Part shown: positions 1 to 34,367 of the stretch, in pieces
Layout: the number at the start of each line of letters is the position of its first letter
Numbering within the stretch: position 1 is the first letter of the stretch
NCBI GenBank assembly: GCA_026413965.1
Contig: JAOAJY010000006.1
Location: 1 to 34,367 of the forward strand
DNA length: 34,367 bases
Direction of reading: 5' to 3'
DNA from: Microcaldota archaeon
Lineage (GTDB): Archaea > Micrarchaeota > Micrarchaeia > Anstonellales > Anstonellaceae
Notes under the pieces: model-generated
Seen by the model: only the letters and a program-made list of their open reading frames with translations
The model's database searches: none
What the model was told of the DNA's origin: nothing
Position numbers and translations under genes: made by a program

Positions 1-2
1 CT

Positions 3-332
3 GCATTTGAGCTTGAGCTTTGCCCAAAGCCGCCCCAGACAGCCAATCAGACCTCATCCAGAAATGAAAGCCAGCCTCAGACTGAGCCAAAAGAGGAAAA
101 GCAAGAGCCAGCCCAGCCTCAGCCTCCTTCTGAGCCTTCCGCTCAGCCATCCACTTCCAAGCAAGAAAGGCAGACTCTCCCAACTGAAAGAGTCAGGAAG
201 GCATTGGAGGAAATGAAGCAGGGAGCCACAGAGGCTTCCCTTGCTTTATCTTTGCTGGCAATAGGCGGCGCAGTTGCCCTAATTGCAGCAGCGCTTGGCG
301 CCTATCTTTTGCTTCGGGCAAGAAAGAAGTAA
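3..332 (+). CDS. C-terminal fragment of a membrane-anchored surface protein (5' end outside window)
   Basis: This frame is open from the window edge to the TAA at 330-332, so only the last 109 residues are seen and no start is visible. The fragment begins with a Cys/Pro-containing stretch, continues with about 60 residues of low-complexity Pro/Gln/Glu/Ser sequence typical of an extracellular stalk, then a short charged segment (TERVRKALEEMKQ). It ends with one hydrophobic helix (roughly the last 35 residues, rich in Ala/Leu/Gly) followed by RARKK. That layout, stalk, single helix, positive tail, is what C-terminally anchored archaeal surface proteins look like. The function of the missing N-terminal part cannot be told. 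The overlapping ORF at 7-216 in another frame is a shadow of the low-complexity region. Confidence 0.7.
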   Translation, partial: AFELELCPKPPQTANQTSSRNESQPQTEPKEEKQEPAQPQPPSEPSAQPSTSKQERQTLPTERVRKALEEMKQGATEASLALSLLAIGGAVALIAAALGAYLLLRARKK

Positions 333-350
333 GCGCGCGTGCGCCCTATC

Positions 351-367
351 AATTTCCTATAAAAATA
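351..367 (+). promoter_or_regulatory. TATA-box promoter for EF-2
   Basis: An AT-rich box (CCTATAAAAATA) at 356-367 lies in the short gap between the upstream stop and EF-2. Transcription starting about 25 bases downstream would give a leader of roughly 35-40 bases before the ATG at 426. A short GC-rich self-complementary stretch (333-345) lies just after the upstream stop and may aid termination; this is weak. Confidence 0.5.
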
Positions 368-425
368 TTATGTTGAATAAGGAAGCAGCTTGAGCCTATT
401 TTCTCAAGTGCCAGAGGTTGTTTTG

Positions 426-2618
426 ATGGTCCGAAAAGAATATGTTGTAGAAGAAGTAGTCAAAATGATGAATAAAGTGGAGAACGTGCGCAACATAGCG
501 ATTGTGGCGCATGTTGACCACGGAAAGACCACCCTTACTGATTCGCTTGTGGCGCGCGCAGGGCTCATCTCCAAGGAGCTTGCAGGGGAGCAGAGGGTGA
601 TGGATTTTGACGAGCAGGAGCAGGCGCGCGGAATTACCATCAAGGCTGCAAACATTTCCTTGGGCTTCCAGTACAATTCGCAGGATTATCTCATCAACCT
701 GATTGACACGCCTGGCCATGTGGATTTTGGCGGGCATGTGACTCGTGCCATGCGGGCTGTTGATGGCGTGGTTCTGGTGGTGGATTCGGTTGAGGGCATA
801 ATGCCCCAGACTGAAACAGTGCTGCGGCAGGCGCTGAAAGAAAAGGCAAAGCCTACGGTCTTCATCAACAAGATTGACCGGCTGATAAATGAGCTTCAGC
901 TTGATGCTAATGCCATGCAAGCCCGACTAATAAAGATAATAACTGGCGTAAACAAAATAATCGCCCAATATGCCCCTGAGGACAAGAAGGAGGAGTGGCA
1001 AATTGGCGTTGCAAAGGGAAATGTGGCTTTCGGCTCAGCATTCCACAAATGGGCGGTTTCCATAAAAAGCATGAGCCGGTTCAACATAAAGTTCCCTGAC
1101 ATTTACAACCATTGCAAAAAAGGAGAGCACAAGCTGCTTGTTGAAAAGTCTCCTCTTGACGAGGTGCTGCTTGAGATGGTCATAGACCATCTCCCCAATC
1201 CGCTGGTTGCGCAAAAATACAGGATTCCTGTGATTTGGAGAGGCGATTTGGAGTCGCCAGAGGGGAAAGACATGCTCTCCTGCAACCCTGCCGGAAAGAC
1301 CATAGGGGTTTGCTTTGGGGTGGTGAATGACGAGCATGCAGGCGAGGTGGCGGTAGTCAGGCTCTTCTCAGGAACGGTCAAGAAAGGGGACATGCTCTTT
1401 CTGGCCTCACGGCTGACATCAGAAAAAGTCCAGCAGTGCGCAATCTACATGGGCCCTGACAGGGTGATGGTGGACAATGTGCTTGCCGGAAACATTGTGG
1501 GCATAGTGGGGCTGCGGGATGTGTATGTGGGCGAGACAGTCTCAGAGGGGCAAATCACCCCATTTGAGCAGATAAAGCACTACTCTGAGCCTGTGGTCAC
1601 AAAATCAATCGAGGCAAAAGACTCCAAGGACCTATCCAAGCTGATTGTTGCGCTCAGGCAAATAAGCAAGGAAGACCCCACGCTCAAAGTTGAAATCAAC
1701 CATGAGACAGGCGAGCACCTGATATCCGGAATGGGCGAGCTTCACCTTGAAATAATTGAGTACAAGCTGACAAAGGAGAAAGGAATCCCAATTGTCACCT
1801 CCCCGCCAATAGTGGTTTACCGGGAGACCATCAACAGCAGGTCTCCTGAGGTGCAAGGCAAGTCGCCCAACAAGCACACCAAGCTGACTTTTGTGGTTGA
1901 GCCTCTTGAAAAATCCGTTTTTGAGGCTCTGCTTGACGGCAGGATTCCAGAAGGGCGGCCAAAAGGCAAATCGCTTGTGGACACTTTGGTGGAATGCGGA
2001 ATGCCGCGCGAGGAGGCAAAGTCAGTGTATGACATCTACAACAAGAACATATTCATCAACGACACGCGCGGAATACAGTATCTCAACGAGATATCCGAGC
2101 TTATGATACAGGGCTTTGAGGAGGCAATGAACATGGGGCCTCTGGCAAAGGAAAAGGTGGTTGGGGTTAAAGTGCGCATAATTGACGCAATCATCCATGA
2201 AGACCCGGTGCACCGCGGGCCTGCGCAAATAATCCCTGCCACAAAGCGCCCAATCTATGCGGCGATGCTTTATGCAGGCGTGACTTTGCAGGAGCCCAAG
2301 CAAAAAGTCACCATTCTCTGCCCGCAGGACTACATGGGCAACGTGATAAACCTCATTCAAGGCAGGCGCGGGCAGCTTCTTGACATGCAGCAGGAAGGGG
2401 AAACCTCCACAATTGTGGTTAAGCTTCCTGTGGCGGAGATGTTTGGCTTTGGCAATGACTTGCGCTCGGCAACGCAAGGGCGAGGCATACCCTACCAGGA
2501 ATATGCAGGCTACGAGCCTCTGCCAAAAGACCTCTTGCAGAAAGTCGTGCGGCAAATACGCGAGCGCAAGGGGGACAAGCCTGAGCCGCCAACGCCGAAT
2601 GATTTCCTGGACAATTAA
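426..2618 (+). CDS. fusA: Translation elongation factor EF-2
   Basis: GTPase that drives ribosomal translocation; 730 residues, normal for archaeal EF-2. The G-domain motifs are all visible: P-loop AHVDHGKTT (about 28-37), RGITI (about 68-72), DTPGH (94-98) and NKID (148-151). The domain IV tip carries HEDPVHRGPAQ; His596 (codon 2211-2213) is the expected diphthamide residue. I chose the ATG at 426 because archaeal EF-2 normally has only about 20 residues before the RNIAIVAHVDHGK block and because GAGGT lies just upstream; the frame is also open back to a TTG at 390. It stands apart from the ribosomal run, with its own TATA box. Its TAA overlaps the stop codon of the convergent minus-strand gene by three bases. 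Confidence 0.97.
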   Translation: MVRKEYVVEEVVKMMNKVENVRNIAIVAHVDHGKTTLTDSLVARAGLISKELAGEQRVMDFDEQEQARGITIKAANISLGFQYNSQDYLINLIDTPGHVDFGGHVTRAMRAVDGVVLVVDSVEGIMPQTETVLRQALKEKAKPTVFINKIDRLINELQLDANAMQARLIKIITGVNKIIAQYAPEDKKEEWQIGVAKGNVAFGSAFHKWAVSIKSMSRFNIKFPDIYNHCKKGEHKLLVEKSPLDEVLLEMVIDHLPNPLVAQKYRIPVIWRGDLESPEGKDMLSCNPAGKTIGVCFGVVNDEHAGEVAVVRLFSGTVKKGDMLFLASRLTSEKVQQCAIYMGPDRVMVDNVLAGNIVGIVGLRDVYVGETVSEGQITPFEQIKHYSEPVVTKSIEAKDSKDLSKLIVALRQISKEDPTLKVEINHETGEHLISGMGELHLEIIEYKLTKEKGIPIVTSPPIVVYRETINSRSPEVQGKSPNKHTKLTFVVEPLEKSVFEALLDGRIPEGRPKGKSLVDTLVECGMPREEAKSVYDIYNKNIFINDTRGIQYLNEISELMIQGFEEAMNMGPLAKEKVVGVKVRIIDAIIHEDPVHRGPAQIIPATKRPIYAAMLYAGVTLQEPKQKVTILCPQDYMGNVINLIQGRRGQLLDMQQEGETSTIVVKLPVAEMFGFGNDLRSATQGRGIPYQEYAGYEPLPKDLLQKVVRQIRERKGDKPEPPTPNDFLDN

Positions 2619-3499
2619 GCTTTCCCAACCTTTTCCCCATTTTTTTCATTCTCTATCTCTTGCCTATAAAATTTCAGAGGAAAAAGCAAATCCGAAAAAG
2701 TTTTGGGCACCTTCTTCGCGGTTATATTGAAAGCCGCCCGCGGGTCTCCCAATTGTTTTGCTATGTTGCAAATTCCCCTGTGGAAGGTCCAATATATTGT
2801 TCCTGCTGCCAGGAGCGGGATGGCAATCATAGGGGCAAGATTCAAGGCTATCGTCTCAATTGCGCTTGTGACAAAATCGCCCGCATGAATGTTCTTGTCA
2901 AGGAAAACGCGCAAATTCTCAACCACATTTATTTTGTCGATAGAAATTTTCCAGCCTGATAACGCCGATATCCCAGCAGCAATGCTTATGAACGGCGCAT
3001 TTAGGTATTTTGCGCGAAGATAATCCCATTTGCCTGCGCAGTCATAAAGCTTTTGGGCAAAGGTTGCCCTGCCTTCAAAATACATCTCTTCCACGAGCAT
3101 GCCCATGCCTGCTGCGCGTTCTGGCTTTTCTTTTGAGTGGATTTTCAAGTGATGGTCCATGATATGCGTAAGCTCATGGACTGAATTAGAGGTGCGGGCC
3201 CCTAATGAAACTTCCTCTGAGCCAATGGCAAAGCCTGGCGATTTTGCGATAGCCAGCCTCCGCTCGCCAGTTTTTTTGTCCAGGACCTCTTCAGTCTTCA
3301 CTTTGCAGCCATCAGGCAACTTTTCTTGGTAAAGTCTTTCTACAAAATCCGCTGCTTCTTTTGCCTGCTGGAACATTTCCCTTGCTTGCCGCAGCGTGAC
3401 AAAGCTCCTGAATTGCCTATATATGAATCTGTTTTTTGCGGCTGTTTTCAGGCAGCCATCAGGCTCTTCTGTTTGCTTTTGTGCAAAGAGCGCTTTCAT
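2615..3499 (-). CDS. Predicted membrane-associated zinc metalloprotease (HELTH motif)
   Basis: A 294-residue protein I do not recognise as a named family. It carries a gluzincin-style zinc motif HELTH (about 108-112) followed some 30 residues later by EEMYFEGRA, which can supply the third (Glu) ligand. A hydrophobic stretch around 168-184 and a stronger one around 213-240 suggest membrane attachment after the protease domain, with a basic C-terminal tail (about 50 residues) on the other side. The start ATG at 3499 has no ribosome binding site, but a TATA box (TTTATAAA, 3522-3529) ends 23 bases upstream and begins 30 bases upstream, so the message is probably leaderless. The frame is open to 3571 but that would put the TATA box inside the gene. 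Protease activity is inferred from the motif only. Confidence 0.6.
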   Translation of the reverse strand: MKALFAQKQTEEPDGCLKTAAKNRFIYRQFRSFVTLRQAREMFQQAKEAADFVERLYQEKLPDGCKVKTEEVLDKKTGERRLAIAKSPGFAIGSEEVSLGARTSNSVHELTHIMDHHLKIHSKEKPERAAGMGMLVEEMYFEGRATFAQKLYDCAGKWDYLRAKYLNAPFISIAAGISALSGWKISIDKINVVENLRVFLDKNIHAGDFVTSAIETIALNLAPMIAIPLLAAGTIYWTFHRGICNIAKQLGDPRAAFNITAKKVPKTFSDLLFPLKFYRQEIENEKNGEKVGKA

Positions 3500-3518
3500 G
3501 TTTATTATTTTATAAAAA

Positions 3519-3530
3519 GTGTTTATAAAT
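3519..3530 (-). promoter_or_regulatory. TATA box for the minus-strand metalloprotease gene
   Basis: ATTTATAAAC read on the minus strand, about 30 bases before the ATG at 3499. This spacing puts the transcription start at or next to the start codon. A second AT-rich stretch (TTTTATAAAA, 3509-3518) is too close to the ATG to act as the TATA box. Confidence 0.5.
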
Positions 3531-3593
3531 GTTATTATGTGTAAATATCGCAGGGCAGGCGCAAGCTCCATGTCTTTTCTGATTTTTAGGCAT

Positions 3594-4121
3594 TCAGCCC
3601 CTTATCCTTGCCTTCTGCGCTGCTGTCTTTTGCGGGGGTTCCTTCTTTTTGCTGCCTGTTATTTTCTCATCAGCTCCTGATATTGCATAAATCCGCTTGG
3701 CAGCCTCCACTTTCAGGGCCGCCAGGAAGCTGTTTGCTTTGACTTTTATCTCTCCCCTATCAAGCATGGGGATGACGCCGCTTCTTCCCTGCTGTATCTC
3801 TTCTGCCGCATAGTCGCTTACAGAGATTTCTATCCCTGGGTTCGCCAGCCTTCCCATTTCAAGATAGACCAGCTCGCCTTTTTGGAATTCCGCGCCTATG
3901 GCTTTTCCTCCAATCTCGACATTTACCTTCTCGTCTCCAATCAGCATGCGGGCGCTTTTTGGGACCTGCGGCTCTATTTTGCTTTGGTAGTGCGTTATGA
4001 TTTCTTGCCGGGTATAGTTGAATGCAAACGGGTGCGCAAGGGAGAAAAAGGCAAGGCTCAAAAAGGCTGCAAGCGCCAAAAATCCCATGCAAACCAATCC
4101 TGCTTGCACCTTAAAAAGCAT
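3594..4121 (-). CDS. Small membrane-anchored protein, function unknown
   Basis: 175 residues with one N-terminal hydrophobic helix (about 6-28) and then a soluble, probably extracytoplasmic domain of some 115 residues with alternating beta-like segments, ending in a Lys/Gln/Ala-rich tail. The stretch from GDEKVNVEIGGK to GEIKVKANSF, followed by an amphipathic helix, faintly recalls SCP2-type lipid-binding domains, but I would not name it on that basis. The ATG at 4121 is preceded in frame by a TTG at 4127; I prefer the ATG. Downstream of it on the minus strand is the metalloprotease gene, 94 bases away, with its own TATA box. It is divergent from the uL3 operon. Confidence 0.65.
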   Translation of the reverse strand: MLFKVQAGLVCMGFLALAAFLSLAFFSLAHPFAFNYTRQEIITHYQSKIEPQVPKSARMLIGDEKVNVEIGGKAIGAEFQKGELVYLEMGRLANPGIEISVSDYAAEEIQQGRSGVIPMLDRGEIKVKANSFLAALKVEAAKRIYAISGADEKITGSKKKEPPQKTAAQKARIRG

Positions 4122-4152
4122 TCGCAATTTTTATGGCAAGCCTTTTCTGGAT

Positions 4153-4191
4153 GCTCAAAAGGTTTATAAATACTTGTCTCATATATAGCCC
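4153..4191. promoter_or_regulatory. Divergent promoter region of the ribosomal operon
   Basis: A strong plus-strand box TTTATAAATA (4163-4172) is preceded by an A-rich BRE-like stretch (CTCAAAAGG, 4154-4162). Transcription would start near 4193-4198, giving a leader of about 155 bases before uL3. The same palindromic TATA core, or the ATATATAG at 4181-4188 read on the other strand, could serve the minus-strand gene beginning at 4121. Confidence 0.6.
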
Positions 4192-4196
4192 CATCT

Positions 4197-4261
4197 TCTT
4201 ACAGGGCCAAAAGAGGAGCTTTCTTTTGGCATTCGCCAACCGCTTGGCGGATAATGTAAGA
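4197..4261 (+). promoter_or_regulatory. Structured leader of the uL3 operon: predicted three-way junction RNA
   Basis: Three nested perfect inverted repeats make a compact junction. The closing stem is TCTTACA (4197-4203) with TGTAAGA (4255-4261), 7 bp. Inside it are a 9-bp hairpin GCCAAAAGA (4206-4214) with TCTTTTGGC (4222-4230), and a 6-bp hairpin CGCCAA (4234-4239) with TTGGCG (4244-4249) and loop CCGC. Joining strands are GG, ATT and GATAA. It begins almost exactly where the predicted transcript starts. A further small hairpin CGCCG/CGGCG (4269-4284) follows. It may be a ribosomal-protein binding site for autoregulation or a ligand-sensing element; no known class is recognised. Confidence 0.45.
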
Positions 4262-4351
4262 TGACACTCGCCGACACCCCGGCGCTTGCGCATCGGGAAA
4301 GAAGCGCGGCGAATCACCTGCGAAGCTGCAAGCAGTCATTCAGTGGTTGTC

Positions 4352-5296
4352 ATGGGGAAGCGTTCAGGCTCAAAAAAGGGCTCGATGGCATTCAGGCCAC
4401 GCAAAAGGGCAGAGTCCCAGATGCCGTCCATAGGATACTGGCCTTCCTCCACTGAAAAGAAGCTTCTTGGCTTTGCTGGCTATAAGGCTGGGATGACGCA
4501 CATCACTTGGATAGATGACACAGAATCCCCAAACAAAGGCAATGAGGTTTTCGCCTCTGCCACAGTGATTGAGTGCCCTCCAATCACGGTATATGGAATA
4601 CGCGGCTACAAAAGAGGGCAAGTGAAAGGCGACATTCTTGCTGATGACGAAAGGGTGCTCAGAAAGATTGGCATGAAGAAAAAAAAGCCATCCGGCTTTT
4701 CTGCTTCCGATGTTGATGACGTATTTGCTCTCTGCTTCACCTCTCCTTCTCTTGCAGGCTTTGGCAAAAAAACTCCTGAGCGGATGGAGATAGCCGTTGG
4801 CGGCAAGGATGTTTCAGAAAAGCTTGATTATCTGCGCTCCCTGTTGGGCAAGGAGGTGAAAGCCTCTGATGTGTTCAAGGCAGGCGAGTTTGCGGACGCA
4901 ATCAGCGTGACTAAAGGGAAAGGCTGGCAGGGGACTGTCAAAAGGTTCGGCACTGCGGTCCAAAGGAGAAAAGCGACCGGAAAAAGAAGGCACATAGGCT
5001 CTCTTGGAGCCTGGCATCCTGGATATGTGCAATACACTGTCCCCATGGCTGGGCAGATGGGCTACCACAAAAGGACCGAGCTTAACAAAAGGATAATGAA
5101 GATAGGGGCGCCATCGGAAATCAATCCCAAAGGCGGCTTTCCGCATTACGGCGTAATCAAAAACGAATATCTTCTGGTGAAAGGCTCTATAGGAGGGCCT
5201 GTGAAAAGGCTGATAAGGCTGCGCAAGGCTGTGCGCAAGGCAGGCTTGGCAAAAGCGCCTGAAATAAGGCATGTTTCTTTGGAGTCAAAGCAGTGA
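4352..5296 (+). CDS. rpl3: Ribosomal protein uL3
   Basis: 314 residues; a large-subunit protein that reaches into the peptidyl transferase centre. The archaeal N-terminus (MGKRSGSKKGSMAFRPRKRA) and the long basic extension around GTVKRFGTAVQRRKATGKRRH, plus WHPGYVQYTVPMAGQMGYHKRTELNK, are characteristic of archaeal/eukaryotic L3. The frame stays open upstream to 4286, but the ATG at 4352 fits the family N-terminus and follows AGTGGTTGTC. It is the first gene of the long ribosomal run. The preceding leader contains a predicted three-way junction. Confidence 0.96.
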   Translation: MGKRSGSKKGSMAFRPRKRAESQMPSIGYWPSSTEKKLLGFAGYKAGMTHITWIDDTESPNKGNEVFASATVIECPPITVYGIRGYKRGQVKGDILADDERVLRKIGMKKKKPSGFSASDVDDVFALCFTSPSLAGFGKKTPERMEIAVGGKDVSEKLDYLRSLLGKEVKASDVFKAGEFADAISVTKGKGWQGTVKRFGTAVQRRKATGKRRHIGSLGAWHPGYVQYTVPMAGQMGYHKRTELNKRIMKIGAPSEINPKGGFPHYGVIKNEYLLVKGSIGGPVKRLIRLRKAVRKAGLAKAPEIRHVSLESKQ

Positions 5297-5305
5297 GTGG
5301 TTTTG

Positions 5306-6085
5306 ATGAAAGCTGCAGTATATTCGGCTGACGGGAAAGCGGTCCGTGAAGTCCAGCTTCCGCCGCAGTTTTCAGCAGAGGTTAGGCAGGATTTGATATC
5401 CCGCGCCGCCATCTCAGACCAGACCAAGCACTATCAGCCGAAGGGCAACTACCCTGAAGCAGGAATGGAAACCTCGGCAAGATACCGAGGGAGGAAAGAG
5501 GATTTCGGCTCAGGCAAGAACCGTGGAATTGCAATCAGGCCTAGAGAGGTTCTTCCAAAAGGAAGGCTTGGGAGAGTCAAGCGCATACCCTCGGCTGTGA
5601 AAGGCAGAAGAGCGCATCCGCCCAAAGTCAACAAAATCATCGTTGAGAAGATGAACAAAAAAGAGTACCGCGCAGCCCTAATTTCCGCCATAGCCGCAAC
5701 CGCAAGCAAAGAGGCAGTGCAGTCGCGCGGGCATAAAGTCAGCGTCCCTCTTCCGATTGTCTTGGACAATTCGTTTGAATCCCTCTCAAAGACAAAGGAA
5801 GTCTTCAAGGCGCTCAGCCAGATAATAGGGCAGGACCTGCAGCGCGCTTCAAAAAGGAAGCTTCGCGTGGGAGTGCGGAAGAGGAAAGGAGGGAAAACCT
5901 ATCCTGTCTCTGCGCTGATAGTGGTATCAAAGGACTCCCCGCTTCTCAAAGCAGGGAGAAACATTCCTGGAATAAGCACAGCAAAAGTAAGCGAGCTGTC
6001 AGTTGAGCTTTTGGCTCCAGGCGCAAAGGCAGGCAGGCTTGCCGCATATACAGAATCCGCGCTTTCAGAGATTGCCAAATTGTGA
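5306..6085 (+). CDS. rpl4: Ribosomal protein uL4
   Basis: 259 residues of archaeal-type L4, an early-assembly large-subunit protein lining the exit tunnel. Recognisable blocks are the tunnel-loop region YRGRKEDFGSGKNRG and PRKV-like RVKRIPSAVKGRRAHPP, followed by the IAATASKEAVQSRGHKV helix. The ATG at 5306 lies after GTGGTTTTG, only 9 bases beyond the uL3 stop at 5294-5296; the in-frame GTG at 5297 is part of that ribosome binding site. In some archaea and bacteria L4 regulates its own operon, which makes the structured leader upstream of uL3 worth testing against it. Confidence 0.95.
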   Translation: MKAAVYSADGKAVREVQLPPQFSAEVRQDLISRAAISDQTKHYQPKGNYPEAGMETSARYRGRKEDFGSGKNRGIAIRPREVLPKGRLGRVKRIPSAVKGRRAHPPKVNKIIVEKMNKKEYRAALISAIAATASKEAVQSRGHKVSVPLPIVLDNSFESLSKTKEVFKALSQIIGQDLQRASKRKLRVGVRKRKGGKTYPVSALIVVSKDSPLLKAGRNIPGISTAKVSELSVELLAPGAKAGRLAAYTESALSEIAKL

Positions 6086-6089
6086 TTTT

Positions 6090-6341
6090 ATGCCAAGCAT
6101 ACTTTACCCTGTAACAAACGAGAAGGCGATTGGGCTGATAGAGACCCAAAACACCCTCACCTTCGTGGTCAATCCAAAAGCCACAAAGCCTGAGATAAAA
6201 AAGGACGTTGAGGCTTTGTTTGAGGTTAAGGTGGAGTCGGTCAATACCATGATTTCGCCAACAGGCGTGAAGAAAGCTTATGTGAAGCTCAAGAAAGGCT
6301 TCAAGGCGGACGATGTTGCCGCGAAGCTCAAGATTGTATAA
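6090..6341 (+). CDS. rpl23: Ribosomal protein uL23
   Basis: 83 residues, normal for archaeal L23, which sits at the tunnel exit and docks SRP and the translocon. The sequence shows the typical start PVTNEKAIGLIE, the LTFVVNPKATKPEIKKDVEALFEVKV block and the end KKAYVKLKKGF. The ATG at 6090 follows TGTGATTTT, a match to the GGTGAT part of the ribosome binding site that overlaps the uL4 stop. The frame is open further upstream inside uL4 (from 6003) but that part is a shadow. Confidence 0.95.
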   Translation: MPSILYPVTNEKAIGLIETQNTLTFVVNPKATKPEIKKDVEALFEVKVESVNTMISPTGVKKAYVKLKKGFKADDVAAKLKIV

Positions 6342-6350
6342 GGTGTGCCC

Positions 6351-7106
6351 ATGGGCAAATTGCTGAAGCAGCAGAGGCGCGGGAAAGGGTCAGTGGCATA
6401 TCGCGCTCCCTCTCACCGCTACAAGGCAGACGTTGCGTTCCGCAGGTATGACGAGGCGGAAAAGACAGGATTTGTCCGCGGGCAGGTTTTGGAGTTTGTG
6501 GATGACCCTGCAAGAGGGGCTCTTTTGATGCATGTCATGTTTGAAAATGGGGAGGAGAGGATGCTTCTTGCTCCTGAAGGCGCGTATGTTGGCCAGGAGA
6601 TTCGCTGCGGGGCTGAAGCAGGCATATCGGCAGGCAACTGCCTCCCGCTCTCCAAGGTGCCTGAAGGTTTCATGGTGTTCAACATAGAGATGGTTCCAGG
6701 GGACGGCGGAAAGCTTGTCCGCGCTGCTGGCTCTTATGCCACAATAGCCTCAAAAGAGAAAGACAAAGTCTACATCAAGCTTCCCTCGCGCAAAACGCTC
6801 GTGCTGCCTGCAAGCTGCAGGGCGCAGGTTGGCGTGGTATGCGGAGGAGGCAGGCTGGAAAAGCCGCTGATGAAAGCAGGCAACAGCTTCTACAAAAAGC
6901 ATGCCCAGAACAGAAGGTGGCCAGTCAACCGCGGCGTGCATATGGCAGCATACAACCATCCATTTGGAGGAAAGCAGCACCACAAGGGAAGAGGCAGCAT
7001 GACTTCAAGGAATGCTCCTCCTGGCAGGAAAGTCGGCCATATTGCTGCCAGAAGCGTTGGCAGGAAAAAAGCCCATGTGGAGGAAAAGAAGCTTGAGCAA
7101 AAGTAG
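6351..7106 (+). CDS. rpl2: Ribosomal protein uL2
   Basis: 251 residues. L2 is needed for subunit joining and peptidyl transfer. It opens MGKLLKQQRRGKGSV as in archaeal L2 and carries the conserved C-terminal loop HPFGGKQHHKGRG, including the histidine that approaches the active centre, followed by RNAPPGRKVGHIAARSVGRKK. The ATG at 6351 was chosen over a GTG six bases upstream because AGGTG sits at 6341-6346 as the ribosome binding site. Gap to uL23 is nine bases. Confidence 0.95.
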   Translation: MGKLLKQQRRGKGSVAYRAPSHRYKADVAFRRYDEAEKTGFVRGQVLEFVDDPARGALLMHVMFENGEERMLLAPEGAYVGQEIRCGAEAGISAGNCLPLSKVPEGFMVFNIEMVPGDGGKLVRAAGSYATIASKEKDKVYIKLPSRKTLVLPASCRAQVGVVCGGGRLEKPLMKAGNSFYKKHAQNRRWPVNRGVHMAAYNHPFGGKQHHKGRGSMTSRNAPPGRKVGHIAARSVGRKKAHVEEKKLEQK

Positions 7107-7120
7107 CTGAGGTTAGTGTT

Positions 7121-7525
7121 ATGCCAAGAGTTGACAAGTTCAGGGGATTGGGGAAAGAAGAGCTTTCCAAGATGCCTGCTGAGCAGGCTTTGCCCCTTCT
7201 TAGCGCAAGGGCGAGAAGGGCAGTGAAAAGGGCGCTTGAGAACAAGTCAATAAAGATACGCAACTTCATGAGGCGAGTGGCCCAAGCCAAATCGTCTGGA
7301 GACAGCAGCCCCATAAGGACGCATCTTAGGGAAGCGGTAATACTTCCGGAATGGCTGGGCATGACCTTCTCAGTATACAACGGAAAAGAATGGAAAAACG
7401 TGGTGATAAGCGTAGACAAGATTGGATACCGCTTGGGCGATTTCTCCCACACGACAGGAAGAGTCATACACTCCGGTCCAGGCGTGGGGGCAACCCGAGG
7501 ATCAAAGTTCATTCCTCTCAAGTGA
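7121..7525 (+). CDS. rps19: Ribosomal protein uS19
   Basis: 134 residues; a small-subunit head protein near the A site. The RREAVILPEWLGMTFSVYNGKEW-like region and the ending IGYRLGDFSHTTGRVIHSGPGVGATRGSKF(I)PLK are diagnostic of archaeal S19. The N-terminal 70 residues form the helical extension seen in archaeal and eukaryotic forms. The start ATG follows GAGGTTAGTGTT. It is 14 bases after uL2. Confidence 0.95.
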   Translation: MPRVDKFRGLGKEELSKMPAEQALPLLSARARRAVKRALENKSIKIRNFMRRVAQAKSSGDSSPIRTHLREAVILPEWLGMTFSVYNGKEWKNVVISVDKIGYRLGDFSHTTGRVIHSGPGVGATRGSKFIPLK

Positions 7526-7534
7526 GTGGTTTTC

Positions 7535-8152
7535 ATGGCATTCAGGTACGCATACCAGGGCAAGCCGGGCACGCGCACTGCGAAAGCAGCCTTGCGCGGC
7601 ATAAATGCCTCATACAAGGACCTCTGCGAGGTTTGCAGGAATGTCAGGGGCAAGGACACAGATTATGCTCTTGAGTTCCTCAAGCAGGCTGCGGAAGGGA
7701 AAAGGGCAGTTTATTTTGCCCGCCACAATAGCGGCAAAGGGCATAGGAAAGAATTGGGGGGCAAAAAAGGAGGCTGGCCTGTCAAGTCAGCAAGGCTGGT
7801 GCTGGAAGTTGTCAAAAGCGCAGCCGCAAATGCCTCCAAGCTCGGGCTTGGTGAGACAAAAATAGCCCACATAATGGCAAACAAAGAGGATATTTACCCA
7901 AGGCTCTCCCCAAAGGGCAGGAGAATAAGGCATGATTATGAGACTGCCTTTGTGGAGGTTGTCTTGGAGGAGAAGCAAGCCGATGGCAAGGCAGCTTTGC
8001 CAAAAAAAGATTCAGCAGCAAAAGAAAAAGAGCCAGGCAAGGCTGAAAAGCCTGGAAAAGAAAGCGCAAAGATATCTCAGGAAGCTTCCCTTCAAGGCTC
8101 AAAGGAGGGCAGTGAGGGCAAAAAAGTCCAGCAGGAGGCAAATGCGAAGTGA
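7535..8152 (+). CDS. rpl22: Ribosomal protein uL22 with a charged C-terminal tail
   Basis: 205 residues. The first 150 are a normal archaeal L22, with RTAKAALRGINASYKDLCEVCRNVRG and the tunnel-lining loop near LGGKKGGWPVKSARLVLEVVKSAAANA. The last 55 residues are a low-complexity Lys/Glu/Ala/Ser tail that is not part of the folded domain. The ATG at 7535 follows the sequence TGAGTGGTTTTC, whose TGA is the uS19 stop; the same junction sequence recurs before uL4 and eL19. Confidence 0.95.
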   Translation: MAFRYAYQGKPGTRTAKAALRGINASYKDLCEVCRNVRGKDTDYALEFLKQAAEGKRAVYFARHNSGKGHRKELGGKKGGWPVKSARLVLEVVKSAAANASKLGLGETKIAHIMANKEDIYPRLSPKGRRIRHDYETAFVEVVLEEKQADGKAALPKKDSAAKEKEPGKAEKPGKESAKISQEASLQGSKEGSEGKKVQQEANAK

Positions 8153-8169
8153 ATCAAGAGCGTGGAAGC

Positions 8170-8898
8170 ATGTCTGAGAAGAACAAAGCTGAGGAAAAAT
8201 TCATAGAGGATGCAATAACCAGGTACAAAGTATCCAAGTTCCTGGAAAGCGAGCTTGACCGAGCAGGCTTTTCCCGCGTGGCCATCCAAAGAACCCCGAT
8301 GGTCACAAGGATAGCGGTGGAAGTCACCAATCCCGGAAGGGTGATAGGCAAAAAAGGAAAAAGCATCCAGGACTTGACTGAGGCAATACAAAGGGAATTC
8401 AAGATAGAGAACCCTCAGATATCAGTAGTGGAGTCGGCAAACCAGAATCTTGAGCCGCGCCTGGTTGCAAAGAAAATATGCCGCTACATTGAGATGGGCA
8501 AGAAGATACGGGCAATCCTGCACGCCTCTTTGCGCGATATAATCCGCGCAGGCGCCCTTGGGGCGGAGATTGTGGCGTCAGGAAAAATCGCCGCGAAAGG
8601 AGGAAGAAGCAAGAGGCTTAGGGTAATGGCAGGATACGTGCCGAAATCAGGCGAAGCCTCAAGGCAGGTCGCCGAGTCCCACGTGACCGCCTATCCAAAA
8701 TCCGGAGCAATCGGTGTTTTGGTGAGGATAGTCAAGCCAGGCACAGTTTTCCCTGACCACCAGCCAGGCGCAGTCATTGAAATTCCAAAGGTCATATCCT
8801 CAGCTGAGGACATCACTGCCGCAACTCCCATGGAGCCGGTTTCCAAGGAGGAAGAGGCGCCGATTTCAAAGAGGAGAAGGCAGCAGAGGAGAAGGTAG
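8170..8898 (+). CDS. rps3: Ribosomal protein uS3
   Basis: 242 residues. S3 lines the mRNA entry tunnel. The KH domain with its GxxG loop (VIGKKGKSIQDL) is clear, then the C-terminal domain with GALGAEIVASGKIAAKGGRSKRLRV and YPKSGAIGVLVRIV. The tail is an Arg-rich run. I chose the ATG at 8170, preceded by GAGCGTGGAAG; a GTG at 8149 overlaps the uL22 stop and would add seven residues (NQERGS between). Confidence 0.94.
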   Translation: MSEKNKAEEKFIEDAITRYKVSKFLESELDRAGFSRVAIQRTPMVTRIAVEVTNPGRVIGKKGKSIQDLTEAIQREFKIENPQISVVESANQNLEPRLVAKKICRYIEMGKKIRAILHASLRDIIRAGALGAEIVASGKIAAKGGRSKRLRVMAGYVPKSGEASRQVAESHVTAYPKSGAIGVLVRIVKPGTVFPDHQPGAVIEIPKVISSAEDITAATPMEPVSKEEEAPISKRRRQQRRR

Positions 8899-8907
8899 TT
8901 GGTGCTT

Positions 8908-9150
8908 ATGGCGATACTCAAAAGCTCAAAAGCGCGCGAGCTTTCTGATGCCGAGCTTCAGGCGAAGCTTTTCGAGTTCCAAAAAGAGCTGAATACCGAG
9001 CGCGGAATACTTGCGGCAGGCGGGCGCTCCTCAAACACCGGCAAGCTGCGGCAGCTGAGGAAAGCGGTTGCCCGCGTGCTCACCATACTGCATGAAAGGA
9101 AGCTTGGCATCCAGAGGGGAAGCAAGGCGAAAGAAAAAAGCGAAAAATGA
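8908..9150 (+). CDS. rpl29: Ribosomal protein uL29
   Basis: 80 residues, two-helix protein at the tunnel exit. It begins MAILKSSKARELSDAELQ and contains the NTERGILAAGG..SSNTGKLRQLRKAVARVLTIL region typical of archaeal L29. The ATG at 8908 has TTGGTGCTT upstream. The basic tail (GSKAKEKSEK) is slightly longer than usual. A 50-base gap follows before aIF1. Confidence 0.94.
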   Translation: MAILKSSKARELSDAELQAKLFEFQKELNTERGILAAGGRSSNTGKLRQLRKAVARVLTILHERKLGIQRGSKAKEKSEK

Positions 9151-9200
9151 TTCAAAAAAAAATTTGCGGCTGCGCAAGGCAGCTGCGGAGGAAGGTGTAG

Positions 9201-9518
9201 TTGGTTGATATATGCCAGAAATGCGGTCTGATAAAGGAGATTTGCTCTTGCGACATCCTTGAGAAAGAGGAGACGCAGAGAATCCGCGTGTATGCGACGA
9301 AAAAGAAGTTCAAGAAGCTGGTCACCATCGTGGAAGGGATTGACAAATCCAAGCTCGAGGAGACCGGCAGGGAACTCAAGCAGAAGCTTGCATGCGGCGG
9401 GACCGTTAAAGACGGCGTGATTGTCTTGCAGGGAGACCAGAGGAAAAACATCAAGAAATCCTTGGTGAACTTTGGCTACCCTGAAAGCAGCATCACCGTT
9501 CTTGAAGGGCTGCAATAA
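9201..9518 (+). CDS. Translation initiation factor aIF1 (SUI1)
   Basis: 105 residues; binds the small subunit near the P site and checks start-codon selection. The SUI1 core is clear: LVTIVEGIDKSKLEE, LACGGTVKDGVIVLQGDQR and KSLVNFGYPESSITV. An N-terminal zinc knuckle precedes it (Cys5, Cys8, Cys15, Cys17), as in some other archaea. The only possible start is the TTG at 9201, immediately after an in-frame TAG and seven bases after GGAGGAAGGTG. Its place between uL29 and rnp1 is the usual archaeal one. Confidence 0.93.
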   Translation: MVDICQKCGLIKEICSCDILEKEETQRIRVYATKKKFKKLVTIVEGIDKSKLEETGRELKQKLACGGTVKDGVIVLQGDQRKNIKKSLVNFGYPESSITVLEGLQ

Positions 9519-9532
9519 GAGGGTGCGGCGCC

Positions 9533-9802
9533 TTGATAACGGAGTCCAACATCCGCATACATGAGCTCATAGGCCTGAAAGTCAAGGTGGCAAAAAGCCT
9601 GTCTTTGGCTTACCAGGGAATCCGAGGCATTGTGGCAGACGAGACCAAGAACACGATCCTGATCCGCACTAGAGGCGGGGAAAAGCGCATCCCCAAAAAA
9701 GGGTGCATTTTCGTTTTCCAGCTTCCGGGCGGAAGAAAAGCAGAGGTGGATGGCAACACGATTGCATATCGGCCTTTTGACAGGCCAAAAAAGCTCAGAT
9801 GA
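9533..9802 (+). CDS. rnp1: Ribonuclease P protein component 1 (Rnp1/Pop4, p29 family)
   Basis: 89 residues. A protein subunit of RNase P, which trims the 5' ends of tRNA precursors. The Sm-like barrel sequence ITESNIRIHELIGLKVKV ... GIRGIVADETKNTILIRTRGGEKRIPKKGCIFVF is characteristic. It starts with TTG at 9533, after GAGGGTG; the next residues (MITESN) match the family start. Its TGA overlaps an ATG at 9799 in the uS17 frame. Confidence 0.92.
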   Translation: MITESNIRIHELIGLKVKVAKSLSLAYQGIRGIVADETKNTILIRTRGGEKRIPKKGCIFVFQLPGGRKAEVDGNTIAYRPFDRPKKLR

Positions 9803-9816
9803 TTGGGGTATGGTTT

Positions 9817-10212
9817 ATGGAAAATCCAAGCAGGAAAGGCCCGATTGTTCCGCGAGGGCACACTCGCGTCGGCACAGTGGTATCTGACAGGAACAAGAAG
9901 ACAGTCATAGTCGAGTGGGAAACGCTGGAGCGGTTCCCGAAATACCAAAGGTCAGCAAGAAGCAAATCCAGGCTGCCTGCGCACAATCCAGATTCGATTG
10001 GGGCAAAGCTTGGCGATTTGGTGGAAATCGCCGAATGCCGCAAAATATCCAAAACCAAGGCATGGACGGTCACAAGGATAATCAAGAAGGCCGAGGGCAA
10101 AGTCGTCCTTGAGAAGAAAGGAGGCAAAGCATTGGAGGAGGAGGCAGAGCGGCTGAAGAAATCCGAGGTAAAAAGGGACGAGCTTCCTAAAGCTGAGAAG
10201 AAAGAAGAGTGA
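9817..10212 (+). CDS. rps17: Ribosomal protein uS17
   Basis: 131 residues; binds 16S rRNA early in assembly. The OB-fold core shows RVGTVVSDRNKKTVIVEWE and HNPDSIGAKLGDLVEIAECRKISKTKAW. A charged Lys/Glu tail of about 40 residues follows the fold. The ATG at 9817 sits just after GGGGTATGGTTT; an in-frame ATG at 9799 overlaps the rnp1 stop and would add six residues, which is possible but lacks a better ribosome binding site. Confidence 0.93.
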   Translation: MENPSRKGPIVPRGHTRVGTVVSDRNKKTVIVEWETLERFPKYQRSARSKSRLPAHNPDSIGAKLGDLVEIAECRKISKTKAWTVTRIIKKAEGKVVLEKKGGKALEEEAERLKKSEVKRDELPKAEKKEE

Positions 10213-10226
10213 TTCAGGCTGATGCT

Positions 10227-10625
10227 ATGAAAGGGACTGGAAGCAAAATGAACAAAGGGCTGCAAATAGGCTCTCTGCTGGTCTGCAATGACAATTCTGG
10301 AGCCAAGCTGGTTGCCATCATAGGCGTCAAGGGAGCCAAGGCAAAGCGGGCGATGTACCCGAAAGTCGGGGTTTCGGATGTGGTGACCGTGGCAGTCAAG
10401 AAAGGCACAACTGCCATGAAAAAGAAAGTGCTCAAGGCAGTGATCGTCAGGCAAAAGCAGCCTTTCAGAAGGCCAAACGGCATGAGAATAAGCTTTGAGG
10501 ACAATGCATGCGTGATAATAGACGACCAAGGGCTGCCTGTGGGGACTGAAATCAAAGGCGTGATAGCAAGGGAAGTGGCGACAAGATTCCCGAAGGTCGC
10601 CGCAATTGCAGCGGCAGTGGTGTGA
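10227..10625 (+). CDS. rpl14: Ribosomal protein uL14
   Basis: 132 residues, the usual archaeal length. It forms an intersubunit bridge. Recognisable blocks: LQIGSLLVCNDNSGAKLVAIIGV, AVIVRQKQPFRRPNGMRISFEDNACVIID, and GTEIKGVIAREVATRFPKVAAIA. The ATG at 10227 was chosen because it gives the standard length; the frame is open to a GTG at 10209 that overlaps the uS17 stop. Confidence 0.95.
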   Translation: MKGTGSKMNKGLQIGSLLVCNDNSGAKLVAIIGVKGAKAKRAMYPKVGVSDVVTVAVKKGTTAMKKKVLKAVIVRQKQPFRRPNGMRISFEDNACVIIDDQGLPVGTEIKGVIAREVATRFPKVAAIAAAVV

Positions 10626-10629
10626 TTGT

Positions 10630-11010
10630 ATGCAAGATTCTGTCCAGCCAAGAAAGCAGAGGAAATTCAGGCATTCGGCGCCCATGCATATCCGAAAGAA
10701 GATGGTTTCAGCCCATCTCTCAAAGGAGCTTCGCGCGAAGCTTGGGACAGCAAGAAGAAGCATGATTTTGCGCAAGGGGGACAAGGTCAAGGTGGCAAGA
10801 GGGGAGAAAAGAGGCCACATCGGAAAGGTCTTGGAGGTCGATTTGAAGTCCATGAAAGCCTATGTGGAGGGGCTGGTCAAAAGGAACGCGAAAGGGATAG
10901 AGAAGCTGATTCCGATCGACCCTTCCAATCTTTTGATTGTTGATGGGGATTTCTCAAAAGACAGGCAGGAGATGATTCAAAGGTCAAAGAAGCCTGAAAG
11001 CAAAAAGTGA
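10630..11010 (+). CDS. rpl24: Ribosomal protein uL24
   Basis: 126 residues. An assembly-initiating protein near the tunnel exit. It starts MQDSVQPRKQRKFRHSAP and carries the KOW motif (LRKGDKVKVARGEKRGHIGKVLEV). The ATG at 10630 is four bases after the uL14 stop; GTGTGATTGT around that stop provides the ribosome binding site. The frame is open into uL14 to 10606 but that is overlap without family support. Confidence 0.94.
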   Translation: MQDSVQPRKQRKFRHSAPMHIRKKMVSAHLSKELRAKLGTARRSMILRKGDKVKVARGEKRGHIGKVLEVDLKSMKAYVEGLVKRNAKGIEKLIPIDPSNLLIVDGDFSKDRQEMIQRSKKPESKK

Positions 11011-11019
11011 GTTGGTGAT

Positions 11020-11724
11020 ATGTCCAAGAAAGGAGGCTCATCGCATTTTGTCCGCCTGCGAGCCCACAAAAGGGTGGGAGTGGTCAAAAGGAAAGCCATG
11101 AAATGGCTCCTCTCCCCTGCCGCAGGCCCTCACCGCAAGGAAGACAGCATCTCGGCAGGCGTGCTGGTGCGCGATGTTTTGGGAAGGGCAAAGACCATGC
11201 GCGAAGTCAAAAAGCTCCTGAATGCTGGAGGGCTTGTGGTTGATGGCAAAAAGGTCAAAGACCCAAAAAGGCCGATAGGGCTCATGGATATAGTAAGCGA
11301 GCCTATGGAAAGCAAGCTCTACCGCATGTCCCTGTCAGGCCCAAAGCTGGTTCCAAAGCCGATATCTGAGAAATCCTCGGCCAGGAAATACCTGAAAGTG
11401 GTCGGCAAAAGGACTGTCAGAGGAGCCAAGATTGCCCTCACATTCCATGACGGAAGGAACTATATTGGAGACAACAACATAAAAAATGGGGACACTTGCG
11501 TTTTTTCAGTTCCGGATTTCAAGCTGCTGTCTCACATAAAGCTGCAGCCTGGAGCAAGGTGCCTGATTGTGGAGGGCAAGCACAGGGGCGAGATAGCCAA
11601 GCTTGAGCAGATAATACAGCGGCCCGGCTCGCATGCCACAGAGGCTTTGCTTTCAGGGCAAAACGGGCAGTTTGTCACGGTCGCAAAGTACCTTTTTGCC
11701 GTAGATGATGAATTTGACGCTTGA
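11020..11724 (+). CDS. rps4e: Ribosomal protein eS4
   Basis: 234 residues. An archaeal/eukaryotic-only small-subunit protein. It shows the start SKKGGSSHFVRLRAHK, the S4-like RNA-binding segment KTMREVKKLLNAGGLVVDGKKVKDPKRPIG, and a C-terminal KOW region (LQPGARCLIVEGKHRGEIAKLEQI). The ATG at 11020 follows GTTGGTGAT, a good ribosome binding site, nine bases after uL24. Confidence 0.95.
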   Translation: MSKKGGSSHFVRLRAHKRVGVVKRKAMKWLLSPAAGPHRKEDSISAGVLVRDVLGRAKTMREVKKLLNAGGLVVDGKKVKDPKRPIGLMDIVSEPMESKLYRMSLSGPKLVPKPISEKSSARKYLKVVGKRTVRGAKIALTFHDGRNYIGDNNIKNGDTCVFSVPDFKLLSHIKLQPGARCLIVEGKHRGEIAKLEQIIQRPGSHATEALLSGQNGQFVTVAKYLFAVDDEFDA

Positions 11725-11738
11725 GATGGTGAAGGAAA

Positions 11739-12248
11739 ATGGAAAACAAGATGAGAGAAGTGATGATTGACAAAGTCACTCTCAATATTGGTGTGGGCAA
11801 AGGAGGGCAGGAGCTGGAGAACGCCAAGATGCTGCTTGAGAGGCTCTCCGGAGCCAAGGCAGTGCCGACAAAGGCAAAATCAAGAAATCCTGTGTTCCGC
11901 ATAAAGAAAGGGGATGTGATTGGGACCAAGACCACCCTCAGGGGCAAAGCCGCCTTGGAGTTCCTCAAAAAAGCTCTGAAAGTTAAGGATTACTCCCTGC
12001 CATCAGGCTCGTTCGACAAGGACGGCAACTTCTCATTCGGCGTTCCAGAGTACATAGAGTTTCCAGGGGCAAAATACGACCCACAAATAGGGATGCTTGG
12101 GTTTGACGTTTGCGTCACTTTGAGAAGAAGAGGCTTCCGGGTGGGGAAAAGGAGAAGGGGCAAATCCAAAGTCGGGCGCAAGCACCGGCTGAAAAAGGAG
12201 GACGGGATTCAATTCGCGAGGAATGTTCTTTCAGTCAAAGTCGAATAA
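11739..12248 (+). CDS. rpl5: Ribosomal protein uL5
   Basis: 169 residues; central-protuberance protein that contacts 5S rRNA. Family signatures include [44 protein letters not shown] and the [29 protein letters not shown] block. The ATG at 11739 has GATGGTGAAGGAAA upstream. A second in-frame ATG four codons on is less likely. Confidence 0.95.
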
Positions 12249-12258
12249 GAGGTTTTGC

Positions 12259-12441
12259 ATGGCAGACAAAGATAAAAAGAAAAGCAGAAAGATTCCGCCT
12301 GAGCACAAATATCAGGGAAAGGGCTTGAGGAAATGCCGCTTTTGCGGCTCTGCCCGTGCTCTGATACGCTCATATGGCCTGCGGATATGCAGGAGGTGCT
12401 TTCGCGAAGTGGCGGAGGAGATAGGCTTCAGGAAATATTGA
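12259..12441 (+). CDS. rps14: Ribosomal protein uS14 (zinc form)
   Basis: 60 residues. The zinc-binding cysteines are complete: Cys26, Cys29, Cys44 and Cys47 in LRKCRFCGS ... [10 protein letters not shown]. It ends AEEIGFRKY as usual. The ATG at 12259 lies after AGAGGTTTTGC, ten bases beyond the uL5 stop. Upstream frame extension to 12223 overlaps uL5 and is not real. Its TGA overlaps an ATG (12441) in the uS8 frame. Confidence 0.95.
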
Positions 12442-12452
12442 TGGGGGATTTT

Positions 12453-12839
12453 ATGGCTAACGATCCGCTTGCAGATGCCCTGAACTCAATAAAAACGCAC
12501 GAGATGTTCAGCAAAAGCGTCTGTGAGGTGAAACCAAGCAAGCTGGTCCGCGAGACATTGAAGATTCTGCAAAGGAAAGGCTACATAGGGGATTTTGAGT
12601 TCGTGGATGACGGAAAGAGCGGCTACTTCAAAATAAAGCTGCTTGGGAAGGTCAACCAATGCGGGGCGGTCAAGCCTCGTTTCGCGGTGAAGAAGAACGA
12701 ATGGAGCGAATGGGAGGCAAAATACCTCCCTGGCTCAGGATTCGGCATGTTCATAGTCTCCACGCCGCTTGGTCTTATGACCCACACTGAAGCAAAAGAG
12801 AAAGGGCTGGGCGGAAGGCTAATAGCCTACATTTATTGA
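12453..12839 (+). CDS. rps8: Ribosomal protein uS8
   Basis: 128 residues, near the archaeal norm. S8 binds the central domain of 16S rRNA. It begins MANDPLADALNSIKTHEM and ends with GFGMFIVSTPLGLMTHTEAKEKGLGGRLIAYIY, both diagnostic. The ATG at 12453 follows GGGGGATTTT. An in-frame ATG at 12441 overlapping the uS14 stop would add MGDF. Confidence 0.95.
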   Translation: MANDPLADALNSIKTHEMFSKSVCEVKPSKLVRETLKILQRKGYIGDFEFVDDGKSGYFKIKLLGKVNQCGAVKPRFAVKKNEWSEWEAKYLPGSGFGMFIVSTPLGLMTHTEAKEKGLGGRLIAYIY

Positions 12840-12849
12840 GGATGGTCTC

Positions 12850-13335
12850 ATGAAAATACCGGACGGCGCAAAGGTTTCGGTTGAAGGAAGCAAGGTCACA
12901 GTCAGCGGCCCGAAAGGCACGCTGTCCCGCGTTTTTCCAGGCGCAGGGGCGTCAATCCAGCTGAAGGACGGGGAGCTTTCTGTGTCTGCCGACAAGAGAA
13001 TGGCAAGGACAATTGAGACCCACATACAAAACATGGCAATAGGGGTGACTTCGGGTTACTCAAAAAAGCTCAAAGCCCTCTATTCCCACTTCCCAATAAG
13101 CACAGAGGTGAAAGGCCAAGAGATTCTGATAAAGAACTTTCTTGGGGAAAAGCAGCCGCGAAAGGCAAAAATAGTCGGGCAGACAAAAGTTGAGGTCAAA
13201 GGGCAGGAGCTGACGGTGTCAGGCATATCAAAAGAAGACGTTTCCCAAACAATCGCCAACCTCAAATCCGCAACAAGGATACGCGACAGGGATTCGCGCA
13301 TATTCCAAGACGGGTATTATGTTATAGAGGAATAG
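12850..13335 (+). CDS. rpl6: Ribosomal protein uL6
   Basis: 161 residues, somewhat shorter than many archaeal L6 proteins (about 180). Two similar RNA-binding lobes are present: VSVEGSKVTVSGPKGTLSRVF and VEVKGQELTVSGISKEDVSQTIANLKSATRIRDRDSRIFQDGYYV. It sits near the sarcin-ricin loop. The ATG follows GGATGGTCTC; the gap to uS8 is ten bases. Confidence 0.94.
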   Translation: MKIPDGAKVSVEGSKVTVSGPKGTLSRVFPGAGASIQLKDGELSVSADKRMARTIETHIQNMAIGVTSGYSKKLKALYSHFPISTEVKGQEILIKNFLGEKQPRKAKIVGQTKVEVKGQELTVSGISKEDVSQTIANLKSATRIRDRDSRIFQDGYYVIEE

Positions 13336-13337
13336 CT

Positions 13338-13754
13338 ATGGTGTCAAAACGCAAGCATCCAAAATTCCTGCGCCCAAACTACGGCAGAAGCAAGCGCAGC
13401 AGGATAAAGCCCAACTGGCGCAGGCCTAGGGGAATAGACAACAAAAAGAGGCTCAAAATCAAGTATATGGGCGCTTCTCCGTCCATAGGATATGGGCAGC
13501 CCAAGGCAATAAAAAGCATCCACCCCTCTGGGCTTCCAGAGGTTCTTGTGCAATCCCCATCTGAAGTCAAAGGCTTGAAGGATGTGGCAGTCCGGATAGC
13601 AAGCGGGGTGGGCAGGAAGAAAAGAGAGGAGATAGAAAGGCTTTGCCAGCAGGCAAACCTCAAAGTCCTCAACAAGAAAATCCCAAGCAAGAAAAGCCCT
13701 GCCGGCAAGCAAGAGGCGGAGGAAGGAAAGCAGGAGCAGAAAATAGGCGCATGA
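13338..13754 (+). CDS. rpl32e: Ribosomal protein eL32
   Basis: 138 residues, archaeal/eukaryotic-only. The sequence KHPKFLRPNYGRSKRSRIKPNWRRPRGIDNKKR and the later GYGQPKAIKSIHPSGLPEVLV are typical. The last 30 residues are a Lys/Glu/Gln tail. The ATG at 13338 is only two bases after the uL6 stop, so translation is probably coupled. Confidence 0.94.
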   Translation: MVSKRKHPKFLRPNYGRSKRSRIKPNWRRPRGIDNKKRLKIKYMGASPSIGYGQPKAIKSIHPSGLPEVLVQSPSEVKGLKDVAVRIASGVGRKKREEIERLCQQANLKVLNKKIPSKKSPAGKQEAEEGKQEQKIGA

Positions 13755-13763
13755 GTGGTTTTT

Positions 13764-14213
13764 ATGGCTGTTGACACTGTACGAAGGCTCGCATCCGGCA
13801 TGCTCAAGGTTGGCGAGTCAAAGATAAGGTTCGCAAAAGATTCCCTCTCCAAGATACAGGAGGCACTGACAAGGGAGGATGTCCGCGCTCTGATAAAAGA
13901 AGGCGCAATCTATGCCATCTCCCCGCGCGGCGTGTCGCGCGCAAAAGGGAGAAATAAGCAAAGGCAGCTAAAGAAAGGAAGGCGGTTTGGGGCAGGAAGC
14001 AAGAAAGGGACAATACAAAGCAGAAGAGGGAAAAAGGATTTCTGGATGAAAAAAGTCCGAGCCCAGCGCAACTATCTTCGCAGCTTGGCTGAGGCAGGCA
14101 AGCTTCCGCATCAGGAGGTGCGCAAGATTTATCTTATGATAAAAGGGAATGCTTTCAGGGGGGTAAAGGCTCTTGAGACCTACCTTAAGGACAACAAGCT
14201 TCTGAAGCAATAA
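13764..14213 (+). CDS. rpl19e: Ribosomal protein eL19
   Basis: 149 residues, mainly helical, spanning the two subunits. VDTVRRLASGMLKVGESKIRF at the start and the motif SRAKGRNKQRQLKKGRRFGAGSKKGT, then WMKKVRAQRNYLRSL, identify it. The ATG at 13764 follows TGAGTGGTTTTT, where TGA is the eL32 stop, the same junction sequence as before uL4 and uL22. Confidence 0.95.
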   Translation: MAVDTVRRLASGMLKVGESKIRFAKDSLSKIQEALTREDVRALIKEGAIYAISPRGVSRAKGRNKQRQLKKGRRFGAGSKKGTIQSRRGKKDFWMKKVRAQRNYLRSLAEAGKLPHQEVRKIYLMIKGNAFRGVKALETYLKDNKLLKQ

Positions 14214-14224
14214 TTGGTGATGCT

Positions 14225-14809
14225 GTGGGGCAGGCAACAGGACCGGTATATAAAGTGGCGTTCAGGCGCAGGAGAAAGAACCTGACAAACTATTCCAAGC
14301 GCCTTGCGCTTGTGAAAGGGGAAGCGCCCAGGATGGTAGTCCGGAAATCTTCAAGAGGGGTTTTGGTGCAGTTTATGGAATTCTCTCCTGTTGGGGACAA
14401 AGTGATCTCTTCTGCGCAGTCCGGCATGCTCAAGCAATACGGCTGGCCTGCAAGATGCAATTCCCCAACAGCCTACCTTTGCGGGCTTCTTGCGGCAAGG
14501 CTTGCCTCAAAAAAGGGAATCTCGTCTTTCAACTTGGACATAGGGATGCATTCGCCAACAAAAGGCTCTCTTGTCTTTGCTGCCCTGAAAGGGGCGCTGG
14601 ATGCAGGGCTTTCCACAAATTACAGCCAGGAGATGATTTCAGAAGACAGAATCAGCGGCGAGGCGATAGCCAGCTTCGCCAAGCTCCTCAAGTCCCAAGA
14701 TGAGCAGAAGTTCCGCAAGACATTCTCCTCGTATTTGAAAGAGGGGTTTGACCCTCAAAATATGGCAGAGGTTTTCAAATCTGTCAAGGAGAAAATAAGC
14801 AAAAGCTGA
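14225..14809 (+). CDS. rpl18: Ribosomal protein uL18
   Basis: 194 residues; binds 5S rRNA in the central protuberance. GPVYKVAFRRRRKNLTNYSKRLALVKG at its start fits archaeal L18, followed by LCGLLAARLASKKGISSFNLDIG. The start is the GTG at 14225, with TTGGTGAT (14214-14221) directly upstream; no ATG is available in this frame at the right place. The gap to eL19 is 11 bases. Confidence 0.94.
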   Translation: MGQATGPVYKVAFRRRRKNLTNYSKRLALVKGEAPRMVVRKSSRGVLVQFMEFSPVGDKVISSAQSGMLKQYGWPARCNSPTAYLCGLLAARLASKKGISSFNLDIGMHSPTKGSLVFAALKGALDAGLSTNYSQEMISEDRISGEAIASFAKLLKSQDEQKFRKTFSSYLKEGFDPQNMAEVFKSVKEKISKS

Positions 14810-14819
14810 TGGTGACTAG

Positions 14820-15479
14820 ATGGCAAGGGAAGATACAGGGGATGAGCAAAAGCCGGAATGGATACCGAAAACTGAGGTCGGTCGGATGGTCAAATCCGGG
14901 CAGATAACCTCAGTAGAGGAAATATTCTACATGGGCAAGAAGATATTGGAGCATGAAATAGTGGATTATCTTTACCCCAACCTGGTGGAGGAGACGCTGG
15001 AGGTCTCAAGCACGCAGAGAATGACTGACAACGGCAGGAAAGCTCAGTTCCGGGCAGTGGTTCTGGTGGGGGACATGAACGGGCACGTGGGGGTTGGCGC
15101 TGGCAAAAGCGAAGAGGTGAAGCCTGCCATAGAGTCCGCTTTGAAGAATGCCAAGCGCAACCTCATCTCTGTTCCAATCGCAAGCACAGGCGGCCATAAG
15201 CACACCATCCCAATCAAAGTTGTTGGCAAGGTCGGAAGCGTGGAGGTCACCCTCAAGCCGGCCCCCCTTGGCATAGGCCTGGTTGCCAACGAAGTCACAA
15301 AAAAGGTGCTTTCTGCGGCAGGCATAAAGGACATCTGGAGCTTTTCCCGCGGAAGGACCAGGAACACTTACAACACCGCAATGGCGGTGGTCAATGCTTT
15401 GGACAAGCTTAACCGCATGCGCTTGCAGGCTGAATGGGAAGCAAAGCCTGAAAAAAAACCTGAGCAGGTGTCCTCATGA
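14820..15479 (+). CDS. rps5: Ribosomal protein uS5
   Basis: 219 residues. S5 helps mRNA entry and decoding fidelity. The double-stranded RNA-binding type domain (FRAVVLVGDMNGHVGVGAGKSEEVKPAIESALKNAKRNLI) and the C-terminal fold (GIGLVANEVTKKVLSAAGIKDIWSFSRGRTRNTYN) are clear. The ATG follows GATGGTGACTAG. Its TGA overlaps the ATG of uL30 by four bases (ATGA). Confidence 0.95.
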   Translation: MAREDTGDEQKPEWIPKTEVGRMVKSGQITSVEEIFYMGKKILEHEIVDYLYPNLVEETLEVSSTQRMTDNGRKAQFRAVVLVGDMNGHVGVGAGKSEEVKPAIESALKNAKRNLISVPIASTGGHKHTIPIKVVGKVGSVEVTLKPAPLGIGLVANEVTKKVLSAAGIKDIWSFSRGRTRNTYNTAMAVVNALDKLNRMRLQAEWEAKPEKKPEQVSS

Positions 15480-15913
15480 GCGTTTTGGCAGTGATAAGGT
15501 TGAAAGGGAAGTTTTCAGTTTCGCCAGAGGTTAAAGCCACTCTTGAAAGCCTCAGGCTCAAAAAGCTTTACTCCTGCACTATCGTCCCTCAAAACGAAAG
15601 CTACGCTGGCATGCTTCGCGTATGCAAGGATGTGGTTTCGTTTGGGGAGATTGGCAAGGATGCCATAAAGCTTCTGATTTCCAAAAGAGGAAAATACAAA
15701 GGAGGGAAAAAGGTCTCCTCTGCCAAGCCAGAGGAGATTGAGAAGCTGGCATCCGAAGCGGCTGCAGGCAAGCCTCTTGCTGAGTTGGGTCTTGAGCCGG
15801 TTTTCAGCCTTTCTCCGCCAAAAGGCGGATTCGGCTCGCGCAAAAAGCATGCTCCATTTGGCCCTCTTGGGAAAAATCCAGGAATCTCCAAGCTCATAGA
15901 AAGCATGGCATAG
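15476..15913 (+). CDS. rpl30: Ribosomal protein uL30
   Basis: 145 residues, the long archaeal form. It begins MSVLAVIRLKGKFSVSPEVKATLESLRL and ends SLSPPKGGFGSRKKHAPFG, a hallmark of archaeal/eukaryotic L30. The start ATG overlaps the uS5 stop (ATGA), so translation is likely coupled. Confidence 0.95.
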   Translation: MSVLAVIRLKGKFSVSPEVKATLESLRLKKLYSCTIVPQNESYAGMLRVCKDVVSFGEIGKDAIKLLISKRGKYKGGKKVSSAKPEEIEKLASEAAAGKPLAELGLEPVFSLSPPKGGFGSRKKHAPFGPLGKNPGISKLIESMA

Positions 15914-15922
15914 GGTGTTTTT

Positions 15923-16351
15923 ATGGTCAGGCAGAAAAAGAGAAGCAGGAAGTTCCTTGGCTCCCGCAGCCACGGAAAAGGGAATGCCAAGAACAGGCGA
16001 GGAAAAGGCAACAAAGGAGGCTGGGGCAGGGCGGGGATGCACAAGCACCGCTTCACATACATCACTGCCCGCGAGCCTGACTTTTTCGGGGTTCACGGCT
16101 TTTCCAGCTTGCGGAAGAAAAAGATGAAGACAGTCAATCTTTACCAAATTGAGCAGATGGCGATAAGCGGAAAGCTGGAGAAGCGCGACGGGAAGGATTA
16201 TTTTGAGTTTGAAGGCAAGGTTTTGGGGACAGGCACAATCACAAAGCCGGTGGTAGTCAAAGCAGCCGCTTTTTCGGAGGGGGCGGCTGAGAAGATAAGC
16301 AAAGCGGGCGGCTCAGCATCCACATTCGAAAGCGAAAGCGGCAAAGCTTAG
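15923..16351 (+). CDS. rpl15: Ribosomal protein uL15
   Basis: 142 residues, archaeal form. The Gly/Arg/Lys-rich N-terminus (RSRKFLGSRSHGKGNAKNRRGKGNKGG and GWGRAGMHKHRF) threads into rRNA; the folded half begins at KTVNLYQIEQM. The ATG at 15923 follows TAGGGTGTTTTT. It is the last ribosomal gene before secY, as in most prokaryotes. Confidence 0.94.
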   Translation: MVRQKKRSRKFLGSRSHGKGNAKNRRGKGNKGGWGRAGMHKHRFTYITAREPDFFGVHGFSSLRKKKMKTVNLYQIEQMAISGKLEKRDGKDYFEFEGKVLGTGTITKPVVVKAAAFSEGAAEKISKAGGSASTFESESGKA

Positions 16352-16352
16352 C

Positions 16353-16366
16353 TGTTTAAAAATTTG
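16353..16366 (+). promoter_or_regulatory. Possible internal promoter ahead of secY
   Basis: TGTTTAAAAATTT lies in the 49-base gap between uL15 and secY, one of the wider gaps in the run. A start about 25 bases downstream would leave a short leader before the ATG at 16401. AT-richness is the only evidence. Confidence 0.3.
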
Positions 16367-16400
16367 AACTTTGCAATCGTGCCGTTCAAGGTCAGATTTG

Positions 16401-17915
16401 ATGGGAAGCTCTCTTGATTTCATAAAGCCGTTCATCCGGTTTCTTCCAGAGGTCAGCCCTCCTGCTCGCCCCCCGCCGCTTTCCGAAAAGCTCACTTGGA
16501 CTATGCTGGCATTGGCCATATTCTTTACAATGTATCATGTGGTCGCGGCAGGGGTCAAGCCAACGGCGTCAGGCTCAGATTTTCTCCAGGTGGTCACTGC
16601 AAGCAGGATAGGCTCCCTGATAACTGTCGGCATAGGCCCTATTGTTCTTGCAAGCATATTCCTGCAGCTTTTCGCCGGAGCCAAAATCATCAACGTTGAC
16701 ATGTCCGACCCTGAGCAGAAGCGCACCTTCCAGGCAGCCCAGAAAATCCTTGCGATTTTCCTCTGCTTTTTCCAATCCGCAATCTTTGTCTCATTTGCTG
16801 GCATTCAGCTTGTCCCTCTTTTCTCATCGCTTGGGGAGGGCTATGTGCAAAACCCGGACGGAACGGTTTCTCTGAATGCTCCCTACACTTTGGCGTTGGT
16901 AATACTGCAGGTTGCTCTCGGCTCCCTTATCCTCCTTTATCTTGACGAAGTGGTCTCAAAGCACGGGATAGGAAGCGGAATCTCCTTATTCATTGCGGCA
17001 GGCGTATCATCGTCCATAGTGGGAGGCACGCTCGGCCTCTTCACCTCTCCTGGAGGCGTGATAGAGTCTCTCTCTTCAGGCACAGCCGATGCTCTTCCCA
17101 ACGCCATCTTGGCGCTTCTTCCCCTGTTCTTCACCCTTCTTGTTGTGCTGGTTGTTTCCTATGCAGAAGGCATCAAGGTCGAGATTCCTCTTGCATTTGA
17201 GAGGGCAAGGGGACTGGGAAGCAGGTTCCCAATAAAGCTTCTTTACGTGTCCAACATACCCGTGATTTTGACATCAGCCTTGCTTATGAACCTCCATTTC
17301 ATGGCCACAAATCTCCAAGGGCAGCACTTCTGCATAACCGGCTCTTATGACCCGCAAGGCGATGCCCTCAACAAATGCAAAGGCGGGTTTGACCTTGTCC
17401 CTGCGCTTGCCTATGTGGATAGCAGCAGGCAGGTTCGCGATGGGCTGCTTTATCTTTTTTCTCCGATATACCGCCCCCTGCAGGGCAACTACGGCGTCTA
17501 TTTCGGCCATCTGATATCCGGCACCACTCCTGTTTTTGGGATACCTGAATGGGTGCATGTTGTTGTCTATATCCTCTTCAACATGCTGCTGTGCATAATA
17601 TTTGGGCAGTTTTGGGTTGAGACCACAGGAATGGGCGCAAAGGATGTCGCAGAGCAGCTTGACCGGTCAGGGCTCCAAATTCCAGGGTTCCGCAGGGACA
17701 TAAGGGTGGTGGAGAAAAAGCTCAACGACTACATACCCTATATCGTGGTTTTGGGGAGCGCATTTGTCGGTCTTCTGGCTTCCCTTGCCGACATGACAGG
17801 AGCCCTCGGGACAGGCACAGGGATACTGCTTACAGTCGGAATCCTCTACCGCTTTTACCAGGACCTTGAGAACCAAAGGCTGTTTGAGACCTACTCCGCA
17901 TTCGCTAAGCTTTGA
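16401..17915 (+). CDS. secY: Preprotein translocase subunit SecY
   Basis: 504 residues, the pore subunit of the Sec translocon. About ten hydrophobic helices are seen. It starts LDFIKPFIRFLPEVSPP and contains KHGIGSGISLFIAAGV, the cytosolic FERARGLGSRFPIKLLYVSNIPVIL loop, and the IPGFRRD and LGTGTGILLTVGILYRFYQ regions near the end. The external loop before TM8 (about residues 305-385) is long, with two cysteines. The ATG at 16401 follows AGGTCAGATTTG; an upstream TTG at 16371 is less likely. Confidence 0.96.
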   Translation: MGSSLDFIKPFIRFLPEVSPPARPPPLSEKLTWTMLALAIFFTMYHVVAAGVKPTASGSDFLQVVTASRIGSLITVGIGPIVLASIFLQLFAGAKIINVDMSDPEQKRTFQAAQKILAIFLCFFQSAIFVSFAGIQLVPLFSSLGEGYVQNPDGTVSLNAPYTLALVILQVALGSLILLYLDEVVSKHGIGSGISLFIAAGVSSSIVGGTLGLFTSPGGVIESLSSGTADALPNAILALLPLFFTLLVVLVVSYAEGIKVEIPLAFERARGLGSRFPIKLLYVSNIPVILTSALLMNLHFMATNLQGQHFCITGSYDPQGDALNKCKGGFDLVPALAYVDSSRQVRDGLLYLFSPIYRPLQGNYGVYFGHLISGTTPVFGIPEWVHVVVYILFNMLLCIIFGQFWVETTGMGAKDVAEQLDRSGLQIPGFRRDIRVVEKKLNDYIPYIVVLGSAFVGLLASLADMTGALGTGTGILLTVGILYRFYQDLENQRLFETYSAFAKL

Positions 17916-17924
17916 GGTGGGAAG

Positions 17925-18467
17925 ATGATAATTGTGATGGGCCTTCCTGGCGCAGGCAAATCCACAGTGCTTTCTGCCGCTTCATCCGCAAAATGCAAGC
18001 TGGTCAATTATGGAGATTTGATGCTTGAGATTGCCTCCAAAAAGTTTGGGGTGAAGCACAGGGACGAGCTTCGCAAGCTGGATGTTGCCAAGCAAAAGCA
18101 GGTGCAATCCGCTGCGGCAAACGCGCTTGCGAAGATGAAGGGAAAAGTGGTCTTGGACACGCACTGCTCAATTTCCACGCCCAAAGGCTACCTTCCAGGG
18201 CTCCCATTCAGCCTTCTCTCCAAGCTCAAAGTGGACTGCCTTGTGCTCATAACTGCCCCTATAGAGGAGATAGTTGAAAGAAGGAGGCAGGACAAAAGCC
18301 GCATCCGAGACGAGCAATCCCCAGAGTCGCTCTCTGAGCATGATTTCATGAACAGGGCGTTCCTTGCCTCTTACTCGGCATTTTGCGGAGCGCCAGCAGT
18401 GGTGATTGTCAACCGCAACGGCAAGCTGGAAGAGGCGCAGCAAAAATTCCTCCAGCTTCTCCAATAG
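17925..18467 (+). CDS. adkA: Adenylate kinase, archaeal type
   Basis: 180 residues; interconverts ATP + AMP and 2 ADP. The P-loop GLPGAGKST is at 6-14. DTHCSISTPKGYLPGLP and VERRRQDKSRIRDEQS match the short archaeal AdkA family rather than the bacterial enzyme. The ATG follows GAGGTGGGAAG. Its position right after secY is usual in archaea and bacteria. Confidence 0.93.
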   Translation: MIIVMGLPGAGKSTVLSAASSAKCKLVNYGDLMLEIASKKFGVKHRDELRKLDVAKQKQVQSAAANALAKMKGKVVLDTHCSISTPKGYLPGLPFSLLSKLKVDCLVLITAPIEEIVERRRQDKSRIRDEQSPESLSEHDFMNRAFLASYSAFCGAPAVVIVNRNGKLEEAQQKFLQLLQ

Positions 18468-18476
18468 GTGTTTGGC

Positions 18477-19409
18477 TTGCTTTTTGACTTCTCCAACTAC
18501 TGGATTTTCCTCCTTGCTCTTGCAATAGGATACACTGCAGCCCTGTCCTATCTTCAGTCCAACATAGGCGGAAAGAACAGGCTCAAGAACCTGCAGCTGG
18601 AGATGCGCGAAGTCCAGCTCAAGCTGTCCGAGGCTGCCAAAAAAAAGAATGAAAAAGAGATTGACGAGCTGATCAGCAAGAACTGGAAGCTCACATTTGA
18701 GCTTGCCAAAATCCAGTTCCAGCTTTTTGCGGTGCTGATAGGCATACTTTTTGCGCTGATGTATGTCTTCCCATTTTTTGAGCCTGGAACCTCTGACGAC
18801 ATCCGCCTCCCGTTGTTTGACGACGGGCTGCCTGAGCACTGCGACAAGGCAGAAGGAGACGGAATCTTCTCCAACTGCTTTGCCCTGCCGCAGAATGGGA
18901 CAAGGGGGGCTTGGATTGTGGATGCATATCTTCTTTCTGCAACCAACGAGACTTTGGCGCGAGGCTCTGCGCCTATTTATTTTGAGGGAGGCAGGCTTGA
19001 GGACGTCTGGCTGCAAAATTACTCCCATACAAGCCTGCTTGATGCCTTGATGGGTAAGAAAGCCTATCATGTCTCAGTCCAGACAGGGCAGCAGCACTAC
19101 TCAGCAGGCCAGCTGGTGCCAATATCAGCAGAGGTCTATCCCAAAATGCAGAAGCCAAAGCCAATCCTTGCCGAAAACGGAGGCTCTCATGCCCAGCAGA
19201 GCCTCCCCTCTCCAAGGCTTGAGGCTTCAATCAACATGGGGACTGCGTTTTATATAGACCTCCCATTCCCGCTACCTTTAATAAACATCTCCCGCATAAG
19301 TGGCTCTTACGGTGTCTTCATATTCTATGCGTTTGTCATAGGCATCTTGCTGAGCATAGGCAGGCCGGTTGCGGCAGCCTTGAGAAAAAAATTTGAGGGG
19401 ATTGTATGA
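18477..19409 (+). CDS. DUF106 (Ylp1/EMC3/TMCO1-family) membrane protein insertase with a large insertion
   Basis: About 310 residues. The DUF106 family is the archaeal relative of YidC, EMC3 and TMCO1. TM1 is near the N-terminus, then a cytosolic coiled coil (GGKNRLKNLQLEMREVQLKL ... KEIDELISKNWKL), TM2 (FAVLIGILFALMYVF) and a last helix (YGVFIFYAFVIGILLSIGR) with a basic tail. Between TM2 and TM3 lies an insertion of roughly 170 residues with two or more cysteines and several NxT/NxS sites, probably outside the cell. AGGTG at 18466-18470 favours the TTG at 18477; the GTG at 18468, inside that site, is the alternative. It overlaps eL34 by four bases. Confidence 0.85.
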   Translation: MLFDFSNYWIFLLALAIGYTAALSYLQSNIGGKNRLKNLQLEMREVQLKLSEAAKKKNEKEIDELISKNWKLTFELAKIQFQLFAVLIGILFALMYVFPFFEPGTSDDIRLPLFDDGLPEHCDKAEGDGIFSNCFALPQNGTRGAWIVDAYLLSATNETLARGSAPIYFEGGRLEDVWLQNYSHTSLLDALMGKKAYHVSVQTGQQHYSAGQLVPISAEVYPKMQKPKPILAENGGSHAQQSLPSPRLEASINMGTAFYIDLPFPLPLINISRISGSYGVFIFYAFVIGILLSIGRPVAAALRKKFEGIV

Positions 19410-19735
19410 CTTATCCAAAGAACCGCTCCTCATCCATGAGGAAGATATTCAAGCGCACGCCAAAGGGCGGAAGGGTTGTTCATTACAAAAGGGCAGAAAA
19501 GGGGGATTCCCATTATGACCCTGTCTCAAATGAGAGGCTGCAGGCAGTAAGCTCAAAAAGAGGGCTTCCAAAAAGCATGCGCAGGCCAAACCGCAAGTTC
19601 GGGGGGCAGCTGACCTCAAAAAACTCCTCGCTTGTGCTCAAAACAGCCCTTCGCGTGAGGGAAGGGTTCATGAAGCTTGAGGAAGTGGACTTGCGCATAC
19701 TTCCTTATGTCAAAAGGCTGCTTTTGAAAAAGTAG
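19406..19735 (+). CDS. rpl34e: Ribosomal protein eL34, zinc ribbon lost
   Basis: 109 residues, archaeal/eukaryotic-only. NRSSSMRKIFKRTPKGGRVVHYKR at the start and GLPKSMRRPNRKFGGQLTS identify the family. Typical eL34 has two CxxC pairs in the central ribbon; here the protein has no cysteine, with Ser/Tyr/Asn in those places (SHYDPVSNERLQ and LTSKNSS). The ATG at 19406 overlaps the upstream stop (ATGA). A 30-residue C-terminal helix follows, as in the family. Confidence 0.9.
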   Translation: MTYPKNRSSSMRKIFKRTPKGGRVVHYKRAEKGDSHYDPVSNERLQAVSSKRGLPKSMRRPNRKFGGQLTSKNSSLVLKTALRVREGFMKLEEVDLRILPYVKRLLLKK

Positions 19736-19744
19736 GAGGAGAAA

Positions 19745-20323
19745 ATGATAATCTGCATATCTGGGCTGACTGGAAGCGGAAAGAACACCGTGGGCCAGCT
19801 GGTTGCAGAAAAGCTTGGGCTGAGGCTGGTGAGCCCGACCTTCAAGACCCTTGCGGCAAAGCACAAGATGTCTCTGATGGAGTTCCACAAAAAAGCCGAG
19901 AAGGAGCATAGCATAGACAAGAATTTCGATGCCCAGCTTGTCGAGCAGACCAAAAAGGGAAATTGCGTGGTGTCCACCTGGCTTGGGCCGTGGGTTGTCA
20001 AGAATGCATCGCTGCGGGTGTGGCTTTACGCCACAAGAAAGGCTCGCGCAGAAAGGATAGCCAAAAGGGACAATATGGGCATTGAGGAGGCAGAAAGGCA
20101 CGTTGCTGAAAGGGATGAGTCCAACCATCTCCGCTACCGCGAGATTTATGGGATAGACATATATGACCACAGCGGTTTTGACCTGCTGCTCAACAGCGAG
20201 CGCTTCACTCCAGAGCAATCCTCTGATATAATAGCAGCAGCCGCGAGGCAGCTTTCATCCAAAAAGAGTTTAGGGTTTGGCGGAAGGAAAAAGGGAAAAT
20301 CTGGCAGGATTTCAAAAAGATGA
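19745..20323 (+). CDS. cmk: Cytidylate kinase, archaeal type
   Basis: 192 residues; phosphorylates CMP/dCMP. The P-loop is GLTGSGKNT (7-15), with Asn at the position usually Ser or Thr, followed by the Thr. STWLGPWVVK and the ATRKARAERIAKRD lid region, then the YREIYGIDIYDHSGFDLLLNS stretch, match the archaeal CMP kinase family. The C-terminal 25 residues are a basic tail. The ATG follows GTAGGAGGAGAAA, a strong ribosome binding site. Its place between eL34 and eL14 is standard in euryarchaeal-type operons. Confidence 0.9.
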   Translation: MIICISGLTGSGKNTVGQLVAEKLGLRLVSPTFKTLAAKHKMSLMEFHKKAEKEHSIDKNFDAQLVEQTKKGNCVVSTWLGPWVVKNASLRVWLYATRKARAERIAKRDNMGIEEAERHVAERDESNHLRYREIYGIDIYDHSGFDLLLNSERFTPEQSSDIIAAAARQLSSKKSLGFGGRKKGKSGRISKR

Positions 20324-20337
20324 TTGTGGTGGTTTGC

Positions 20338-20526
20338 ATGGCAGCAATACAAGTTGGAAGGGTTTGCGTCAAGCTCAAAGGCAGGGATGCAGGGGAGAAA
20401 GTTGTGGTGACCAAAGTCATTGACGAAAACTTCGTGATGATACGCTCTCCTGCAAGGAAAAAGAGCCCTGAAAGAAGATGCGCAGTTGCCCATCTTGAGC
20501 CTACTGAAACCACAGTAAGCGCATGA
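20338..20526 (+). CDS. rpl14e: Ribosomal protein eL14
   Basis: 62 residues. The KOW-like core AAIQVGRVCVKLKGRDAGEKVVVTKVIDENFVMI and the ending LEPTETTV are typical of archaeal L14e. It is shorter than many (about 75-95). The ATG at 20338 follows GTGGTTTGC; an ATG at 20320 overlapping the cmk stop would add six residues. Confidence 0.9.
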   Translation: MAAIQVGRVCVKLKGRDAGEKVVVTKVIDENFVMIRSPARKKSPERRCAVAHLEPTETTVSA

Positions 20527-20558
20527 ATTGGGCAGTCTGCTTTTGGCAAAGTGTTTGG

Positions 20559-21440
20559 ATGCCTTCCCTAGGAGAGCTTCTGAATTGCTCATTTGTGATG
20601 GTGGACAAGCCGCAGGGGCCGTCTTCCCACGAGGTTGCGGCCTGGGTGCGCAAGCTTCTTGGAGCCAAAAAAACAGGCCATGCGGGCACTCTTGACCCAA
20701 ATGTCTCCGGGGTCCTGCCTGTTGCAGTGGGCAAAGCCACAAGGCTTCTTCGCTATATTGCCTCCCACGACAAAAAGTACGTCTGCCTTATGAGGACAGG
20801 CAAAGAGCTATCGGAAAAGGAGGTTGGCGAGCTTTTTTCCCGTTTCACAGGCGAGATAACCCAAACCCCGCCCAAGATGAGCGCGGTGAGAAAGGCGCCA
20901 AGGAAGAGGAAGGTTTATTATATTAAGCCTCTGGAAATAATGTCCAAGAAGGTGCTTTTCGAGGTGCACTGCGAAGCTGGAACCTACGTGCGTGTGCTGG
21001 TTTCGGATTTCGCGAAGCTCACATCTGGGGCATCCATGCTCGAGCTGCGGCGGACGTCGGTTGGTCGCATAGGCGAATCGGCGTGCCACACTCTGCAGCA
21101 GATAAGCGATGCCATGTGGCTTGCCAAAGAAAAGCGCGACGAGTCGGAAATCAAAAGAATCCTGATTCCGGCGGTTGAGGCGCTCTCCCTTCCAAGAATT
21201 GTGATGCGCGATTCTGCCGTTGAGGCAGTATGCGCAGGCTCGCCGCTTTATGCGCCGGGCGTCTCCTCGTTTGACGAGGGCATTTCGGATGGAGCGAAAG
21301 TCGCCCTCACCACGGAAAAAGGCGAGCTGGTCGGGGTTGGATCCGCCAGCCTTTCAGGAAAGGACGCGCCGCTGAAAGGTGCGGTCGCATTTCCGGAAAC
21401 AATCGTTATGGAAAGAGGCACGTACAAGAGGATGTGGTAA
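20559..21440 (+). CDS. cbf5: tRNA/rRNA pseudouridine synthase Cbf5
   Basis: About 293 residues. Catalytic subunit of the H/ACA guide RNP, making pseudouridine in rRNA; it can also make U55 in tRNA. VMVDKPQGPSSHEVAAWV and GHAGTLDPNVSGVLPVAVG, with catalytic Asp46, identify it. The C-terminal 75 residues form a PUA domain (RIVMRDSAVEAVCAGSPLYAPGV ...). It lacks much of the usual N-terminal extension. The ATG at 20559 follows AAGTGTTTGG; the ATG at 20523, overlapping the eL14 stop, would add 12 odd hydrophobic residues. Confidence 0.92.
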   Translation: MPSLGELLNCSFVMVDKPQGPSSHEVAAWVRKLLGAKKTGHAGTLDPNVSGVLPVAVGKATRLLRYIASHDKKYVCLMRTGKELSEKEVGELFSRFTGEITQTPPKMSAVRKAPRKRKVYYIKPLEIMSKKVLFEVHCEAGTYVRVLVSDFAKLTSGASMLELRRTSVGRIGESACHTLQQISDAMWLAKEKRDESEIKRILIPAVEALSLPRIVMRDSAVEAVCAGSPLYAPGVSSFDEGISDGAKVALTTEKGELVGVGSASLSGKDAPLKGAVAFPETIVMERGTYKRMW

Positions 21441-21489
21441 TTGGGAAGAATGCCGGGGTCGCATAATCTGGTAGTGCGCACGCCTGGAG

Positions 21490-21515
21490 CACATTGTTTG
21501 GATGGGTGGACAGCA
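21490..21515 (+). other. Intron 1 of tRNA-Ser (position 37/38)
   Basis: 26 nt at the canonical anticodon-loop site. Bulge AGC (21488-21490) and bulge CAA (21514-21516) flank a central helix CTGG/ACAG that has one G-A mismatch, so the bulge-helix-bulge is relaxed. Splicing gives loop CTGGAGA. Confidence 0.7.
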
Positions 21516-21544
21516 AGCGTGTGGTCGAAAGGCCGTATGGGTTC

Positions 21545-21585
21545 AGGTGCTTCCTGCCCTGCGCATGCAGAGCAGCATCGCCCAA
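21545..21585 (+). other. Intron 2 of tRNA-Ser (position 56/57, T-loop)
   Basis: 41 nt. Central helix GGGT (21539-21542) with GCCC (21580-21583); bulges TCA (21543-21545) and AAA (21584-21586); inner helix GGTGCT (21546-21551) with AGCATC (21574-21579), enclosing a hairpin CTGC-GCAT-GCAG. Cutting after the second base of each bulge gives T-loop TTCAAAT. Confidence 0.8.
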
Positions 21586-21641
21586 AAATCCCATCTCCGG
21601 CGCTTCCCACTTACGCTGATGCGCAAGCAGGAGGAAATTGC

Positions 21642-22325
21642 ATGGCTGAGAAAGGCAATCCGAAGCATGAGGAAAAAAGAGGGCCCGCAAAGAGGCCTTC
21701 GCAAGGCGTTCCCGCAAAACCGATGATATCCGAATCCGGAAAGGAAGTGCGCGGGGTGGTCCGCTTGGCAGGCAAAGACCTGCGCGGAAACCTTCCTATA
21801 ATGCGCGCCATAACCTCAATCCGCGGGATTGGAATCAACATGGGGCAGGTGATTTCGCAAGTGGCATACTCCCAGCTTGGGGTGAATGAAAAGACCATGC
21901 TTGGCGAGCTCTCTGAGCCACAGATAGAGAAATTGGAGCAGATTCTGTTCCACCCTGAGAATTTTGGGGTTCCAAGCAGGCTTTTCAACCGAAGGAAAGA
22001 CCTGCTCAGCGGAAAAGACATCCATGCGATAGGCTCTGATTTGGCCTACTTTGTCAAGCAGGACATAGACCATGAGAAGGATTCTGGCACATGGAGAGGC
22101 TTCAGGCATGCGTATGGGCAAAAAGTCAGAGGGCAGCGGACCAGAAGCACAGGCAGGACTGGAATGACAGTCGGTGTCCTGAGGAAATCTGTCCTTGCCA
22201 AGACAGGTGCAGCAGCCCAGCAGACTGGAGCTGCTGCGCAGCAGCAGGCAGCAAGCGCGAAAGCCGCCCAAAAGGCAGAAGCGCCCAAGCCCAAAGCCCC
22301 CAAGCCTGAGGAGGCAAAGAAGTGA
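21642..22325 (+). CDS. rps13: Ribosomal protein uS13 with N- and C-terminal extensions
   Basis: 227 residues, much longer than usual (about 150). The core is normal: VRGVVRLAGKDLRGNLPIMRAITSIRGIG and GTWRGFRHAYGQKVRGQRTRSTGRTG. It has about 30 extra basic/Pro residues before the core and a 40-residue Ala/Gln/Lys/Pro tail. The ATG at 21642 follows GGAGGAAATTGC, the best ribosome binding site in the area. The frame is open upstream to 21441 but that stretch is the tRNA-Ser gene. Confidence 0.93.
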   Translation: MAEKGNPKHEEKRGPAKRPSQGVPAKPMISESGKEVRGVVRLAGKDLRGNLPIMRAITSIRGIGINMGQVISQVAYSQLGVNEKTMLGELSEPQIEKLEQILFHPENFGVPSRLFNRRKDLLSGKDIHAIGSDLAYFVKQDIDHEKDSGTWRGFRHAYGQKVRGQRTRSTGRTGMTVGVLRKSVLAKTGAAAQQTGAAAQQQAASAKAAQKAEAPKPKAPKPEEAKK

Positions 22326-22340
22326 AGGAGGGAATTTTCC

Positions 22341-22883
22341 ATGGGAGACCCAAGAAGGATAAGGAACAAGTACGAAACCCCGCGCAGGCTGTGGGATTCC
22401 GAGCGCATCAGGAAGGAGAAGAAGCTGGCTTCAACCTATGGCTTGAAGAACATGCGCGAGGTATGGCTTGCCTTGCAGCAGCTGAAAAAGGCAAGGAGAA
22501 ATGCCATAAGGAACATCGCGCTTGGGCAGATGGGCGTGGAGAAAGGCAAGCCTCTGTTGGTCCGCTTGGCGAAGCTTGGCATCCTTCCTGCCGATGCTGA
22601 CTTGGAGGATGTCCTGTCTTTGACTGTGGAGAATTTCCTGGACAGGAGGCTGCAGACGCGCGTGGTGAAGAAAGGGCTTGCCAGGACCATGCGCCAGGCG
22701 CGCCAGCTGATAACCCACGGCTTTATTGCAGTGCGAGGAAGAAAGGTCACCGTCCCTTCATACATGGTGGATGCTGAGGAAGACCAATACATCTCCTATT
22801 ACAAGCCGATTGATGTTTCCATCAGCGAGCCTGCGCAAAAAAAGAATTCGCAAAAAAGCGACAGCCAGCAGGCAGCATCTTAG
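22341..22883 (+). CDS. rps4: Ribosomal protein uS4
   Basis: 180 residues, archaeal form. [22 protein letters not shown] is the typical start and the S4 RNA-binding motif is [42 protein letters not shown]. The ATG at 22341 follows GGAGGGAATTTTCC. It ends in a Gln/Ser/Lys tail. The uS13-uS4-uS11-rpo3 order is conserved in archaea. Confidence 0.95.
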
Positions 22884-22895
22884 GTTGGTGATTTT

Positions 22896-23414
22896 GTGAG
22901 CAAGAAAGAAGAGGAAAAAGGCGCAGAGCCTGCCCAAAAGCCAGAGGCTGCAAAGCCTGCTGAGGCTGCCCCTGCCCAGCCTCAACCAGCTGCTCCTGCG
23001 GCGCCAGCCGCCCAGCAGCCTCAACGCAAGGAGATAAAGTGGGCAGTGGCGCATGTTTATTCCTCCAAAAACGACACCATCATCACAGTGACAGACATGT
23101 CCGGGGCAGAGACAATCGCCAAAGCCTCAGGCGGAATGATTGTGAAGGCTGATAGGGAGGAAGGGAAGCCTTATGCCGCAATGCAGGCTGCCGCAAAAGT
23201 CGCCAATGAAATAAAGAACAAAGGCATAACCGGGCTTCACATCCGCATCCGCGCCCCTGGCGGCAACGGGGCAAAAACCCCTGGCGCAGGCGCGCAGGCA
23301 GTTGTCCGCTCTCTTGCAAGGATGGGCCTGCGGATAGGGAAGATAGAGGATGTCACCCCAATACCGACAGACACCACAAAAAGGCCTGGCGGAAGGAGAG
23401 GGCGCAGAGTTTAG
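22896..23414 (+). CDS. rps11: Ribosomal protein uS11 with Ala/Pro-rich N-terminus
   Basis: 172 residues; platform protein. The core starts at about residue 46 ([28 protein letters not shown]) and ends [50 protein letters not shown], which is diagnostic. Before it are 45 residues of Ala/Pro/Glu/Gln low complexity, not usual for S11. It starts with GTG at 22896, placed right after TTGGTGATTTT, so the whole extension is probably translated. Confidence 0.92.
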
Positions 23415-23433
23415 TGAAAGCAGGGTGGTTTTG

Positions 23434-24021
23434 ATGAACATATCTGTGATTTCTGAGAAAGGCAACCGCATCGAGTTCTTGCTTCGCGGAACCTCCATCG
23501 CATTTTCCAACCTGCTGCGAAGATACGCCATGGGGCAAGTGCCGGTCTATGCTCTTGACCGCGTGGTTTTCTATGAAAACAGCTCTGCCCTATTTGATGA
23601 ATACATAGCCCACAGGATAGGCCAGATACCCATCCTTTCCGAGTCAGGCAAGGCTGACGAAGTCATCTTCACGCTTGAGGCAGAGGGCCCAGCAGTGGTG
23701 ATGTCCAAGGACCTCAAAAGCACAGACTCAAAAATAAAAGTAGCCCTGGACAATATCCCCCTGCTCAAGCTTTTGGAGGGGCAAAATATCCGGCTTGAGG
23801 CAAAGGCGCGCATGGGGATAGGCAGGCAGCACGCCAAATTCCAGCCAGGGCTGGTCTCATACGAGATTCTTTCTCCAAATGAGCTGAAGTTCAAAGTGGA
23901 GTCTTTCCTGCAGCTTGAACCAAGAGAGCTTCTGGCCAGGACCGCAGAAACCATTGAGCAGCGGTGCGAGGAGCTTGAGTCCAAGCTGTCGGACATAAAG
24001 AAGCCGACTGAATCAGATTGA
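23434..24021 (+). CDS. rpo3: RNA polymerase subunit Rpo3 (D)
   Basis: 195 residues. It pairs with Rpo11 and Rpo10 to form the assembly platform (alpha-like). GNRIEFLLRGTSIAFSNLLRRYAMGQVPVYALDRV and DEYIAHRIGQIPI are characteristic. There is no ferredoxin-type cysteine cluster, only one cysteine near the end, so this is the version without an iron-sulphur domain. The ATG at 23434 follows GGGTGGTTTTG; the open frame upstream (to 23350) is a shadow within uS11. Confidence 0.94.
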   Translation: MNISVISEKGNRIEFLLRGTSIAFSNLLRRYAMGQVPVYALDRVVFYENSSALFDEYIAHRIGQIPILSESGKADEVIFTLEAEGPAVVMSKDLKSTDSKIKVALDNIPLLKLLEGQNIRLEAKARMGIGRQHAKFQPGLVSYEILSPNELKFKVESFLQLEPRELLARTAETIEQRCEELESKLSDIKKPTESD

Positions 24022-24037
24022 GGTGTAATATGGACGT

Positions 24038-24163
24038 GTGGGGGTGGCAGAGCCAGGTCAAATGCGCCAGCTTGAGGGGCTGGTGCCTTAGGGCTTCGAG
24101 GGTTCAATTCAGAAAAACCAGCGCTTTTGCTGGATTTGAGGAGGACAAATCCCTTCCCCCACA
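24038..24163 (+). tRNA. tRNA-Leu(GAG) with a T-loop intron
   Basis: Acceptor stem GTGGGGG (24038-24044) with CCCCCAC (24156-24162), A73. D-arm with GCA/TGC stem. Anticodon stem CCAGC (24067-24071) with GCTGG (24079-24083); loop TTGAGGG, anticodon GAG at 24074-24076. Long variable arm between 24084 and 24097. T-stem GAGGG (24098-24102) with CCCTT (24151-24155). A 41-nt intron (24108-24148) sits between positions 58 and 59. It lies between rpo3 and eL18, a known site of a tRNA-Leu in euryarchaeal operons. CCA is not encoded. Confidence 0.88.
24108..24148 (+). other. Intron of tRNA-Leu(GAG) (position 58/59)
   Basis: 41 nt. Central helix GTTC (24102-24105) with GGAC (24143-24146); bulges AAT (24106-24108) and AAA (24147-24149). 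The inner part pairs TC/GA, AAA/TTT and CCAGC/GCTGG (24118-24122 with 24129-24133), separated by symmetric mismatches. Splicing gives T-loop TTCAAAT. Confidence 0.8.
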
Positions 24164-24191
24164 CTGATGCTTGCGAACCGGCGGTGTTTCT

Positions 24192-24545
24192 ATGAAAAAA
24201 CCGAAATTTTCAGAGAAGAATTTGAAGGTGTCTGCTGGGCTTCCTCCTGAAGCGCGGAAATCTCCTTTCTGGAAGCGAGTGCTGGAGCTGCTTTCCGTGC
24301 CTTCCAGAAAGAGGCAGGGCGTGAACATAAGCAGGATTGCCGCCTATGCCAAAGAGGGGCAGACAGTGGTGGTTCCAGACAAAGTTTTGGGCGCAGGCGG
24401 GCTCAAAAGCCGCCTCACTGTCGCCGCGCTTGGGTTCTCCCAGTCAGGAAGGAAAGCTATTGAGGCTGCAGGGGGCAAGGCAATATCCATAATAGAGGCA
24501 GCCAAGCAAAGCCCAACCGGGAAGGACGCGATAATAATAAAGTAA
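24192..24545 (+). CDS. rpl18e: Ribosomal protein eL18
   Basis: 117 residues. PFWKRVLELLSVPSRKRQGVNISRIAAYAKEGQTVVVPDKVLGAG is typical of archaeal L18e, the counterpart in fold to uL15. The ATG at 24192 follows GGCGGTGTTTCT. It is the first gene after tRNA-Leu(GAG); eL18-uL13-uS9-rpo10 is the standard archaeal order. Confidence 0.94.
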   Translation: MKKPKFSEKNLKVSAGLPPEARKSPFWKRVLELLSVPSRKRQGVNISRIAAYAKEGQTVVVPDKVLGAGGLKSRLTVAALGFSQSGRKAIEAAGGKAISIIEAAKQSPTGKDAIIIK

Positions 24546-24554
24546 GGTGAAACC

Positions 24555-24971
24555 ATGGTGGTCATAGACGCAAAAGGCGCGGTTGTCGGAAGGCTGGGGG
24601 CAAGAGTGGCGAAGCTTTTGCTCTCAGGCCAGCAAGTTGAGATAATAAATGCAGACAAAGCGGTAATGTCGGGCTCGCTTTCTGCAGCGAAGGAAAAGTA
24701 TTTTTCCAGAAGGAGCCAAAAGAACAAGCGCAATCCGGATGAGTCTCCAAAATGGCCAAGGGTCCCCCATCTTCTCTTGCGCAGGATAATACGCGGGATG
24801 CTCCCATGGAAAAGCAGGAGGGGGCGCGAGGCGTACCGCAGGCTGAGGGTGGTTTCTGGCGAGCTTGAGGGCAAATCCCAGGCAATCAAAGAAGCCTCAT
24901 CGGAGGGCAAGCAAGGCACCTTCACCTTGTCTCAGCTTTGCTTGGAGCTTGGCGGTCCGAAGAAGTGGTGA
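24555..24971 (+). CDS. rpl13: Ribosomal protein uL13
   Basis: 138 residues, usual archaeal length. VVIDAKGAVVGRLGARVAKLLLSGQQVEIINADKAVMSG at the start and PHLLLRRIIRGMLPWKSRRGREAYRRLRV are diagnostic. The ATG follows AAGGTGAAACC. Its stop TGA is part of the GTGGTGATTTT site of uS9. Confidence 0.95.
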   Translation: MVVIDAKGAVVGRLGARVAKLLLSGQQVEIINADKAVMSGSLSAAKEKYFSRRSQKNKRNPDESPKWPRVPHLLLRRIIRGMLPWKSRRGREAYRRLRVVSGELEGKSQAIKEASSEGKQGTFTLSQLCLELGGPKKW

Positions 24972-24975
24972 TTTT

Positions 24976-25416
24976 ATGGTCGCAGCAAAAAAGAAGCCAA
25001 AGCCAAAAAAGAAAGAGGAAGCCCCGATGGTTTTCAGGGGAAAAAGGAAAGAGAGCGTTGCGCGAGCCTCAATCAGAAAAGGGAAGGGAGTGGTGAGGAT
25101 AAACAGCCAGCTTCTTTCTTCAATAGACAACAAGTATGTGCGGGAAATCATCTCCGAGCCGCTGAGGCTGGCTCCTGAAATAGCTTCCCAAGTTGACATC
25201 TCCGTGAATGTTTATGGAGGCGGCCAGATGGGGCAGGCTCAGGCTTGCCGAGTGGCGATTGCCCATGCTCTCGTGGGCTTTTCAGGAGGCTCTGCGCTCA
25301 AGGAAAAAATGCTTTCTTATGACCGCTCTTTGCTTGCGGAGGATTCCAGGCGCGTTGAGCCTAAAAAGTACAAAGGGCCAAAAGCCAGGGCGCGATTCCA
25401 AAAATCATACAGGTAA
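24976..25416 (+). CDS. rps9: Ribosomal protein uS9
   Basis: 146 residues. After a Lys/Pro-rich N-terminal extension of about 20 residues come RGKRKESVARASIRKGKGVVRIN, VNVYGGGQMGQAQACRVAIAHALVGFSGG, and the C-terminal DSRRVEPKKYKGPKARARFQKSYR, whose final Arg reaches the P-site tRNA. The ATG at 24976 is four bases after the uL13 stop and follows GTGGTGATTTT. The open frame upstream (24865) is a shadow of uL13. Confidence 0.95.
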   Translation: MVAAKKKPKPKKKEEAPMVFRGKRKESVARASIRKGKGVVRINSQLLSSIDNKYVREIISEPLRLAPEIASQVDISVNVYGGGQMGQAQACRVAIAHALVGFSGGSALKEKMLSYDRSLLAEDSRRVEPKKYKGPKARARFQKSYR

Positions 25417-25431
25417 TTGGGAGGTGTGCTT

Positions 25432-25629
25432 ATGTATTTTCCGATAAGATGCTTCACCTGCGGCTCAGTGATTGCCCATCTTTATGAGGATTATTCCAAG
25501 CAAGTCAAAGAGGGGAAAAACCCCGCAAGGGTTTTGGATGAGATGGAGATAGAAAGATACTGCTGCCGAAGGATGTTCCTTTCGCATGTGGAGGTAATGG
25601 ACAAGATCGCAAGGTATAGGAAGTATTGA
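25432..25629 (+). CDS. rpo10: RNA polymerase subunit Rpo10 (N)
   Basis: 65 residues. The zinc-binding pattern is complete: Cys7 and Cys10 in RCFTCG and the adjacent pair Cys44-Cys45 in RYCCRRMFL. FPIRCFTCGSVIAHLYEDY is diagnostic. The ATG at 25432 follows GGGAGGTGTGCTT. In most euryarchaea rpoK and enolase come next; here a tRNA-Pro and uS2 follow directly. Confidence 0.95.
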   Translation: MYFPIRCFTCGSVIAHLYEDYSKQVKEGKNPARVLDEMEIERYCCRRMFLSHVEVMDKIARYRKY

Positions 25630-25640
25630 TTGGCGTTTAT

Positions 25641-25745
25641 GGGGCCATGGGGTAACCTGGCTATCCTTCCAGCTTGGGGTGCTGGAGATTCGAGTGGAGC
25701 TGGCCGTTTGGTCTGTGCCCGAAAGTTCAAATCTCGATGGCCCCA
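25641..25745 (+). tRNA. tRNA-Pro(GGG) with an intron at the T-stem/T-loop border
   Basis: Acceptor stem GGGGCCA (25641-25647) with TGGCCCC (25738-25744), A73. D-stem GGGT/ATCC. Anticodon stem CCAGC (25669-25673) with GCTGG (25681-25685); loop TTGGGGT, anticodon GGG at 25676-25678. T-stem TCGAG (25690-25694) with CTCGA (25733-25737). A 31-nt intron (25695-25725) separates position 53 from 54. It lies between rpo10 and uS2. CCA is not encoded. Confidence 0.88.
25695..25725 (+). other. Intron of tRNA-Pro (position 53/54)
   Basis: 31 nt. Central helix TTCG (25689-25692) with CGAA (25720-25723), all Watson-Crick; bulges AGT (25693-25695) and AGT (25724-25726). The inner stem closes with GGCC-GTTT-GGTC and two single mismatches. 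Splicing gives T-loop TTCAAAT. Confidence 0.82.
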
Positions 25746-25826
25746 TTTATCAAGCCCGGATGCGCTGAGAGTGGCGTCCCGAAAATTAGGGCATGTGCCT
25801 GCAGCCTCTGGGCAAAAGGTGGATAA

Positions 25827-26618
25827 ATGGACAATTTCCTCATAAAGCAGGAGACCTATCTTGAGGCAGGAATACACATAGGCACGAAAATAAAAGTAGT
25901 GGATATGAACCAGTTCATTTACCGCATGAGAAATGACGGGCTTTATGTGCTGGATTTGCGCAAAATTGACGAGAGGATAAGGCTGGCAGGAAAGCTCCTG
26001 TCCCAATATCCTCCTGAAGACATACTGGTGGTCGCTTCGCGCACCTACTCTGGAAACGCGGCTTCCGTTTTTTCAGAGCTCACTGGCATAAAGGTTCTGC
26101 AGGGCAGGTTCATTCCAGGCATACTCACAAATGTCCACCGGAAAGATTTCCTTGAGCCAAAGCTTCTTTTGGTCTGCGACCCAAAAGGCGAACGGCAGGC
26201 GGTGATTGAGGCAGGCAAGATGGGGATTGCGACAATCGGCCTTTGCGACTCCGACAACTCCACCTCCTTCATCGACTGGGTGGTCCCGTGCAACAACAAA
26301 GGCAGGCGCTCGCTTGCGCTGATATTCTATCTTCTTTCAAGAGAATACTTGATGGGCAGGAACAAGATATCTTCATACGATGAATTCACCGTGCCTCTCT
26401 CAAGGTTTGAGGCAGAGAAGCCAGAAGAGGAGGCAGGCGCTTCTGTCCAACCCTCGCAGGAAGCCCAGCAGCAGCCAGAGGCCGCTTTGGAGCCGCAAGA
26501 GGAAGGCAGCCAGGAAGGGCAGCCTGCCGGCAAAAAGGAAGAGGCTTCTGCAAAAAAAGAGAGGAAATCAAGCAAAAGGAAAGAAAAGCCTGCCGAGAAA
26601 GAGCAGGAATCCAACTGA
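25827..26618 (+). CDS. rps2: Ribosomal protein uS2 with charged C-terminal tail
   Basis: 263 residues. The core (1-195) has YLEAGIHIGTKIKVVDMNQFIYRMRNDGLYVLDLRKIDERI, RFIPGILTNVHRKDFLEPKLLLVCDPKGERQAVIEAG and PTIGLCDSDN-like IGLCDSDNSTSFIDWVVPCNNKGRRSLALI, all typical of archaeal S2. The last 65 residues are a Glu/Gln/Lys low-complexity tail. The ATG at 25827 follows AAAAGGTGGATAA. It closes the long translation run. Confidence 0.95.
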   Translation: MDNFLIKQETYLEAGIHIGTKIKVVDMNQFIYRMRNDGLYVLDLRKIDERIRLAGKLLSQYPPEDILVVASRTYSGNAASVFSELTGIKVLQGRFIPGILTNVHRKDFLEPKLLLVCDPKGERQAVIEAGKMGIATIGLCDSDNSTSFIDWVVPCNNKGRRSLALIFYLLSREYLMGRNKISSYDEFTVPLSRFEAEKPEEEAGASVQPSQEAQQQPEAALEPQEEGSQEGQPAGKKEEASAKKERKSSKRKEKPAEKEQESN

Positions 26619-26636
26619 AACTGAATAAGCTTCCGC

Positions 26637-27836
26637 TCATTTTACTTGCGGGAAAAGCTCCTCGCAGTCTCTCCTGTCTGCTGCTCCCTCCTCTATGAAA
26701 GAGCAGTAAGTTCCGTTGTTGCTCTTTATAGCTGCCCTAAGGTAGCATTTGTTTTTCCATTCATTGCTTTCCACAGACTTGCAGTCAGAAGGAACGGGCC
26801 CTGCGTCAATATACAGTATGCTTGCTGCGTAGCAGTCCCTCATCCATGCAGAGTTCCCAAGCCCATTGCAAAGGGAAGGCATCCTGTTCTCTATCGCCGC
26901 ATTCCGATAGCAGCTTATCCTATTCAAAGACTCAATAACACGAGCGCAGGAGGTTGCGTTTGCTTTCAGGGAAGCAAAGCGCGAGTAGCACCAGTCCTGG
27001 TCCCTCTCCTGCAATATCTTTCTGCATATTGCAGGGTCGTTGTTTTTGACTGCGAAATGGAGGTAGCAGTTGTTCGCATACTTGCTTCCTGGAGTGGCGA
27101 AATCGCATCCGCTTTGCTGGTCAAGCTCTTTGGACGCCTCCTCTATGCAGCTGTCTCTGACTGCCTCTTGCTCGGAAAGCCTGCAAGCAAAGAAGCTTTT
27201 TTCAACCAAGGCAATGCATTTGAATTTCTCTGCCGGTTTGCTTATTCTTGCGCATGCCTCTGCAAAGCTTCTGTTTTTCGCGTAGCCTTCAAAGCAGAAG
27301 TCGCTTTTGCACCGGGTGTAATCGTTCTTCTCAAGCGCAAGGCACAAATCTCTCTCATCTTCATTCAAAATGAGCATGCATGGCGGGACCACTTTCCTCA
27401 AGCACTCCGCACGCGCATCATCATTCCCTATCTCTTTGCATATTCCATCATCCTTTTGCCTAACCGCATTTTTTACCAGGCAATCAGCCCTCTTGCCTGC
27501 ATCATGTATTTTTCTGCATGCCTCCAAGTCTGCCTCTGCAAATTGGGCGTAGCACAAGTCCCTCCGGTCAATGGAGTATATGCGCTTGCAAAGGCCCGAG
27601 TCCGATTTTTCCTTTGCCAGAGCAACAAAGCATTCGTCTTTTTGGATGACGTTCCCCTCAGAGCAAGGCGGCTGCTCGGCTTGGCTTGCGCCCATTACGT
27701 TTGAGGCATTCTCCAGCTCGGCTGAGGAAGGCTTCTCCGCCTCAATTTTTTCCATTTCTTCCCCTGTTTTCTCCTGCGCGCATCCTGCAAACAGGATTGC
27801 CAAAGCCATTGCAAACAGAAGAGGAAAGAGCCTCAT
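26637..27836 (-). CDS. Cysteine-rich repeat lipoprotein, function unknown
   Basis: 399 residues. The N-terminus is a lipoprotein signal (MRLFPLLFAMALAILFAGC) with a lipobox-like LFAGC, then about 45 residues of Glu/Ser/Ala linker. The mature domain holds 28 cysteines arranged as 14 pairs, each roughly C-x(8-14)-C, in helical-looking units of about 25-30 residues; typical wording is CRKI...RDxCYxxFA. I do not recognise a named family. Regular Cys pairs outside the membrane suggest a disulphide-braced helical solenoid. The ATG at 27836 follows AAGGTGAAGGC on the minus strand, which decides it over the start at 27860. It converges on uS2, 18 bases apart. Confidence 0.75.
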   Translation of the reverse strand: MRLFPLLFAMALAILFAGCAQEKTGEEMEKIEAEKPSSAELENASNVMGASQAEQPPCSEGNVIQKDECFVALAKEKSDSGLCKRIYSIDRRDLCYAQFAEADLEACRKIHDAGKRADCLVKNAVRQKDDGICKEIGNDDARAECLRKVVPPCMLILNEDERDLCLALEKNDYTRCKSDFCFEGYAKNRSFAEACARISKPAEKFKCIALVEKSFFACRLSEQEAVRDSCIEEASKELDQQSGCDFATPGSKYANNCYLHFAVKNNDPAICRKILQERDQDWCYSRFASLKANATSCARVIESLNRISCYRNAAIENRMPSLCNGLGNSAWMRDCYAASILYIDAGPVPSDCKSVESNEWKNKCYLRAAIKSNNGTYCSFIEEGAADRRDCEELFPQVK

Positions 27837-27897
27837 GCCTTCACCTTGGCTCATTCTCATATAGCATTTTTAACGCTTACCTGCATCTTCTTTTCCT

Positions 27898-27996
27898 GCG
27901 GAGATGGCAGAGCCTGGTCAAATGCGCGAGGCTTAGGACCTCGTGCCCTAGCGGCTGCGGGGGTTCAATCATTGCGAGCAAATCCTCCTCTCCGCA
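27898..27996 (+). tRNA. tRNA-Leu(TAG) with a 13-nt T-loop intron
   Basis: Acceptor stem GCGGAGA (27898-27904) with TCTCCGC (27989-27995), A73. D-arm as in the other Leu tRNA. Anticodon stem CGAGG (27927-27931) with CCTCG (27939-27943); loop CTTAGGA, anticodon TAG at 27934-27936. Long variable arm. T-stem GGGGG (27959-27963) with CCTCC (27984-27988). The intron (27969-27981) is at position 58/59, the same site as in tRNA-Leu(GAG). A CATATAG stretch at 27858-27864 could be its TATA box. CCA is not encoded. Confidence 0.88.
27969..27981 (+). other. Intron of tRNA-Leu(TAG), 13 nt (position 58/59)
   Basis: Central helix GTTC (27963-27966) with GAGC (27976-27979), one G-T wobble; bulges AAT (27967-27969) and AAA (27980-27982). 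The remaining intron bases CATTGC form only the loop. Splicing gives T-loop TTCAAAT. Confidence 0.78.
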
Positions 27997-28010
27997 TTTC
28001 TGCTCCGTCA

Positions 28011-28023
28011 GATTTATTATATG
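28011..28023 (+). promoter_or_regulatory. Probable TATA box for the 354-aa protein and antiporter
   Basis: GATTTATTATATG, about 30-40 bases before the ATG at 28052, downstream of tRNA-Leu(TAG). With AAGGTG at 28041-28046 it gives a standard promoter and ribosome binding site pair. Confidence 0.4.
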
Positions 28024-28051
28024 CAACGCTGCTTTATCCTAAGGTGCCCGG

Positions 28052-29116
28052 ATGTTTCTTTTCCAGTTGCAGCAGGCGGCTCGCAAAGAGGAGGATGAGG
28101 ATTCGCGGTCGGAGTCCCATGTGGGGATGAAAATAAAGCGCAGGGGAAAAGGAATGCCAGAGGACTTTATGGTCCTATCCGAAGACTCTCTTGCTTCCCT
28201 TACCCTGAAAAATCTGCTCAAAGACAAGGAAATAGACTCCTTTGTCTCTACCCTCACCCCCGGGGCTCAAAACGCCATCCATGCCGCGTCATTTGTCTGG
28301 GGCTATGAAAATGCCTTGAAGTCGCTTAAAAATGCCATGAAGATTGACGAGGTGAAGAACGCGACAGACCCGATTGAAAGGAGCAAAGCTGTCATCGAAA
28401 GCATGCAGTCGCAGCTTGGGCAACTAGAGAAGAAAAGCGAGGTTTCAAAATTCGTGTGGAGCTACTACAATGAAGACTTGAAGGAGGCGCAAGCGCACTC
28501 AGCCAAGACAGAGTCAATAACCGACAAGACTTTGCTTGCCATGCAGCAGCCTTATTTGGCATTGAATGCGCAGGAAGCGGTTTGCGCAAGCTTGGCGATG
28601 GGCACATATGCTCCTGCGCTCCTTTATTGCGCAGGCTCCATTGATGCAGCCCAGCAGGCAGCGGAAGCCAGGCTCAAAATCGAAAAGCGGGAAAGGATGG
28701 CGAGCCTCATCAAGCAGGAGAATGTCGTTCCAATCGGGAAAGAGCCTGTGTCAGAGGAGCAAAAGGCGAAGGAAGCTGCGGAAGAAGCAAGCAAGATTGC
28801 CATGCAGCGCAAGGAAGAGATAGTCAAAGAGTGGGAAAAGCTGGAAAAAGATTTGCAGATTGCAATAAAGGTGCTGGACAAACTCAGCGAGCAGGAGAGG
28901 GACAAGGTGCGGAAAATAGCTGGCATGCTGCCAAGGGAGCTTGCCAACTTTCTGACCATAAACCAGAGGGCTTATCCAAGAAAAATTGCGCTGCGGCTGC
29001 AGCTTTCAAGCTGGCTGGCTTTTGCCCAAAAGAGCCGTTCGGCATTCTCAAGCCTCACACCATCAAGGCTTTTCAAGCTTGCCTCGCTTTCCTCTATCTT
29101 CAAGCGAATGGGGTAA
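28052..29116 (+). CDS. Helical cytosolic protein, function unknown
   Basis: 354 residues with no signal peptide and no clear membrane helix. It is mostly alpha-helical: SLASLTLKNLLKDKEIDSFVSTLTPG at 48-73, several amphipathic segments with Ala/Lys/Glu, and a likely coiled coil at about 218-290 (KIEKRERMASLIKQ, KAKEAAEEASKIAMQRKEEIVKEWEKLEKDLQ). I recognise no named domain. The ATG at 28052 follows AAGGTGCCCGG. The antiporter gene starts four bases after its stop, so the two are almost certainly co-transcribed and may be functionally linked. Confidence 0.7.
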   Translation: MFLFQLQQAARKEEDEDSRSESHVGMKIKRRGKGMPEDFMVLSEDSLASLTLKNLLKDKEIDSFVSTLTPGAQNAIHAASFVWGYENALKSLKNAMKIDEVKNATDPIERSKAVIESMQSQLGQLEKKSEVSKFVWSYYNEDLKEAQAHSAKTESITDKTLLAMQQPYLALNAQEAVCASLAMGTYAPALLYCAGSIDAAQQAAEARLKIEKRERMASLIKQENVVPIGKEPVSEEQKAKEAAEEASKIAMQRKEEIVKEWEKLEKDLQIAIKVLDKLSEQERDKVRKIAGMLPRELANFLTINQRAYPRKIALRLQLSSWLAFAQKSRSAFSSLTPSRLFKLASLSSIFKRMG

Positions 29117-29120
29117 TGCT

Positions 29121-30824
29121 ATGCTAGGCGAAGTCTCAACAGTCTCTCAGTTTTCATTTTTCATAATTTTTGCGCTTTTGGGAACTGTGCTTTCCATCAA
29201 GCTTCGGCAGCCCTATGTGGTCGGGCTTTTGATATTCGGGATGCTGTCTGGCCCAAACGCACTAGGCATAATTGTGGATGAGCAGCTGATTTCCACTTTT
29301 TCTGAGCTTGGGGCGGTTCTGCTTTTGTTTGCTGTCGGGATTGAGTTCTCGCTTCCAAAAATAATGAAATCTGGGCTGAAGGCGGTTGTCATAACCATCT
29401 TGAAGATGGGTGTTCTATTCCTTGTAAGCTATGAGGCCGCTCTTTTCTTCGGGCTGGACCTGACTTCTTCCTTGGTGGTGGGGGCAATGTTCTCCATCAC
29501 AAGCACCACCATCCTTTTCAAGCTGGTCACTGAGAAAGGCATGGCCAAAAACCCAACCCTTTCTCTCCTGTTTTCCATGCTGATTCTTGAGGACGTGGCC
29601 GCAATCGCCGCCCTTACTTTCTTTTCCACCATCGGAAGCAGCGCTGCAACTTATGAAGACAAGCTCCTGTCTGTTTTCCTCTCGCTAGGCTTTCTGGGCG
29701 TGTTCTATTCGCTTATAAGAAAGCCTGCGGAGCGGCTGATAGTTGACCTGACCTCCTCGCTTTCTCTTGAGATTGTGGTTTTTGTATCATTCTCTCTCTG
29801 CCTTGTGATGAGCATGATAGCGGATTTTGCAGGGCTTTCTCCCGCAATCGGCGCGTTTCTTGCAGGAAGCATCATTTCCGGGCTTCCAAATTCGCGCAAA
29901 ATAGAAAAAGCAATCCGCCCACTTCTTATGATGTTTGCATCCCTCTTTTTCCTTTCTTTGGGCATGCAAGTTGACCCGAAGATAGTGCTTTCCAACCTGC
30001 CATTCTCCATCTCCCTCACCATCCTTTTTGTGCTGGTGTGCTTTGCCTCTGTTTTCGCATTGCTTTACCTTACAGGCTCAAAATCAGAGAAAGCCATATT
30101 TGGGGCGTCAGCGGCAGTGGTTTTGGGCGAGTTCTCCCTGATTATCGCATCCACTTACAAAGGCGAGCACTCCGGCCTGCTTATTGCGGCAGGCTCTTTT
30201 GGCGTGGTTGCCACTGCGATAGTCTCCTCATTCCTTCTTGATAGGCAAAAGGTCATTATCAGAATGAAAGAGAGGCTTGCGCCATCATGGCTGCAAAGCT
30301 CCAGCCGTCCGCTTGCCTCCTACACCTCTGGGCTGATAAAAGACTTCTCGCCCAATGGCGCATTCTGGAAAGTTTCGCGCCTATGCTGGGCTTGCATAAG
30401 CAAGAAGCTTGCCCATATAGCTGCGATTGCTTTGGCGGTCTTTCTTGTGAGGCAAGCGACCGTAATGTTCCTTCCGCCCTCCATAGCCACTCCTTACCTG
30501 CGCGCCTCCATTCTCACAGCAGGAATACTTGCGGTCATCTACTACATTTACCTTATTCTGCTTGACCTTCGCCCCCTGGCGGACACTCTGAGCAGAACCA
30601 TAACCAGGCACAAAAGCAAATCTGCCCCCGAAAAGGCAATCCTGCGCGACATCCTGGCCGCTGTCATTCTTGCATTCTTGGCTTTCAATGTGCATGAAAT
30701 AGTTTTCTATCTCCATCTTCCAAAGATTTTCCTTTGGGTGGATGAGCTGCTATTCATCACGGCTGCCGCATTCCTTTGGGACATACTGATACAGGCGCAG
30801 CGCCTCCGCAGTGGCGCCAAATAG
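29121..30824 (+). CDS. CPA2-family monovalent cation/proton antiporter (KefB/NapA type)
   Basis: 567 residues, about 12 hydrophobic helices in the first 390. Family blocks include LRQPYVVGLLIFGMLSGP, LGAVLLLFAVGIEFSLPKI, GAMFSITSTTILFKLVTEKG, and LSPAIGAFLAGSIISGLP. The ion-binding pair in the fifth core helix reads Glu-Asp (LILEDVAAI) where relatives have Asn-Asp, Asp-Asp or Gln-Asp. There is no C-terminal TrkA-N/RCK domain; instead some 140 residues with three to four further membrane helices. The ATG at 29121 follows GGGTAATGCT, four bases after the previous gene. Transported ion cannot be told. Confidence 0.88.
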   Translation: MLGEVSTVSQFSFFIIFALLGTVLSIKLRQPYVVGLLIFGMLSGPNALGIIVDEQLISTFSELGAVLLLFAVGIEFSLPKIMKSGLKAVVITILKMGVLFLVSYEAALFFGLDLTSSLVVGAMFSITSTTILFKLVTEKGMAKNPTLSLLFSMLILEDVAAIAALTFFSTIGSSAATYEDKLLSVFLSLGFLGVFYSLIRKPAERLIVDLTSSLSLEIVVFVSFSLCLVMSMIADFAGLSPAIGAFLAGSIISGLPNSRKIEKAIRPLLMMFASLFFLSLGMQVDPKIVLSNLPFSISLTILFVLVCFASVFALLYLTGSKSEKAIFGASAAVVLGEFSLIIASTYKGEHSGLLIAAGSFGVVATAIVSSFLLDRQKVIIRMKERLAPSWLQSSSRPLASYTSGLIKDFSPNGAFWKVSRLCWACISKKLAHIAAIALAVFLVRQATVMFLPPSIATPYLRASILTAGILAVIYYIYLILLDLRPLADTLSRTITRHKSKSAPEKAILRDILAAVILAFLAFNVHEIVFYLHLPKIFLWVDELLFITAAAFLWDILIQAQRLRSGAK

Positions 30825-30827
30825 GCA

Positions 30828-30949
30828 CTAAATCTTCCTTACCAACACAGAAGCAATCCTTTCTTGGCCAGCGATAGCCGCCACCTTCTCATTTCTATTC
30901 GGATGCACTAGCCTCGTTGCGCGGGGTGCCATGAGGGCCCCGTCACGGC
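30828..30949 (-). other. GC-rich gap between convergent genes, able to fold; possible 34-aa ORF
   Basis: Between the antiporter stop and the minus-strand stop. On the minus strand TAGGCC (30952-30947) can pair with GGCTA further on, enclosing a hairpin CGGGGCC-loop-GGCACCCCG, and a second small hairpin GCG-GCTAT-CGC follows near 30889. An ATG at 30932 (minus) opens a 34-codon frame ending at 30828 (MAPRATRLVHPNRNEK...). No ribosome binding site is seen and I recognise no family. It could be a bidirectional terminator, a small RNA or a degraded gene. Confidence 0.25.
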
Positions 30950-32095
30950 CTAGCTTCCATCCTTTATTTTTTCTTCTATCACTTTTTTGAGAGAATACTC
31001 TTTGCCGTTCGAGTCCACGCCCAAAAGCTCTAGCCACAATATTTGTATTTCGGTTTTTTTCACAGGGGCAAACTCAAGGGTTATCCTTTTCTGCTTTCCT
31101 TTTATTTTGGCTTTTTTGGTCAGCCATGCCAGCTGGCTATCGTTTTGCCCGAAGCGGACATTTGATTTCATGCTGAGTATGCCTCCGCTTTCTCCAAGGT
31201 TCTGGAAGTCCATTTGAAGCGCCATCGCCTCTCCAATGCTGGCAAGCCTGCTGCTTTTTGGGATATACGCCAATTCCATCGGGGTTTTTACCTCTGAAGT
31301 CAGCTGCAGCGGCTGGCTTTTTGCGGGTTGCCGGTCAACATAGGCGGCGGTTTCCCTTATGTATGCATTCAGCACAAGCGGTCCGCTTCTTGCGGACTCC
31401 GGCAGGCTGAATTCTATCTTTATCTCCTGCTCTGCTCCGGGCTCAAGCGAAAACTTCTCAGGCTGGGCTCTTGCCTCAACAGACTTTCCGGACGAATCCG
31501 CCAAAGAATGCACCAATTCAGCATTTATTTTTCTTCCCGTGCCGTTTTTGCCTGCAAGCAGAACCTGGATGTTCTTCTGCCCGCAAGAAAGAGAAACCGG
31601 CAGACCTTGAATTGCGCTTATGGTTATGTTTCCCTCATCCTCCTCTTGCGGAATATTCATGTGCATGATTGGGCTCGAGCCAGCATAATCTCTATCTGCT
31701 TTGGCTGGCGGGAGGGATTTTTTCAGTGCAGATGCGGCATAAATGCTAGGATGTTTTATTTGCTCTGGCAAAGGTTTTTCGTGAGCCTCTTTTTTTTGGG
31801 CGTAAATCTCCCCAACCCCAAAATGCCTCATTCTTTTCAAATCCGCCCCGCTCATAAAAACGCGCTGGGGGTTTGTGTGCTCTGATTCCTTTCTTTGCTC
31901 ATAAAGCTTTGCTTCTATTTCGCTTATCAACTTCTGTTTCTTGGCTTCTCTTTTCTCCTGCTCCCTTCTTTCCTGCTCGGCCTTCTTCCTCCTCTCTTCT
32001 TGTATCCGAACATAGCATGTCATGCAATAGTCATGCCCTGAGTCAAACATCCCAATTTCATATTGCGTCCTGCATCGGTTGCATGTGTGCGGCAT
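30950..32095 (-). CDS. Zinc-finger, coiled-coil and Ig-like domain protein, function unknown
   Basis: 381 residues. Residues 5-27 form a treble-clef-like zinc site (CNRC ... CMTC). A long charged coiled coil follows (about 30-70: RRKKAEQERREQEKREAKKQK ...). Residues from about 155 onward have the alternating pattern of two beta-sandwich, Ig-like domains (VSLSCGQKNIQVLLAGKNGTGRKINAEL; FSLEPGAEQEIKIEFSLPES; LASIGEAMALQMDFQNLG). No signal peptide or membrane helix, so it is probably cytosolic. The ATG at 32095 sits 30 bases after the start of a TATA-like box, so the message may be leaderless. It does not match a named family. Confidence 0.65.
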   Translation of the reverse strand: MPHTCNRCRTQYEIGMFDSGHDYCMTCYVRIQEERRKKAEQERREQEKREAKKQKLISEIEAKLYEQRKESEHTNPQRVFMSGADLKRMRHFGVGEIYAQKKEAHEKPLPEQIKHPSIYAASALKKSLPPAKADRDYAGSSPIMHMNIPQEEDEGNITISAIQGLPVSLSCGQKNIQVLLAGKNGTGRKINAELVHSLADSSGKSVEARAQPEKFSLEPGAEQEIKIEFSLPESARSGPLVLNAYIRETAAYVDRQPAKSQPLQLTSEVKTPMELAYIPKSSRLASIGEAMALQMDFQNLGESGGILSMKSNVRFGQNDSQLAWLTKKAKIKGKQKRITLEFAPVKKTEIQILWLELLGVDSNGKEYSLKKVIEEKIKDGS

Positions 32096-32112
32096 GCTCT
32101 TCTTTCCGTTCC

Positions 32113-32126
32113 AAAATTTAAAAAAT
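32113..32126 (-). promoter_or_regulatory. TATA box for the zinc-finger protein gene
   Basis: AAAATTTAAAAAAT on the plus strand (TTTTTTAAATTTT on the minus), starting 30 bases before the ATG at 32095. The spacing would place the transcript start at or very near the start codon. Confidence 0.4.
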
Positions 32127-32144
32127 AGAGGGAATGCAAGCGCA

Positions 32145-32230
32145 AGCCCCTGGCGAGAATCGAACTCGCTGCCTGTTGTTTTCCTGAAGCTGAATACAAG
32201 ACAACCGCTCTACCGATGAGCTACAGGGGC
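32145..32230 (-). tRNA. tRNA-Thr(TGT) with a 14-nt intron
   Basis: Read on the minus strand: acceptor stem GCCCCTG (32230-32224) with CAGGGGC (32152-32146), U73; D-stem GCTC/GAGC; anticodon stem GTTGT (32205-32201) with ACAAC (32179-32175); anticodon TGT at 32198-32196; T-arm GCGAG-TTCGATT-CTCGC, not interrupted. The intron is at 37/38 (32194-32181). It is convergent with nothing nearby and divergent from eL40, sharing the AT-rich gap. CCA is not encoded. Confidence 0.9.
32181..32194 (-). other. Intron of tRNA-Thr, 14 nt (position 37/38)
   Basis: Central helix CTTG (positions 32-35) with CAGG, one wobble pair; bulges TAT and AAA; loop of seven bases. Cutting after the second base of each bulge gives anticodon loop CTTGTAA. 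Confidence 0.8.
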
Positions 32231-32255
32231 GATGCCAAAAGATGTTTGTGCATAA

Positions 32256-32267
32256 GCATTTAAACTT
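32256..32267. promoter_or_regulatory. Shared AT box between tRNA-Thr and eL40
   Basis: GCATTTAAACTT (TTTAAA at 32259-32264) lies about 30 bases from the tRNA-Thr 5' end on the minus strand and about 67 bases before eL40 on the plus strand. The palindromic core could serve either direction. Confidence 0.35.
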
Positions 32268-32330
32268 TGATTAGGGTAAATGCAGAAAGCCAATGCAGGC
32301 TGCAAAACCGCATGATTTTGAGGGGGTTGA

Positions 32331-32483
32331 ATGGGAAAATTCGCAGAAGCCGACGCCGTCATATCCAACATATTCATTTGCCGCAAATGCAAGGCAAGGA
32401 ACAAGCGAAGCTCCAAAAAATGCAGAAAATGCGGCTCAGTTTATCTTAGGCCAAAAAGGAAGGACATTCGTGTCAAGAAGTGA
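32331..32483 (+). CDS. rpl40e: Ribosomal protein eL40
   Basis: 50 residues, the usual size of archaeal L40e. The sequence MGKFAEADAVISNIFICRKC at its start, zinc cysteines 17, 20, 31 and 34 (CRKC and CRKC), and the ending YLRPKRKDIRVKK leave little doubt. It stands outside the main ribosomal run. The ATG at 32331 follows GAGGGGGTTGA. It is easily missed by length cut-offs. The next gene begins 15 bases after its stop. Confidence 0.93.
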   Translation: MGKFAEADAVISNIFICRKCKARNKRSSKKCRKCGSVYLRPKRKDIRVKK

Positions 32484-32497
32484 AGAAAGGGAATGCG

Positions 32498-32944
32498 ATG
32501 GAAGAAGGCGAAGTGGTCTTCACCGCAAGGTACAAGGATTGGGTGGTGGTCAAGAAGCTTTCCATAGATGGCAAGACCACTCCGCAGGAAATATCCGCAA
32601 TACTTGCCTCAATCGAATCCACTCTTTCGCGCAAGTCCTACCAATTCAGCGGAATCAACCAGGCTGCAATTGAGTCAGCCGCCTCAAAGCTTGCCCAAGG
32701 CAAAAGAAAATCGTTTTCCTCTTTGGCAGAAATCCTCTCCAGCATCAAGCCAGCCGAATTGAAAAAAGAGCTCCTTTCCGCATGCCCAACGCCTGCCCAT
32801 CTTCCAATTGCCGAAAATTATCTCCTGAAATGCCTGCTTGATTCTCTTGGCTTCAAGACAAATCTTGATGTTGAGACGCTTTCAGAAGCCTACCCTGAGA
32901 TAAAAGTGCCCAAGCCAAAAGGGAATTTCAAAAAGATGAAATGA
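32498..32944 (+). CDS. Unknown 148-aa protein downstream of eL40
   Basis: 148 residues, no signal peptide, no membrane helix, no cysteine pair pattern. The start MEEGEVVFTARYKDWVVVKKLSIDGKTTPQEISAILASIES suggests a small beta-sheet followed by helices; the rest is mixed helical with Ser/Ala/Lys (QAAIESAASKLAQGKRKSFSSLAEILSSIKPAELKKELL). I recognise no domain. The ATG at 32498 follows AAGAAAGGGAATGCG; a GTG at 32480 overlapping the eL40 stop would add six residues. Close coupling with eL40 hints at a translation-related role, but that is inference only. Confidence 0.65.
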   Translation: MEEGEVVFTARYKDWVVVKKLSIDGKTTPQEISAILASIESTLSRKSYQFSGINQAAIESAASKLAQGKRKSFSSLAEILSSIKPAELKKELLSACPTPAHLPIAENYLLKCLLDSLGFKTNLDVETLSEAYPEIKVPKPKGNFKKMK

Positions 32945-33060
32945 CTGCCTCCAAATCTTCATCTAAGCGAAGCGCCTTGAAATGCCCTTGCTTTGCTCTC
33001 AATCAAATCTTTCCCTCAAGCCATATTTTTTGGCAAGAAGCCTCGCATTTCAAAAAAGAA

Positions 33061-33070
33061 TTTTTAAATA
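33061..33070 (+). promoter_or_regulatory. TATA box for the beta-helix protein
   Basis: TTTTTAAATA begins 29 bases before the ATG at 33090, with an A-rich stretch (CAAAAAAGAA) upstream as BRE. This spacing predicts a leaderless message. Confidence 0.5.
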
Positions 33071-33089
33071 TGCTTGTTAAAATCTATGC

Positions 33090-34367
33090 ATGGGGTTCTC
33101 GAATGGCATCTTCAAAATCATCCTCTCTTTTTTTTTGTTCCAGGTATTTGCAGGCATGACCAATGCCTCCAACATATCAACTTGCACAATTCTAAGCTCG
33201 CCTAATACATTATACAATCTGACGCAAAATGTTTCAAGCCCATCGACATGCATAAATGTAACTGCCCAAAATGTCACTCTGGACTGCAAAGGCAACTCAA
33301 TCACAGGCACCAATGCTATAAACATGTACGGCGTTTTCTCCAACAGATTCAACACAACAATCAGGAATTGCAAGATATCCAACTATCAGCATGGGATATA
33401 CTTTGCAGGCTCAAATAACAGCTCCATAATCAATTCATCCTCATCTACAACGCATTCCTCAGGTTATGGCATTTTTCTATCATCAAGCCATGGCGTTTCA
33501 ATAACCAATTCCTCCTCCAACTCAACCTCAAGCTATGCAATTTATCTTTTCTCAAGCTCCAACAGCATAATCACCAACACCACCGCAACCTCCAACTCAA
33601 ACTACGCAATTTATCTTTCCTCAAGCTCCAACAACCAATTTTCCAACATAACAGCAACAGCCATCTCAAATACAGCCATCCATCTCTATTTAAGCCTCAA
33701 CAACCAAATTACAGAAACCACCGCAACCTCAAACTCTGGCTACGGAATTTATCTAGATTCTGCTTCCAACAATCAATTTTCCAAGGTCACAGCCACATCA
33801 ACATTGAACCATGGGATTTTCATTTCCTCAAGCTCCAACAACACAATTACCAACACCACCGCAACCTCCAACTCAACCTCAAGCTATGCAATTTATCTTT
33901 CCTCAAGCTCCAACAACACAATTACCAACACCACCGCAACCTCCAACTCAAGCACAGCCATCTATATTTCCTCAAGCTCCAACAACCAAATTACCAACTC
34001 CTCTTTCATAGGCTCAGTTGACTTCTATTTCAATCCAGGCACAATATCAAATTGCAACAACACAATTGCCAACAACACAGGAACAGGCGGAAAGCCAATC
34101 CTTTTCTACTCAGGAACAAGCGCATCCATTTCAAACATCCAAGCATCCACAATAGTGCTTTGCAATGCCTCAAACTCTCAAATATTCAATTCCTCATCAG
34201 GTCCAATCTCAATTTTCTACACAGACAACAACACAATTACCAACACCACCGCAACCTCCAACTCAAGCACAGCCATCTATATTTCCTCAGGCTCCAACAA
34301 CACAATTACCAGCACCACCGCAACCTCCAACTCAAGCACAGCCATCTATATTTCCTCAAGCTCCAAC
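33090..34367 (+). CDS. Secreted parallel beta-helix repeat protein (3' end outside window)
   Basis: 426 codons with no stop before the window edge. The N-terminus is a signal peptide (MGFSNGIFKIILSFFLFQVFAG). After a Cys-containing lead domain (STCTILSSPNTLYNL, STCINVTAQNVTLDCKGN, common at the start of such proteins) come tandem coils of 23-25 residues of the type NTITNTTATSNSSTAIYISSSSN. This is the NosD/periplasmic copper-binding-like right-handed beta-helix pattern with Asn ladders. Ser, Thr and Asn dominate and many NxS/T sites are present. It is probably a surface adhesin or carbohydrate-binding protein. The ATG at 33090 is in frame with the whole repeat region; it has no ribosome binding site but a TATA box 29 bases upstream. 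Confidence 0.8.
   Translation, partial: MGFSNGIFKIILSFFLFQVFAGMTNASNISTCTILSSPNTLYNLTQNVSSPSTCINVTAQNVTLDCKGNSITGTNAINMYGVFSNRFNTTIRNCKISNYQHGIYFAGSNNSSIINSSSSTTHSSGYGIFLSSSHGVSITNSSSNSTSSYAIYLFSSSNSIITNTTATSNSNYAIYLSSSSNNQFSNITATAISNTAIHLYLSLNNQITETTATSNSGYGIYLDSASNNQFSKVTATSTLNHGIFISSSSNNTITNTTATSNSTSSYAIYLSSSSNNTITNTTATSNSSTAIYISSSSNNQITNSSFIGSVDFYFNPGTISNCNNTIANNTGTGGKPILFYSGTSASISNIQASTIVLCNASNSQIFNSSSGPISIFYTDNNTITNTTATSNSSTAIYISSGSNNTITSTTATSNSSTAIYISSSSN
33560..34367 (+). repeat. Near-identical tandem coding repeats of 69-75 bp
   Basis: The segment GCAACCTCCAACTCAA recurs at 33585, 33861, 33936, 34251 and 34320. The spacings 33861-33936 (75) and 34251-34320 (69) equal 25 and 23 codons, one beta-helix coil. 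Copies are almost identical in DNA, not only in protein, so they are recent duplications or kept alike by recombination. The array runs off the window end. Confidence 0.75.

Follow-up and report, generated by a model that had tools for sequence, protein, structure and literature searches.

A tRNA-Ser(GGA) gene in a Micrarchaeota genome with introns at 37/38 and, in the T-loop, at 56/57

Introns at positions 53/54, 56/57 and 59/60 are already listed for archaeal tRNA genes (PMC4090602). The tRNA-Pro(UGG) gene of Pyrobaculum islandicum is interrupted at 25/26, 37/38 and 56/57 (Sugahara et al. 2007, reviewed in PMC4090602), while ARMAN-1 and ARMAN-2 have multi-intron tRNA genes and an epsilon2 EndA (PMC4033280; PDB 4fz2). 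In the tRNA-Ile(UAU) of Cyanidioschyzon merolae, introns are found in the D-, anticodon and T-arms, and the D and T introns are removed before the anticodon intron (PMC9602550). Here we describe a tRNA-Ser(GGA) gene split by two introns in a Micrarchaeota MAG, whose named relatives are Candidatus Micrarchaeota; the genome amounts to 770 kb and is 87% complete. The gene lies on contig C25, the 34,367-nt stretch of DNA that was analysed as a whole and is referred to below as the window. Its combination of 37/38 and 56/57 introns within one gene of an archaeal host is that of P. islandicum tRNA-Pro(UGG); however, P. islandicum is a crenarchaeon, the gene concerned is a tRNA-Pro with three introns, and the splicing enzyme of that group is heterotetrameric and not of the epsilon2 type. 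ARMAN-1 and ARMAN-2 are alike in being Micrarchaeota with this enzyme type and with introns at non-canonical positions. The C. merolae tRNA, too, has a BHB-type intron in the T-loop besides one in the anticodon loop, although in a eukaryote with a Sen-type enzyme. Placement at 56/57, also together with 37/38, is already known in archaea and the Ser(GGA) gene is a well-supported new example; for this part of the Micrarchaeota we found no report of T-arm introns in the literature searched. For Micrarchaeota a set of T-arm introns is thereby added, and a single syntenic locus supplies natural orthologues both with and without an intron.

The features of the locus are collected in Table 1. The mature tRNA-Ser(GGA) is 84 nt long, with acceptor strands GCCGGGG/CTCCGGC, a GGA anticodon, a long variable arm, the T-arm ATGGG-TTCAAAT-CCCAT and discriminator G; the CCA is not encoded. 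Neither ARAGORN nor Rfam detected the unspliced gene on the raw window. When both introns were excised in silico ARAGORN reported tRNA-Ser(gga), while excising one alone did not have this effect, and the canonical tRNA regained on removal is what introns of the archaeal endonuclease-spliced (BHB-type) class should leave. The ARAGORN call on the spliced form and the intron-minus relatives described below confirmed what the initial annotation had proposed, namely a tRNA-Ser(GGA) with introns at 37/38 and 56/57, down to coordinates, anticodon and positions.

Table 1. Positions in the window of the tRNA-Ser(GGA) gene, its intron 2 motif, its neighbours and other intron-containing tRNA genes
Feature	Position	Strand	Remarks
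tRNA-Ser(GGA) gene	21452-21602	+	151 nt
Exon 1	21452-21489	+	tRNA positions 1-37
Intron 1	21490-21515	+	26 nt, at 37/38
Exon 2	21516-21544	+	tRNA positions 38-56: 3' strand of anticodon stem, variable arm, T-stem 5' strand, TTC
Intron 2	21545-21585	+	41 nt, at 56/57, T-loop
Exon 3	21586-21602	+	tRNA positions 57-73: AAAT, T-stem 3' strand CCCAT, acceptor 3' strand, discriminator G
Central helix, 5' strand	21539-21542	+	GGGT, tRNA positions 51-54 (51-53 common with the T-stem)
Central helix, 3' strand	21580-21583	+	GCCC, intronic
5' bulge	21543-21545	+	TCA, contains the 5' splice site
3' bulge	21584-21586	+	AAA, contains the 3' splice site
Inner helix, 5' strand	21546-21551	+	GGTGCT
Inner helix, 3' strand	21574-21579	+	AGCATC
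T-stem, 3' strand	21590-21594	+	CCCAT; competes with GCCC for 51-53
cbf5 (TruB/dyskerin family)	20523-21440	+	conserved neighbour, ends 11 nt upstream of the tRNA
rps13	21642-22325	+	conserved neighbour, begins 39 nt downstream of the tRNA
tRNA-Pro(GGG) gene	25641-25745	+	intron at 53/54
tRNA-Pro(GGG) intron	25695-25725	+	31 nt, central helix TTCG/CGAA
tRNA-Thr(TGT) gene	32145-32230	-	intron at 37/38, about 14-15 nt

We consider it very probable that the tRNA-Ser(GGA) gene is functional and has two endonuclease-type introns, whose relaxed motifs would be cut by an epsilon2 EndA, and that its T-arm would exist in two states. A gene that standard finders miss could also be a tRNA pseudogene in decay, its T-loop interrupted by an insertion, with the tRNA-Ser(GGA) supplied by another gene. 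This we hold to be exceedingly improbable: the exons are almost identical throughout the genus, the acceptor stem is intact, as are the T-stem and the anticodon stem, the insertion retains a paired motif with covariation, and a search of the genome for a second Ser(GGA) gene found none, although in a MAG of this completeness another copy could have escaped.

In order to find orthologous tRNA-Ser(GGA) genes, the DNA upstream of rps13 was taken from relatives. About two dozen genomes had the same tRNA there, and in relatives its place is between cbf5 and rps13. The 56/57 intron occurs in all nine readable members of genus g1 as well as in three other genera (G013, G014 and G034), and among these orthologues GGGTTC is invariant and a GCC core is conserved. 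It is absent from several relatives at the family or order level (loci L042, L044, L046, L048, L052 and L053), where the sequence reads GTTCAAATC. The 37/38 intron is in turn lacking in three of the nine g1 members (G002, G004 and G006; loci L037, L039 and L041). Presence and absence at one junction between orthologues is again what BHB-type introns display, and since natural intron-minus orthologues exist for each of the two introns, both junctions are fixed comparatively. Owing to a shared A, sequence leaves 56/57 and 57/58 ambiguous, with an identical mature product. A real T-loop insertion might therefore have its junction at 57/58, or else be cut in a T-stem-closed form, the T-stem form being as stable as the BHB form in the window sequence. 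Yet a motif with four of four central pairs and six inner pairs arises only in the 56/57 register (57/58 gives one of four and none), and this register is maintained in the orthologues, which makes either variant very unlikely in our judgement.

With the junction at 56/57, intron 2 has all four pairs of a 4-bp central helix and 3-nt bulges at both junctions, as in BHB-type introns. It had initially been annotated as a textbook bulge-helix-bulge; the central helix, the two bulges and the 6-bp inner helix stood as described, while the outer helix is a single pair, T50-A58. Intron 2 does not, as a result, have the strict hBHBh' form with outer and inner helices, a subset that is not required for membership in the class, and its motif is best classed as HBh'-like and relaxed, not textbook. 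The G-A mismatch noted earlier in the central helix of intron 1 holds as well: CTGG/ACAG, read from the sequence, gives three of four pairs, with G35 opposite A.

After dinucleotide shuffling of intron 2, only 5 of 20,000 sequences equalled its four central and six inner pairs in the 56/57 register. We then evaluated pairing over 11 distinct orthologous introns, with shuffles and slid registers as controls. Paired cells made up 88.2%, compared to 78.0% in shuffled introns and 37-52% in slid registers. The covariation score of these introns was 0.380 versus 0.188 and was reached by none of 500 shuffles, a control that leaves sequence relatedness in. Five inner-helix pairs are altered on both sides. 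The exon side of the central helix is invariant, and the central helix is therefore unable to show covariation there; in the G006 intron, three of its four pairs are formed.

Bases 51-53 can pair either with the intron end (GCCC) or with 61-63 in the T-stem, and this supports the competition that had been proposed between the central helix of intron 2 and the T-stem. The further claim that the T-arm cannot fold until intron 2 is gone applies to the loop but not to the stem: before splicing the 5-bp T-stem can close over a 48-nt loop, whereas the correct 7-nt T-loop cannot form. In silico folding of the precursor with the window sequence gave a probability of 0.79 for the T-stem versus 0.18 for the central helix, and structures of the full precursor forced into either form were 0.5 kcal/mol apart, with the T-stem slightly better. 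Eight of the 12 orthologues favoured the central helix, with margins of 1.1 to 6.0 kcal/mol, and G004, G005 and G006 favoured the T-stem form, with margins of 2.0 to 3.1 kcal/mol. These calculations suggest that the precursor can adopt either fold at near-equal energy. The mutual exclusion stems from the 56/57 register and should be expected for any BHB intron at 56/57. In the 59/60 introns, which are commoner in the genome, the T-stem serves as outer helix and bases 54-57 as central helix, so that 59/60 corresponds, in the T-loop, to 37/38 in the anticodon loop; 56/57 is a register that forms at the expense of the T-stem.

Besides, the competition between the two folds could be more than a by-product of the intron's position, as a regulatory checkpoint that couples splicing to release of the rps13 mRNA from a presumed cbf5-tRNA-rps13 transcript. 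The 11-nt and 39-nt spacers, the conserved gene order and the near-equal energies of the folds are compatible with such an addition to the explanation given above. However, the same order is found in relatives without the intron, which shows that the arrangement can do without it, and the energy balance varies among orthologues; we regard the checkpoint as very unlikely. Cbf5 is a pseudouridine synthase, and by tblastn its gene was located at the same loci in 21 genomes, a number that includes the genome of the window. A functional link based on this adjacency was likewise considered and rejected, the order being conserved also in relatives that lack the T-loop intron.

A 441-aa reading frame of the genome contains an EndA domain; it matches ARMAN-2 EndA (4fz2) over its full length (E 6e-130, residues 52-441 against 5-387) and conserves in this alignment the catalytic-region motifs FRLY, HSKHVIH and RVAHSVKK. 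As a three-unit endonuclease aligning along the whole of the ARMAN-2 enzyme, the host EndA is, by sequence, of the epsilon2 type and ARMAN-2-like. Locus L032 (G000 C11:130301-130543) encodes a second, 179-aa EndA-like protein that seems to lack the catalytic His and Lys. Enzymes of the epsilon2 type are reported to be broad in specificity and to act on relaxed motifs at diverse positions of tRNAs (PMC6379350; PMC4033280; PMC12397907). We infer splicing itself, ligation, removal order and the dependent steps along the following lines. The epsilon2 EndA of the same genome would cut at both sites within relaxed motifs, of which the one at 37/38 is a mismatched BHB and the one at 56/57 is HBh'-like, and ligation of the exons would follow. 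GGG(51-53) paired with GCCC would be the cuttable form and GGG(51-53) paired with CCC(61-63) the T-stem, the T-arm acting as a two-state switch until splicing takes the competitor away. Formation of pseudouridine 55, 3' processing and CCA addition, as steps that need a correct T-loop, would come after removal of intron 2; elsewhere, a T-arm intron was shown to prevent Pus4 from forming pseudouridine 55 (PMC9602550). Such a two-state precursor at a syntenic locus is testable with one purified endonuclease.

At least ten tRNA genes of the genome have T-arm introns, in a survey where tRNA totals are minimum counts and all isotypes except Ser(GGA) and Pro(GGG) were assigned by eye. Most are at 59/60, in Gly(TCC), Gly(GCC), Lys(CTT), Lys(TTT), Arg(TCG), Ala(TGC) and Ala(GGC); Ser(GCT) has one at 58/59, Ser(GGA) at 56/57 and Pro(GGG) at 53/54. 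Additional 37/38 introns are apparent in Arg(TCG), Ala(TGC), Ala(GGC) and Lys(TTT). Spliced tRNA-Pro(GGG) is a clean 74-nt tRNA whose ends ARAGORN misplaces on the raw window. With several genes overlooked or mislabelled by ARAGORN and Rfam tRNA, the tRNA tallies of such genomes can be underestimates.

The mode by which T-arm introns transpose is described as unknown (PMC4090602). A repeat beginning CCCTAGGGGGCRCTA, with units of about 65-75 bp in short arrays, is present in five copies in the window's genome by pattern search, each 1 bp past a tRNA 3' end; its loci are L136, L138, L140, L142 and L144 (G000) and L130, L137, L143, L145 and L153 (G006). G006 has 14 copies; several follow tRNA genes, and several lie within 59/60 introns, which belong to tRNA-Gly genes and to one other tRNA. 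For tRNA-Gly(CCC), the T-loop intron is missing in G000, G003 and G005, short in G007 and G009, and filled with the repeat in G006. We considered whether the repeat CCCTAGGGGGC creates T-loop introns, which a gain in Gly(CCC) of G006 relative to the empty gene of G000 would illustrate, and rejected this because the introns of G007 and G009 there are repeat-free; the repeat probably inserts into pre-existing introns. The Ser(GGA) intron holds no copy of CCCTAGGGGGC. That a tRNA-targeting repeat (CCCTAGGGGGC), found also directly 3' of tRNA genes, uses the T-loop introns of the lineage as landing sites is a suggestion we make tentatively and with considerable doubt; if true, insertion of the repeat at the T-loop could cause T-arm introns to be gained, to grow and to move.

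Further intron arrangements were observed in the window and in relatives. The tRNA-Thr(TGT) gene of the window (Table 1) is mislabelled as tRNA-Ser(TGA) by ARAGORN with introns allowed. In G009 (L036/L065), tRNA-Ser(GGA) has introns at 56/57 and 59/60 in one T-loop, and the 59/60 central helix, TTCA/TGAA, arises only after removal of the 56/57 intron; splicing there is expected to be ordered, since the second motif needs the first intron out. Dependence of one intron's motif on prior removal of another has been described generally (PMC8450103). Two species of one genus differ in the site of the T-loop intron of tRNA-Lys(TTT), 56/57 in one and 59/60 in the other (L134 in G006 versus L029 in G000), hence intron position shifts within the genus. 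Finally, tRNA-Val genes at L142 and L136 (G000) and at L123 and L125 (G006) have an apparent D-arm intron (GGGCCCGTAGTCGA...CAATGGTTAAGACG), and the ARAGORN calls for them are incorrect.
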